64,000 nucleotides of DNA from Porphyra umbilicalis (Eukaryota > Rhodophyta > Bangiophyceae > Bangiales > Bangiaceae). This document shows, in pieces, positions 1-64,000 of the stretch. The stretch's first letter is position 1; every line of letters starts with the position of its first letter. Below the pieces are notes generated by a model. That model saw only the letters and a list, made by a program, of their open reading frames with translations, made no database searches and was not told the DNA's origin. The stretch lies in assembly GCA_002049455.2 (NCBI GenBank), contig KV918808.1, positions 186,001-250,000 on the forward strand. Reading direction: 5' to 3'. Both the position numbers and the translations under genes were made by a program.

Positions 1-1740
1 GCTGAAGGGATGTAGTGCACTGAGGGGAAGCTCACTCAGAGCGACACAGAGCAGGTGAATGAATCAGCGGTCTGCTCCGTAACTCCCACGCCCCACATGG
101 CCCATCGCAGGGCGCCAGAGGGGGTGGCGCCGTGGCGCTGCACCGGCGTACGCGGCCGCACACTTCTGTCAAGAGGCCTCCCCCACGCCCCTCCCCCCCC
201 CTTCCCCCGCGGGCACGTACGTCGGCAACACGCAGAACGACCTAACGGTGTCGTACTCTATGATGCGCGGAGACAACTCCCGTCCCTCCACTATCACCGA
301 ATCTCCCCACATCTCCCGCTACCACTTGTTGACCGACCAAAGAAAGACGACCTCCCCCTCCAACTTCAATACCGCCACCCCTCCCACCCTCAACAACGCC
401 TTCCTCTTCCAGCTTGAGCATCGCGCCCACCCACCAGCTTGAGCACGGCCCCCCCCGCCAGCTTGAGCACCGGCACCCCCCCCAACATGACCACCGCCCC
501 CCCCCTCTCGCTGGAGCCCCGCCCCCTGTACAGGCTTGCGTACCGCCCCCCCCCCTCAGATTGAGCACCGCCCCCCCCCCCCCCCGCTGAAACCCCACCC
601 TCCCCACCAGCATGCGCATCGCCCCACCCGCCGGATTTCGCACCGCTCCCCCCCTCAGCTCGACAGAGGGTAGGTGGCGGCGGGGGGGTGGCGGCGAAGA
701 GATGTGACGGGAGGAGCGGGTGGCGGCGGAACGAGATGGTAGCAGCGGCAGGTAGCGGCAGCGGCAGGTGGCTTCGGGGGCGGGTGGCGGCGTAGGGAGG
801 TGGTCGCGGCCGCCAGTGGCGGCGAAGGGAGGTCGTGGCCGCTGCAGGTGCCAGCGGGGGTGGATGGAGGCGGGGGCGCTTGGCGGCGGACGGAGGTGGT
901 GGCGACGGTAGGGGGCGGCGGCAGGTGGCGGCGGGAGCTGGTGTTGGCGTGCCCTGTTGGCGGCGTAGGGAGGTGGTAGCAGCGGTAGGTGGCGGAGGGG
1001 GCGGGCGGCGCCGGGTGCGGATGGCGGCAGCGGCACGTGTCGGCCGATAGGCAGGTGGCGGGGGATAGTGGTGGTGCATGGAGATAAAGGTGTCGGCGGG
1101 TGGTGGCGGAGGGGGTTGGTGGGGGCGGGGGCGGGTGGTGGCGGGGGCCGGCGGCGGCGTAGGGAGGTGGTGGCGGCGGGGGCGGGTGGTGGCGGCGGCG
1201 GGGGCGGGTGGTGGCGGCGGCCGGTGGTGGCGTAGGGAGGTGGTGGCGGCGGCAGGTGGCGTCGGGAACGAAGACTCAGCAGACAGGACGATGGGGGCGG
1301 GGGGTGGGCGCCGCTGTGGAGCGGGCGCCCCGCGGGTGTCCGTACGCGATCATGGTGCGGGTGTCCCCCCCGCCTGCGCCACCGTGCGCAACGTCACCGA
1401 TGCGGGAGTGGGCGTGCCCCCCCCTCACTAATGTGCCCCCGCGGCCGCCCCAGTGCACGCGGTCGTCGATGCTGGCGGCAGGGCGGGTGCCCCGCGAGTG
1501 TGTCCACCCGCGGCCGCCCCGTTCCACCCCGTTTTCAATGCGGGGGAGTGGTGCAGGGGCGGGGGGGCGCGCACGCCGTTGGCAGCGGCAGGGCGGGTTC
1601 CCCGCAGGTGTGCCCCCCCGCGGGCGCCCCGGTCCGTGCCGTCGCCGGTGTGGTGGGGGCGCGCGCGCGCGCGCACCCGGCCGCGGTCGGCCAGTCGAGC
1701 GCTGTTGCGCAGTCGATCAGCAACCGAACCCCACCTTAAC
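1..1740. repeat. GC-rich low-complexity and minisatellite block
   Basis: This stretch is made of three kinds of simple repeat. From about 410 to 600 a roughly 30-bp unit with the core CTTGAGCACCG followed by a poly-C run recurs. From about 660 to 1270 a GGTGGCGGCGTAGGGAGGTG-type unit recurs many times. From about 1300 to 1680 a longer unit containing CCGCGGCCGCCCC and GCGGGTGCCCCGCG recurs. Long open frames exist on both strands only because stop codons are rare in such GC-rich repeats. The predicted proteins are Pro/Arg or Gly/Arg monotony with no domain, so I call no gene here. Confidence 0.75.
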
Positions 1741-2052
1741 CCATCATACATGAACGGAGAATTCCGTCCCTCATTGAATTGAAGTATCCCCCATTTCTCG
1801 TCTAGGCACCTGAACCCCACCCTAGCGAGTGGACATGAACCCCACCCTGGTCCCGAGCCCGAGCACAACGCACTGTTGGGCCGACAACGTTCTCAGCCCG
1901 TTCCATGCGTGGGATAAATTCTGACAATTTCTGACTCAATTTTACCGAACTCACAGCACGGCGGGATGTCCCGGATTGCCCGCATCAGGTGGCGCTGAGT
2001 TCGTCGCTCCTTAAACTCCGCATGACAAACTCACCACGAGTCTCATACTGTA

Positions 2053-2680
2053 TGGTGCGTGTCCCAAAAATGAGACATGCGCGTTTTCTGAAGGACTGAC
2101 ACATCACTGCACGGGGGCAGGCGGCGTGGGGTACGAGAAAATTCTCGACTGGCCTGCATGGAAAGAGCCTCTCCCGACGCGTGCTTGGCTGACAAATTCT
2201 TAATACCGGCCAGTGGGCCCTGTTCTGTGGACCTCTCAGATAGCCCCGATCTTGGAGCCAGTCTTTTTCAGGTTCTTGGGGTTAAAGGTTTGCAACGCCA
2301 AAGCTCATGTGCTAACTGGAGCTTCGATGACGGGTGTCCCAAATCGTGTTTTCCTCACAGGGGGCTACATGGGGGTCTTTTTCACGTTTTTATTGGTAAG
2401 GTGGTGCCCTTTTCTTCGTGCACAAATTGTCAGCACATGCCTGCTCTAGTATCTGTGCATTTGATTGGGCCGCGTGATTGTCACCTGTCGAAGTTACAAT
2501 GAATGACACTTTCCCCCATGACACGTCAGGATGTGCCACCTCTGCTAACACTGTCAGGGGCTGTTCTGGAAGCACAGTGGGACCGAGTGGGTCACATTAC
2601 ATTATCGGACCGTTGCATAAGGCCAGTGGGCCGAGAAAAAAAGAAAAAACTGCGATGTCTCATTTTTGGGACACGCACCA
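2053..2680. mobile_element. Non-autonomous TA-flanked inverted-repeat element (628 bp)
   Basis: A perfect 28-bp inverted repeat (including the flanking TA) lies at 2051-2078 and 2655-2682; its first 20 bases are TATGGTGCGTGTCCCAAAAA. Both ends are flanked by TA (2051-2052 and 2681-2682), the target duplication of Tc1/mariner-type transposons. No open frame inside resembles a transposase, so this is a non-autonomous (MITE-like) copy. The perfect ends suggest recent activity. The family name is unknown to me. Confidence 0.8.
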
Positions 2681-2699
2681 TAGCCCCGAGCAGTTTGTT

Positions 2700-2900
2700 A
2701 TCTAGTTTTTCTTCGAAAATTTCAGATAATCTCAGAAAACGAGTGCCCCGATTGTGCGTTTGCGGGCCATACGGGCACATTTTGTAAAGATGGGACTCGA
2801 CATGCACTGCTGTCGATCCTCTTGGCCAATCAGAAACGTCCCTGCATCGCTGTTGCAATCCCGTTCTCTGCCGATGAGGACAAAATTGGGGGATCAGCAA
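2700..2900. mobile_element. Truncated copy of the TTGCTGATCCCC element family
   Basis: The right end reads GGGGGATCAGCAA (2888-2900) followed by TA, and the preceding 200 bp match, in reverse complement, the left half of the complete element at 49915-50327 (shared landmarks include the GTGCCCGTACGG-type block and the ATGAGGACARAATTG block). No matching left end is visible, so this is a one-sided relic. Confidence 0.6.
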
Positions 2901-2902
2901 TA

Positions 2903-4331
2903 CTTGCCCGTTGACTCCGCCACGCCGCACGCCAAACCAATGACCAATCAGGCGCGTTGTGACCATCACCCCACCCAGTCGGTCTTGATCGCGACTCGTC
3001 TCTCTCCCGCAGCCGGCACTGGAGCGCGTCGGCCGCCCCAGCGGCGGCGGACACACCGCCGGTCACGTCACTGCGTCTGACGAGGCTGCCACGGCGGAGA
3101 AACGGTCACGTGCCGGTGCTTTCGCTGCTTGCCCCAGCCGTGCTGGCCTGGGGGGCGGGGGGGGGAAGGGTCGACTCGACGCGGCCACAGCCGTGGCAGG
3201 CATCCCGCACACGCGTCGCGCGGTTGCCGCGGGCGACGCGACCGCCGCCCCGCCGCCCGGGCCGCCATCCGTCAGGGGCGGTGACGCCGCCGCGCCCTCG
3301 GCACCGCCGACGCGTCACGCCGCCGGTCGTGCGGGGGCGCTTCTGGTCGGGCGCTCGGTCGCGGGCCCTTACATGGCCTGGGTGCGCCGCGGTGGGGCCA
3401 GCGGGTGCCCCACACCGTCCCACCGCCTGTAGCGCGGCGGGGCGCTCGCTCCCACGGCCGACGCGTGGCCACCGTGGCCGACCAACCGACGTGCCATTGA
3501 GACGACAAGGTCGCCGCAGCGAGGGGCGTTTGGCCGTACGGGATTGGCGGCGGCGGGGTGTGGGGGCGCGGCGCACCCCCGAGGGGCGAGCCCCTCGGCC
3601 GTTGGCGACGGCAACGATGGCGGCGTCCATGTTTGGACGACGGGTACGTTGCGCCGCGTGCCGCCACGTCGATGGGAGAAGCGGCGGCTCGGTCGTTGTT
3701 GATACGGCGGCTTTGCCGTGGCGGGGAGGCGGTTGGCGGGACGGCGAGCGGGCGATCAGCGCCGCTGGCCAGACTCTGCACCCCGTGCCGAGCGGCGGGG
3801 AGCCGCTGGGGAGGCGAGAGCCGCGCCACGCGGCGGGAAGCAGACGACTAACAGGTCGTGCCCTCTTGTTTGTTGTTTGATTCGTGTGCATCCCCGCGCC
3901 TGTGTCTGGTGTGGGTGCCTGTTGCATGGCGGCGCGCGCGTGCCCACGCAGGGGGACGGTGTGGATTTGGAGGCGGGGCCCGCGCGCGCGCCCGCCGTCG
4001 AGGCGGGCCGTGCGCCGCCGCGTACCGACGCTGACACGGTGCCGTCATTTGACGCCTTTCGCACCGAGGTACGGGTGACGCCCGCCGTTGCCGTTGCTTG
4101 CGAGCGGCTGGCGAGCCGCCGCCGTGGGCCATGCGGGTGCGCAGGTGCCTCGTGCGAGCGTTGGCCTGTCGCCTTGGCCCCGCTATGGGGTGTCGGCTCC
4201 CACACGAGCGCCGGTCGGGTCGCTCACCATTGCCAATTGCTTGCTCGTCCAGCGCTTGTGTGATGCTCGCACCTGCTTGTTCCCTGTGCCCCCCCACGGC
4301 AACCCCCACCTCCCCCGCTTGCCCCACCCAG
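2903..4331. other. GC-rich stretch upstream of the syntaxin gene, no gene recognised
   Basis: Long overlapping frames are open on both strands (for example 3106-3927 minus and 3110-3880 plus), but all give Arg/Pro/Ala-rich strings without motifs, as expected from GC composition alone. The last few hundred bases presumably hold the promoter and 5' UTR of the syntaxin gene that starts at 4332. Confidence 0.5.
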
Positions 4332-5126
4332 ATGGACAAGATTGACCAGGTCATTGACTGGGTCAATACCGAAGCGCAAGCCGTCTCGTCGGGGGCGACG
4401 CCGCTCGTGGGAGCCCCCCCGAAGCTCGCCGCCGCCAAAACCAAACTCGCCGCCGTCCGCGTCCGCCTCGCCCGCATTGGCGGGGAGAACCGGGCGGCGA
4501 CGGCGGCCGGCGCCGCCGGCGCCGCCCTCCGCACCAACGTCCACGGCGGGGCGGTGCGGCGGTTTGTCGACGCGGCGGCGGGGTTGGAAGCCGCCTCGGC
4601 GGCCGCGTCGACCGCAGCCGCCGCCGACGTGGCGGCGGCCCTGCGGGGGCTGGCGCCGACCGCCGCGGCGGCCGACGTGGACGCGGCGCTCGGGGGTGGT
4701 GGGGGTGGCGGTGGCGGCCGCGGTGGCGGCGGCGGGCGGGCGGATGCCGACGCCGACGCGGCGGTGGAGCGGCTCGTGGCGGCCACGACTGGCGGCGTCA
4801 CGTCGGCGCGTGCGGTGGAGCTGCGGGGGCAAATTGAGGACCTCCGCCACCGCAACGGGGAGGTGGCGTCGCTCGCCGCGTCCGTCGCGGAGGTGCACGC
4901 CATGTTTGTGGAGGTTGGTCTGCTCGTCGAGCAGCAGGGGGACCTCGTGCGGTCGATTGAGCACAATGTCGAGGCGACGGGCGGGGAGACGGGTCGGGCG
5001 TTGGAGGAGCTCAAGGTCGCCCGCGCCTACCAAAAGAAGAAGCGCAAGTGGTACATCATTGGGGGGGCCGTCCTCGTGGCCATTGTGGTCGTGATTGTCA
5101 TCATTGTGTTGGTGATGAACAGCTGA
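4332..5126 (+). CDS. Syntaxin-like Qa-SNARE
   Basis: The 264-residue protein is a tail-anchored SNARE that would act in vesicle fusion, by family knowledge at the plasma membrane or an endosomal membrane. The C-terminal third shows the syntaxin SNARE motif, including VEVGLLVEQQGDLVRSIEHN with the central-layer Gln, followed by a KKKRK block and a strongly hydrophobic anchor (about residues 241-262) ending MNS. The middle is Ala/Gly-rich with a Gly tract near residue 125 and predicted helical segments, less conserved than usual Habc helices. I chose ATG 4332 (MDKIDQVIDW) because everything upstream in frame is GC-biased noise. No intron is needed. The subclass (SYP1-like or other) cannot be fixed by eye. 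Confidence 0.85.
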   Translation: MDKIDQVIDWVNTEAQAVSSGATPLVGAPPKLAAAKTKLAAVRVRLARIGGENRAATAAGAAGAALRTNVHGGAVRRFVDAAAGLEAASAAASTAAAADVAAALRGLAPTAAAADVDAALGGGGGGGGGRGGGGGRADADADAAVERLVAATTGGVTSARAVELRGQIEDLRHRNGEVASLAASVAEVHAMFVEVGLLVEQQGDLVRSIEHNVEATGGETGRALEELKVARAYQKKKRKWYIIGGAVLVAIVVVIVIIVLVMNS

Positions 5127-6081
5127 TAGGGGAGGGAGGGGGGGGGCCAACGGCAAGGCGAGCGTCGCCATCTCCGCGTCTCTTGTACGCGCGGCCATTG
5201 CCGACGGCGGGGTGGCTGCCACTGGTTGCGGCCCCCCGCCCTGCGGCGGCCGATGGTGGGGGCGTGTGGTCGTGGCCGCCGCTGCCCCGCCCTCGGCGCC
5301 CCGGCCGGCCGTGGCCAGCGCTCGTGCCCCCGTGCCTCTACTGGCGGCTGGTCGGTGCCTGCGCTGCCAGCCGCGACGGCGGCCGCTGCACTCTTTCGGC
5401 GGCGGCCGTCCAAAGCAGTGGTACCTGCGACGACACGCCGGGCGTGGCAGGGGAGCGAGCCGTCCGGCAAGGGGGGTGCGCGGGTGTTTGCGTGGGGTAC
5501 CTCCGCGCAGGGCGCTAGCGATTGGGAAGTCACGTTGGACGACGGCATGTACATACTGGGGAGGATGAGGCTGCAGACCCAACAACACCGTTGAGGGGGG
5601 GACGGGGGCGCCTGAAGAAAGTAAGGGGGTCATTTGTTTTTTCTGGCCAATGTCGCCCGCCACCGCTCGCCACGACACGTTGTCCACGTGCAGCGGCGGC
5701 CGGCGTTTGCCGGTGCGACGCCCGCCGCCCAACAGTCCGCGTCGCACCCCACCGACAGAGCCGTCCCAGAGATAACAGGCAAGGCAAGGAATGATGGAGG
5801 AGCCAGGGAGGCATACCGCTCGGCGTGGCCATCACGACGAGCGCACGGCGGCCACGGCCGCACCGCGTCGTGCGGCGCGGCACTGACGGTGGCCAGGGGA
5901 GGGCAGAGGAGACTGGCAACGCTGCTGCCGCCCGCGTCACGAACGGGGGAGCACGCCGCTCCACTCTTCGTACCGACCGGGAAGCGACACGTCCCTACTG
6001 CCACCACCGCCGCCGCCATTTCCCATTCCTCCATTGGTTCGTCTCAACGCGTGCATTGCCGTGCAGGCACTCGCGGGCACA
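5127..6081. other. Intergenic region between two convergent genes
   Basis: This is the shared 3' flank of the syntaxin gene (plus) and the bZIP-like gene (minus). Open frames here overlap on several strands and give only Arg/Pro/Ala-rich strings. I see no repeat, motif or RNA gene. Confidence 0.45.
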
Positions 6082-7689
6082 TCAGCTCGTGCCAGCCTCC
6101 TCGGCCACCGTCGCATTCACAGCCGCCGCGGCTGCTGCTGCTGCTGTTGCTGCCGCCGCCGCCGCCGCGTCCTCCGCGTCCTCCCGCGCCCGCTCCCGCT
6201 CCCGCTCCAACCGCCGCCGCTCGTTGGCCGCCGCCACAGACTTCCTGTTGCGCACAATCCGACGGGCGACGCGCTCATCGGTGACCGTCTCGAGTACCAC
6301 GCGTTGGCGCCGCCGCCGCCGGTGCGTGCTGCCACTGCCAGTAACGGCACCCGGCGCCGCCAGCGCCACCGCCGACGCCAAAGCGCACACCGAGGGGGCG
6401 CCACTGCCACTGTTGCCACCGCCGTTGCTGCCACCACCACTAGCAGCAAAGGCCGACGGCGACGCGGGCTGGGCACCGCCGCCACCACCGGCACGCTGCC
6501 CGAAGACGGTCATGGACGAGGCCGTCGAGGCGCGGCGGAGCGCCAGCGGATGCGCCCCGGCTGGCGGCGCCTGCGCGGGTGGTGGCAGCCGCATGCGCGC
6601 CGGCTGCACCGCCACGTGCGTCAGTGCGAGGGAACACAACCGCTGGAGGACGCTGCGGCTGCTCGGCTCAACGGTGGTGACCATCGAGAAGACGCCGTCG
6701 GTGACCGGCCACGCCTCCTCCGAGCCGGTGCCTTCTCTACCGCCGCCGACAAGGCAGCCTGTTGGGTCCCCACCTTCGGACGAAGACGAGAGCGATGATG
6801 CGGACGACCCGAAAGGCGCTTCTGTCGACACGGACGCGGCGCCAAAGGTCGCACCCCCGGCCATGGCCCGACAAAAATCCGACAGAGGCCCGGGCGGTAC
6901 GTTGGCCCAGTCGGGTGGCAGGTTGACCGTCTTGTCTCTTGGCACCGTCGCCTTCATCAACGTCGAAGTGCGAGTCGCGAGCGTCGGCTGTCGTTGGCCG
7001 AGGGATGGCCGCAAAAAAGTGGACGACACCCAATAGACGTTTCCACCACCACCGCTACCGCCGCACCCCGCATCGCCGCCAAAGCCTCCCCCCCCGTCTT
7101 GGCCAGGCGGCGCCGCGGACAGCCCCGACCAACAGACCGCCTGCCCGTCGCTGCGCGCCGAAACCGTTGTCAGCTGCCCCGTCGAGGTGTCGAGGGCGAA
7201 CCGGGACAGAGGCGGGAAAAATGCCAGACCGTAGCTATGGCGGCTCATCCTGTCGAGCACCACCTCCGTGACGATATAGCCGATGATGAAGGGGCCGTCC
7301 CGCTGCACGGGCACCCGCATCGAGGAGAGGGTGAGGAAGCGGGTGCCGAGCACTTCCGACGCCCCGTCGATGGCGAGCTCCCCGGGGTCCCACGAGCCTC
7401 CCTGGTTGAGCCCGCCGCCGCCGTCTCCGTCGCCAAAGTCCATGTCGCGATTGGACAGGCGCGACTCAGTGTCGAGGCACGCTGCCCCCCGAAAGGCGTC
7501 TGGCGACAGCTGAGAAAGCGACGTCGGCAGCTCCGCCGCTTCATCGTTCGCAGAAAGGCCCGGTGCGTAGGGCGCGAGCCATGCCGCGACGAGGGAGGAG
7601 CGACGAAGAAGAGAAAACTCTGGCATCGCCGCCACTTCAGAGAGCTCGAAGGGGCGGCCGATGGGGAATGCGGGAGGGGGAGCGGACAT
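6082..7689 (-). CDS. bZIP-like putative transcription factor
   Basis: The 535-residue protein carries near its C-terminus a basic region resembling bZIP factors: ARRIVRNRKSVAAANERRR, with the hallmark Asn and preceding Arg residues, comparable to plant VIP1/RF2-type basic regions. Following it is ERERERAREDAED and then a long Ala run with no leucine heptads, so a canonical zipper is missing. The N-terminal 400 residues contain patches that look conserved (for example RDGPFIIGYIVTEVVLDRM and HSYGLAFFPPLSRF) separated by Gly/Ser-rich linkers, but I do not recognise a domain. Start at 7689 (MSAPPPAFPIG) is preferred over an upstream ATG at 7809. If a true bZIP it would bind DNA in the nucleus; dimerisation is unexplained. 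Confidence 0.55.
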   Translation of the reverse strand: MSAPPPAFPIGRPFELSEVAAMPEFSLLRRSSLVAAWLAPYAPGLSANDEAAELPTSLSQLSPDAFRGAACLDTESRLSNRDMDFGDGDGGGGLNQGGSWDPGELAIDGASEVLGTRFLTLSSMRVPVQRDGPFIIGYIVTEVVLDRMSRHSYGLAFFPPLSRFALDTSTGQLTTVSARSDGQAVCWSGLSAAPPGQDGGGGFGGDAGCGGSGGGGNVYWVSSTFLRPSLGQRQPTLATRTSTLMKATVPRDKTVNLPPDWANVPPGPLSDFCRAMAGGATFGAASVSTEAPFGSSASSLSSSSEGGDPTGCLVGGGREGTGSEEAWPVTDGVFSMVTTVEPSSRSVLQRLCSLALTHVAVQPARMRLPPPAQAPPAGAHPLALRRASTASSMTVFGQRAGGGGGAQPASPSAFAASGGGSNGGGNSGSGAPSVCALASAVALAAPGAVTGSGSTHRRRRRQRVVLETVTDERVARRIVRNRKSVAAANERRRLERERERAREDAEDAAAAAAATAAAAAAAAVNATVAEEAGTS

Positions 7690-7998
7690 AGTGCATGCCC
7701 TGGCGGTGCCCAACGAGGAGAGAAGAGTAGCAGGGTGGATGAGGGCGGGGTTGAATGGCGTCCACTCGGTACACGAGGTGGGGCAATGACCTGCACAATG
7801 AAGACACATGCGGACGAGGGAGAGGCATGGTCCTGAACTTCGTGAGAGTGTGCCGCTGGCTGCGGCTGCGGCACGTCCTCGTCAGAGGTGTCGACACGGC
7901 AGGAGCATGTGATTGGCCAAGACCATCATCTGTGGCAGTCGGGTCCATTTTCGTGTGACCTGTAAAAGTGTACATTTTTTCAGTACTCGTCATGATTA

Positions 7999-8129
7999 CA
8001 GTGCGTTCTCGTTATAAGAGACAGCTGATTCGGCTCAATATGAAGAAAAAGTGGCCCACACGGACTGGAAAGGAAGACTCGCGACCCATATTCTTTTGTA
8101 AACGATTCTCTTATAACGAGAACGCACTG
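7999..8129. mobile_element. 131-bp MITE with pogo/Tigger-like ends
   Basis: A perfect 23-bp inverted repeat starting CAGTGCGTTCTCGTTATAAG spans 7999-8021 and 8107-8129, flanked by TA on both sides (7997-7998, 8130-8131). The CAGT start and TA duplication fit the pogo/Tigger branch of Tc1/mariner. It lies between the divergent starts and ends of the bZIP-like and TatD genes. A degraded relative is at 58149-58275 and a longer relative at 9645-10137. Confidence 0.85.
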
Positions 8130-8421
8130 TAGTCTTACCGCAGCGCATTGGCATTTTTTCGATTTTCGCTGGATTGTGGCGGAACTCGCTGTGCATCCCA
8201 CGTCCGCGCTCTCACGCTCTCATGCGCCTCACAGCAACCACCGCCACGGCCGCCACCACCGCCAAACCGCCGCCGCCACCGTCCCTCACCACTCCTGCCG
8301 CGTCTCCGCCGCCGCCACAGGGGCTGGGGCAGACCCCACGCACGTGGCGGCCGTCGCCGACGCCGGCGGCGCCAGCAGCCCACAGCCGCCCCCGCCACCG
8401 CCCGTCGCCGTCTCTCCCCCG

Positions 8422-9417
8422 TCACGCGGACGACCCCCCCCCTGCCTCCGACGAAAACGCGCGGGGAAACACCCGCCGCGCCGTCGCATCGACGGCGGCC
8501 GTCACGTGCGCGACGGGCACCCCCCTGAGGGCGGCGACCATCTCCGCCGCCCGCACCACGTTGGCCGGCTCGTTGCGCTCCCCCGCAACGGGCCCGAGGG
8601 CGGGCGCGTCGCTCTCCCACAGCAGCCGGCCCAACGGCACGCGCGGGAGCCACTTGCGCATCGCGCCGCCGCCGCCGGCCGCTGCCTCCCGCACAACGCT
8701 CGGGGGGATGGATAAGTAGGCGCCCGCCGCGACCGCCGCCGCCGCGTGCACCGCCCGCCCGTCAAACGCGTGGAGGACGACCGGGGCCGTCGGGCGGGGC
8801 GGCGTGGCCGCCGCGCGGGCGGCGAGCGCCGCCACCACATGTCGCCCGGCGCCGCGCGAGTGGACGGTGGCGGGCAGTCCGAGCGCCGCCGCCACGTCGA
8901 GCTGCGCGTGCAACGCGCGCAGCTGCCGCCGCCGCACCGCGTCCGCGTCGGCGCCGGCGGCGGCGCCGCGCGCGAGCACCCGCTGCGTGTAGTCGAGGCC
9001 GATTTCGCCAATGGCACCGAGCGTGGCACCCGCCGTGGCCGCCGCGTCCATGGCCGCCGCCACCGCCGCGTCGGCGGCCGCGTCGGTGGCGCACGCGGAG
9101 ACGGTTTCGGGGTGGACACCAAAGGCGGGGAGCAGCCGCACGCCGTGGGAAGGGGGAGGGGGGGGCGCGGCGGCGGCGGCGGCGGCAGGCGAGCCATTGG
9201 CGTCAGGAGGACCGGCAGCGGCGAGCGCGTCCGCGGCGGGGACGGGCGGCTGTGGAGGCAATGAGCACAATTCGAGCGTGCGGGGGATGTCGGCGGCGCT
9301 CTCGGTGACAATGATGACGGCGGTGACGCCCGCGGCGGCTGCCCGCGCCAGCAGTGGGGGGATGTCGCCGGGTGGAAAGGCCACCGTGTCGCATAGGTGA
9401 GCGTGTGTGTCGAGCAT
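8422..9417 (-). CDS. TatD-family metal-dependent hydrolase (TATDN3-like)
   Basis: The 331-residue protein is a TIM-barrel TatD-type nuclease; relatives act as metal-dependent 3'-5' DNA exonucleases in DNA degradation or repair. All metal ligands of the family are visible: HAH (residues 5-7), Glu in GEIGLDY (about 138), His in VHSRGAGR (about 186), His in VLHAFDG (about 216) and Asp in WESDAPALGP (about 270). The HSRGAGR, HAFDGR, SIPPS and RNEP blocks are closest to the TATDN3 subgroup. An Ala/Pro-rich insert occupies residues 55-90. Start 9417 (MLDTHAHL) is chosen because the motif begins at residue 2 as in the family; an ATG at 9468 adds only 17 poor residues. Confidence 0.92.
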   Translation of the reverse strand: MLDTHAHLCDTVAFPPGDIPPLLARAAAAGVTAVIIVTESAADIPRTLELCSLPPQPPVPAADALAAAGPPDANGSPAAAAAAAPPPPPSHGVRLLPAFGVHPETVSACATDAAADAAVAAAMDAAATAGATLGAIGEIGLDYTQRVLARGAAAGADADAVRRRQLRALHAQLDVAAALGLPATVHSRGAGRHVVAALAARAAATPPRPTAPVVLHAFDGRAVHAAAAVAAGAYLSIPPSVVREAAAGGGGAMRKWLPRVPLGRLLWESDAPALGPVAGERNEPANVVRAAEMVAALRGVPVAHVTAAVDATARRVFPRAFSSEAGGGSSA

Positions 9418-9644
9418 GACGCGCAGGGAGAGGGGAGTGGGGGGGAAAGGGGGGAAGGGGTGCGGCACTCGGGCAGTCCAAGGAGAATGTGGGCCGAGGC
9501 CAATCCCGATGACAAGGCGCGAGGGACGAAGACGAGGAAAGGAGGTTCATGTGGACCACGACAGTTCACGGGAATGGTTTCGATGTCCCGTTAAAATCAC
9601 CACACTTGTGGCGCTTTACTTTAGAAACCTCACTTTATGAGGTA

Positions 9645-10137
9645 CAGTGCATTCTCGTTATAACGTCCACCCTGATTCACATAAATCTGCCAGATTGAAG
9701 TTTAAAGTCGCTTGTATCCGATTCGCTGAAGAGATTTGAAGCCTTCGATCTATGCTGCGGCGGCTCGGCTTTCGAGGCTTCCTTTCAGTCTTGTCGCGTG
9801 CGATTGGACCGTGAAGGGCGTTGTCACGATCATAATTAATTATCTGGCAACGTCCCGCACTGCCCCAGCGCCTTTTCTCGGTCAGAATCCTGAGACCGTT
9901 ACCTGTCGGCTCACTCCGTCCTCACATTGTCTGATATGGAGCCGAACTGTCCCACACCACCAGGCCCTGCACCACCAAATTTGGAACTGCCAGAGGCGGT
10001 CCGCTCCAGAAGCCATGGCTTTTGAACAGCATCTGGCGCCTCAATTTGTTACCCAGCGCGCATATGATCTACGCCAACTTCGGTTTTGTTTCGCATAAGT
10101 CTCTTGTATCCGTGGACGTTATAACGAGAATGCACTG
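9645..10137. mobile_element. 493-bp TA-flanked element, same end family as the 131-bp MITE
   Basis: A perfect 26-bp inverted repeat starting CAGTGCATTCTCGTTATAAC lies at 9645-9670 and 10112-10137, with TA on both outer sides (9643-9644, 10138-10139). The ends match those of the 131-bp MITE at 7999 except for one base, but the interior is different and longer. No transposase remnant is visible in the interior. Confidence 0.85.
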
Positions 10138-10139
10138 TA

Positions 10140-11001
10140 CTCCGAGTTTGCGATTTTGCCACAATCCCCAGAGCTCTTCCACCTGCTTTTCCTCATGGCG
10201 TTGTCTGTTTTATTGCGTTGCATCATGCTGCAGAGATACATACGCCTACAGAAATGAGAAAGTGCCCAGACGGAGCCACTGTGGTCGATCGTGCAAACCT
10301 TGCAACGCCTGTATCTCTGGTCCAATTCCCCAAACAGAATGAGGGTTCTACAGTACACCGCCACAGACAAGTCTTGTCGCCGATGCGGGTGATCCCATGC
10401 CAAACGAGCTGTGCCGCTCAAGAAACGAATAGACGCTCACGAGAACCACGTGTTTGGTGCTATACCTGACACGGGCAGGGTCAGACGCTGCGCACAGTGC
10501 ACAACTCATCTCACCCCGTGGATCTCTCGTGCAGTAGCAGGAAAGTAGCAACGTCTCCTAAGCGTTAAAGTGCAAACGCAGCTCCGAGGACTTGCTGAGC
10601 GAGAAGCGCCACGAGCCACGTTCGCCGATACGTCTCCAGTGCCGCACGCCCCGATTGACTTCCCATCAAACACCGCAGTGCCCGCACGACACCCAGGACA
10701 ACAGAAACACAGGACACACATCAGTTCGGAAAAACAGTGCAAAGCGACCCATCCTTTCGTATACTGGCTCACGACCAACGGAAGACGAGCACACGATGCA
10801 GCGCTCTCACTCAAACGGGGACAGCAGCAGACCTATGAATAACATGTACTCAACAAGAAAGGGAAAGCAATGCAACGGGGTTCTTACCCCACCCACATAC
10901 CCTGTCTCCCCGTCTCCCCGACTCCCCCCCACTCCGACCCGCCGCCCCCACAAGCCCACGAAACGCATGCAAAGAGCAGTGCCCAAGACGACCCAGCCCG
11001 C
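10140..11001. other. Intergenic stretch, no gene recognised
   Basis: Lower GC than its neighbours. Only short overlapping frames with no recognisable motif are present. The last 140 bases are C-rich and likely form the 3' UTR of the eIF2-beta gene on the minus strand. Confidence 0.5.
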
Positions 11002-11844
11002 TCACTTGCGCTTGCGGCGGTCGATCTGGGCCATGAAGCCCTGGCGGATGGGCGCCACCGAGCGGGTGGCACCACAGCTTTCGCACTGCAAAAAATAAAG
11101 CCGGGTGTTGGCGTCCCGCATAAGCACCGTATCGGGCGAGCGGCACGAGGAGCACATGACGTACTCACGCATGTAGCGGCGGAGCACGTTCTCAATCCCG
11201 TCCGACGTGAAGCGGCCCTTGATGACCAGGCGCCCCCCGTCTTGCAGGTTGCCGGTTGTCCCCAGCTCAGCATTCATGTAGGCGAGCAGGTGGTCCTGCT
11301 GCCGGTGGATGCTCTTGCAGATGTCGCCAAAGTTCATAAAGACGGTCTTCTTGGAGCCCTCCCGCGCAATCTGCGGTGGCCGCAACGTGATCCGCTTGCG
11401 GCCGCCGCCCGTGGCCAGCGCAGGGTTCTTGCCATAGAGGAATTCAAAGGCCCGCGCGACCAGCTCCGCGTGCGTGTAATCACGTTCCGAGCCCGCCCAC
11501 GCGGCGGCCACACCCTCACCGGGCGCAGGCACCCCGTCCGTACCAGAAACCGCCGGCACACCATCCGCATCGCCCGCAGCAGCACCCGCTGCACCGTCAT
11601 CGTCATCGTCAAAGAAAACGACCTTCCTCTTCTTCTTCTTCTTACCGAAGTCCATCGGAGCAAACTCCGACTCGTCAATCTCAAACGCCGAGGCCGGCGC
11701 AGCCGCGCCGCCAACGGGCAGCGCATCGTCGGCAGGCAAGTCGTTGCCGGCCGAGCCGTTGACCAGCGGCGTCGCGCCGTCAGTAACATCGACGACATCG
11801 TCCGTTGCCGTCGGCTTCGGCTTCTTCTTCTTCTTCTTCTTCAT
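11002..11844 (-). CDS. Translation initiation factor eIF2 subunit beta
   Basis: The 280-residue protein is the beta subunit of eIF2, which delivers initiator tRNA to the 40S ribosome with GTP. It has the expected order: an N-terminal polylysine block (MKKKKKKKPK), a second Lys block (GKKKKKRKV) before an acidic stretch, the central eIF5/eIF2B fold with TLRPPQIAREGSKKTVFMNF and SIHRQQDHLLAYMNAELGT, and a C-terminal C2-C2 zinc finger (CSSC about 231-234, CESC about 254-257). The length is typical (yeast 285). Only two of the usual three Lys blocks are seen. Start 11844 is the first ATG giving the Lys block. A pyrimidine-rich leader precedes it. Confidence 0.96.
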   Translation of the reverse strand: MKKKKKKKPKPTATDDVVDVTDGATPLVNGSAGNDLPADDALPVGGAAAPASAFEIDESEFAPMDFGKKKKKRKVVFFDDDDDGAAGAAAGDADGVPAVSGTDGVPAPGEGVAAAWAGSERDYTHAELVARAFEFLYGKNPALATGGGRKRITLRPPQIAREGSKKTVFMNFGDICKSIHRQQDHLLAYMNAELGTTGNLQDGGRLVIKGRFTSDGIENVLRRYMREYVMCSSCRSPDTVLMRDANTRLYFLQCESCGATRSVAPIRQGFMAQIDRRKRK

Positions 11845-12612
11845 GGTCGGGTCGAAGAGTGCTGGCTGTGGCGATAAGAAGAGGGAGGGGAGAAGAGAAA
11901 CAAGCACGTGCATGCAAGACCAAAGCCAGGAGTAGAAAACGATCGTAGGGCGCACAACGAGAAGTTAGAAACCCGAGCGAGCCCTGGAAGCTCCGAAAAT
12001 AAAAGCCCATTGAGCGGCATAGAGAGGACTAGTACCTCCGCCCACAGCGCATCCGACCACAACGCCCGCCGCCACAGCAACACCGCGAATCGACCGGCCA
12101 CTACAACATACGGCAGCCTCTTCGACCGGCGGCACAGCCGCCGTTTCTGTCGCCATGATGTCACGCACCACGGGGCACGCCCCCGCCGGTTTACCAAGAT
12201 GCCACTTGGTGCGTCGTCGCACAGCTGCACGACTGCTCCGGGACGGACAAGGCCTCCTCGTGCAGACGGGCTCACGCGCTCCAACCGTAGAGACCGACGT
12301 CACCGCCGTCAACTTGGCCATGAGTGGCAGGCTCTGTCGAAACGTTGCAATGGGGTATTTGTTCCACTACACTTTCGGCTGTGCACAATAGTACTTGAAT
12401 GTGCATTTGTTACGTGCTCCTCTGTTGACACCGCCTGCTCTCCCCGAAAAACGCTGCCACCCCAATCGCTGGCGGGTCTCCACCGACTTTTCGCCGACGT
12501 CTTCGCCCCCGATCCTCTCCCCCTCGCCGCACTACCGTCTGTCCGCGTCGTGAGCTTCCCCTCCTTTCCCCCCCAATTTCTCTGATTGTGGTGTGGTTTT
12601 TTGGTCAGCACT
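11845..12612. promoter_or_regulatory. Shared upstream region of eIF2-beta (-) and COX16 (+)
   Basis: The two genes are divergent across about 770 bp, so this region must hold both promoters and 5' UTRs. A minus frame at 11965-12321 encodes an Ala/Val/Gly-rich hydrophobic stretch but has no recognisable relative, and I do not call it. No TATA box is obvious. Confidence 0.4.
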
Positions 12613-13056
12613 ATGCTCGCCTCCGCCCGCCGCTTGTGGACGTCCCTTTCCCCCCCCACCCGCCAGTTTGGCATCCCCTTCGTAACGTTCCTCGTCGTCG
12701 GCACTTATGGTCTCTCCTACCTCACCGCCGGGCGGTATGAGCTCGACGATGAGCGGCGGGTGCGGGCGCAAATCGGTGCTGACGCGCGCAAGCCAGTGGC
12801 CCCGACGGACCGCCCGTCGGCCGTGACCGCGGTGGTCACGGCGGTCGCCACCGCCGCTGCCGCCGGAAGGTCCCCGCTCGGCCACGATACCGATGCGGCC
12901 CCGTCCACCGCCCCGTCGTCGTCGTCTCCAACGGCGGCGCCGGGATCTGCCGCGGCAGACGCGGCAGCGCCGCCGCCGCCGCCCGACTACACCATTGTGC
13001 GGATCCCACGGCGGGGGGAGCGGCCAGCAGCGCGCGGCGGTGACGGTGGCGGCTAA
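12613..13056 (+). CDS. COX16: COX16-like cytochrome c oxidase assembly protein
   Basis: The 147-residue protein matches the small mitochondrial inner-membrane assembly factor COX16, needed for copper/COX2 insertion in complex IV. The diagnostic part is near the N-terminus: RQFGIPFVTFLVVGTYGLSY (one membrane span, residues about 20-38) followed by RYELDDERR. The C-terminal end DYTIVRIPRRGERP fits the conserved IRxPRP-type tail. Between them lies an Ala/Ser/Pro-rich insert of about 70 residues not typical of the family. Start 12613 gives a short basic presequence-like N-terminus; an in-frame ATG at 12586 would add nine residues. Confidence 0.8.
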   Translation: MLASARRLWTSLSPPTRQFGIPFVTFLVVGTYGLSYLTAGRYELDDERRVRAQIGADARKPVAPTDRPSAVTAVVTAVATAAAAGRSPLGHDTDAAPSTAPSSSSPTAAPGSAAADAAAPPPPPDYTIVRIPRRGERPAARGGDGGG

Positions 13057-14358
13057 GTTGTTCGGTCCAGGTGCGACGGTCGTGGCTGCGATTGTGGCGC
13101 CTAGGTGCGCCGAGACGGCAGCAGCGGACACCTGTAGCGCCGTGGTGCCGCTCCACGTCTAGGACGGTCTTGTGGTGTTTCTGTTGCTGTCCGAAGAATG
13201 CCTTGTTTCGTTGGCAAGTAGCGCCCGCCTAGGATTTCCTGTCTAAATACCTTCCTGGCTCTTGATCCAGCACGAGCGGGAGGCAGCTGCAAATCGATTT
13301 TGGTGGCTTGCGGGCTGTCAACCATTCTCCTTCCACCAATGGGCTCGTGCCACGATGCCCTGCTGCTTGTGTCGGCGCGTGCTGTCTGGGGCGCGCGTGG
13401 CCGTGCCGTCCGTGCCGTGGGGACAGCGCGGAGGTGGGCGGATCCGCAGTACAAGAGCGCCGCCACCGTCGTCCCTGCCTTGCCCACTTCCGCTCGTTAA
13501 CTTACCTGGGCCAGTCGCCGGCCATCCTACCTAAGGTCGGCGGCCAGGGCACCGCACGGCCATTGCACGTCGGGGGGCGGGTGGGGAAGGGCCGGGCGCC
13601 GGCGGTCGTCGTGTTCCCTTCGGGGGGGCGGCGCCGTTTGGTTGCTCGCGCCTGGCTCCCGCTTTGCCCCATCCGGCAGGTTCCGTTTGCGGCTGGATTC
13701 CCTGCGGGGTCGTCTCTGGCGTCACCCGGGGCCTCAATTTATGACCGTGGGGTCGTTTGCGTTCGCGCAGCGACCCCTATTGCCTCCCCCCCCCCTGATC
13801 AGTTACTTGGTTGCGCGGCTGCGTGTTCTGTGGGCTGTGTGTTGTCTTGACGATTCCGGTTTGGCTCGTCTGGTTCTGCATTCTGCATGTTGGTGTGAAG
13901 GTGATCTGTACAGTTGTGTCTTAAACGCGTGTCTACGGATGACTGTCTGTGATAAAGGTCATTGTTCTCTTTCTGCTTGGATCAGAACGTGGTTGCTCCT
14001 CAAGCCCCGTCGATTACCTCTCGATCTGGACCACTTCAGTGGCTGTGTGCGGCGAGCGCTCGCTCCAAGGCAGTTGTGTCATTGCTCTTTACGCTTGCGT
14101 CGGCTGCGAGTTCGGCCTTGGCGTCGACAGTGCTCCATCATCCTCCTCTCGCAGTTGATGATGCGCGTTGGGTTGTGCGAGCGGGCTAGCCGACGGGACG
14201 TAGTGATGTTGGAGCGCGGGCGCCGTAGGCGATTGCGAACTGTGCTTTTTTTTTCTTGTGTTGCTGAATGGTCTCCACACTGCCTGCGTGTGACCGCGGC
14301 GGCGCATTTGCAGCATGTCTGTCGAAACCCGTCCCCCGTCGTGGCCCACCGGTGGCGC
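13057..14358. other. Intergenic region between COX16 and isovaleryl-CoA dehydrogenase
   Basis: About 1.3 kb of convergent 3' flank. A plus frame at 13642-14427 is long but composed of Leu/Arg/Cys-rich strings without motifs and overlaps the 3' end of the dehydrogenase in antisense. I see no credible gene here. Confidence 0.5.
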
Positions 14359-15792
14359 CTACCGCCCCCACACCGCGTCGTCCCCGCCGCCCCCCCCCTC
14401 CCCCCCCACGACGGCCTTGCCGACTAGCGTGCGGCGGATCTCCGACGTCCCCGCGCCAATGGTGTACAGCTTGGCGTCGGCCCACAAGCCGCCCACCCCA
14501 TACTCGACGCAGTAGCCGTTGCCGCCGAGCGCTTGCACCGCCTCGCCCGTGACGGCCACGGCGGCTTCGGCGGCGGCGAGGATCACCGACGCGGCCTCCA
14601 CGTTCATCCGCCGCCGTCCGCCGCCCCCGCCGTCGCCCCCCGCCTCCTCCCCCTCCGCGTCCATCTCTGCGGCCACGGCGTAGACGTGCGCGCGGGTGGC
14701 GGCGGTGGCCGTAACCATGTCCGCCACCTTGCCCTGCATCAGCCCAAACGAACCGACGGGCACCCCAAACTGCCGCCGCTCCCGCACGTAGGGCACGACC
14801 ACATCGAGCGCCGCCTCCATGATCCCCAGCGGCCCGCCCGCCAGCACCAGCCGCTCCGAGTTGAGGCCGCTCATGAGGACGGCGGCCCCCCCCCCGGGCT
14901 CGCCCAGCACCGCCGACGCGGGCACCCACACCCCGTCGAGGTGCACGTCGGCGGTCGGGGAGGCGGTCATCCCAATCTTGGCTAGCGGCCGGCCGACGGT
15001 TAGCCCCGCCGACGCTGTTTCCACGGCAAAGGCGGTGAGGCGGCTGCCTTTGCTCGCCGCCTCCGGGTGCGTCACCGCGTAAATGACGAGCACGTCCGCA
15101 ATGGGCGCGTTGGTGCACCACGCCTTGGCGCCGTGGAGCACCCACCCCGCCGCCCCATCCGAGCCGCGCGTCGCCGGCGCCGCCGTCGTGGTCATCCCCA
15201 TCACATCCGAGCCGGCGGCGGGTTCGCTCATGGCCAAGCCGCCGACGGCCGAGCCGTCGACGAGGCCCGGCAGGTAGGCCGCCGCCGCCTCGGCGCTCGC
15301 GTGGCGCGCCAGCTGGTTGACACACAAGTTGGAGTGCGCCCCGTAGCTGAGCGCGGCGGCTGGCCACGCGCGGGAGAGCGCCTCCATGGCCGCCACGTGG
15401 TGCGCAAAGCCGAGGCCGAGGCCCCCAACGTCAGGGGGGGCGGTGATGCCGAGCACTCCAAGGCCACCCAGGTCCGTCCACAGGGTCGGCGGCAAGCCGG
15501 CGGCGGCGGGGGGGGGGAGGGGGCGGGGGGGCGCCCCGAGCGGGGGGGGCGGGGGGGGGGGCTTGAGCGACGCCTCGCGGGCGGGGCGCAGGTGCGCGGC
15601 GGCCCAGGCAGAGACGGTGGAGCGGATTTCCGACGGCGTGACGCCGCCACCGCCGTCGCCGGCAGAGAGGTAGCGACGCACGGCGGGGCCGAGCCGTCGC
15701 GCCATGGCGCCCGGCGTGGCCGCCGCAACGACCGACGGGGGGGGGTTGTCAGCAAGGTCGGGGGGCGGCGCGGGCGCGGGGACGAGCGGCAA
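14359..15792 (-). CDS. Isovaleryl-CoA dehydrogenase, mitochondrial
   Basis: The 477-residue flavoprotein of the acyl-CoA dehydrogenase family oxidises isovaleryl-CoA in leucine breakdown and passes electrons to ETF in the mitochondrial matrix. IVD signatures are all present: YGAHSNLCVNQL (150-161), GLAMSEPAAGSDV (185-197), GAKAWCTNAPIADVLV (221-236), SGLNSERLVLAGGPLG (308-323) with the catalytic-position Glu313, RRQFGVPVGSFGLMQGK (339-355), QALGGNGY (420-427) and AKLYTIGAGTSEIRR (440-454). The Glu inside the SERL block rather than near the C-terminus is typical of IVD. A Gly-rich insert (about 380-396) and a Pro run (78-84) are local oddities. The N-terminal 45 residues could be a targeting peptide. 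Confidence 0.95.
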   Translation of the reverse strand: MPLVPAPAPPPDLADNPPPSVVAAATPGAMARRLGPAVRRYLSAGDGGGGVTPSEIRSTVSAWAAAHLRPAREASLKPPPPPPPLGAPPRPLPPPAAAGLPPTLWTDLGGLGVLGITAPPDVGGLGLGFAHHVAAMEALSRAWPAAALSYGAHSNLCVNQLARHASAEAAAAYLPGLVDGSAVGGLAMSEPAAGSDVMGMTTTAAPATRGSDGAAGWVLHGAKAWCTNAPIADVLVIYAVTHPEAASKGSRLTAFAVETASAGLTVGRPLAKIGMTASPTADVHLDGVWVPASAVLGEPGGGAAVLMSGLNSERLVLAGGPLGIMEAALDVVVPYVRERRQFGVPVGSFGLMQGKVADMVTATAATRAHVYAVAAEMDAEGEEAGGDGGGGGRRRMNVEAASVILAAAEAAVAVTGEAVQALGGNGYCVEYGVGGLWADAKLYTIGAGTSEIRRTLVGKAVVGGEGGGGGDDAVWGR

Positions 15793-16301
15793 GCAAACAG
15801 GTCGGGGAGCACCGGCGGGGAGGGGACGGGCGGCCAGCCGCCGGCAGCGCAGACCCCCAGCGGTGGATGGGGCAGAGGCAGAGCCGCGTCGTCGGACCGT
15901 CTCCGCCCGGCCGGGGGGTTAACGCGGCGGAAAAAGCTCCAAGCGGTGCCAGCAGGCGCCGGGACGACGGCGCTTGCCAGGAGTGTCCCATCGTCGCCAC
16001 CCCGTCGCCCCCGCGCGCCCTTCGTTTGTCTCGCACGGAGCCCACGGGGGCGAGTGGAAGCTCTCCTCCCCATGTGTTAAGGTTGTTAAGCTGGGTTGTA
16101 TTAATAGCTCTTCTTGGTCGGCTGGCTACGCTATCTGGGGACCTGGAGATTTTCCAATGCGTGCGTCTGGGGGGCCTCCACGCACACCGTGTGCCGCGCG
16201 ATGCTCTTCCCAGCTGCCGATCGATCCTCCCTGTCCCTTCCATTCCTTTGCCCTCCTGCTCCCAGGCGACTGTCCTTTTCTCCCTCCCCACAGACGGCAC
16301 C
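15793..16301. promoter_or_regulatory. Divergent promoter region between IVD (-) and the lumen pentapeptide gene (+)
   Basis: The 509-bp gap separates two divergent start codons. It drops in GC around 16070-16160 compared with its flanks. A pyrimidine-rich leader ending CTCCCCACAGACGGCACC precedes the plus-strand ATG at 16302 and could be a splice acceptor or simply a leader. Confidence 0.4.
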
Positions 16302-17003
16302 ATGACTCCCTTCTACACCTCGCCTGCCTTTGCGGCGCCCCTTCCCGCCGCCCTGCCCCGCGTCACTGGCCGCCGGGGCCTGCGCACGGCCGTCTCCCCC
16401 CGCCCCCTCGTTGCGGCTGTCGCCACCCCGCCCCCCCCGCACGGGGAGCCGCCCCCTCCCCCCCCCCCCTTCTTCCTCCTCCGCCTCCATCCCCAGCACC
16501 CTCGCCGCCGTGGCCGCCGCCGTCGCCCTGTCAGCGGCGCTGCTGGTGCTCCCCCCCCCCCCCCCGCAGCCGCCATCTCGGGCGGCGGCAACGACTACGC
16601 GTCCAAAGAGTTCCCCGGCGCCGACTTTTCGCACGGCAACTATGCGGGCAAGGACTTTAGCGGCGCCAACTTTCGGCGCGCCTCCTTTGTCGGCGCCAAC
16701 CTCCGCGGCGCGCGCTTCTTCAAAACCATCTTGGCGGACGCGGACTTTACGGGCGCCGACTTGAGCGGCGCGTCTATCGAGGGCGCCATCCTCCGCGGCG
16801 CCAAACTGTCTCAAGCCGTCTGCGAGGGCACCTACGTGAGCGACAGCGTGTTGGACGTGGCCGAGGTGGGCGGGAGCGACTGGACCGACGTGCTGTTTCC
16901 GATCAAGGTCGCGGAGCGGCTGTGTGCGCGCGCCGACGCGGCGGGGATTAACACGGCGACGGAGGTGGGGACGCGGGAGAGCCTCATGTGTGCGGACGAG
17001 TGA
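16302..17003 (+). CDS. Thylakoid-lumen pentapeptide-repeat protein (two apparent frameshifts)
   Basis: The C-terminal 130 residues form a right-handed pentapeptide helix (ADFSH, KDFSG, ANFRR, ASFVG, ANLRG, ADFTG, ADLSG, ASIEG, AILRG, AKLSQ) followed by the AGINTATEVGTRESLMC tail seen in cyanobacterial and plastid lumen members. Its exact role in the lumen is not established. The N-terminus from ATG 16302 looks like a chloroplast transit peptide. Between two poly-C runs (16458-16469, 12 C; 16551-16565, 15 C) the useful sequence is in another frame, where it encodes a hydrophobic lumen-transfer segment, STLAAVAAAVALSAALLVLP. The single-frame translation of that stretch is Arg-rich and unlikely. 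Two compensating length errors in the C runs would restore a bipartite targeting peptide. Confidence 0.85.
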   Translation: MTPFYTSPAFAAPLPAALPRVTGRRGLRTAVSPRPLVAAVATPPPPHGEPPPPPPPFFLLRLHPQHPRRRGRRRRPVSGAAGAPPPPPAAAISGGGNDYASKEFPGADFSHGNYAGKDFSGANFRRASFVGANLRGARFFKTILADADFTGADLSGASIEGAILRGAKLSQAVCEGTYVSDSVLDVAEVGGSDWTDVLFPIKVAERLCARADAAGINTATEVGTRESLMCADE

Positions 17004-17008
17004 GGTGC

Positions 17009-17033
17009 GGGGGGGGGGGGGGGGGGGGGGGGG
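17009..17033 (+). repeat. 25-base G homopolymer
   Basis: An uninterrupted run of 25 G directly follows the stop codon of the pentapeptide gene. It could form G-quadruplexes, and its length in the assembly is unreliable. Confidence 0.9.
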
Positions 17034-17593
17034 TGGCGCCGGCGGGAGGGAGTGTGCGACGCGCCCGCACGCGGCCCACGAACCAATGGACCGCAGCAGG
17101 GAGTCGGCGACGCCTCGCCCGCGCCCCACTCGCCGTTTTTTTCCATCAATCCGACGACCCCGGCAGCGGCGCGGCGGCCAGTGGCGGCGCCGTTGGTCGG
17201 CTGCGTCGGCGGCCGCGGTGACCCCGCGCGCCGTGGCGGGGCGACGGGGCTGGCCACGGCCGTCGCCGTCGGACCGCCGCCGACGCGCACCCCCACGGGC
17301 AGTGCGGCGGCGCCCCGCGCAACGACCCGTCGGCGGCGCCCCGCGGTCACGGGCGGCCGCCACCGGCAGCCGCCAGCCACCCCTTCAGTGGGGACCGCCG
17401 CGCGCCCCCATGCCAAACAAAGAAAAACACAGAAAAGGGGGCACCGCCGCCTCCCCGCGCCGAGCGATGCGGCCGGTGCGCACCCCGCGGCACCCCCTCC
17501 CTCCCACTCCCCCCCCACCCTCGGGTCGTGCGCCACGCAGCGTCGGCTTGCGGTCGACGCGACGCGGCGGCACGTGGGGTGGATGCGCACGCG

Positions 17594-18330
17594 CGTCACG
17601 CCCGCCGCGCGGGGCACGGCGTGCACCCACCCCCCCTGCGTGGCACCGGCCACGACCCGCAGCGTGCCGTGGCCAAGGCGCCACTCGTGGCACTCCCGCC
17701 GGCGCCGCCCCGCCGCCGGATCGCCACCGTCGCCGCCGCCGCCGCCGCCCCCGCCGCCGCCGCCGCGTCGCCCGTCACCGTCGCCATCGTGGTTGTCGAC
17801 GGCGGCGGCGGCGGCGGCGGCGGCGGCGCGCACCCCGCCCCGCCCGCGGTCGGCGGAGCACAAACCGGCGGGCCACCCCCCACGACAGCGACGCCATCCC
17901 CAGAGGCGGCCCCGAGCTCCCGCTTGCCGTGTGGGTGGGCGCCCAACCGCCCCCCCGCCCCCCCGCCGTGTCGGCGGCGCGCACCCCATGCCAGTCGTTG
18001 ACGCGCAGCCCCGCCGCTTCCGCCACCACGGCCGCCCGCACGTTTGCGCCGACGGCCCCCGGCCACGGGTCCGAGGCGAGCCGCGACCGCGAGACGGTGG
18101 CGACGGGTGCGGGGGCGCCCCAGGCCGCGACCGACACCCGCTGCTCGGAGGTTTTTTCCCAAAGGGGCGGCGCGGCCGCCGCCGCCGGGCCGTGCCGAGC
18201 GGACGCGCCGTAAGGGCAGCGAGCACCGCGTCGGCGGCGGGGGGGGGGGGGGGGGAACAAAGGATGCGCCGTGCGTGACCGTGCTGTACCCGTGAAGGAG
18301 GGTCACGGTCGAGGGGGGGGCGGCGGAGGG
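17594..18330 (-). pseudogene. AlkB-like 2OG-Fe(II) dioxygenase, apparently frameshifted
   Basis: Pieces of an AlkB-homologue domain appear in order on the minus strand but in different frames. First comes THGASFV...ADAVLAALTARPL (about 18310-18200), next WGAPAPVATVSRSRLASDPW and LGMASLSWGVARRFVLRR (about 18130-17860), then EWRLGHGTLRVVAGATQGGW and VHAVPR...RVRI..TCRRV (about 17690-17590). These match the AlkB blocks ASxSxGxxRxFxLR and HGxLxxMxGxTQxxWxHxxPR. Frame changes coincide with poly-G/C runs (18239-18255 and around 17950) and a GCC repeat (17720-17830). The Fe-binding HxD is not recognisable in any frame. Either homopolymer length errors hide an intact gene or it is decaying. Family members remove alkyl groups from nucleic acids. 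Confidence 0.5.
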
Positions 18331-20044
18331 GGGGGGGGGGGGCGCACGACACGCCCGCAGCCGGGCGGCGCGCCGCGGCGGCCGCGGCCGGGGCCTCCGC
18401 GCCCCGCGCGTCGACGAGGGGCGTGCCGGCCGCGGCGGGTGCGGCGGCTCGGCCGCGCGCCGCCGCCGCGGCGGCGGCGGCGGCGGCTGTGGCGGCGGCG
18501 GGTGGCTGGCGGGGCGGCGGCGGCGGCGGCGGCCGGTCCCGCCCCTGCGCGCGGGCGGTAGCCGGTCGCCGAGTGGCCCTCGACCGGCGCGGCGCACCCG
18601 CGCGCCCGCCGTGCGGCCGCGGGGCGAGCGGCCGCCGCGGCCCGCGCCGCCGACGGCGGCGCGGCGACCCCCTGGCCATCGGGTGCGCGGGGGGGGGGGG
18701 AAGAGTCCGCTGCGGCGGCGCCCGACGCGTCCCTCCGCGTCGACGGCCGGCGCGTCGGTGTGTGGCCGGCGGGCGCGTCGACCGCCGCGGCCGCCGCAAC
18801 GGCGGCCGACGGGGGCACACCGTGACCCGGCGCGGGTGCGAGGAGGGGGTGTGGACCCGCGCGCGCGGTCGGCCGTGGCCGCCGCCGCCGCCGCCACCGC
18901 CAGTGTGCCCGACGCGGTGGCCGCAGCGGGGACCGCCCCGCGGGCGGGCGCGCAACCGCCGCCGCGGCGCCCGCCGTCGCCCCGTCGCCGCGGACGAGTC
19001 GGGCGGCGGCCGCACCGCGACCGCCGCACGGGTGGGTGGGCGGCGCCGCCGCGGGCGTCGGTGCCCCCGCCGTGCCGCGTGCGGCGGCGGGGGCGGCGGC
19101 GGCGACGACGGCGGCCGCCTCCCCCCGGTCGGCCAGGGCTGCCGGATCCCCGGCGCCGCCGCCGCGGCTCGTCCGCCCCGTCGGCGGCGGCCCATCGGGC
19201 ACGGGGGCGGGGGGAGGAGGGCCCCGAGGGCGACCCGTCCGCCCGTTGGTGGCGCCCGCCGGTCGGGCACGGTGGGGGGGGGGGTCCAACGCGGGGCCGA
19301 CCGCGGGCGGGGGCGGTCGCGGCCGCTCTCCGCCGGCGCGTTTGCTGGCGCGTCGGCTCCCCGCCGCTGCCCGTCGGCGCGCGCACGGCGGCGGCGGCGG
19401 GTGCGGCGGCGGCGGCGGGCGTGCCGGCGGCGGCCGCGGCGGCGGCGGCGGCGGGCGCCGCCCGCCCCGTCCCCGCCACGGCTCCCCGTGGCCAAGGCGC
19501 CCCCGACCGGCGGCGGCAGTGGTGTTGGCGGCGGGGGCGGCGGCACCGCGGGCCGCGAGCGCGCTGCACGAGCGGGACGTGGTCGTGTGTGTGAGAATAG
19601 GTGATGTGGTTCCTACCGACGACCCGCACCCTCGTCTCGCCTCGCCTCGCCTCGCCTCGTTTTAAACCATGCAACCGCCATCCAGGGCGTCCCTCTCGTC
19701 TCACTTACGCCCGTGCGTCCGTGTGCACACCCGCCCCCACGCGTCCACAGGCGCGTCTCCCAGCGCCGGGTGCCGCTCGCGCGTGCCGTCGCCGACCGAC
19801 GGCCGAGCGGCGCAGCCAAAATCAGCGCCGGGCCGCCCGCTCCAAGCCCCCCGTGCGCCACCGCGGCTGCTGCGCCGCCGCCGCAGTCGGTGCCGCCGCG
19901 GAGGACGCGTCGCCACGTCTGGCGTCGCGTCACCGCGGCGGCGGTGGCCGCCCCCCCTCCTCCCCGACGCTGTCGGGAGGTAGCACCCCAGCGGGCCACT
20001 TCCCACTGTCGACCACGACGGGGGGGGGACCGCCCACCCCCCCC
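18331..20044. repeat. GC-rich trinucleotide-like low-complexity region
   Basis: Dominated by GGC/GCC runs and short poly-G tracts. Frames are open over more than 1 kb on both strands, but translations are Arg/Ala/Gly/Pro monotony. It could include an N-terminal extension of the AlkB-like gene. A CTCGCCTCGCCTCGCCTCG pentamer repeat lies near 19637-19660. Downstream 19660-20044 is less repetitive but also without a recognisable gene. Confidence 0.6.
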
Positions 20045-20875
20045 TCACGCCTCGCAGGGCGGGAGTCCGGGCGTGCCCGGCGCGCGGCACGCAAAGGCCT
20101 TGAGCGCAGCCGCTGCGACCGGCGCGCACAGGTGCTCCCCCTCCACCACCGCCGGCTCAAAGTGGAGCCCCGCGGTCACGCGGGAGCGGCTGCACGCGGC
20201 GGCGAGCGCGTCGAGCGACGGCCACGTGATGGAGAGCGGCGCCGACGGCACGCCCGGGCCGTAGGTGTTTGGCTCCCACCGCCACGTGAGCGGCAGGGCG
20301 TCGCCGCCAAAGGCCCGATACGTTTCCGCAAACGCGCGGCACACGCAGGCGCTGCCCGACGGGTACTCGGGGTGGGGCATGGTGCGGAGGGCGGATGTAA
20401 AGTTGGCGGCGCGGCCGTCGGTGGCGCCCAGGATGCGGCGCACGAGCGACGCTGGTCGGACGGTATCGTGACGTGCCTTTTCGCGCCACACCACCCGCGT
20501 CGCGTCGTGGTTGGCCGCGTTGAGCACCACCTCGGCGACGAGGTAGTCGGCGTATGTAAAGCCGGGCAGGGCCGGTAGCTGGAGGGCAAACAGGGCCAGC
20601 GACGTGCTCTTACGGTCGAAAAAGTGGGAGAGCACCAGGTCCGTCTCGTTGGCAGCGGCGACCGCGTCGAGCACCCCGGTCGCCTGCGCGCAGAGGTGGT
20701 CGGGGTCATGCTCGTCGTCGCATCCCTCGCCCGTGTCGTTGGTCCGGCACTGAAAGTCGGGCGTGTAGGCGTCTGGGTACTTGTAGGGTGGCGGCGCCAC
20801 GAGTGCGTCGAGCGCCTCGGCCGGTACCAGGGCCAGCTGTACGCGCCCCGCTGGAGGCATTGTAAACCGCTGCGA
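20045..20875 (-). pseudogene. Vanadium haloperoxidase-like gene, 3' part (split by transposon)
   Basis: This is the C-terminal half (about 275 residues) of a protein in the vanadium-dependent haloperoxidase/PAP2 superfamily; family members oxidise halides with H2O2. The signature K-X6-RP is exact in WREKARHDTVRP. PSGS stands at 30 residues further (EYPSGSACVC) where PSGH is usual, and SR-X5-H (SRVTAGLH) follows 53 residues later, spacing as in the family. The vanadate-binding Lys, Arg and last His are thus kept, but the acid-base His is Ser. At 20872/20873 the frame runs into the CGA target duplication of the transposon. Across the transposon it continues in the segment at 27234-28040 (FVS joined to QRFTM). 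Confidence 0.88.
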
Positions 20876-21023
20876 CCCTACAAGAAAATTTGACCGAAAA
20901 TCCCAGGTTTTCTGCCTCGAAATCCCAGGTCGCCTGGGATACCGAGCCAAACCCACTTCCATGGAGCGATTTACCTGGGATTCCGTGCAACGGCGACCTG
21001 GCCCGTGCGGATCGACCTGGGAT
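20876..21023. repeat. Left terminal inverted repeat and subterminal repeats of the CACTA element
   Basis: The terminal repeat covers about 20876-20911. Nine-base subterminal motifs ATCCCAGGT or its complement ACCTGGGAT occur at 20900-20908, 20922-20930, 20932-20940 (GCCTGGGAT), 20973-20981 and 21015-21023. In Spm such repeats bind the TnpA protein; here that role is inferred. Confidence 0.9.
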
Positions 21024-21757
21024 TTCGAGTCCAATGTCGCGGATCGGCCTGGATGGGATCCTCAGCCTCTCTGCTCATGCCGCTTCGCACGCCAACAATC
21101 CCCGCCAGCTCGGAACAAATTGTGAAGTGGCCGTGTCCTCATACATTCCCGACCTTCGGCCTGCCCCATCGCCACCGCGGCGTAGTGACACGTCAGGCTT
21201 CAGGGAGGGAGGGTATCCCCGGCTGGGCTTGTGCCCCGATACAGAAGGTCCGGTGACGCGGGCCGGCGGCGCTCTGGGCCGCCGCCAAGCGACCATTCCG
21301 GCATGTGGGGACATCAGGACCAGCATGCCTCGAGCTGTCAGACTGGAGCAGGGGGGGGGGTGCAGCGGGTGGAAGGTGGCCAACACAGCGATGCATTGAG
21401 CCCCTCTCGTGTGCGTGCTGGAAGGGAAAAGTGAGACTTGTGGCCACCTGGTCGAAACACCTGAGGCTTATGACGAGCGAGCTGCTTCCAGTCTGGCCTT
21501 CCACCGTTGAGATCTAGATGCCGATGGAAGCTTCCAGAGCATTCCACTGTCAGCCGTGCAATCCTGCCATTTGATAGGGCACTGCTTCGCCCTGTTTGCC
21601 TGTAAAAGAGTCTCCCATGGCCTTACCGACGATGTGTTCCATCAGCCATCGACACTCGCATTGCCACCGCCGGTGCTCCTTCTTCGCCGCCTCGTCATCG
21701 ACCTGCTGCTCCAGCTCCCCCCCCTATCCCAACCTCCACCCCCCACCAGCAGTGGCC

Positions 21758-24717
21758 ATGGTACCCTCTGGCGTCGGCGAGCGGTACGCCTGTTACTGCC
21801 CATCCTGCACGGACGACGGCCGCAGTGGTCCCAACTCGGTGTGTCGGTCAACTTTTTTTATCCACCGACAGCGTGAAAAGCGCCGTCGTCTGGAGCATGG
21901 CGGCCACGGTGGCGGTCCAGCAAATGCCCTACTCCCCAATGGTGGGGGGGGGGACCATCAGCGGGCGACGGGCTTTCGGTGCCGTCGGGCGGCCAGGGTG
22001 GACAACCGCCAGGGGATGACGGCGCCAGCGCACAGGCGGCCGTCGAGGCGGACCGGCGCCGATGCGATGCGGACGAAACGCCGGACGCAAGTGTGGCATC
22101 GAGCGATTCCACGTCAAACGACGGATCAGACGGATCAGACGGGTCAAACGACGTGCCACCACCGGATTTCATCGCTGATCCGGAGCCAGAAGATCAGATT
22201 GGGGCTCCACCAATCCCGATTTACCAACCAACCGTCAGCACGAACGAAGTGCGTCTGACGGTGGGCCAGTTTAAGGATTGCAGAGCAGACCTTGCGCTGC
22301 ATGCCTTTACAGTTCAACACGATTTGACGCAAGCGTCGATTGCGGATCTACTTCAATTAAGCTCCTCCGCGGCCACGTACTGCACGCCCCACCTTATGGA
22401 GCGTTTCGTCGATGCAAGCGTCAACTTGGAGACAAGGTTAGTCGACTGTTGCGTCCACGGGTGCGTGGCCTTCACCCATACGCGCGCGCAACAGACCACG
22501 TGCGACGCTTGCGGATCACCGCGCTTCAAAGCCAACGGCAAGCCGGCCAAACAGGTCACGTACTGGTCCTTGACATCCTGGTTGGCTCACCTTCTCAGCG
22601 ACCCCATAATTGGGAAGTCAATGATGGAGAACATGGCTGCGGCGCGCAAGGCTGTGGATGAAGTGGCCGACGGGGTCCACGACTACCCCCACAGCTCGAA
22701 CTTCCGTCACTACCGCGATGCAGGACTACTTGATCACGGCCCTTTCGTACCAGTTAACTGTGGAACCGACGGCTTTCAGTTCTTTCGGCAGAACGGGTTC
22801 GAAGGCTGGCCGGTAACGGTCACACCCCTGAGCCTGAGCCCTAACCAACGGACGCGCATGAAGTATCAGCTACTGCTGGTCGTAACGCCTGGGCCAAGAC
22901 AACCTGCCGACCTCGAATCGTTTCTACACCCCATTGCGGCGGAGTTAAACGAGCTGGCCAAGGGTGTTCCCGGTCTAATAGTAGCCAACTCGCCAACCCC
23001 AGTCGTGTTAAGGGCCGGAGTGCTCAACTTTACGACGGATCAGCCGGGCGGCGACAAGCTCTGTCAGCTAACTGGCGTCAGCAGCTACATTTACAACCGT
23101 TTTTGCCTCTTCCAGGGAATCTACGCTCCTGCAAGTAGCCATGTCTACTTCCCGCCTAAGGATCTAAGCGGCAAGTCTCTGTTCAAAGTACGTGACTGCA
23201 TTGCACCGCGACGCACGGCCGCAAGTATTGCCGTAAGTGCGGCTGAAGTGGAGGACGCGCGTGCAGAAGGCAGATCGGTCGCGTACCAGACAAGGCTGCA
23301 GCAGAAGAGTGGCGTTAAGGGCTACTCCCTGTTCTTCGCGCCCAGCCCAGCAATGCGCACCGCCTACCCGCACCTGAAACACTTATGGACAATGGGTCCT
23401 ACCGCCGCCCCCTACGATACCATGCACTTGGTGCTCCTAAACGTTGTGCCGCACCTGTGGAAGCTCTTCGCTGGGCTTAAGCTGGTAAACAACAAGAAGG
23501 ACGAAGACTACTTCTTACCGAAGGCGACGGTGGCCCTCATCGGCCGGGAGCTGCGGGAGGCGCGCCAGACGGTGCCCCTGGCCCAGGCCAGATCTCTGAG
23601 AAATATCGACATCCATCAAAAGTCCTTCAAGGCGGTCGACTGGATGCACTTTATCCTGTGCAGCGGAGAAGTACTGCTGGCAAGTCGGATTCCAAGCGCC
23701 TTCTACAAGATCTTCATGGCACTAAGCCGCGCCTGCCGTCTGCTATTCCGACCTAGGGGCGTATCTGAGGCGGATATCCAGTCGATTGACAACGATCTCA
23801 AGTACTTCGTGACCAACTACTACGATAAGATATACCGCGGATCGGCCGAGCGGTTACCGCTCTGCCTGTCTACAATTTCTTCTCTTCTAGACATTGTTCC
23901 GCTGCTCCGCGCGTGCGGCCCAGCCTGGGTCGTCTGGCAGTTTCCGATGGAGCGGAAAATTGGGACGCTGGGAAAGCTGATCCGCTCCAGTTCAAGACCG
24001 CACGCCACCCTCGTCAAGAATGTCACGCGCAAATGCAAGGCCGACCTCATTACTTCCTTTGGCCAGCAATACTTACCCACCGAATGGGCAGAAACAACTG
24101 AGAAACGTTGGACGGCGCCCGGTCTTCCTCGCGGCAGCCTGAAGGTACCTCAGGATGTCGGCGCTGACTGCGCGCTGCTACCACCTAGGAGCGAGCCGGT
24201 GGGCCTTGAAGGGGCGGAGCTTTCCAGTATGCGGGCAGTGCTGATCCAAGAAAACGCCGACGAAGTGCCTCTTCAGGTTTTGGCTAAGAAGTACTACCGA
24301 GCTAAGCTGGCGTCCGGAAAAATTGCCGGATCTAGGCCTGTCGGGTCGGACTGCGACAAGCGCCGGCGCCGCAACTACTTGGTACGGATCAACTCCCGAG
24401 AAGATTTCTTCCTCCCCGACGGTTCCGTGGGGGAGCGCTCAGTCTCAACGTTTGGGGCCATCTTACACTACGCGGCCGTGTTCATTAATGGCCAAGCAAT
24501 GGCCTTCGCCTACGTAGAGCGCGTTAAGTCGGCTAAGGACCGCCCCGGCCGGTATGGTTACGCGGCGACCAAGTACGGGATTGAGTGTATCCTCGGGCTA
24601 GGCGGGTCGTGCGGATACGTACCAGTCGGCGCCGTGGCCGAAGTTGTCGCCACAATTGGGAGAGAGGGCCTCCATTTTGTGTTGTTTAATAGGGAGCCGT
24701 TTTCTGAGGACCTGTAG
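21758..24717 (+). CDS. CACTA tnp2-type transposase (one apparent frameshift)
   Basis: The main frame (from about 21955 to 24717) encodes roughly 915 residues of the tnp2/Plavaka-type transposase of CACTA elements. Visible are a Cys pair block (CCVHGCVAF...CDACGSPRF), the NCGTDGFQFF and LSPNQRTRMKYQLLLVVTPGP region followed by DLESFLHPIAAELNELAKGVPG, the SYIYNRFCLFQGIY block, and a C-terminal ..MERKIGTLGKLIRSSSRPH... region. The frame has no ATG at its start (position 21979 is GTG). An upstream ATG at 21758 opens a second frame with a Cys/His-type N-terminus (RYACYCPSC...FFIHRQREKRRR), as family members have. The two frames would join across the 10-G run 21944-21953 with one extra G. Codon use is much less GC-biased than in host genes. 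Confidence 0.85.
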
Positions 24718-25331
24718 AACCAGAAGGGGTGGGCTAAGAGGACGCAAACCACTTGTCATTGGATTTAATTAAGCGTGTAACTGCCTAAAAATAATAGAAA
24801 GCAGTGACGAAGACAAGAACAACTGCCATATTTACTTTGTACACGCCAACTATTGCAGCTCTGATTCATTCCAGTGACGTTTCTACGCCAACCGGATCTC
24901 GACCGGACCCAGGGCCCACGGAGGCCTCTGGGCCGCACGATCTCGGAAGAGCGGTCGAGGGGGCGGCATTGGTTTCCAATGGCCTCTGGCGGGGGTGCCC
25001 GTTCACCAGCACCGCCCGGCGGCAGCTTTCCGCCACCAGTGCTTCGTGGGCGCTCTACGGAAGGGGGGCGCTCAGAGCCTGCGCACTGTGAGTATTCTGG
25101 CCACGGCCCAGACGATGCCAGCGCACACCTGGCCACACTGACTACCACGGTGTGAGTGACGCGGTCACCGCAGTCGCAGGCACCACCCCGTCGCATCCAA
25201 CGTCGCCTTCACCGTCGCGTCTCACAAAGGCACGCACACTCCCCGCCCCTTTTGCACCTGTCATCTGTGTCGCACTCTCGACGCTCCTTCCCCGATACCC
25301 CTGGACCGATCCTTTCCCGAGCTCCCGTAAC

Positions 25332-26713
25332 ATGGCGGCCGGCCGCAAGCGAGCGCGTGGTGCTAGCGGTACGTGTTGTTCGTTTCTTTGGATCTGATGT
25401 ATATCCACTGCCCCCACCCCCCCACTCCCCCCCAACATCCCCCGTTCTGAGCGTGATTATGCTCTTTGTCCGTACGGCCACGTGTTATATGTGTGTGATA
25501 TGCTGTCCCATCTTTGTATGGACACCCGGTCCTCCTCGTCTGTCTTTTTTCGGCACAGAATGGTGTACATACGGGGGGAATGCACACTGGTATGGTGACT
25601 GACGAGACCGAAATACTTGAGTGCTTTCCTTTGCGTTGTGTTTCTTTGTGCTCGATATCCTTCTCTTCGATCCATTTCGTTTTCTTTCCAGGCAATTTGG
25701 CCGCCGCCGTCGCGGCGGCTGCAGCACTGCCGGCGGCGGCTCCCCGCGCGTCGAACGACGCGTCGTCACCCCCGCGAGCGCAGCCGAATCGAACTTCGGG
25801 ACGCCGGCGCGCGGCCGTTGCCACGCCGCCACCACCGCCGAATCGTCGGCTGTCCTCTCCCCGCGAGGCGTTGCCCCCGCCCCCCGTGCGAACGCGTCTC
25901 TCTTCTCGCGGTGCCAGCGCGCCAAGCTCTTCGGCGACGGGGGCTACTTCCGCGTGCCCGAACGGGCGCGGCAGCGCCGAGGCTGCGGCCGTTCCGGCGA
26001 GCCCTGCTGGGCCTGCGGCGGTTTTGAACGGCTCTTCGGAGCGCCCGCTGGTGGTTCTGCCCGTCCCATCTCGGTCACGTGGGGCGGGCAGGACCCGCGG
26101 CACCACGAACGGCCGGTGCGGATTCGATCTTCACCCGGACCCGGATGCCGCGCGGCGTGCGGTGGCGATACCCGCAGCCGCCGTCAACCGCTTGCCAGTT
26201 TTTCAGGTCCTTAACATCTCTGGGCCGGACGTGATACACATCAAGCGGCTGGCAAAGTCGGCCGCTAAGGTGTTTGACCCCCTCGTCACCTTCTGCGCAC
26301 AGGCGCGAGTGGACATTGACGTGGCCGTCCGGCACCTTGAGCGGTTCGAGCCGCGGCTGGGCGTTTGCGTTCGGAGCTGGGGTGCCTGCTGTCTACTGTC
26401 TAAGGTAGCCAACAACAGCGCGGCCTATCACAAGGCGCTCGCAAAGAAGGGGCAGGCCGGGCAGGCGGCGGCCGCGGCGGCGACGGCGGGCGGGGCAACG
26501 CTCCCGTCGCCGACACGGCCGCTGCCACCGCCGCCGACACGGCGGCTGCCACCGCCGCCAACACGGCCGCTGCCACCGCCGCCGAATCGGTCGGTGCGAC
26601 CCTCGTCACCGGCTGCACGGGTCAGATCGGGAACTAACGCCAGCGATCACGCAACCGTTGACAGTGCGACGGGTGCCCAGTCGGCCGAGGATTTCTTTGC
26701 TTCTCATCGCTAG
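25332..26713 (+). CDS. Second CACTA protein, spliced (TnpA-like position)
   Basis: A single intron joins exon 25332-25368 (MAAGRKRARGAS) to exon 25692-26713. The donor is G|GTACGT and the acceptor TTTCTTTCCAG|GC, giving a phase-1 junction and a 352-residue protein. The N-terminus is Ala/Pro/Arg-rich. A folded-looking core (about residues 175-255) includes LNISGPDVIHIKRLAKSAAK and RVDIDVAVRHLERFEPRLGV. The C-terminal third has TRPLPPPP/TRRLPPPP repeats. I do not recognise a family. By position and element type it could be the TnpA-like subterminal-repeat-binding protein. An AATAAA signal follows the stop at 26717. Confidence 0.65.
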
Positions 26714-27024
26714 TTAATAAACACAACCATCCGACCTGTTCACAACATTGTCTAATCAATGAATACTTGACTAAACGGAATATTGCTATTATAGCAAGCT
26801 GTCAAGTATACTCGAACACAGCGTACAGCAGAAACTGATATGCCAGTACGTAATACCGTACTTCACTCTTATATGTAACATTCTTTGAAGGTATCCCAGT
26901 GTAAGATTGTGCAGTCACAACTGCACTCATACTTGAATATGGACCATTGCGCTGTCTGACAGCATTGCTCTCAGCCACCCATCTATGCAACGTGGATGCC
27001 TGTGAGCGAACCAAAGTCCATACA

Positions 27025-27233
27025 ATCCCAGGTTGTACCTGGGATTCTAAGCCCCAGCGATGCCCGAAGATCCCAGGCAAGCTGGTATTCCGCATGAGCT
27101 TGAGGTCCTTTTTTCAGGGCTGTGAAGGTCTTCGACCTGGGATATTGAGCCACACAACCTGGTTTTTTGTGCCACTTCACCTGGTATTATGGGCCATAAA
27201 ACTTGGGATTTCTCGTTAGATGTTCTAGTAGGG
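27025..27233. repeat. Right terminal inverted repeat and subterminal repeats of the CACTA element
   Basis: The subterminal motif appears at 27025-27033, 27037-27045, 27070-27078 (ATCCCAGGC), 27135-27143 and, as ACTTGGGAT, at 27201-27209. The terminal inverted repeat covers about 27198-27233 and ends CTAGTAGGG. Confidence 0.9.
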
Positions 27234-28040
27234 CGACACAAACGTGCCAAAGCCCCATAGGTTCTCCACGAGGGGCACCCACCGGAGCAAGCAGGTGATC
27301 GAATCCGGCGTGTTGACCGGCGCATAGCCGGAGAGGGCATCAGAGTAGGGTGCCCCACCGAGGCGCCCATCCGCGTTGAAGCCATCATCGGCAATAGCGT
27401 CAAGGGTGACCTTGGCGACCGCATGGTAGCCAAAACAGGCGGCCTCCGTCGTCGTCGGCGGCATCGTGCACCCATCATCACACGCCTCCCCCGGCGGGCA
27501 GCCACGCGGGAGGGACACGTTCATCCCAGCGGCGGCGGCGTACATGGGTGCGACGCCCTTCTCGCCAAAAAAGTGCGCGGTCATGGCCACCTTGACGCCC
27601 GCGTTGCGAAGGTGCACCGCCTCCTCGGAGCGATCAGCGGGCGCGGCGCGGCCGGGGGGGGACCCCCCACGGGCCGGCACGTACCCATGGCGCTCCGCAT
27701 AGACGGGGAGGCAATCGTACTCGGCGGCGGTGAGGGCGGCGTTGAAGCGGAACTCGTACGGGGCCTCGAACTTGAAGCTTTGGTAGATTGGCACGACCGA
27801 CGCGAGCATCGCGCCGATGAGGGGCGGGAGCGCTGCAAGGATGGGGGGGAGCTCCTGCGCCCCCGGGGGGGGGGGCTCAACCCCCGTGGGAACGTGCTGA
27901 TCACCGGCGGAGGTGGGCTGACCACCGACGGGGGCACCAACGGCAACCGCAACGGCGGCGACCGACAGAGCCACCGCAGCCATGTGGGCGGCAGTCAGGC
28001 GATGGCGGATTGGGCGGGGGGTGAAGACAGAGGCTGCCAT
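27234..28040 (-). pseudogene. Vanadium haloperoxidase-like gene, 5' part (split by transposon)
   Basis: The N-terminal half (269 codons) of the same gene as 20045-20875. It contains PPLIGAMLASVVPIYQSFKF, then AMTAHFFGEKGVAPMYAAA and the family block DGFNADGRLGGAPYSDALSGYAPVNTP ahead of LLRWVPLVENLWGFGTFVS. ATG 28040 is preferred because it gives a signal-peptide-like start (HMAAVALSVAAVAVAVGAPV); an ATG at 28157 would put 39 polar residues before it. The predicted export to a membrane or extracellular space is inference. Together with the 3' part and one CGA removed, a single uninterrupted 544-codon frame results. As it stands the frame reads only two codons into the transposon before a stop. 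Confidence 0.88.
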
Positions 28041-30764
28041 CGTGCCGTAGACGCCAGAGACGAGGGTGCGTTCCACCCGTCCAAGAAGGCCTTCGTGTGG
28101 GCGACCCAGCTGAGGCAAAGGCCGTGCGGGGCTGGGCGGGTCGTGGCTGGTTGGCATCTGTCATTGAACAAACGCCGTCTGGTCGACGTCAGCGCCGCTC
28201 AAGTAGCGCGTCGCGACGCCGTGCTGAGTGGGCGGTGACCCTGTGGGGCCCAAGCGCCCGCGGTGGGTCACCACTACACCGCTGCCGCACGGGCGCGCGC
28301 GGCAGCAGTCTGTGAATGGGGGGGAAGAGCCCTCGTGGCTTGTGTCCGCCACATCCCCAATGGCTCGTGTCCGCCCAGCCCCCAGCAATGTATCGCGGAC
28401 TCATAGGCCGGCATATAATCCGTGGCGGTCGCTCGCGTGACGCGTCGCCCGTCTCTCGTCCATCTGAGCCTCCGACCCCCGCCGGAGCCGATGCGGGCGC
28501 CGCCAGCCGGGTTCGTGGTGTGGTCCATGCGAAGTATGTGTTGCTCTGGCCATGGGAGATATTGCTAACAACTCGGGCTATCGCTGTCGGCGGTTTCATT
28601 CTAGAACCAATTCCACACCCTTACATTGGTCGGTGAGAGTAAGTTACTTTAAGATATTTTACTTACTGTCAAATTGACAGTGTCAACGCATCAGCGTGAC
28701 GTCACTTGCCAGAACCCTGTCTGGCTAAAACTCGAGCGTCTGTCCGAGGTGTGTCCGTGTACTTTCGAAAAAGAACGTGCCAATTGCAACGAGCAGCCTA
28801 AAGACACACGGCGCAACAAATGACACGAACGGCAACCACGAGCAGCCTAGAGACACACGGCGCAACAAATGACACGAACGGCAGCGTAAAGACACGTCCA
28901 AACCACGCCACAGCCGACCCCACGCCTGCCAGCGCCCGCTCACCTGCCCGCCCGCCCGCCCGCCCCGCCCCTCCCCGCGTCTGGCACATGGCCCACCCTT
29001 TTCCGGCGCAACCAGGGCATCGCTGTCTAAGCACAACCCTTCAATGTCCAACATCACCCAAGCTCCTTCCCAGCTAGACGCACTGACGAGAGGGTTGAGC
29101 AGTAAAAGTTCTGTTCGGTTCAGACAGATCATTCAAAATTGGGGTCGAACGTCCGAAGCTTTGGTAATATTCAGTGCGTTCTCGTTACACCGTGTTTTGT
29201 CGCCGATTCTTTCAAACTGTGAACTGCCTGAATCGAATTGCCTCTCCGATTATTCGATGAATCACCATGGAATCACATTGAGATCAGAGTACAGAGATAT
29301 ATTGGCCGTCGTCGGATTAGTCTTTGTATGAAACTATTTTGATCTCGTGGACAGGTTTCTGAAACAGCCAGCGAGACATTCGACTTAGCGTGGTCACACG
29401 GAATTGTATAGTTCTCCAAGTGTTGCAAGTGTCATTTCCAACGACTGTCCGGAGCTGCTTTTCTGGATGTTCCCTGGGATCGTCCTCCTGTTCGTTCCAG
29501 ATCATTGGTACGAATGTTTCTTGAAGCTGTTGTCCCAGACCGTCTCTGGAATCAAATTGGTCTGGCCCGCGATAGGTGCGTTCAAACTATCACCAGGACC
29601 GTGTCATGGGCGATAGCACGGCGTGAACGATGCTGTTACTTTCTTGTCACGGAGACAGTACAGTCGGATAGTAGAAGCGTGTTGTCATGCTGCGCCTCAG
29701 ATAAAAATGTGAGATGCTCCATGCGCTCGCCTTGTGGTTCTTCCAGCATTTTCTTGGCCGTATGACGTAGTGTGCTCTGCGAGCATTGGTACTCCACGTG
29801 TTTTAACGTCCCTGTGTTGGATACTCAATGTTCCGCCGCTGGGCAATCCCCCAATCTTTGCTCCTACTTTGTGGCAGGACAACAGATTCGCAGCGAGAGA
29901 CACTGGGTTGTCTGCTTGGTCGCAACAAGCGAAAAGGCTTATCAGAATACCAACAGATATGTATACAACAGCCAGTAAACTCATGAGAACAGACGAGAAC
30001 GAGTTGCTCTGCGGGCCACAGAAAACTATGGGGCGAATCTTACCCTCAGCCGCACTGACACGTCAGCATCCAGCCGTAGGGCCCGTTGTTGGGCAGCACA
30101 AGTATCAATGTGCCAGCTTTGCACGTTGCTTCGCCGCTCATACACCAGCCCCACGTGTTCCTGTGATATCTGGGACAGCGCTGCCTTGGAGTCATACCAA
30201 AATAATACAGTGGCCGCCTAGTACTGATAGAAGGACAGAGTAGTGATGATGTCCATCGCCATTCGACCGAGATGCATAAGGGATCAACGCATAAACTGAA
30301 GAAGACGAAAAGGATGCGAGCCAGTCGATGGGTACGGCTAGCGGTGTCAGCGAGTGACAAGTACAAAAGTGGAGCTCCATGATACAGAGGATTGACCACG
30401 AAGCCAAGGCCTGCTGCCCTCCGACAGAGACCCCTTGACTGCTTTGCGAAAACGGTAAGTTCTGGCGATTGGAAAGTTTGATAGCGGGCTACAAGACATT
30501 ATTACGTTACTCCATTGAAACAGATAAGGCAGCACCTCGTGCTGGTCTCGGGCACTGATGACGTTGAGAGAGAGCTCTGGTTCATTTCCGCCCGCGATAT
30601 CGCTACTGGGGAAAAACATTGGCGCGTCTGCTGCGTCACTCACAACCTCTTTGGTCTGTGAATCACGACGACGAGCCATGGGAGGACTCAAGAGGCGCCG
30701 TCGCGGGCCCCGAGTGGCTTCCAGCTTCCGTTTTGAGCAGGACGACTCTGCCGCCTATTGACCC
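28041..30764. other. Intergenic, lower-GC, no gene recognised
   Basis: Upstream of the haloperoxidase start the GC content falls. Frames are short and overlapping. A lone CAGTGCGTTCTCGTTA end of the pogo-like family lies at 29172-29187 without a visible partner. A 49-bp tandem duplication lies at 28791-28888. I see no protein motif. Confidence 0.5.
28791..28888. repeat. Two-copy 49-bp tandem repeat
   Basis: The unit beginning GAGCAGCCTA and containing ACACACGGCGCAACAAATG is repeated at 28791 and 28840 with few mismatches. Confidence 0.75.
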
Positions 30765-33700
30765 GTGCCAAGTGCTACCAGAGGCAATGGAATGACACCA
30801 CATGGCATGGGAGATCATGGCCAGGCCGCCGATGTCGCACTCCACACGGGCACCGTCGCTCGTGGCCAAGCAGGCGGTCGCATCATCTCTGCAGGTACAG
30901 ATCGAGCCCAACTCGCCGAAGGAGGCTGCAGACATGATGGCAGCGACCGCGGCCATTCCGAGAGGCATGGTGGCACTTTTTGTGCTCCTGACGCAAATGA
31001 TGGAAGAGCCGCCGGGGCCATAGGAGTAGATGGGCTGGAACAAGGCTGTTCACCTCATTCCAGTGAAGGCATTGAGGGGGGCTCCACCGACACGGAGTTC
31101 AGCTTCTCTAGCGATGAGGAGAACAGGGAAGTACTATTCCAAACTCGGATAGTGTTTCATAGCTACGGATACTGGTTTAGCAAGAGTCGACTGTCCTCGA
31201 GGCAGTATGACATGATGCGCCTAGTAGAGAACCCCTTTACTGGCCAAGAGAAGTGGCCGTCAAGGTGGCGGCTCGGGCAAATACGTAAGGTGCTCGTACA
31301 AAGAGCCGCCACTGTGCAAATTGCAACTGTGCAGAGTTGCCGACCTGTAGGGAGGGGCAAGGAGCCCAGAAAGTTACCTGATGCGCAAGTGCAGTACATT
31401 CTCTTTTCGGAGCACATCAAACGGGACTTCGCAGATCCTGCTACAGCGGCTCTGTTCCACAATAAAGGCGATTCTGACTTGCGAACCATAGACACGCCAA
31501 CTGAGTTCCATCAAACTGTAGTGGCAAGAGAACCCTCCCGCTTTAACTTCCGCCATGAATTCCGTCTCAATGGTTCCCTGTACGATATGGGATGTACCGC
31601 GGCCATGAGGTGGTCCTCCACCGTGCTACTGAAAGCTACTCTCCAGGAGACTGGAATAGCAGATGCGATGATATCTCGATGTCACCGTCGTCCCACGCAC
31701 CGCCCGATGCCTTAAGAGTGGGGGAATTTTTGGCCTCGTTTTCTCTGTGTTTGGGCTTCCAGCCTCCAGAAGAGATGAAGGCGTACTTCAAGGAGGATGG
31801 CACCTTCTGTTCACGGATAACACGTTCAGGAGACGTATACGTTTGCGGCGTCGAAGGTGCCACGCAAACAGGCTGCTGGGCGCGCCTCTGCTCCGTGTCT
31901 GACATGAGGCTGATCACTCCAGCTGCCCCGCGGTCCGGAGTGGCCGCGCAGTTCGACCCCCATGTCGTCTTCATTGGATTGAACGGCGACGAGTTCGGGG
32001 TTCTCAAGAGACGGCGCGGGGACCTGGTCGGATACTACGGGTGCTATTTCCTCGCACTGGAAGACAGTGCAGCATGCATCAGGCCTTTGTACTACCTTCC
32101 TCCCGGAGCAGACGCCGGACCGCTCGTTCGACTGGTGGCTCAGGATCTTGTGGCACTCTCCAAGAGTGGCGTACAGGTCTATGATGCGTTCTCCATGAGA
32201 GACGCACTCGTGCGCGTGTACCCTTGCCTGGGTCTGTTTTACTTCCCGATGGCGGCAAAATTTTCGAACTCTGTAGGCCCTAGCGGAGTCGAGCAAAGCA
32301 CCAGCTGTGACATTGTCGGCCTGAAGACGAAGTCCAACCGCCTCGACCGCGCGGTAAGCAGCACAACCATCTTTGATGTTCGTGACGTGCGATACGCCCG
32401 CATTCAGGAGCGTACAATCGCCCTCGAATCGAGCGTTAAGGGTTCCGACGTCACATCCAATGAAGGGCGAAAGGCAGCGCTGATAGAAACTGGTATTTCG
32501 AAGGACATGGGCAGTCACTTCATGATGTTGGAAGAGAGCCGGGGGCCTAGGAGCTTTGACATCCATGAGCACGTCATTGTAGCGCCATCACATCTTCTAT
32601 ACTACGGAATGGCGTCACCACTTCTGAAGGCGGCGTGCGACGCACTTGGCGTATCACAAAGGGATGCCTTCTTGCGACAAATGAGAGCAGTAGCACCAAG
32701 CATGCCGTATCATTCTGTTCTCTCATCTTTCGAGCCGGCGAAGATATTACTAATCCCCGAATTTTGTCGTGGGGGACAGAGACAGAGACTGACTGTGAAT
32801 AACAGCACTCTATTGGTCTAAAACAACAGTAAGAAGGCATCATAGCCAATAGAAGGCCCGCATTCAGTGCCAGGACCTTGCATCCAGCAGAACTCACTGT
32901 TTGTTGCCGCTTGATCCGATTTTCTTGGCACGGAGCAAGCTGCCCACGCGAGATCGTGAGATTTTCTACTGTCTCCCTGCCAGAAGTGCAGAAAAAAAGA
33001 GGGGCTGATATTGATTTCCAGGCTGTATGGGCACATGTAAGCAATCAGGAGCACCAAGTCAGTCCCAGGGGCGCATCTGATTGGTGGAGAGAGCCGGTCC
33101 GCAAGTCAGTCTCTGTCCACCGAACAAAATTCGGGGATCAGCAATAGGCGGGACCACGCTGTGTATGTCAGACTACTCTGTGCTGTTGAATGTCGCACCG
33201 ATGGTGCTAGCGAACGTATTCGAGGGAGGGTTCGAGTCACCGTGCACGGGTGCCGCTCAAGATGCACTCATTTCTCGAAGGGGCTTCATGAACACTCTTT
33301 CCTATCGACCTTCTCAGCGCCAAGATGGTAAAGCCGCCGTGAAGTCAAGACCCTCCGTCGCCGACGTCCAGGCCATAAGCTGCAAGGTCATGAAAGCACT
33401 GCAAAGGCTGGCATCTCATAGAGGAAAGTTTGAAAAGCCAACGACGCACCGCCTGCTCGAGCTCATATTTCGAACGCTTCCTCTTGTGCAGCTGGGCTCA
33501 TCGATTTGCGAGCATATCTTCGAGAAGTTTCACCAGGTCTCCAAAAGAGAGCTCCTGCTGAGCAACAACGGCAATCCAGTAGCTTACTCGATGCAAAGGT
33601 GGAGAGAAGTCGCCGTCCTTTCTCGGGCTGTCGCCACTTCGCTGACCTACAACATTCCCTGTGGCTGGCTGGTAGATGGTTCTGGGAAAGAGCTGAGGAA

Positions 33701-34226
33701 TGTTGGTCACCATCGCAGCGGTGTCGGCTCAACGGCACCGATTAGGAGGCAAGGAGCATGGGCAATACGGAGTGAGGTGCATGGAAGGTTTGAGGAACCC
33801 CGAAGAGCGCTCAGTGCTGTGGTGGGTGGTCAACCATTACGATTTTGGAAGACTGCCAGTCACCCGTCCTGGCGCTTTAAAGTGCGTCCCGATTCTACTG
33901 TTGGCGTACCAGGATCCATGACGGACGCCAGATCTGCCCCACGTGCAGAGCATACAGTATCTCATCTCGTTCGGTTCTTTCTTGTTCAGAGCATAGCTAC
34001 TGCTGGCCACTCCGTCATATTTGTTTGCAGGCAATGGAAGGATGCGTCTGGCACTGAGGCTTCTACACTGAACGCCGACCAACCCATGTCGGTCGTCTTA
34101 GAGGAGGCAGAACGACCCACACTATCGCCTGCAGCGGATGCCAAGCAGCTGGCTCTGGTTCTTTCCTGTCAAACAAAACAAGTGCTGTTCTCGAAGGAGT
34201 CGGGCTTCCCATTTAAAAGTGGCTGA
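30765..34226 (+). pseudogene. Decayed DNA-transposon transposase-like gene, split by a small element
   Basis: Three frames in order make one product. The first, 30765 to about 31590, holds FSFSSDEENREVLFQTRIVF and YDMMRLVENPF. The second, 31592-32746, holds VVFIGLNGDEFGVLKRRRGD, LPPGADAGPLVRLVAQDLVA, YDAFSMRDALVRVYPCLGLF and HLLYYGMASPLLKAACDALG. The third, 33147-34226, holds TTHRLLELIFRTLPLVQLGS and ICEHIFEKFHQVSKRELLLS. The order of a D-E-F-containing sheet block, a zinc/histidine-poor middle and an HRLLEL...EHIFEKFHQ block resembles large CACTA/Plavaka-like transposases, but I cannot name the family. A frameshift lies near 31590, and a 398-bp element at 32747-33144 interrupts it; removing that element restores the frame. 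Confidence 0.5.
32747..33144. mobile_element. 398-bp TA-inserted element of the TTGCTGATCCCC family
   Basis: The left end TTACTAATCCCCGAATTTTG and the right end (reverse complement TTGCTGATCCCCGAATTTTG) are inverted repeats, flanked by TA at 32745-32746 and 33145-33146. Its ends match the element at 49915-50327. It interrupts a transposase-like frame, which reads AKI before and GGTTLCM after with no loss if the element and one TA are removed. Confidence 0.85.
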
Positions 34227-34984
34227 ATCAAGGCTGTGGCGCTGTAGGAGACTCTTTGCATTGATGTTTAACAATTCTTACACCTACGGCTGCCCTTGAT
34301 GCACATGTCCCATCGTTCCTCCTCACGTAGTGCTTCGGTCATCTGAAGAGACTCCATGAAGAGAAGCTTTTTCTTTTTTTCGTCGCAGAACTGCACTACG
34401 CGGGCCACATAAATGCAGACAGCGTCAATCTAACCCGATGACGGATCGTACCGCCTATTCTGCTCCACATTGTCACAGCCTGCGCTCTCCTTGGTTGCCG
34501 ATCACGGTAGCCTGTGGCGCACAACGGCATCATGTTAGCCGCCAAGAGGCAGAATGAAGGCGGGAAATAGTGCTTAACAGCACGTATTTGCTTTCGCCCG
34601 AACTGGCAAGGCAGTGCACAACATCGCTTCTGAAGGCGCGCACGGGCTTGACCATGTGTTCCAGAAGCACAGAGGAGTTTTAAGAATTGGCCACAATAAT
34701 GGGTCTAGAAAAGCACTCCAGCAGTCCTCAAGAGGAGCTCAACCTGTTGACAGCCTACAAAGAGTTCAACAAGGCCATGAACGGCAGCCGATGTGCTCGC
34801 GCACAATCGCACAGAAGCACTGGCGATTATGAGCTGATCATGTGAGCATGACTGACGCGGTGACGGAAACAAAACTGTCATCGGGAGTGGCCATGCCAAA
34901 AAGCACTGTTTGCATACAGTGCCAAAGCTCACCTGTTCTCTTCGCGCCGGAAACGCTGAGCCAAAAAATCACTGATGTCGCGCC

Positions 34985-35940
34985 GAGAAGCTGCCGCGAC
35001 GCGAGCCTGGTGGGCATGCAAGTACCGGAAGTGCACGTCGGCACACCACCAGATGGGGCCACACAGGAGAGCAATTGATGCACTAGAGACGCCGCATACC
35101 GCAGAAAATCGGCGTTGGCGCCTGCAGCAGGAACTGCGTCACAACGCGCCTTCCCATCAGCGATGGGCCTTCGGCGCTGCGATGAGATACGTCGAAAGGG
35201 TTCGTAAGCATCCAAAAACCGAAGGTGTGCGTTGGCACGCCACCGGTTGCCGCCACAATGGCGAGTACGCATCATGCCGTGAAATCCGCCCACCGCAAGT
35301 AATCGCCACTGGCGTCTGCAGCGGGCGCCCGATCACCACGTGCGTCCCTATCATCATCGGGCTGTCAACACTGGGCAAGCGAAGCGAGCTCGGCACCCAG
35401 ATGCGGCCACGACGCGAGCCCCGTGGGCATCCAACGACCGAAAGTGTGCGTTGTCACGCCACCGATCGCGGCCACACTGGCGTGTACTCATCGCGCGATG
35501 GAATCCTCTCTCCGCATGCAATTGCCGAGGACGTCTGCAGCGGGCGCCCCAGCACCCCACGCGTTCGTACCTGCATCGGGCTGTCAACACCGAGTAAGCA
35601 GAGCGAGCTCGGCGCCCAGTTGCGGCGACTACGCGAGCCACGTGGGCATTCAACGACCGGAGGTGTGCGTTGTCATGCCACCGGTCGCGGCCACACTGGC
35701 GTGCACTAATCATGCCGTGGAATCCGCCCACCGCAAGCAATCTCCGCTGGCGTCTGCAGCGGGCGCCCCATCACCACGCGCGACCCTACCAGCAGCGGGC
35801 TGTCCACGCCAGGCAAGCGGACTGAGCTCGGCGCCCAGATGCGGCCACGACGCGAGCCCCGTGGGCATCAAACGATCGGAGGTGTGCGTTGACATCCCAC
35901 CGGTGGCGACCACACTGGCATCTTCATTCTTTTGTGGTGC
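34985..35940. repeat. 219-bp tandem repeat, four to five copies
   Basis: The landmark GTGTGCGTTG recurs at 35225, 35444, 35663 and 35882, exactly 219 bp apart. A fifth, more diverged copy precedes them from about 34985. Copies share blocks such as GGCCACACTGGCG, GTCTGCAGCGGGCGCCC and GAGCTCGGCGCCCAG. As 219 is 73 codons, frames stay open through the array on both strands (plus 34975-35709 and 35423-36037; minus 35354-35740). No frame resembles ankyrin or another known repeat, so coding is undecided. Confidence 0.85.
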
Positions 35941-36256
35941 ACGCGGGTCGGCATCTGGCTTCTTGCCTGGGTACGTGTGTGTTGGGGACATAAGGCGGTA
36001 TCGGCAACCCCGCATGTTGCGGTTCGCTGGAGCTTGAGAAGCGATAAGGTGTTGGAGCTGTGCAAAGCTATCCCTGAGAATGTCTGCGGATTGCGCGCCT
36101 CCGGTCGCCCCCGTCGTCGTACGGAGTACGGGAATTCACAGTTGTCCGGCGCCGCTCGTCGCCGCATCGGCGACCGTCGGGGTGACTGCGCGGAGATTCC
36201 GGGGCGTCCCCGCGGCGGTCATCGCCGTCGTCGTATGAGGAGCGGCGAAGCCCTGG

Positions 36257-36553
36257 TTAGCGCCTGCCAGGACCACTCCCCGCGGGGCACCCGCCGCTCT
36301 CGTCGCGGGAGGGGGACGAGCGGTCGTCGTCACCGCGTGCACCTTGTCCGTGACGGTTCTTAGTCAGACCCGTGTCAGCGTCAGGGGGTGGCGAGTGCCG
36401 GGGGCTGTCTCGCCGAGACGTGCTCTCGGCGCGGCTCGCCGCAGGGTCCGCGGCGTCGTTTTCGGTCTCGTCAAAGAGGCCGTCCCCGAAACGGGAGCGG
36501 TAGGGGTTGCTAGGTCGGCGCACCTCGACGTCGTCGCTGTCGCAGTTGGTCAT
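36257..36553 (-). CDS. Hypothetical acidic/Arg-rich protein, possible first exon
   Basis: From ATG 36553 the frame gives 98 residues beginning MTNCDSDDVEVRRPSNPYRS and then FGDGLFDETENDAAD, followed by a charged Ser/Arg/Pro-rich tail. The mix of residues looks more protein-like than surrounding frames. There is no recognised domain; it could be the first exon of a transposon protein reading into the 219-bp array. Confidence 0.25.
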   Translation of the reverse strand: MTNCDSDDVEVRRPSNPYRSRFGDGLFDETENDAADPAASRAESTSRRDSPRHSPPPDADTGLTKNRHGQGARGDDDRSSPSRDESGGCPAGSGPGRR

Positions 36554-36747
36554 GTTATCTTTGAGGGAAGGACGGCAGTTTACGCCAAGCGAAGATAAAA
36601 ACCGCGGCTCGACGGTAAAGGAATGGAGGAGGTGGACGAGAAAATGGAGGGATACCTGCATCCCTGCGAACTTGGCGAAGTGGGTGAGCTTATATGCATG
36701 TGCTTGGATCAGTCTACTCTGAGCTTCGTTGGGCTTGAGGCCAGCCA

Positions 36748-36900
36748 ATGAGCGCCGTTGCTGTGGAGCTTACGCCCACGTGCGCTGTGTGTGGCTGTGA
36801 CTGCTTGGGAGGCAAAGGGGGACGCAAAACGCGTCCTGCGCGCTGTTGTGCTTGCCCCTGGTGTGAAAAATACACCAGCGTGACGACGCTGTTAGGATAG
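36748..36900 (+). CDS. 50-residue Cys-rich small ORF
   Basis: ATG 36748 opens a 50-codon frame with eight cysteines: CAVCGCDC near residues 12-19 and CCACPWC near 33-39, separated by a basic GGKGGRKTRPAR stretch. The C-x2-C...C-x2-C layout would suit one zinc-binding site. It lies just upstream, on the opposite strand, of the acidic ORF at 36257-36553. It may be a stand-alone microprotein, a fragment of a transposon zinc finger, or chance. Confidence 0.3.
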   Translation: MSAVAVELTPTCAVCGCDCLGGKGGRKTRPARCCACPWCEKYTSVTTLLG

Positions 36901-39435
36901 TGGGACGAGCAGTGGTCAACGCGAGGACAGCTGAAGCGGCGCGAGGACCTCAGCTCCGTGTGCGGCTGAGCGACGGGTGGTGGAATGTACTAATTGAGAA
37001 CGGTCAAAGACTGATATGAACGGCGGCTGGAGGAGAGTGGACATGTTAGTCGGTCGGGCCCCAAATTCTGGGGCTGGTTCAGCCGCCGCCCGTGCTTGGC
37101 TGTTACTGAGGCCACTGATTGTCTGGAGGGCGAGAACAGAGGCTGTGCTAAGTCCAGTGACTCTGCTGCAATCCAGCGCTGGCGGCCAGTATGGAGGCCT
37201 CACAAGGGTATCGACATAGTGCGATTCACTCACGACCCAGTCGGTGCGCTGGAACGCGCTTATGGCCCGTCAGGGAGCCCAAGCTGGCCGCCGCCATTGC
37301 GGATTCAAGACATGAGAGCACCGCGAGGCTTTGAATGTGGCAGTGCGCGCTAAAACGTGCTTCTTGCGGAGCCGTCTAATGCTGATCAATGCGTGAATTG
37401 CGTGGTCTGACCCTGCACTCCAGTTTCAGCCAACGCACATGTGACACGGAGCCGGTCGCCCTCGGAAGGCGACTGCTTCCGAGGTATTATATAAATAGGC
37501 CTCTGTTTGTGATCCACGTAAGGACAGGGGCACTGTGTAATTCACTGCCGCGTTCAAGGGACCTACGAGATGCAACGCCTCGACCGCACGCGATACTGGA
37601 TGACAACGGTCCCGTGCCTGCCGGGGGTTGGCCGTGCGGACGCCGTCCGGCTTATTCAAGGAGCTCGCGGTCAACCAGGTTGCTTTAGACCGAAATGTGC
37701 GGTGCTGCGCTGCTAGGTGGGAACCATTCTGGCTGATCGGGTGGATAAGGTGGGCCTGACAAAGAGTAACGAGATTGCTTGATTGTTGCTTGCCGTTGTG
37801 CACACCAGCCGTACACTCTGCCCTGCTGAGGAATTTTCTGTCCATCAGGACTGAGATCAGCTGAATTTAGAACACTGCGTGCGGCTGTCGGCGACAGCGT
37901 GCGCTGTGCGGGGTGCCAGTCTGTCATACGCGAGACACGAGGGTGGTTCTTGGACTGGGCCGCATGCCGCCGGCGGTGGCGGCCGGGCTGACAACGTGTC
38001 ATACGTTCAATGGCAGCGATTCCGAACGTCTGCGCCCACACGGTGGGTATGCGGCACAGCCGGTGTTGTGACAAAGGGAGAACCCCGCGCCACATCCGTG
38101 GGTCTTTCAGGCGAACGCCAACTCGTGGCAAGATGCTGATCGGGCTCTGAGGGGTGTCATAGACAGTGTGTGGGTGTGGGGCGGGCGGGCTCGTGGACGG
38201 CGTGGGATAGCTGTATGTACTGGTATGGGTTCACCGCGAGATACGAGCGGTAGCATGGGAAGCTCTGTAGTGACTATAGAGCAGACGAGAAGCAAAAAGA
38301 TGGCCGAGACGAACAAGGTGCACAAGTCGGTCGAGGGCGATACCACCATCATCACACCAAATTCCCCCGAACCAAGTCGTCAAGCATGAACCCCAATAAG
38401 CAAGCGCGCCATTATGAGCAAGCCGGCAACGACATCAACCCCCTTATGCCGGTGCCGCCCCAATCAAGCCCCCATGGACGCCACCACGATCCTACATCCA
38501 CCACATCAACCAACGTGAAGATGGCAATACGGTTGGACGGCAAGCTTTCGAGATCCGGCCGCCTTACCGTCTGCGTGACAAGAAACACCACCTAGGACTA
38601 CCCACGCCGCAGGAGCAAATGTAGTTTTGGGCGTGTGGAGTCGCACTTATTCTAGAACCGCCTCTGTGACGCGCCACATCCGCGCACGCACATAGCGGCG
38701 CTGATCCCGGAGCACATCGTCGGCACGTCGATTCTCTGCGGCCGGCATAAAGGCATTCAGAGTGAGCATCCTGAAGTGGACTCAGCACGGGTGTCGTACG
38801 GACACTTTTCCATCGCATGAGATACTGCACGAGGTCCGTTGGATATTCGGCGCTGGCACTACTCTCTGGGCCCTGGTGTTGTGCACTGATGATGCACGTG
38901 CCCCTACTGCAGAGCGTTCACTACACGCGCCTCTGGATGCGCTGCCCAAAGGACCATCCTCCGTTCTATCTTCCGCCTTGATAGCTGCTGGGAAACAGCA
39001 ACTCCGAATTCCTACATGAGAACCATGGAACAATCCCCTCTTCCACCACGCCACTTCTCTTGTGAGTCCTGTACGTGATGCAGTCGAGGCTGCGCGTACC
39101 ATGAACCGCACCAGCTATTGTGTCACTCGTCAGACGTTATGGAGTGTGCTCATACGTTTTAAACGCCCGCCGCGCCACCAATTAAACGCCTGCATACGTA
39201 CTTGAAACGATGAGACATTTAAGTACTGTGGAAAATACATCAAAAAGAAAACATTGAGTCACTCAAGCCTCTCCAGAATGAGTTGCGAACGTGACGATAA
39301 AGAAAATGTGGCGCTTGGATACAAACGAGACACAAGCAGCGGCTCGTGCGACCCCTTGACTTGACGATTGCGACCCGCAAATGTCTCAAAATGGCCAGTG
39401 CTAAAGCCGTCAGCAACACAGCGCCCGTAGTGCTT
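36901..39435. other. Unassigned, no convincing gene
   Basis: Frames are short. A pair of small plus frames (38221-38389 and 38386-38595, overlapping ATGA) gives polar sequences such as GSSVVTIEQTRSKKMAETNK and ARHYEQAGNDINPLMPVPPQ that might be remnants of a mobile-element protein. Nothing else is recognisable. Confidence 0.4.
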
Positions 39436-40470
39436 TTATGCATAGAATGGTGCGTTGTCGCCAAAATGCTTGATGCATGTGGGACGGAAAATAATCCCCA
39501 GCCAGTACACGAAGTTGCAGTCTGAACAGAGCGTGCCGTCGCCGGAGAAGTCCACATGCTGCACACCGTCACCTTCATACTTCTGCTCCACCCCAGCCTT
39601 CAAGAACGTGCGGACATCCGTGTCAACGTCTTATGGCGTGAGCATTGCCAGGTCTGTCCTGTGCGCGACGACGAAGTCCAAGGTAGCTTGTTGGTACTCC
39701 GCCATGTAGTCCACCAAGAACCTGACGTCTTTCTTGACCTCCTTTGGATTGCAGCCGCGCAATGCGGCTGCGTCTTGAAACCGCCACTCGCCCTTGGTCA
39801 ATTGCTGGAACGAGAGCGTCAGCAGCTTCTCCATGGGAAAAATAACACCCTTAATTCTGGCCACAGCTCAGACAAGATGCGTTTCGGCAAACCACAACCA
39901 GCAGAAGCATGCTAAGTTGGAAGCAGAGGCTACATTTGGTCCGGAATGGAATCCGGCGTGGATAGCGCCTGGCGCCGTGATAACGAAGTCGCCGACTCCC
40001 TGAAGAACCGAGGTGACCTTGAAGCCGCTGTCAGTGAGCATGGGGGTCGGAAAGTATACCCGCTTGCTTTCGAGTACCTTCCAGACGTCTCCATTTGCGG
40101 CTCTCGGAACCATCGGGTTCAGGTGGGCATTCAAGAATGCCTCAAAGTCGTCCCTCTGCTCTAGCGGCACCACGGACCATGTCTTCGCCTCCCCTTCCTG
40201 GAGTTGGGATATGGATGGAAGGTCCCAGTTTTCTGAGTGCCAAGGGAACATGGACCACATAGACCCCTTGTATAGCATGTTTGTGTTGACTCCGTCGTAT
40301 GTTGACAAGTGTTGTGCCATACCGGCCCGATTGATAGTCCAGAGGCTGTCAAAGTGAGCACATGTCGAAGCACTGAAGCACACTGCTTTGTACTCGGGTT
40401 CTCCAGGGCTCCTATTCAGGCCGTCATCATCAGTTGGCATGACATCATTCATGGACCGAACCACGGTGGG
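39436..40470 (-). pseudogene. JmjC (Jumonji) domain and Cys-rich tail of the decayed gene
   Basis: The block GSMWSMFPWHSENWDLPSIS followed by QLQEGEAKTWSVVP is a JmjC core like KDM4/KDM5 histone demethylases. It has the HxE iron ligands (HSE in WHSENW), and a second half VYFPTPMLTDSGFKVTSVLQ then GVGDFVITAPGAIHAGFHSG supplies the distal His (AIHAGF). By family knowledge such domains are Fe(II)/2-oxoglutarate oxygenases acting on methyl-lysine. In frame TGA (39868-39870) and TAA (39631-39633) break it. Beyond them, GTLCSDCNFVYWLGIIF and RPTCIKHFG give a CxxC...CxxH pattern like the C5HC2 finger next to JmjC in KDM5 proteins. The frame ends at TAA 39436-39438. Confidence 0.75.
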
Positions 40471-42699
40471 CTACACTTGTGATGGGCCCGATAGCTCCAG
40501 CTTTGAAAATCTCTTTCGGCCTCGCGTTCCCCATTTCCAGAACACGCTGGTGTCTGTCATGCCTTCGGAGAACTTTGCCTCATCAGCACCGAGGTACAAT
40601 GCTCGCAATCGTGTGGCTCAGGCAGCACCTCTTCTATTGAAATCCTTGATCGAGAGGTCCTCCGACTTCAATACGGGCAACAGGGTTTGCACTTTCGGCA
40701 GGATGCCCCCAGAATCCTTTGGTTGGGACCGCGTGCCCACAGTTGTGGGTATCATTGGGAAGAGCTGCTTCAGGGTGGCGAGCATCAAAGTCGCTGGCAT
40801 GGGATAGTCGCCGAGACGCAAAGAAAGGCTGGCGCGTCGCACAACTGCTCCGCAGGCGTTAAGCTCCTTTGTGTACGTCCGAAGCAGCTGCGCAATACCA
40901 CCAGGAGGCAACGAGTCCACAACGAAGACTGGCGCTTCCTGTTCTTCTCCCATTGATACCGGTCCTTTTGCTGGTTCACTGGCTATGGTGTCAGGCCTGC
41001 CCAAGTCACTGGGGATCTTTGCACACCCCGAAACAGTTAATGCCGGCTGGAAACTTGTCTCTGCCGTACTGTCGCTCTCTTTGCGCTGCGCGCTGAGATC
41101 AGGCTGCGAGGAGCTTGTGGGCGCATTTTCATCATGTCGTGCGCCGCCGTCGTCATGCTTATCGACATGGCGATGCCTACCTCCATCATTTGGACGGCCC
41201 CTGCCGCGCGACCGAACAGAGTTCCGCCCACTCGTTCCGCGTTGACCTCGGCTGCCTTGAGAGCCACGGCCACGCCCACTATCCCGCCCACTCCTCTCAT
41301 GCCGTTCATCTCCGTCCAGGGTCGAACCTCCCCCATCAGCATCAGCTCTGCCTCGTCTCTCGCGCTTCGGCGCCACAGGTCGTCCCCCTAGAAGTCCGCC
41401 GCGCGCCCTCTCTCGCCGTCCACCTCTTGCCGCGCTTTCTCCTTGCCCCTCGGGGCTTTGAACGAGAACACCAGCTGCTCGTGGTTCCTCCTGTGGCATA
41501 CAGCGGCCGCGTGGCGGGCTTGGTAAAACCGCTGGGTCCGAAGTGAAGCATCCATCGGTGCCGTCACTAGGTCCAGCACGCTGGTGACACCGACCTCTTC
41601 CGTCAGTAGATGACTCATGCGAGGATGACCGAAGTCGTTGGAGCACTTGAGATGGTGAGCGGGTGCGGGAACCGATCCTTCGTAGTACTTCAGAGCTGCC
41701 TCGTATCGGCGAGCGACTTCGGCTCTTCTCCTGGCGTATTGAGGGCGACTGCCTCAACAGCGCCGACAGGCGTCGCACACGGGATCTTCCGCGCCAACAC
41801 GAGCGACTTTTGGAGCTTCTCTGGTTTTCACTAGGCTCCCTTGCGCTGCTGCGAGATGACTAGCGGCTCGTGTGCCAGCAGGGGCTTGGTGAACGCGGGG
41901 GAATTGATGAAGATGACGGCGGACGCTCCGTGCCGCACCTGAATGACGTCGATCTGCTATTATGTTTGGAGCGACTGCGAGCTTCACGTGAGTGGCGCAT
42001 GTTGACGTCGAGTTGCCTTGGAGACCTAGTTTGTGTGTGTGAGCGTCGCCTGCATGAAGAGCGCCGGCGGCTTGGAGAACCACCGAGTCGTGAAGACCAG
42101 GTCCGCGACGCCGACTCCTCTGGAGCCCCACCTAACGAGCGAGACCTGACTCGACTGCGTGATCTCGCAGACCTCTCAGTTCGCGACTGTCCGCTCGGTG
42201 AAGGCACGTAGTGTGAAGCTCTCGGTCCTGGCGATCGTCTTCGTGACTGTTAGCGACTTAATCCCGGTATTTGGCTGCCCGAAGGCGAAGAACGTCGCGA
42301 CGCAGACCTCCAGCGATTATGTCGGCGGTCGCATCCCCCTGGCTGTGCGTCGGAGTGTTGTCGACCTGACCGAGAGCGGCTCCTAGACTGCGACGGTGGC
42401 CGCCACGCCAAGCGCTCATGCCGTGTGCCCTGCCAATCAGACGCCCGGGGTACGCCGTCAGCTCCTCTGCGAGAAATAGTGGATCGGTGCTGATGAAGCT
42501 GTAGCTGCAACTGGTCATCGGCGCCACCATCTTCGCTTCGGGAAAAACAGGAAGCTGCTCGGTCTTTGGCGTTTCCCGGACGTCGCCGTGTGAGCGACGG
42601 GCTTCTCGGGAGCTTGAGACCCACCAAGAGCTCATTTTCAGACTCCTGGAATGCGTAAAGTCCCCTGTTCTTGTCTGCTTCAAGTAGCGAATGCACGGC

Positions 42700-43652
42700 A
42701 TCCGGCAACTCGTTGGGCTTGACGGAACCGTACCAGGTTCGGGGGTCAGTCGACACCTCAAGTTGCATCGCACCAGAATCGTTAGAGCTGAGCATGAACA
42801 GTAGATGCGACATCATGGAAAGACCACTTGATGCTTGCCGTTGATCCCATGGCGGGTCAGCCAAGTCCACGATCTGCATCTGCCGCCGCAGCGTCTTGCT
42901 GTGCTTGAGGCGCGCTCGATGATCGCTGGGAGCTTTTTGGCCTTGCATCAGGCCGATAGAATGACAAGAAGCATCCTTCTTGCCGTACGGCGGCGCCTCT
43001 CAGCAACTTCGCGCGACGCATCAAGTCGCGCAAGCACTGCTATGACACCGTGAGCTCGTATGCCAAGAGGAAGCGCGCGAGTGGGTGTGAGCTCGTCAAC
43101 ACAGAGGTCTGTAAGAACATCGGTGAGGTCACACACGACAAGCACCCACCACTCGCCGCCATCATGAATGGGAACAGCCACCATCTTTTCTCGAAGACCT
43201 CCAGCCATCACAAGCGCAAGCGTTGCGCGGCCCATGGAACCGGTAGGCGCCTGCGCGTCTTGGAGATCCTGTGTGGACGTGCCTTGAATCTGGTGGTGAA
43301 GGAAGTCCGACAAATAGGAGCTCAAAGACAATTTCCTCTTCGGCGAGCGGAAGGGCGGCGAAACGTTGCCCAGTGACCACGCTATCAGTTCGTCCACAAG
43401 CGACGGCCGCCATTGCGCCATGCGCTTCTGCTGACCTCCGCTATGGTGCTCTGCAAAAGCAAGATGCAGAGGTCTGAGTGCCATCAAAGATGTGTGCACC
43501 TGTTGCAGCTGCTCATCGGGTGCTGAAGTGAACCGCCGCCGCACGTCACGTCCGTCACTGCGCTGGGCGCCCGCTTTCATGACCTTAAAGGCGCTCCACT
43601 TCTTTACGGACATGTTGCCCTTGCGCTTGGAGGGTGTGATTTGGTTCGCCAC
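42700..43652 (-). pseudogene. Ulp1/C48 peptidase-like segment, catalytic residues lost
   Basis: In frame order, RPSLVDELIAWSLG, LREKMVAVPIHDGG, EWWVLVVCDLTDVLTDLCVD and, after the frameshift, VDLADPPWDQRQASSGLSMM follow the layout of Ulp1-type cysteine proteases (PI....HWxLxVxDL...DSL...PxQxxxxDCG). The usual His of HW is Glu (EWW), and the Cys of DCG is replaced (SSG). If the assignment is right the segment was inactive or has decayed. This is a pattern match by eye and moderately uncertain. Confidence 0.35.
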
Positions 43653-45812
43653 ACCAGTCTCGTCGCCACCGTGTCTCTTTTCTCCGGGAGGTGACGCTGC
43701 AGGAATCTCAAGAAGAGATTAGGGAAGCGCACGCTTGGCACCCTGGTACGCAGATGCAGTGCGCGCGCGGCCGACGACGTCTTTGGTGGCGGGAGAGACG
43801 TGTACAGGAAACGTGCGACGAGGTGAGCGTACAACACCGCCTTCCGCAGTTGGATCCGATTGACCGCCACGAAGATCATCGTCGATGTGGCCCGCATCGA
43901 TGAAGACACCGCCGTCAGTACCCACGGGCACAGGGCCGCAAGGCTCCGACTCTGGCCGCGGAGGCAATTTCTCGTCGTCAGAGCGCTGGCTCTTCGGCAG
44001 CGCGGCACCAGCAAGAATGCTTCCCGTCAGACGCACGATCTCTCCCGTCTCCCGGTCGTCTTGTTGAGGACCAGGAGCATAAAAGTCGGCCTCTAGACGA
44101 CCATGGCCAGGTTACATGGCGATCGGTATGGTGTCGACTCCGACCGGCTCCCTCAAACTTGGTCCGGAGCCGCCACCACCGCCAGTGCCCTTCCCAGCGT
44201 AGAGCTCTTGGTCTGCCACGATCCCACTGAAAGCACGTAGGCACTGTCCGCGGCCACCTGGTCGCACTAGACTGTCCTGTCGTTGCGCACTCTCCCTTGT
44301 GACAGCTCTAACACCATACAGGCCTCCCGAGATTTCGGCCGGTCGCCCCTCGCTAGCGCCACTGCTCATGCGCTTTGTGTGCAGCTGGCCGTCCGCCGCC
44401 AGTCCGGGACGCTTGGCGGATCCAGTGCCGTACACAAACGTCCTGGGATCCCCGTACAATCCGAACGGGTCGAGGTTGACGTCACCACTGGGACGCATGA
44501 CAACGCTGCTGCTTAGTCTAGGATGCCCCGCCCGTAACTGCGGCGCGCTTAGAAGCGGGAATCGATCTACTGGAATACCACCCATTGTCGCGCCGAGGAT
44601 GCCGGGAGCTGCCCTGTATCCATCATAGGCGCCTGAAGGTATGTTTGCGGATGTCCATCCGCCAAGAATCAGAGGTTATGTGGGAGCCGTAGGACGGTTG
44701 TCAAGCTTCTGCTCAGCACACGGCTGGAGCGCGCTGCTTCCTCCGAAGGTCATCGCAACATAACGGTGTTGTCCGCCAATACAGGTGCTTGAAGCCTATA
44801 GCCCAGCCCCATGCCGATCGCCTTGCCCAGACAGCCGACTATTGGCTGATGTCATGTGGACGTAGCCAACGTCGTTCTGAGGCCCCGCTGGCGCTCGAAA
44901 GTGATTGGCGCCACGGCCCTCTTGAGACAGTCGGCTGCATTGATCACCAACGGCAATTGCAGTGTGACCACTTGGTGTACTCAGAGGGAGAGAGTCAGGC
45001 AGCACAGCAGAAGCCCAGCGCCATTGAAAATCCAGCGCGTCCTTGGCAACTAGTTGACCCGGCAGCGCTTGACCAGTCAGGCGCTCCCACATCCCATCCT
45101 CGGGCATCCGTGGCAAGTCAAGTCGAGATGCCGTCAGCAAATGCGCGTAGTTTTCGGCAACAGCCGGGGCTTGGTGCGGCGCCATAGCGCGCACATCCGA
45201 GACGTGGGCAGGGCGGCCTCTTGATTCGAGCCTGATAGCACCTCCCGCTGCTCCTTCCAGCACTTCGGACGCCGTCAGTCAGCTCCCAAGGCGAGAATTG
45301 GAGCCATGTACGGCCTGATGTGCGCTGAGTTGAGCAGGAGCAGCCCCGGACAGTCCTGCTTGGTGATGTGCGTGTGCGGCAGGCCAAGGCGTACGGGGTC
45401 CTGTCCCAAGTCCAGCATGGTGCCCGACATTGGCCAGGCCCGTCTGGCTCTGGTGCCCCCTGGCATGCTGTGCACTCTGGGCCGAGCGTCTGCTGCGCCG
45501 ATCGCGAGTGGCCTTGCTGGCCACCATCATTTGTGACACACGTCCCGAAGAATGAAGACAGACGGGTGGTCAGACTCGCGAGTCCGCCGGCCGACAAGCG
45601 GATGTACTCACTCGTCGTGAGAAGATGAAGCAGCCGACGGCAACCGAGCAAGAACAGCGGGAGAGCGCCTTTCACCACGCGGCGCGCACACTACGGGAGC
45701 TCCGCCCGCAATCCGCGACACGCAATACGACGAACCTTCCCAAGGTCACAGCTGCTCCGATCCGCTCTTGAGCGGCAGTTCGACGACAGTTTCTGCCACG
45801 CAACCCACTCCA

Positions 45813-45910
45813 AAGAAGACAAGTGGCACAAACGTGCAGAGGAGGAGACCACCGAGGGCTGTCAACAGGAGCTAGAGGAGAGAGTCGTCCGGCTTGGCGT
45901 CGCCACAACG
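45813..45910 (+). repeat. Diverged direct repeat, copy A
   Basis: About 100 bp similar to 47671-47767, sharing AGAAGACAAGTGG, ACCGAGGGCTRTCAAC and GTCCGGCT.GGCG..GCCACAACG in order. The two copies flank the inverted-repeat element at 45958-47368. Confidence 0.6.
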
Positions 45911-45957
45911 GTTGCACAGATGATGACTGATAGAAAGGGAAAGATCAACACCTAATT

Positions 45958-47368
45958 TCTATTCTACCGGGGGACTCAATTGATCCTTTTCCGCTCATTT
46001 GATCCTCATTTTCAGCGTCTGTTTTCGAGCACTTCCCGTTGTCTGCTGTCCATTCTGACGCCAGGAATGAACTCAGCGTGGTCTGTTTCGCCCTGGGGGA
46101 ACTGGGGTACATCCTGCTAAGCGAAAAAGTCACTTTGGGGCGCCATTTTTGGGGCGCCCTGGGGCGGTTCCCGCCACTCCCAGGGACCTCAAATGCCGCC
46201 CTCTGTCCGCGCTGTGCCCTGTTCTGGATGCGCGCGCGCGCAATATCATCCACCATTGCGTCTGCCCGAGACGTGGGCACACTTGAACGCCCCCCATGGC
46301 GCCAACCTGCTAGTGTCTGTTGTACGAGGGGGCTCATTTGACCCAGAAACGACTGTTTGATGCTGCTGTCGGCAGGGCTGTCCTGAGGAACCCTTATAGC
46401 GAACGGCGGCTCTGACTGCATAAATGAGCTCAGCGATGCCGTTCTGGCCTCAGGACACCCACTCGAGCTTCAGCTCTCGGCCAATGTACCTCGAGAGGTA
46501 CTGAAGCGTCAACTTTTGAAGCTCCCCAGAGGTCCGTGTTGGAAGAAAGGTAGACCACTGATAGGACGCAGTCTGTCGCTATGAAACACCCCAGAGAGCA
46601 GTAATTCATCAAGTACGGGCTCTTGTACAAAGCAGCATGCCCTGGTGGACCTGTTTCCTTCAACTTCTCGCGCTTCTTGACATCTGTTCCCCTGCCTGAT
46701 ATGACAGAACCGGGGCATGAAGAAGGTGAAAAAGTTGGCACGGAGGGCATGCAAGCAGGATGTCGTCATGATAGGGTGGGTCCGAAAGAGTTGTCGGGTG
46801 GTGGGCGAGGGGGGTGGGTCGGGCCGGGCCGGGCCGGGCGGATTAAGGAGGACCTACGGTGGCCACCACCCGCTGTTTCTCTAACACTCGTAGCGCCCAC
46901 TGGTCGGGGCTCCACCACTTCTTGGGGAACCGTGAGCCTCAGCATGGTATGTAAACAACCCCCCCTCTTGACTTACGTGTTTATCTCACGCTGAGAGCGA
47001 GAGAAAAGGGCCGGAGATGGGGCCAACATGGGCCAGTTCATACAGCGTTGCAAGACGAAATCGTCGTTTTTTGTGCTTTTTGAGGGGGGGGGGGGGGGGC
47101 AGGTCGACGTCGGGCGTGCTAGAATGGACTTTCCTGATACGTTTTTGACGCGCTTCTTTCGTAGCAGGTATGCTAACGGGGTTTCCTCCCCGCAACACTC
47201 GGGTCCATGCTTGAGATGCTCATGGTCTCACGGGGAAGAGCAACGAAGTGGGTTTGTAGGCCGTGATCACCCATTCTCATATGCAGGATCGCTGGAATCC
47301 CCGATTCTGCAGAAGCTCATTTGATCCTCAGCACAAGCTCATTTGATCCTTTTTTCCGGTAGAATAGA
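45958..47368. mobile_element. Candidate 1.4-kb inverted-repeat element with subterminal repeats
   Basis: TCTATTCTACCGG at 45958-45970 is inverted at 47356-47368. Close inside both ends the motif GCTCATTTGATCC recurs (around 45992, 47317 and 47332; GCTCATTTGACCC at 46331; ACTCAATTGATCC at 45974). Flanks CACCTAAT and CACTAGAT match at six of eight positions and could be a degraded 8-bp duplication. A minus frame at 45945-46421 encodes a 158-residue basic protein with a PIP-box-like QTTLSSFL. No transposase is recognised. Confidence 0.5.
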
Positions 47369-49009
47369 CACTAGATCCCAGGGCGTCTTCGCGACAAATG
47401 GCAGCAAAATGCCAGCCTGAGACACCACAAAGTCAGCCAGGCCAAACGTCGAACACGACAACCAACGCACCCGCCATCGTACCAGCGACAAGGTACCGGG
47501 GGCTGTCAACCCCGAGCCTTGGGAACGTGCCTCCCGCCACCCGGCACGGCCACCACGGGAGCTAAGCAGCCAAGCGGCGATGGGGAGTGCGATGATGCCA
47601 CAACCGGTCACGGCCAAACCCGTGGGCTTGCGCTCCGCTGGCCCTCCACTGGCACTGCAGAGCGGCTCCCAGAAGACAAGTGGGGTTCACGCAGCAGGAA
47701 GAAGCGACCGAGGGCTATCAACGAAAGCCGAAGGTGAGAGGTGTCCGGCTAGGCGCGGCCACAACGAGTGAGGAGAAAAGGGCACGGTCGGCCCGTGAGA
47801 TAGCCCTTGCCATTCGCGACATGCCAACAGACCTGTTGCTTTGACAGACTTTCTCCTGTGCATAACTCAAGAGAGATAGCATGACGGGCCGTCGGTCACT
47901 TGTAGCCACTGTGCGCGGGATTGCATGTGGTGCAACCGCATGCTTGGGCCATCTGAGCAGAAGGAAGGAAGTTCCTTCGATGTCATACACGACACTACAG
48001 TCGTTCTCCAAAATATCCCTCAGTCCCACATGTTAACATGTCCTTCAACAGTTACACTTCGACCAAAGTCGACGGTTTTCAAGTTGTTTTCAGTGCGAGG
48101 CAGCCCATTTTCATGATCTGGTTAAAAATGGCTGTGGACCACCACGCTGCATGAGCAGTGAGAGGCTGTCTTGGGACGCCCTCACGAGACACACGGTCCT
48201 TTTCTCTGCCTCACTGCAGGTGTTTTGGCCCATCCAGACCCTGAATGCTGACGTGGCCCCAGCAACCGCTGTTAGGATCAGCTTGAGTGCGTCTGTGGCA
48301 ACAGGACACAGGACTGTTGCAGTGGGTAAGAAACTCTGCCGCACATGTGCCAAGGTCAGTCAGCGGTCATTGGCCACCTGGCTACGGCGCCCATGCTAGA
48401 ATACTACGGACTAATGAGCGCCCATAAAAAAGTATCTTCGAAAAGAGATGCTAACAACAGTTCTCCACAAGTTACCCTCCCAGACGCGTCTGTCAGACGG
48501 GCTGAGTGCTCTTACGAAAGGATGGATCACGGCAGCACTTTTTTTGGCCCAGTGTGGCGCGCCTGTCCCATTTTGTACGAATGGCCTCAGGGAGCCGCGG
48601 TGTGCGCTCACGCCTGAGAAACCTCTTTGCGTGATCGTGCGGGATGCGGCGGATTTTTCCTGTGCCCACTTCGATATGCCCTTGCAGTGAGGACGGGTCG
48701 CGTCGTGCGAGACGGCCTCAGAAGCACTGCTCTCATTCGCAGTATGCAGAGTATCTAACGTGGTCACTGCTACTAGGTTAAATGGAATAAGAGGCGAAAC
48801 CGATGAAGCACTGAGAAGTCCGGTGTGATCGACGGACTAATTTCGTTTCGCAACCCAGCGATCAAAAGACCGGTCGATGCCCCATACTTGTGCCAGATTG
48901 CCTCCAACCCTTTCTTTTCCGATATCGAATTCTAATTATGTGTTGCGCTTCTGCAAACTTGTAAGGCCCGCTTTGATTCATAGAAAAGCAGATCAGTCAA
49001 CGGTGCCGC
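47369..49009. other. Unassigned, includes direct-repeat copy B
   Basis: The segment 47671-47767 is the second copy of the diverged direct repeat described at 45813-45910. Apart from that I see only short overlapping frames without motifs. Confidence 0.45.
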
Positions 49010-49786
49010 GTGTCCGATCAGAACGCCGTCACCCTGCTGAAGACGCTGGAGCCATCGACGATCTCCTTCTTCCCGACGGCTGTCCCCGTCGTGGACGTCG
49101 TCGTCGCGTCTTCCTCGCCTCGTCCCGCATTGCCCCTTTTGCACGCAATGGTGACCCACGGCACGCCACCCGCGCTCTTGGTATGTGCTTCCGATCTGTT
49201 GCACCACTTGCAAAGTTGCATGAGGGATATGGGCGGGCTCTGGGATCATCGGCATGATGAGCACGTGTCGTTGTGTATCTTTTTTAATGACGAGATGCAT
49301 GAGTACGGTTGCGTACGTGAATGTTCTGAGGCTTTGTCCCCCCCCTGCTGTCGCGCATGGCTAGTTGAAGACTGCATCACCCGACCTTTCCTCGCTCTCT
49401 TTAAATGCCGCACCGCTGCTGCCACCCCCCACGCCCTCGCCATGTTCGTCCGAATGCGACGTGTACCTGCACGGTCCCGCTGTGAGTTGTGCTTTGATTT
49501 TGACACTGACAGTGTGGGCGTGACTATGATATCTGGGACATTGTCTGTTGCTTTCTTGCTCTTTGATATGATTATAGAAACAGGTCGGGGACGTCTGCTC
49601 TGTGGTTGGGCTTTCGTTCAGCCCATTCAGATCCCTCATTTGGAGGAGACCGCGATGCGCTGGACGGTGGACGTACTGAACGTCTACACGTGCGGATCGA
49701 CGCTTCTCAAAGTCCCTGCTGTTGATGGCCCGTTTGAGACGAGCGCAGAAGAGGGGGGCGCCATTCTGTCCTGTCTTTCCTTTTGA
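49010..49786 (+). CDS. Hypothetical protein, probably spliced
   Basis: The frame is open for 258 codons, but parts look intronic: GTATGTGCTTCC follows ALL near 49181, GTGAGTTGTGC near 49480 and ..AGAAACAG near 49586. Between these, residues such as NAVTLLKTLEPSTISFFPTA, VPVVDVVVASS and EETAMRWTVDVLNVYTCGST look like protein. No family is recognised. The exon structure is a guess; a continuous 258-residue protein is the alternative. Confidence 0.3.
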   Translation: MSDQNAVTLLKTLEPSTISFFPTAVPVVDVVVASSSPRPALPLLHAMVTHGTPPALLVCASDLLHHLQSCMRDMGGLWDHRHDEHVSLCIFFNDEMHEYGCVRECSEALSPPCCRAWLVEDCITRPFLALFKCRTAAATPHALAMFVRMRRVPARSRCELCFDFDTDSVGVTMISGTLSVAFLLFDMIIETGRGRLLCGWAFVQPIQIPHLEETAMRWTVDVLNVYTCGSTLLKVPAVDGPFETSAEEGGAILSCLSF

Positions 49787-49914
49787 TTTTCTCATTGCTT
49801 TGCGACACGTATAGCTATGTCTGTTAAACGAGCTCTTTTTCACACCTCGAGCCATGATGGAATGGCACACGCAAAGGCCAATACCGGGATGGCATCTTGA
49901 GTGCGTGAGTCATA

Positions 49915-50327
49915 TTGCTGATCCCCCAATTCTGTCCTCATCGCCCCGGAACGGTAGTGGAACGGCAATGAATGCAGATCTCTCATTGGTCGAGCAGTCC
50001 GACAGAATGTGCCCGTACGGCCCCCAATCGCACAAGCGACGCCTTCGTTTTTCTGCACTTTTCTGCGTATCTCCCAGAAAATCTCGATATCCCAACGATT
50101 GCGGGCCGGTTGCTCCCTTGACACGGAAGGGATCGGAATAAAATCTCAAGAAAAAGAAGGATCTCGGTTCTGCACGGAAGTGGCGGAGGGAGAGCCAATA
50201 GGACGCCTCAGATTCGTGCTGAGCAGCTGTTTACGGCTGCGTTTAACCAATAGATGGCTAGTTCCACAAGAACCGTACCGCCAGGAACCGTTCCTGGTCG
50301 ACGAGGACAGAATTGGGGGATCAGCAA
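49915..50327. mobile_element. 413-bp TA-flanked element, TTGCTGATCCCC family
   Basis: Inverted ends TTGCTGATCCCCCAATTCTG (left) and its complement (right, ending GGGGGATCAGCAA) span 49915-49939 and 50303-50327, with TA on both sides (49913-49914, 50328-50329). No coding frame is inside. This is the best-preserved copy of the family in the window. Confidence 0.85.
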
Positions 50328-50329
50328 TA

Positions 50330-51652
50330 CATGCGCTTCTTCGAGAAACGGAGTGCCCTCCATGTATGGACTTGGTCGCTGGTGCCTGTCCCCACCGACT
50401 CTACGGCTCCAAATAGCGCGGCACTAAGTTAACGACCGGCTTAGTCAACGTTTTGGTCCACAAAGCAAAAGAACGACAACGGGGGTCACTTTCAGAGTGA
50501 TTTGTCAAGTAAAAGTCTACAACTCCGATGCTGTGTAGACAAGTTCTGGCTTGTGTGTTTTCACACTTAGCATAAATATGACGTCTCAATTGCAATCATG
50601 GCAGGTTCATTGTTGCCAGTTGCTTTCGCCCACTTGCGTTCACGTCACGGGCAACAATCTGTGCCGGAGCCTCCTGTCTGCGCGCACATCACAGCTGCAT
50701 ACATGGCATTGTCAGGCACGTGCGTGTGCTTGTGGAGTACACACCCTCGCCTGAGTAGTAGCGACAGCGCAGCGTGTGTCACTGCACTAGTCCTGCTCTG
50801 ACGCGTGTTCTGGCGACCGAGACCCCATGCACCGACACTGCCGTCGCCTTTCCCACCCCCACCCGCACTATCTGTCCTGCGCACGCGCCGAACTCGTTCC
50901 ATCCCGCACCGTGGCGGCAACTGCTCAGGGGTCAGCGGTTTGAGCGACGAGGTTCGTCGCTCGCGTCGCCAGCGACTACATGTAGTGCCGCGCCCAGTCG
51001 GCTGTCACGGGGATCGGGCGGGGCGGGGGCTCCCGAAGAGGACGCCTGCCGTGTGCGCACCATCCGTCCAACAGCCGTGAAGGGGTGATGGCGGCGACCC
51101 TAACCAGAACCTAAGCTTTTCGCCTCCGCCGTGATGGACTATCGGAAATCTGGCGATGACGGCTCCAAGAGCGTAGGCCGCCCAAGCAATCCCGCGACAG
51201 ACAAGGACGAGGAGCAAAGCCCACTCGTTGGTGATTTCAATGCCTGCACCAGATGTTCAGTGTTCGGGAGCACTGAAGACCCGTTCTCCTCACACGTCAA
51301 CTGCAGGAATCGCACGTCGCGCAGACGCACCGGCCCGAGTTCCTAACCCAAGGCGACGAAGATTTTTACCATGGACGATAATGCGTAATGTACGACAATA
51401 AAACAACGTGGACGTGGAATGAACCCCGTGCATGGAAGCTCGCTGTGTGTGTGTGCATGAGCTTCGTGTACTTTCGAAACTACGTATCAACAAAGACAAT
51501 AAGCGTAACTAGCAGCCTCGGGCGTACGCTTGTGGGAAGAAGAGCAAGAAAATGACACATATCCCGCCGCGCGCCAGCATGTTCGTCCCGCTCGCCAGCT
51601 ACGCACTTCTTCCCACCCTCCACCGCTCACGTCAGTAAAGCGACGACACGGT
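50330..51652. other. Intergenic, no gene recognised
   Basis: Low-to-moderate GC until about 51530, where GC rises sharply at the next gene island. Short frames only. Confidence 0.45.
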
Positions 51653-52499
51653 GCGGGAGCACGTCGTCCGCCGCCCCTCACCCGCCGCCCCGTCTCCCAG
51701 CGAGGCCGCCGTCGCCGCTGCCGTCGCCGCCGCCACCCGCGGCGCGCGCGCCCTCCGCCGCGCCGCGGGTGTCCTTGCCTCGGCGGGCGCCGCCGCCTAC
51801 ACCGTCTTCTCATTTTTAGGCCCTCGGCGACGAGCTTCCCCCCGTCGCGGCATCGGCGGCGGCCGCGATGCCCGACGCGGAGCGGCCGGCCCCCTTCTAC
51901 TCCCGCCGCCCGGGGGGGTGAGAGACCGGCGGCCGCCGCCGGTCAAGCCGTGACGGCTGCTCCGACGTCGCCTGTGACGCGGGGCGGTCGGGCGGCTGGC
52001 CAGCCGCCGTGGCGTCGGCGTCTCCCCCCACAGCCCGCCATCCGAGGTCTGACGCCACAGCATCGACGACTTTCTCGACAACAGCGTCCCCGACGCCTCC
52101 GACGCGGACCAGTCGAAGGCGGGGGGGGCGACAGCGGCAGGTGGCGACGCGGTGGCGGTGGCCGCCGCCGCCGCCGCTTGCCGGCGGGCGGCCGTGACGG
52201 CGGGGGGGGTCCCTCCTGCCACCGCGGCAGCGGCTGTGGAGGCGTTCCGAAGAGGGCCGGCGGCGGGCGTCGTGACCGTCACCGAACGCGCATCGTCGGG
52301 GCACGCGGTGCGGCCTGGCTTCACCGCGCCTTGTGTGGCGGCCGACCTTCGCGCTGTGGCTAGCTCGGCGGTCGTGGGTACCAGGTCGATGGCAGCCACC
52401 ACGTCGTCATCGTCCTTTTCGTTCTCGTCCCCCCCACCTATCCCTCACGTGGTGCCACCTAAAGTTGCGTCCACCGCGGCGGCCGTGGCCCCTAATTAA
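51653..52499 (+). CDS. Hypothetical GC-rich gene, probably spliced
   Basis: Third-position GC bias and protein-like segments point to a gene. A likely exon reads ALGDELPPVAASAAAAMPDA and ends before G|GTGAG (51919). An acceptor CCACAG at about 52058 opens IDDFLDNSVPDASDADQSKA in a phase that joins correctly (SRRPGG-IDDF). The frame then runs to the TAA at 52497-52499 through FRRGPAAGVVTVTERASSGH and PHVVPPKVAS. Upstream, AAVAAAVAAATRGARALRRA may be an earlier exon. No domain is recognised. The last codons overlap the stop of the minus-strand gene. Confidence 0.4.
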
Positions 52500-53064
52500 G
52501 GCCCCAACAGCTCCGCCGCGCGGTCGACGTCAGTACACGTCCACGTGGGGCCCCCCACCAACCCCCTGCTCGCAAACAATGACGCCGCGCCAATCGCTGC
52601 CGCCCTCCGCACGGACGTCCGCACACTCGCGTGTACACTGGGCGTCAGGGTAATGCTGAGATCCTCAGCCGACGCCACGCGCCAGTACGCCGCCGCAGCG
52701 CCCGCCACGTCGCTTGGCGAGCACACTATAGCCCAGCTGCTTCCGCAGCGGCAGCACCGGTGGTGGCAACCCCGGTCGGCAGAGTTTCTACCCCGCCGCC
52801 GATGACAGGGACCGACGGCGGGAGATTGGGAGGCGCCATGACGTCCACTTCCACCACGAGGCGGTTAGACCTTAACCGCTCCGCTACGGCCTCCGTCGCC
52901 ACGCAGAGCAGCGTCCGCGCGGCGAGCCTACCCCCCCACGTCAGGGGGCGCATGCCCCCGCCCCTCGCAACCGCCCGGCTTGCATCGCCCGCACCTGCCT
53001 CCGTCGACCCTGCGGGCGCCAACGATACGTTCAGAGCCCGCACGGTGGCGCCCCCCCCCACCAT
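52496..53064 (-). CDS. Hypothetical protein, convergent with the preceding gene
   Basis: Two frames appear to form one product: WGGRLAARTLLCVATEAVAE with RLVVEVDVMAPPNLPP in the 5' part, then AAAAYWRVASAEDLSITLTP and RTSVRRAAAIGAASLFASRG, GLVGGPTWTCTDVDRAAELL in the 3' part. The change of frame falls near 52730-52745, so a small indel or short intron is needed. It looks like a real alpha/beta protein but I do not recognise it. Its stop (52496-52498) overlaps the TAA of the plus-strand gene (52497-52499). Confidence 0.4.
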
Positions 53065-53883
53065 GTGTGGCCACGCCTTTCCCGCAAAAGAGCCGCAGCG
53101 TTTTTCGTGTTTCTAAGCTTTTCTGTTCTGCTCGAAGACGAAGCACCAGCCCATACTTTGCGGCGTAGCTCTGACCAAACCTCGTCATGGAGCGTTCTGC
53201 GCGCAGGACGAGGAAGCGCCTCTATGTCCGGTGGTTGATGACAGCCGGAGCTCATAGGATGTGACGGCGAATGGTCGAGGTGGTTGAGCACCCTCTCGTC
53301 GTGTGTCTTAACTTCTTAATTCTCGGTACCCATTCTTCCAACTGCTTGTATGTATCTCTCAGTCCGAATCAAGGCCGTCACTTGAGTCGGCCAAGTGCTT
53401 ACTGTCCATCCTTTTCTGTTCTTTCGACTTGAACATTTGTTCCTTGGCAGTTCATCGCGCTCACATCATCTTGCCCTTATAGCAGAGTAAGGGTTGAAAA
53501 CCGCATGAGTCAGAGTAGCGGACAGCATGGCTGGTTCTCCGGACCATGACCGACGTACAGGGCTTCGGAGGCGATGAGGGCGATCATTCATTCCACCCGA
53601 ACTTCATCGAACTGCTTTCGTGGCAGTACATGATCGCTCAGAAACTCCGGTCTGAAAGGTCGAGGAGTACAAGCCAGTCCACTGCTTCTGTGTCATCTGA
53701 AGCCAAGAGAGTCCAGAGAAGCATAGCCATAAAACGATGTCATCTTGTTCTCCCATAAAAAAAGAGGGGCTGCTCTAGACGTAGGTCCCTAATTAGCAGG
53801 CACTCTGGTCCAGTGAAGAACCTCTGACGACGCCCTGTGTCCCGCATTGGACGTTCGGCAACCTTCTCACCCTCTTCTGCATC
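53065..53883. other. Leader side of the DDE transposase, small ORF only
   Basis: A 70-codon plus frame at 53546-53758 (HPNFIELLSWQYMIAQKLRS and a Ser-rich stretch) could be the remnant of another mobile-element protein. No inverted repeat that would mark the left end of the transposase element was found by eye. Confidence 0.35.
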
Positions 53884-54969
53884 ATGTTCGACGACACGGC
53901 ACGGATGTTGGTCATCTCGTGGGTCTTGTTCGAAGGCGTGAGCACCTCGGAGGCGGCCAGGCGCTTGATGTGTGACCGAAGCCCGGCGGCTGCTTGGGTC
54001 AAGACGTACAAGGACACCGGCGAGTGGTGGCCGGACCCGGCCATCCGAAATCGTCAGGCGGATAACGTTCGGTTCGACGAGCTTTTCGTCCGCGCCGTGA
54101 TTGCCGTCATCTTGTCAGACCCGGAGCAGCTGTTAGGTGAAATGAAGGACGTGTTTATTTTTTTATCGACTTTGCCTGGTTATCGCGACTCCTACAAGTG
54201 CTCAATTGCCACCCTTTACCGCGTGCTGCGGGCTTCGGGCTACTCATACAAGCAGCTCTACCGCATGTGTCGAGAACGTGATCAAGCGAGGCGGGAGGCA
54301 TTCGCCTGGCTATTTTTGTCAATCCCTCTTCGATGCCTCGGGTCGGCCGACGAGACCCACAAGGACGGCGGGGACTTACGGCGAAGACGCGGTCGGTGGC
54401 TGCCTGGTGCGCGTTCCGAGTGCCAGTCGCGTGATCGGAGGGCGATGCTAAGGACTTCAACGATGATGGCCGTGTCTCACTCGGATGGGGTGCTTCACTC
54501 AGTCACCACCCTCACCCCTTCGTCCAAGAATTCAGACGATTCGCTGCTCTTCCTCAACGGGCTGCTCCCAACGATGAACCGGTTCTTGCCTGAGCGACCG
54601 TGGAGGCTGCAATCAGACCGGTGTGTTCTACCATATGACAATGCACCTATCCACTCGGCGGAGGCGGATGCCTTCATCCGCACAAATGGCATCGTTCGTC
54701 TTCGTCTTCCACCGTATAGTCCAGAGTTACAATCGATTGAGGAGGTGTTTAGTGAGTACTCGCACCAGCTCAAGACGGCGCACCACTCGTATCGCGGGGT
54801 GCCCGAGGCGCTTCTACACGCAGTTGCATTGTCTAAGTTGGCTGCCCCAAACCTTGCGTCTCACTTTGAGCACAGCCTGTTGGAGACTGTTCGAAACGTT
54901 CCAGAGTTGTGTGGGCCTGGTAGGCCGTGGGAGGGTGTCTTTGCATTTCTGCCTGACGTGCGGGAGTAA
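53884..54969 (+). CDS. IS630/Tc1-type DDE transposase
   Basis: The 361-residue protein is a DDE transposase of the IS630-Tc1-mariner superfamily. The N-terminal helix-turn-helix region (residues 10-45, VSTSEAARRLMCDRSPAAAW) precedes a second one (CSIATLYRVLRASGYSYKQL, 106-126). The catalytic triad is D156 (ADETHKDGG), D252 (YDNAPIH) and E286 (YSPELQSIEEVFS), a 34-residue step as in Tc1-type enzymes. Start 53884 is the natural ATG. The frame is intact, so this may be an active or recently active element, although I could not find its inverted repeats. Around residues 165-200 the match is poorer. Confidence 0.9.
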   Translation: MFDDTARMLVISWVLFEGVSTSEAARRLMCDRSPAAAWVKTYKDTGEWWPDPAIRNRQADNVRFDELFVRAVIAVILSDPEQLLGEMKDVFIFLSTLPGYRDSYKCSIATLYRVLRASGYSYKQLYRMCRERDQARREAFAWLFLSIPLRCLGSADETHKDGGDLRRRRGRWLPGARSECQSRDRRAMLRTSTMMAVSHSDGVLHSVTTLTPSSKNSDDSLLFLNGLLPTMNRFLPERPWRLQSDRCVLPYDNAPIHSAEADAFIRTNGIVRLRLPPYSPELQSIEEVFSEYSHQLKTAHHSYRGVPEALLHAVALSKLAAPNLASHFEHSLLETVRNVPELCGPGRPWEGVFAFLPDVRE

Positions 54970-55625
54970 TGGTTCCAATGGTACAATACATTAAACGTCT
55001 ATCAAATGGCCATGAAAGCAAGGCACTAACGGCGATGGAACGTGACCGACGACAAGACCAGGTCACGCAGTCCCAGTGGGAGGGACGACACATCCGGATG
55101 AGGCTCACCTTGCTCGCCCCACTTAGACAAAATCAAAACTACGACATCCACCGCACTCACAGTCGAGCCGCACACAGTATGACCCCGTAGAAATCCGAAA
55201 ACCAAACCCCGACGGCCTTCTCCACGAACGCAGCACGCTCGGATCGTCCGCGAGTCCGAACGCAAATGATGCCAGGTTCTCGGCCAAGGCAGCCGCGCCC
55301 AGCAGCCGAAACTCGCTGTCACGTTGGCCTGTGGCTGCCTTTTCGGTGCTGCCTGGCGCAGCAGGACCGACTGCGCCGGCGGCCTCTGGAATCGGAGGGG
55401 GGGGGGGCGGTGCCTCTCCGGCGTAGAGGGCCCGCCTGTCAATTGTGTGGCCAGATACAAGAAACAGAAGAAAGGGAGAATAGAAAGAGCGCTGGCAACG
55501 GAAAGAAGGATTAGAACGTCAGGTCACACCACAAGTAAACGAGGACACACACTTGAGCTGAATTCCGCACGTCCCGGCACAGTGCAAGCACGCTCAAGCA
55601 CGCCCAGCAGAAATTGAACAACAAC
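54970..55625. other. Downstream of the transposase, no gene recognised
   Basis: Only short frames. No convincing right end of the transposase element is seen here. Confidence 0.45.
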
Positions 55626-55943
55626 TCACACTCGGCTGGACATGCTGGCCCCGTCCACGTTGCTGAGCCGGCCATCAAGCCTGGCAACTTGAGCGATCCG
55701 CTTCTCCGCCGCAGTCTCCGCCAAACGCTTGCGAGCTGCTCGGCGCACGACTGTCGAGTTCGGGGCCTCCCCGCTCGACGGCGACCCAAAATCGACGCCT
55801 TCTTGGCTGGCTCCGGCGAATAGCAGCGCCACATCACGCGGCATCCCGGCCGCCATGCCAGTAGCCAACGACGAGTGGTAGACAGCTCCAAGCGGGATAC
55901 GAACCATTGCGGCTCGAGCGTTCGGACCCGACAGCGCCGTCGT

Positions 55944-56773
55944 TCATCGAGCCATTATCGCTCCACGAGCCACATCTGGCTGCTTGGCGACGTCAGATCG
56001 TAGAGCATCCCGACGCCGAGCCACTTGGGCTTGCGCTTCATCGACGGCGACCGTCGCCGAGCGAAAAGCAGCGGCCGCAACTTGCTTAAGGTGGGCGTCC
56101 GTAGTTTTCGCACACACCATCGATGCAACATTCGACTGGACGCCCTTCTTCCGGCGCACCGAGAGCTTGCCTGTGGGGGTAAAGGAAAGATCAAACCCCT
56201 TTGACAGCGAAAGAGTGTGGGGAAGGTGGCCCTTTTGCAGACACAAATGGCAACTACGAAGCCACGGAGACGCAGAGGAACGAAAATAGATCAAGCTCGT
56301 GGTCAGAACATTGCTAGGTCGAGCAGGCCGGCAAACAGATCTCTCGACGATGACAACAGAAGGAGAACATCCCAAACTCACTGTTAACTAAGGGCGCAAC
56401 GCTTTACTCTTGCAGCCGAGCACGTGCACGCCTGCGTCCGAAACGGAGCCGGCACGTTCGGGCTCGCCGTGCACTCACGCACGCTCGCCTCACACGTGCC
56501 GAAGTTGTGGGCATCGTCGGCAAATCGCCGGCGGTAGCCGCAAATAGAGCAAGCGTTAGCCGGCGCGGCGTCACCCTCGGCCACATCATCTTCAGATTGA
56601 TTGGCGACATGCCCACCCTTGTCCGCCGTCTCGGGACAGGTCCCGGCAGCCAGATCAGGTGAACTGGTCCAGGTGTCCTCCTCTTCTGACGATGACGAAC
56701 GCGTGCCGGCAGCGAGCCCGGCCGCCTCCCTAGCAGCCGTCAAAATTGGTTGGATGTCGCTGCTGGATGACAT
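55944..56773 (-). CDS. Spliced hypothetical protein with a Cys cluster
   Basis: Exon 1 (56773-56479) ends GTGC|GTGAGT, and exon 2 (56170-55944) starts after a pyrimidine tract and CCCCCACAG|GC. Phases match (1 + 2), giving a 173-residue protein. Exon 1 starts MSSSSDIQPILTAAREAAGL, has an acidic Ser/Glu stretch and a CSICGYRRRFADDAHNFGTC cluster. Exon 2 continues KLSVRRKKGVQSNVASMVCA and ends VARGAIMAR at TGA 55944-55946. The CxxC...C pattern looks like a zinc-binding knuckle; the family is unknown. The same frame stays open for another 105 codons after the TGA (to 55626), so the stop may be a mutation. Confidence 0.5.
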
Positions 56774-58148
56774 GGCGGGCGTGCGATTGGTCGTGGAGGA
56801 AGAGGGTCGGAGGAGAAAGGAGGATCGGTGGGGGGGGGGGGGGAGGGGCTCAGCATTGGCACCGTGACGAGCGGATCTGTCGACAGAAATAGATTGACGA
56901 GAGGACGGCGAATCATGCGCCAATTGAGACGTGGAGCAAGACCCTGCTGAGTGCGCAAATGACTGGACATGAATGAGGGGCAGATCAAGCGTGCACAGCC
57001 GAGCTCAGTCGCCAGCCACCAAATGGTGTGGGGCGTGCCAGTGGCGTGCGACCGATGGACACGTGAAATCGGTCACATTTTCCCAGATCGTCGCCCGCAG
57101 CCTGCTCGCGACGCCAAGAGCGTCAAGCTGCTGAATTCTGTCGGTGCTCGTCACTTCACTGGCCGTAAAAACGGTCCAAGAGGACAATTACATCGCATGC
57201 TAAGATGCAATAACGCTTCTCAGAAAGCGCCCTGTTGTCTGGCTAAATGGGACGACGAGGCGACGAATCATGCAAAGCTCCACGAAAAAACGGCAGTCAC
57301 GAGATTAATGTGTCGGTCTCTCATGACAGCCTCGCCTGCATCTTGCTGGAGACCACTGTGGGATACCAAATGGACCGCAGAGGCTTGCAGGGACCGTGAC
57401 CTTGAAACATCGGCCACGTTGTCTTTCTGTCTCTGAAGAAACTTGAAATTCTATGAGTTCCAACTGTTGGATCCGATGACTGTTGCATTTTGTGACTGAG
57501 GGATTTCTTGGAGAACGGCTGTTAACGAGGCATGCCATCAAAAAGCATCCGGAAAAATCGTGCCGACGGCCAGAACACGTAAACGGCGTCACAATGCGTG
57601 AGAACTTCTTAGGCACTCGACACGATCCAAAGCACGCCTCAATAGAATGAGCCGTCCCCCACCTTGCCCCAGAATCTGTCCCTCTGCGTCAGCCCGAAGA
57701 CGGCGCAACGCACTCCTCCTGACAAGGTTGTTGAGTTCTTCCATGAGGTCTCGTGCAAGCTCTTTCGCAAAACTTCCCGCTGTAATGAACCTGGCATGAC
57801 GAGACCAGCGATCCGGCCAACGATCGGGAATATAGTTCGGCACACGAACACGCAGGATGTCCGGCAAAACGTCACAGGCTGGATATCTGGACAGCCCATC
57901 GGACTGGCTCCTCGAAAGTACATGAGATCACAATAGACTGCCCAGCCGCAGGGACATAAGTGCTATCATCTGATTCACTGAGCCTTACAGAATAAGATCG
58001 TTCGAGAAATTTTGCGCAAGGGACGTTAGCTTCGGTTCCGTTGATAGTCGTTGGAATCATCTGCACAAAGTTTTCGCCTACTACTCGTTATAGATTTACA
58101 AGCCGTCAAAATCCGAACTGTCTTCTGGATGAAAAACCGACCTGCAGT
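56774..58148. other. Unassigned
   Basis: No motif-bearing frame. A poly-G tract lies at 56830-56841. Confidence 0.45.
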
Positions 58149-58275
58149 GTATAAGAGACAGCTGATTCAGCTAGCTCAATATCAATATAAAGTGGCCTGC
58201 ACGGACTGGAATGGAAGCCTCGTGACCCATATGCACTTACAAACGATTCGCATAGAACGAGAACGCCCTAGTGCT
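58149..58275. mobile_element. Degraded copy of the 131-bp pogo-like MITE
   Basis: Aligned with 7999-8129 it shares TATAAGAGACAGCTGATTC, GTGGCC..CACGGACTGGAA and GACCCATAT and ends AACGAGAACGCCCTA. The left end is worn, so this is an old copy. Confidence 0.75.
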
Positions 58276-58987
58276 ACCGCTTTGGAGTGAGAGTCCAACG
58301 CTGTGGGTGCATGGGTGATGGTGCTCAAGTACTCATCAGCGGTGGCGCCAGGAGGGAGGAAGGCGCGTACGCAAAATTCACCAATAAACGGCATAGGAGC
58401 CCCGTGACGAGGTGGATGATACCCTTTACTTCATCTGCTAGGTCAATTAGAGCACTGCCAGGACAGAACAGAGAAGCGACATGACAGAGCGGCAAAACAG
58501 GTCGGAATGAACGGTGCGGATGTCTGAAAAACCGCCAACGCATGCAGAGCAAGACGAGAGCGAGTTCGCATATGGTCCCAGACCCAGAATGATCCTCATT
58601 CAATGCCCATCCCAATCGTATGCTCAAAAACAAACGGGGCAGCTTTCTTCACCCTGCTTCACCCAACTCCACCGGAGAGGACGCAGACAAAATTCAGGCA
58701 CTCGCTCTCGTCGTCGTGCTCCATGGGGGCCGCGGTCCACGAAGTGCGCGTCCAACGGTCTAATGGAAGAACAGTACCACCTCAGGATACCAGGCGAGTG
58801 TCACGGTGGTCGTGCGCTCACCACGACATGGGCGACCTGGCGGCGCGCGTCACGCCACTGCTTCCGGGAGTCCGGTCTCCCGTCAGGGCGCAGAAGGATG
58901 CCGCGTGAGACAACAAGCGCAAGCTGGCGGTAACGCGCCCAACTGACGGGGAACACTTCTGCGCGCACGAGGCACAGTTGCAGATTA
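58276..58987. other. Unassigned
   Basis: Short overlapping frames only; no repeat or motif recognised. Confidence 0.4.
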
Positions 58988-59614
58988 TTGATTTGGGCCA
59001 CGCGAGGGACCCCACGAGCTTTAGGGGCGTTAGTTTCGGACGTGAACGGCCAATGGTCGGGCGGCAAGACGGCAGCATTCCCGGGCCCGCTGGAAAATAT
59101 TGACTTGGACGGTCGCAGGGCCGACGTTGTGGCCTCCATTGAGGCGGCCATGCGCAAGGTGCACAACTACTCCCCCAGCGCGCAGGAAAGCCATCGGCGT
59201 CGTAACCGAGAGGCCGGGGTTGGTTGAGGGGGTGCACCGTCGGCGGAGGAGGTTCTCGGCAGCTCAAAAGCGTTCTGTGGAGGAAAGGGGAAGAGGATTA
59301 AGACAGCGGCGCAACGGTACGTGTCGTTGGCTGAGGGAAAAGAGCTCGCGATGGTGAAGCTAGCAATGGCTAAGTTGATCGCGGAGGGGCGGGCGTCCAC
59401 GGGGGCTTCTGTAATCTGTGGTGAGCTCACGTGCAAGCACGTCTTGGACGAGCTGATGGAGTGCGCCAACTTGGTGGTGTTGACGGTACCATTTGTTCTT
59501 GCTTTTCTTCGACAGTTCGTCGTCGAGATGCGTCGTGGGGAAGACGACCTGGCTCGCATTTTCGAGCACCTGCCGGAGCGTCCGAGAAGCGCCGGGTTTG
59601 CCCCGTCCAACTGA
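58988..59614 (+). pseudogene. Unknown protein fragment with one in-frame stop
   Basis: One frame runs across a single TGA (59225-59227) and reads as protein on both sides: LVSDVNGQWSGGKTAAFPGP and VVASIEAAMRKVHNYSPSAQ before, KRIKTAAQRYVSLAEGKELA and CKHVLDELMECANLVVLTVP then FVLAFLRQFVVEMRRGEDDL after. The helical C-terminal half is convincing as former coding sequence. No family is recognised; a mobile-element origin is likely from the context. Confidence 0.4.
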
Positions 59615-60503
59615 CCTGCTCTGCCACGCGCACGTCGTCACCCCTTTGAGACAAGGCTACTGTTCGAAAGGCTCTCTTCACTATGCCGCCCGCGTCAGGA
59701 GATGCAGGCACTCCCGCAAGGCCACCGACGCCGACCGCACGGCGTCCGACGCCGGCGTCCCGACGGTCCCGGGACGCCGCAGCCTCCCCCCCCTCCCGCC
59801 GAACTGTTTGACCCCTGGTATTTTGCGACCGGCCTCCCTGTGTGCCGGCGGGAGGCGGGATCGCCGCCGCGCCGCTCGCCGCCGCGCCGCCCACCCAAAG
59901 CCACTGCGGCGCGGCGGCGCGTTTGCGGCCGCCGGCCACCACCCCGACGCCTCCGCTGTCCCCGACGCCATCGGCGCTGTGCGCGGCGTTGCGTGGGCGG
60001 CGGCGATATGCACGGGCGGGCGGCGGCGACGACGGCGGCGGAGGCAAATGCAGCGTTCGTGTGCGGGCGCTGCTGTGACATAACGTTGTGCAATCGTGCG
60101 GGGTGATGCTGGTAAAGGCAACGACGGTTCACATGTCTCGTTATTTCCGGCTGGAGGCGTCGGCGGCTGTTCATGGTGATCGTGACGATTCTTGCGTAGG
60201 ACTTTCAAGTGTAGCAGGAGAGGTGCTTGTCCATAGCATGCAATTATTGTCTTACGGGACGTACACGTTGTACCTGCGCAGTGCAGCGCGCACTAACGCA
60301 CGGCACATGTCTCCGTGACGTACTCCAGAATACATTTGATTGCGTGAACAGGCCATGCGTTAAACTGGTCGGGGCTCGTCCACCGCTTCAGCCAGCTGCT
60401 GCCGAAGGAAAACACATCCTCAACGGGTTAAAAAACCCACGGCCTCTCCCCGTTGATGAAGCGCCGTTTCAGTGCGCTCTGCCACCCGCTTTTTGACGTA
60501 ATT
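59615..60503. other. GC-rich block, no gene recognised
   Basis: 59700-60060 is strongly GC-rich, with frames open on both strands that encode Arg/Pro/Ala-rich strings. No motif seen. Confidence 0.45.
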
Positions 60504-60889
60504 CCGGTACACGGGTGATGAGTTTCAATACGACCCGGCGCAGTGGAACCACCACTTTGACAACCTCCGCGATGATCCGCGGCTGCGGGACGCTGGCCTA
60601 TCAGCTGTCGAGGAGCAGCCGGAGCTGCTTTTTGGACGAGCTCACCGACGCTGTGAATGTCGTCGCCACCGAGGTGGACGGGGCGGACGAGGTCTCCCCA
60701 ACGACTGTGGCACGGGTGCTTGCCCACAACGGGCACACCGAAATTGTCATTGAGCGCGTGTTCATCACGCAAAATGAAGCGCATCGGGTTGCTTGGGTGG
60801 AAACGCAGTGGAGAATTCCACTGCGCTGTCGTGTCAACATCAACGAGGCGTACCCGCGGCGTTGTGGACGAGATTTTTTGTGGCTATGA
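60504..60889 (+). pseudogene. Truncated IS630/Tc1-type transposase fragment
   Basis: The segment LDELTDAVNVVATEVDGADE, then VSPTTVARVLAHNGHTEIVI and NEAHRVAWVETQWRIPLRCR resembles the second helix-turn-helix and the stretch before the first catalytic Asp of Tc1/IS630 transposases. An upstream piece (EFQYDPAQWNHHFDNLRDDP) is in another frame, broken at a T run near 60633. The first catalytic Asp position reads INEA, and the rest is missing. It differs from the transposase at 53884-54969, so it is a second lineage. Confidence 0.55.
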
Positions 60890-63800
60890 CATTCGATCGT
60901 TTACTTGAATCGTTGGTCACTTGTCCTCCCCCGTGGCAAACCTCTGTTGACTTTCTATTCTTTGTGACAAACTTTGTTTTGCCTCATATGCGGGGGGCAC
61001 AAGACCTGAGGGGATCAAGCAGGCCAAGTCAGCTGAGCGACTACGCGAGTCACGCAGTGCTGAAGTCGAGGGAAAGGAACTTGGGATGGGGCCCAGCGTC
61101 CGGCGTGTGCCGGCATTTGCGGCCAGTTTCCTTGCATCTCAGCTTGGCTCCGCAGCAGAAGCGATCAATTTTCTGCACTGCGACGCGTTCTTGCATAAGA
61201 AAACCTCAGAGTGGGCGAGAGACGACCAGAGCGCATGACACGTTGCATGAACGTGAGCCTCATTAGGAACTGAAGGCACGTTCGCGAATATACCCTGTCC
61301 CGAACTGGCTGGGCTTTTTTAAATGCTCACAGTAAATACAGACCGCCCATGTCCACCTGCTACTTGTCCGAGGACACCAGACACATGAGCCACCCGGCCG
61401 CTACTCCCGCATTTTGTCAGTCGCCCACCATCCTCGCCGCCCCACGCATCGCGCCCAGTGGCGCGGTCTCACCCGTCACGTCGCGCACCTCGCAACGTCC
61501 TGCTTTCAAGTGTTAGACTGCAAATAAACGCCCTCAGAGACATCCAGGACCGCCGCTCTCGAAGTACCGTCTACATTACTCTGTGCCACACCATCGGAGG
61601 GCCCCGTAGACTGTGCACCCCGCCTCACAACCCTTTCCATCCAGCTCCTTGCGCTATGATCACTGTCGTGAACCGTACGGGCGAACAAGACCCCCCCATA
61701 CCGTCTAACTTGGTACGAGGCACCCCAACACGCGTACGAACGTTTCCAGTGCAAAGAAGCGGTGACGAAACTTTCAGGGGCTGCAGAGGGAGCGAAAAGG
61801 ATGTGTTTTTCGGTCTCAATAAGTACTCCCGCAACGTGCACTCGCTCTCAAAGAATATTAACAGGTCATCATCATGTTGGGAGATACCCTGACCTAAAGG
61901 CCAGAGAATTGTGGATCAGGACCTCCAGACTTTTTCTACCATCTAAGGGGCGACAGGCGGGACAGCTGTCAGAATGCCATCCAACACAGGCACAAAAAGC
62001 TTGAAATGCTGCGCCGACTCTGGTCAAGCGAAAATGGCATGTGACGCGATTGTGCGGGCAGACGTCATGACACGGGCATGAGCCTCAGTTCGTCTGAAAC
62101 TCCCGAATTGTATAATTAGCGAAGCTTCTAGTAGGGCTCCATTGGTACTCTCAACGCTCAGCCAGCCACGTTGCATGGAATGGATGGCCCTAGTCGGTTT
62201 GATGGTCACCCTCTAGGCCATTTGATTGGATGATCCCATCTGCACGCCCAATCAAGAATATCCACGTTTCAGCATTCGAAGGCTCACGACCGCTTTGGTC
62301 CAGATGGATTACACATGCAAGCGATTACAGATTCCTCCAAAAGCGTTTACAGATGCCTTCGGGGAACCCCCACTGTACAGTATATACTCCACGCCAAGCT
62401 CCAGAAACGGTCAGCAGCGCGCCTCTTTGCGGCAGTGTCAGCAGTGTCTCTCCGCTCTCTTCCGTCGTCTCGCCATCTCGCCGTCTCGCCCCTCCGTCGG
62501 GCCTTTTACACCACCACTCCATCGTCCTCACCGCACCGCCATGCTCTCTCTTCAACGCGCCCGCCGCATCCGCTCCTTCTTTGGGCCCGCGCTCCGCATC
62601 CGCCCCTTTTTTTGCCCCCCTCCCTCCCCTCTTCCTTGCGCCCGCGCGCCGCATCTGCCCCTTTCTTTTACCCCCTCCCTGCCCCCGTCTGCACGCCGTG
62701 CAAGTCGCGCTGTACTCACATTTGTTTTTTTCCTCCATGCGTTCCACGTCCTTCTTTGTTCCCCCCCCCGGCTCCTGCCGGGGTGTTCGCTCATCTTTTG
62801 TTCATTTCTTGAGGCATCTGTCGGCCACTGCTGTCGACCTCCCCCTGCGTGTGGCGGCGCGCCAGGTGCTGTGCTTGTTTGCTTTGCTGACCATTGCTTT
62901 ATACTGAGAACCATACGACAAAGATGAAGATATTGAATGGGGACCGACAATGGGGACGCTACAACTGGAGAAGAGAAAAGGACACAACGACAACTGGGGA
63001 AGAAAAAAGGGACCCAACGCCGTGGTGGTCAGAAGAGCAAAGGGACAGGACGACTAGCCGCCATTACAGTGACGAAGCTCGGAATCCTACGACAGGATCG
63101 AAAAGACACGCTCCCTCAACGTACAACACTTACGCCGAATGATACATCACAATGCCAATTGCTCCTCATCACCCCAGCAACTTGACACTTCACACGAATC
63201 AGCTGCTTCACCTATTCTACACATTGTGTAGACTGGGAGAAGCTGCTGGTTCGTGTGACGGGAAACAAATGGGAAAAATGCGCACTGAGAACCACTGCAC
63301 TGCGCAGATTTCCAGCTTAAGGGGGTGGCGCTCCGGCGGTGGTGCGGACACTTTCCAGCTCACTCCCAGCTCGGCCGGGACCAGTGCTATGCCTCACAGG
63401 CAGTGAGTGTTTCCCGTATGTCCGACACGAAACAGCAGAGCACGACAGGCCGAGAAAATGTGGCCATCCATTGCGTCCGTGGAAGAAAGCCACAGCGCGG
63501 CAACATATGGACAATGCACATTTTCCTTAAGGACGGAGACGTCGGCATCATTCCCTGGCCTGTAGGACAGGGTGCTCTCAAAGTGTAGTGATGCACACAT
63601 ATACTTAGATCACGGGACTTGCTCTCCGTTTCAGAGGTGGCAGTCTGCATTCGTGTCCTCAGGGATCTGAGGGCGCTTCAGTGCGGGAAGGGTCGCGATG
63701 ACGCGAAAAGCGAATGGAGTTATATGGCTGAGATGGACTGTCCTGCCACAGGGATCACGGGGCCCGCACGGCGCCTGCCCCCCTGCCCCCCCCACCGCCC

Positions 63801-64000
63801 CGAGTTGCGCGCGGCGACCGCGCGTCGCGACTTCCGGGATTCGACGCGGCCGCGATGACGCCCGGGTCATCGTGCCTTCGCGCCTGCTTCTGTTGCGGCG
63901 GCACGTCGGCGGTTGCTGACGCCATCTAGCGGCGCAGTTAGAGGCGCCCCGTCGCGCGGCGGTCGATCCTACCCGCCCGCCCGTGCGCCGTGTCGGCCGC
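60890..64000. other. Anonymous sequence to the window end
   Basis: Mostly moderate GC with short frames. Around 62410-62900 a C/T-rich stretch contains imperfect CCGCATC(C/T)GC..CTTCTTT-type repeats with several overlapping frames and could be a leader or promoter. From 63740 the GC rises again and an upstream part of another gene may begin. No gene is supported. Confidence 0.4.

Follow-up and report, generated by a model that had tools for sequence, protein, structure and literature searches.

Plant CACTA/EnSpm elements, such as Spm, Tam1 and Tgm, carry a tnp2-type transposase and a second gene, have subterminal repeats and duplicate 3 bp of their target. The TRC elements (SmTRC1 and its animal and fungal kin) encode a Transposase_21 protein, have a CCC core in their inverted repeats and make 2-bp duplications. 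The TRC element of Tribolium starts with CCCTAG, and the D-x-M-H box occurs in animals and in three of four fungal sequences and not in flowering plants, according to PMC1636069. In the Plavaka/CMCT clade, as described in PMC12730594, EnSpm-related transposases go with target duplications of 2-5 bp. The tips are TGT in PlavakaA, CATCA in PlavakaB and CA..TG in most of the CMCT clade, and the motifs C(2)C and H(3-4)H lie between the second D and the last E of the transposase. The element reported here is not described in the titles or abstract openings of the papers found on red-algal CACTA/EnSpm elements and on haloperoxidases combined with transposons.

We analyzed a stretch of 64,000 nt of Porphyra umbilicalis (GCA_002049455.2, KV918808.1, 186,001-250,000, forward strand), hereafter the window, whose positions are used throughout. 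The genome searched was this one assembly, with 83.8 Mb in 665 contigs. It seems almost certain that a recently active cut-and-paste Transposase_21 transposon, related to CACTA, has inserted in the open frame of a NapH-like haloperoxidase gene in the window. The element has 6358 bp and lies at 20876..27233 on the plus strand, as defined by its tips, by target duplications and by 16 further full-length copies that are 99.5-99.8% identical to it. On this strand it starts with CCCTACAAGAA and ends with TTCTAGTAGGG, and both ends have the tip CCCTACnAGAA. Comparison of the left end with the reverse-complemented right end gave imperfect terminal inverted repeats at 20876..20915 (plus strand, tip CCCTACAAGAA) and 27194..27233 (minus strand, tip CCCTACTAGAA). 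Subterminal repeats were counted in the first and last 350 bp and compared with shuffled ends. On the left, AATCCCAGG/CCTGGGATT repeats lie at 20899..21024, five of them with at most one mismatch (shuffled mean 0.07). On the right, nine copies of the AATCCCAGG motif with at most two mismatches span 26892..27210, and six in the last 350 bp have at most one (shuffled mean 0.08). The repeats are found in both orientations. The two ends thus hold 11 copies of AATCCCAGG with at most one mismatch; the interior of the element holds none at this level and eight with two mismatches.

The transposase frame runs from stop to stop over 946 codons (21877..24717, plus strand). Pfam found only Transposase_21 (PF02992) in it, with 30.8 bits against a cut-off of 28.6 (E 2.2e-7). 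D298, D388 and E692 are invariant in this protein and in those of four diverged relatives (L037, L038, L039 and L040), and we infer that they are the catalytic residues. A second gene lies at 25332..26713 on the plus strand, with a probable intron at about 25369-25691 suggested by GT/AG and the frame. It is also found in all four diverged relatives (36-45% identity), and it had no Pfam match at E values up to 10. The preliminary description had called the transposon complete. This holds for its structure, but in the window copy the transposase frame lacks an in-frame ATG upstream of residue 174. Including the window copy, we examined 21 copies, 20 of them fetched; 17 are young and full-length (window included) and four are older. 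Among the 17 young copies, the transposase frame has 946 codons in 11 (one with an internal stop), 1046 in five and 879 in one. A G run near the start of this frame (21944-21953) has 10 G in 12 of the 17, including the window copy, and 11 G in the other five, which are the same five that have the 1046-codon frame; real variation and sequencing error are alike possible.

On sequence grounds, we place the element in the Transposase_21 group, within the broadly defined CACTA clade. The earlier assignment to CACTA is borne out by the Transposase_21 match and the 3-bp duplication, but not by the tips: as these read CCCTAC, the element falls outside the strict CACTA definition of termini (CACTA/CACTG, CA..TG). 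Two further traits of CACTA/EnSpm (CMC) elements are present: the target duplication falls in their 2-5 bp range, where 3 bp is usual, with 3 bp at 19 of the 21 copies, and there are short subterminal repeats (the 11 AATCCCAGG copies at the ends). The element resembles plant CACTA/EnSpm in its tnp2-type transposase, second gene, subterminal repeats and 3-bp duplication, and differs from it in its CCCTAC tips and in having Transposase_21 as the only domain that Pfam finds in the frame. With TRC it shares Transposase_21 and tips starting with CCC, whereas its target duplication has 3 bp instead of 2 bp and its host is a red alga. Reading by eye against the TRC motifs suggests that motif I (DG-x3-F-x7-WP) and the D-x-M-H box are present with departures: motif I has C in place of I/L/V/F at one position, and in the D-x-[LM]-H box A the outer residues are Y and N. 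It is similar to the Plavaka/CMCT elements in the size of the duplication and in its EnSpm-related transposase, but its CCCTAC tips differ from theirs.

The transposases of the four diverged relatives are 50-73% identical to that of the window. In three of the four, CCCTACAAGAA was found at both ends, next to the 3-bp repeats GGG, TAG and CCC. As the end search required a matching 3-bp repeat, the evidence for these ends is the tip match, which is 14-15 of 16. The same search found no fitting right end for L039. We also looked for the zinc motifs of the CMCT clade. With the D, D and E positions inferred as above, neither C(2)C nor H(3-4)H occurs from D388 to E692 of the window protein or in the same interval of L037. 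L038, L039 and L040 have CxxC about 230 residues after the D, and an H(3-4)H is seen at 25-29 in L039 and L040. Another Transposase_21 lineage of this genome (L041, on contig C53) has its CxxC at a distant place by comparison, 19 residues after a D-x-P motif. A profile comparison between the window lineage and one 1.3-kb piece of this other lineage showed no similarity. Loss of the zinc motif was therefore dropped as a main claim, because three of the four relatives have CxxC elsewhere and the comparison with the other lineage was empty.

The element is flanked by the duplicated target site CGA (20873..20875 and 27234..27236), which was read in the sequence and agrees with the 3-bp duplications at sister copies. 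The insertion point lies between codon 269 (TCG) and codon 270 (CAG) of a gene on the minus strand, between S and Q. Codons 1-269 (27234..28040) are the 5′ part of this gene, defined by the frame and by Pfam DUF6851 (E 2.1e-6, 28.6 bits, cut-off 27). Codons 270-544 and the stop (20045..20872) are the 3′ part, defined by the frame, by Pfam VCPO_2nd (E 1.7e-11, 44.9 bits, cut-off 27) and by matches to solved structures. Once the element and one CGA are omitted, a single frame of 544 codons remains, which opens with the ATG at position 28040 and closes with the stop at 20045. The coordinates of the element, the CGA duplication and the 544-codon frame given in the preliminary description all proved exact, and alignment with five paralogues leaves no gap at the junction of S and Q. 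That description had also let its reading depend on the two flanks belonging to one gene, and they do: both are colinear with the five paralogues.

The joined protein matches four solved vanadium haloperoxidase sequences, all with E values of 8e-13 or better: 9ptr (E 1.6e-23), 9l8x, NapH3 (8cxl) and NapH1 (3w35), the last over residues 392-511 only. The alignments with 9ptr and 9l8x, the two that were inspected, span the insertion point, and their YPS-x-S and SR..GxHF stretches align with the host protein. Judged by these matches, the host would be a NapH-like vanadium haloperoxidase gene with putative halogenation activity, differing from the four in being interrupted. The five paralogues in the same genome (C133, 71% identity; C172, 46%; C215, 40%; C62, 38%; C28, 35%) are all continuous at the insertion site. 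In C133, the codons around the site (GTG TCG CAG CGG TTT) are identical to those of the window gene. The haloperoxidase-like gene had been described as cut in mid-exon, which agrees with the DUF6851 and VCPO_2nd halves on the two sides and with the uninterrupted paralogues. It had also been described as otherwise intact. Similarly, we found dN/dS values against C133 of 0.357 for the part before the site and 0.333 for the part after it, and with C172 as outgroup, 32 private amino-acid changes in the window gene and 35 in C133. Nothing in these sequences suggests decay of the host gene, before or since the insertion.

On the gene strand, reading from the start stops two codons into the element, giving 271 residues that end with GTFVSPY. 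Translation would end there, and the product would be missing its entire second half, VCPO_2nd domain included. Unless the element is excised or removed by splicing, the gene is thus very likely null.

Splicing would restore the protein if the element acted as an intron, with signals near its ends removing it in frame. The donor consensus is GTRAGT. On the gene strand, the element ends with TTTTCTTGTAG, a good-looking acceptor by consensus, and is followed by TCGCAG. When GT dinucleotides up to 60 nt before the site were combined with AG dinucleotides up to 60 nt from the far end, 18 combinations kept a frame of more than 500 codons, and the tightest pair (GTGTCG...TCGCAG) would take out only V, S and Q. 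Because of the in-frame TAG two codons into the element, no usable donor can lie beyond the site. The nearest donors (GTGTCG, GTCGCC and GTTTGT) are poor compared with the consensus, the tightest product would be without a glutamine that all five paralogues have, and the continuity of these paralogues at the site also argues against an intron. In PMC4219821, CACTA ends are described as able to mimic splice sites, and the ends of Spm and Ac as sometimes doing so. Removal of the element as an intron seems unlikely, and we give this explanation a slim chance.

The insertion of a mobile element is also what the sister copies point to. The left 628 bp of the element are present at 17 places in the genome, the window included, with at least 625 bases at 100% identity (rounded). 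The 16 fetched full-length copies have the near-identity to the window copy given above, and one of them (L016) is 210 bp shorter; the four older copies are about 89-96% identical to it. The left tip is CCCTAC in all 21 copies and the right tip is GTAGGG in 20 (L027 is off by one base). Duplications of 3 bp, with many different triplets, were found at 19 of the 21 copies (16 of the 17 young and three of the four older ones). The chance of a 3-base match, computed from the 3-mer frequencies of the window, is 0.019 per copy, and 19 matches in 21 copies therefore exclude chance. One of the 19, L011, is weak evidence, as its repeat sits in a CGG run. No matching repeat was found at L009 and L025; the former case can be explained by a tandem duplication and the latter is without explanation. 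L009 and L010 lie on the same contig (C320, about 52.7-66.5 kb), and the 1147 bp between them are repeated after the second copy with 99.65% identity. Such a layout is what one would expect if a second element had inserted nearby and the copies had then recombined unequally. Segmental duplication was rejected as the source of the copies, because the flanks of the 21 copies are mutually unrelated; the exceptions are the L009/L010 tandem and a 276-bp repeat common to L020 and L026. The two flanks of L028 resemble each other.

The mean pairwise difference among the 17 young copies is 0.24%, and the window copy has six private differences in 6358 bp. The insertion had been called young in the preliminary description, and we regard it as young too, judging from the sequences, because the copies are near-identical and the host gene is undecayed. 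It could instead be old and fixed, in a gene that was already dying. No second allele or empty site was found in the assembly, in which each flank is present once at 100%, and a single allele is compatible with fixation. The next-best matches of the flanks were to the C133 paralogue (75-77% of DNA), with weaker or short ones on C172 and C215. Against an old insertion stand the 16 near-identical sister copies, the few private differences of the window copy, the similar purifying signal in both halves of the gene and the lack of excess private changes (32 versus 35), so that we see a very slim chance for it. An assembly error that joined unrelated flanks through a repeat copy is hardly conceivable: near-identical 6-kb repeats are a classic source of misjoins and the assembly is in 665 contigs, but the two flanks together restore one gene, which is colinear with five paralogues, the exact 3-bp duplication is unexpected from a misjoin, and each flank is single-copy at 100%.

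For the insertion of this young transposon, we propose steps that follow the established behavior of DDE transposons. The tnp2-type transposase would have bound the subterminal AATCCCAGG repeats and excised the element from its donor site. The element would then have been joined to target DNA cut at TCG/CGA with a 3-bp stagger, and repair of this cut would have produced the CGA duplication. The event belongs to a known kind, of which it is a clean example, and does not represent a new kind of system.

Two close pairs of young copies, less than 15 kb apart, were seen on C180 (L022 and L023) and C21 (L018 and L019). In both pairs the flanks are unrelated and the target triplets differ. Among 16 independent insertions, about 0.04 close pairs would be expected (P = 9e-4 for at least two), with a distance threshold that was chosen post hoc. 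The close pairs suggest local hopping; against it, L018 has most of its shared differences in common with L016, which is on another contig.

With Pfam we scanned 20 open frames, unjoined, in the flanks of 12 of the 16 young sister copies (L009, L015, L021 and L022 were left out). The only hit above the Pfam cut-off was a strong match to ankyrin repeats in the left flank of L018. Within a single frame of 791 codons, the two sides of L018 also match adjoining parts of one Lipase_3 profile: positions 37-82 on the left (E 0.036) and 95-136 on the right (E 4.4e-4). Neither match reaches the curated cut-off. L018 is thus probably a second split gene, of an ankyrin-lipase kind. L024 sits within a frame of 594 codons that has F-box-like and leucine-rich (LRR) hits, both below the Pfam cut-off, and L012 has a weak VPS8 hit, also below it. 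The remaining frames of the 20 had no Pfam hit. It follows that the family probably enters coding exons more than once.

The Transposase_21 group is abundant in this genome. We counted 136 matches at E values up to 0.001, many of them in frames of more than 900 codons. As a separate observation, C665, which is likely the plastid, has phycobilisome-linker genes, one with three linker repeats, and linker matches also occur at eight places on other contigs. These genes point to a red alga.

It is plausible that the window insertion is polymorphic between individuals. A wider reading, which we offer tentatively and hold to be less likely than not, is that the family is currently mobile and autonomous. 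It would form a branch of its own within the CACTA clade, with CCC tips, 3-bp duplications and a transposase that is without the zinc motif of the clade at its usual place. Its copies would hop locally, break exons and segregate, the window insertion included, between individuals. The young burst, with many full-length and near-identical copies, makes the family a candidate for use as a natural mutagen and for gene tagging in red algae, and the insertion site is a ready PCR marker for the broken haloperoxidase allele. The CCC tips together with the 3-bp duplications extend to red algae a type of terminus that has been reported for animal elements.
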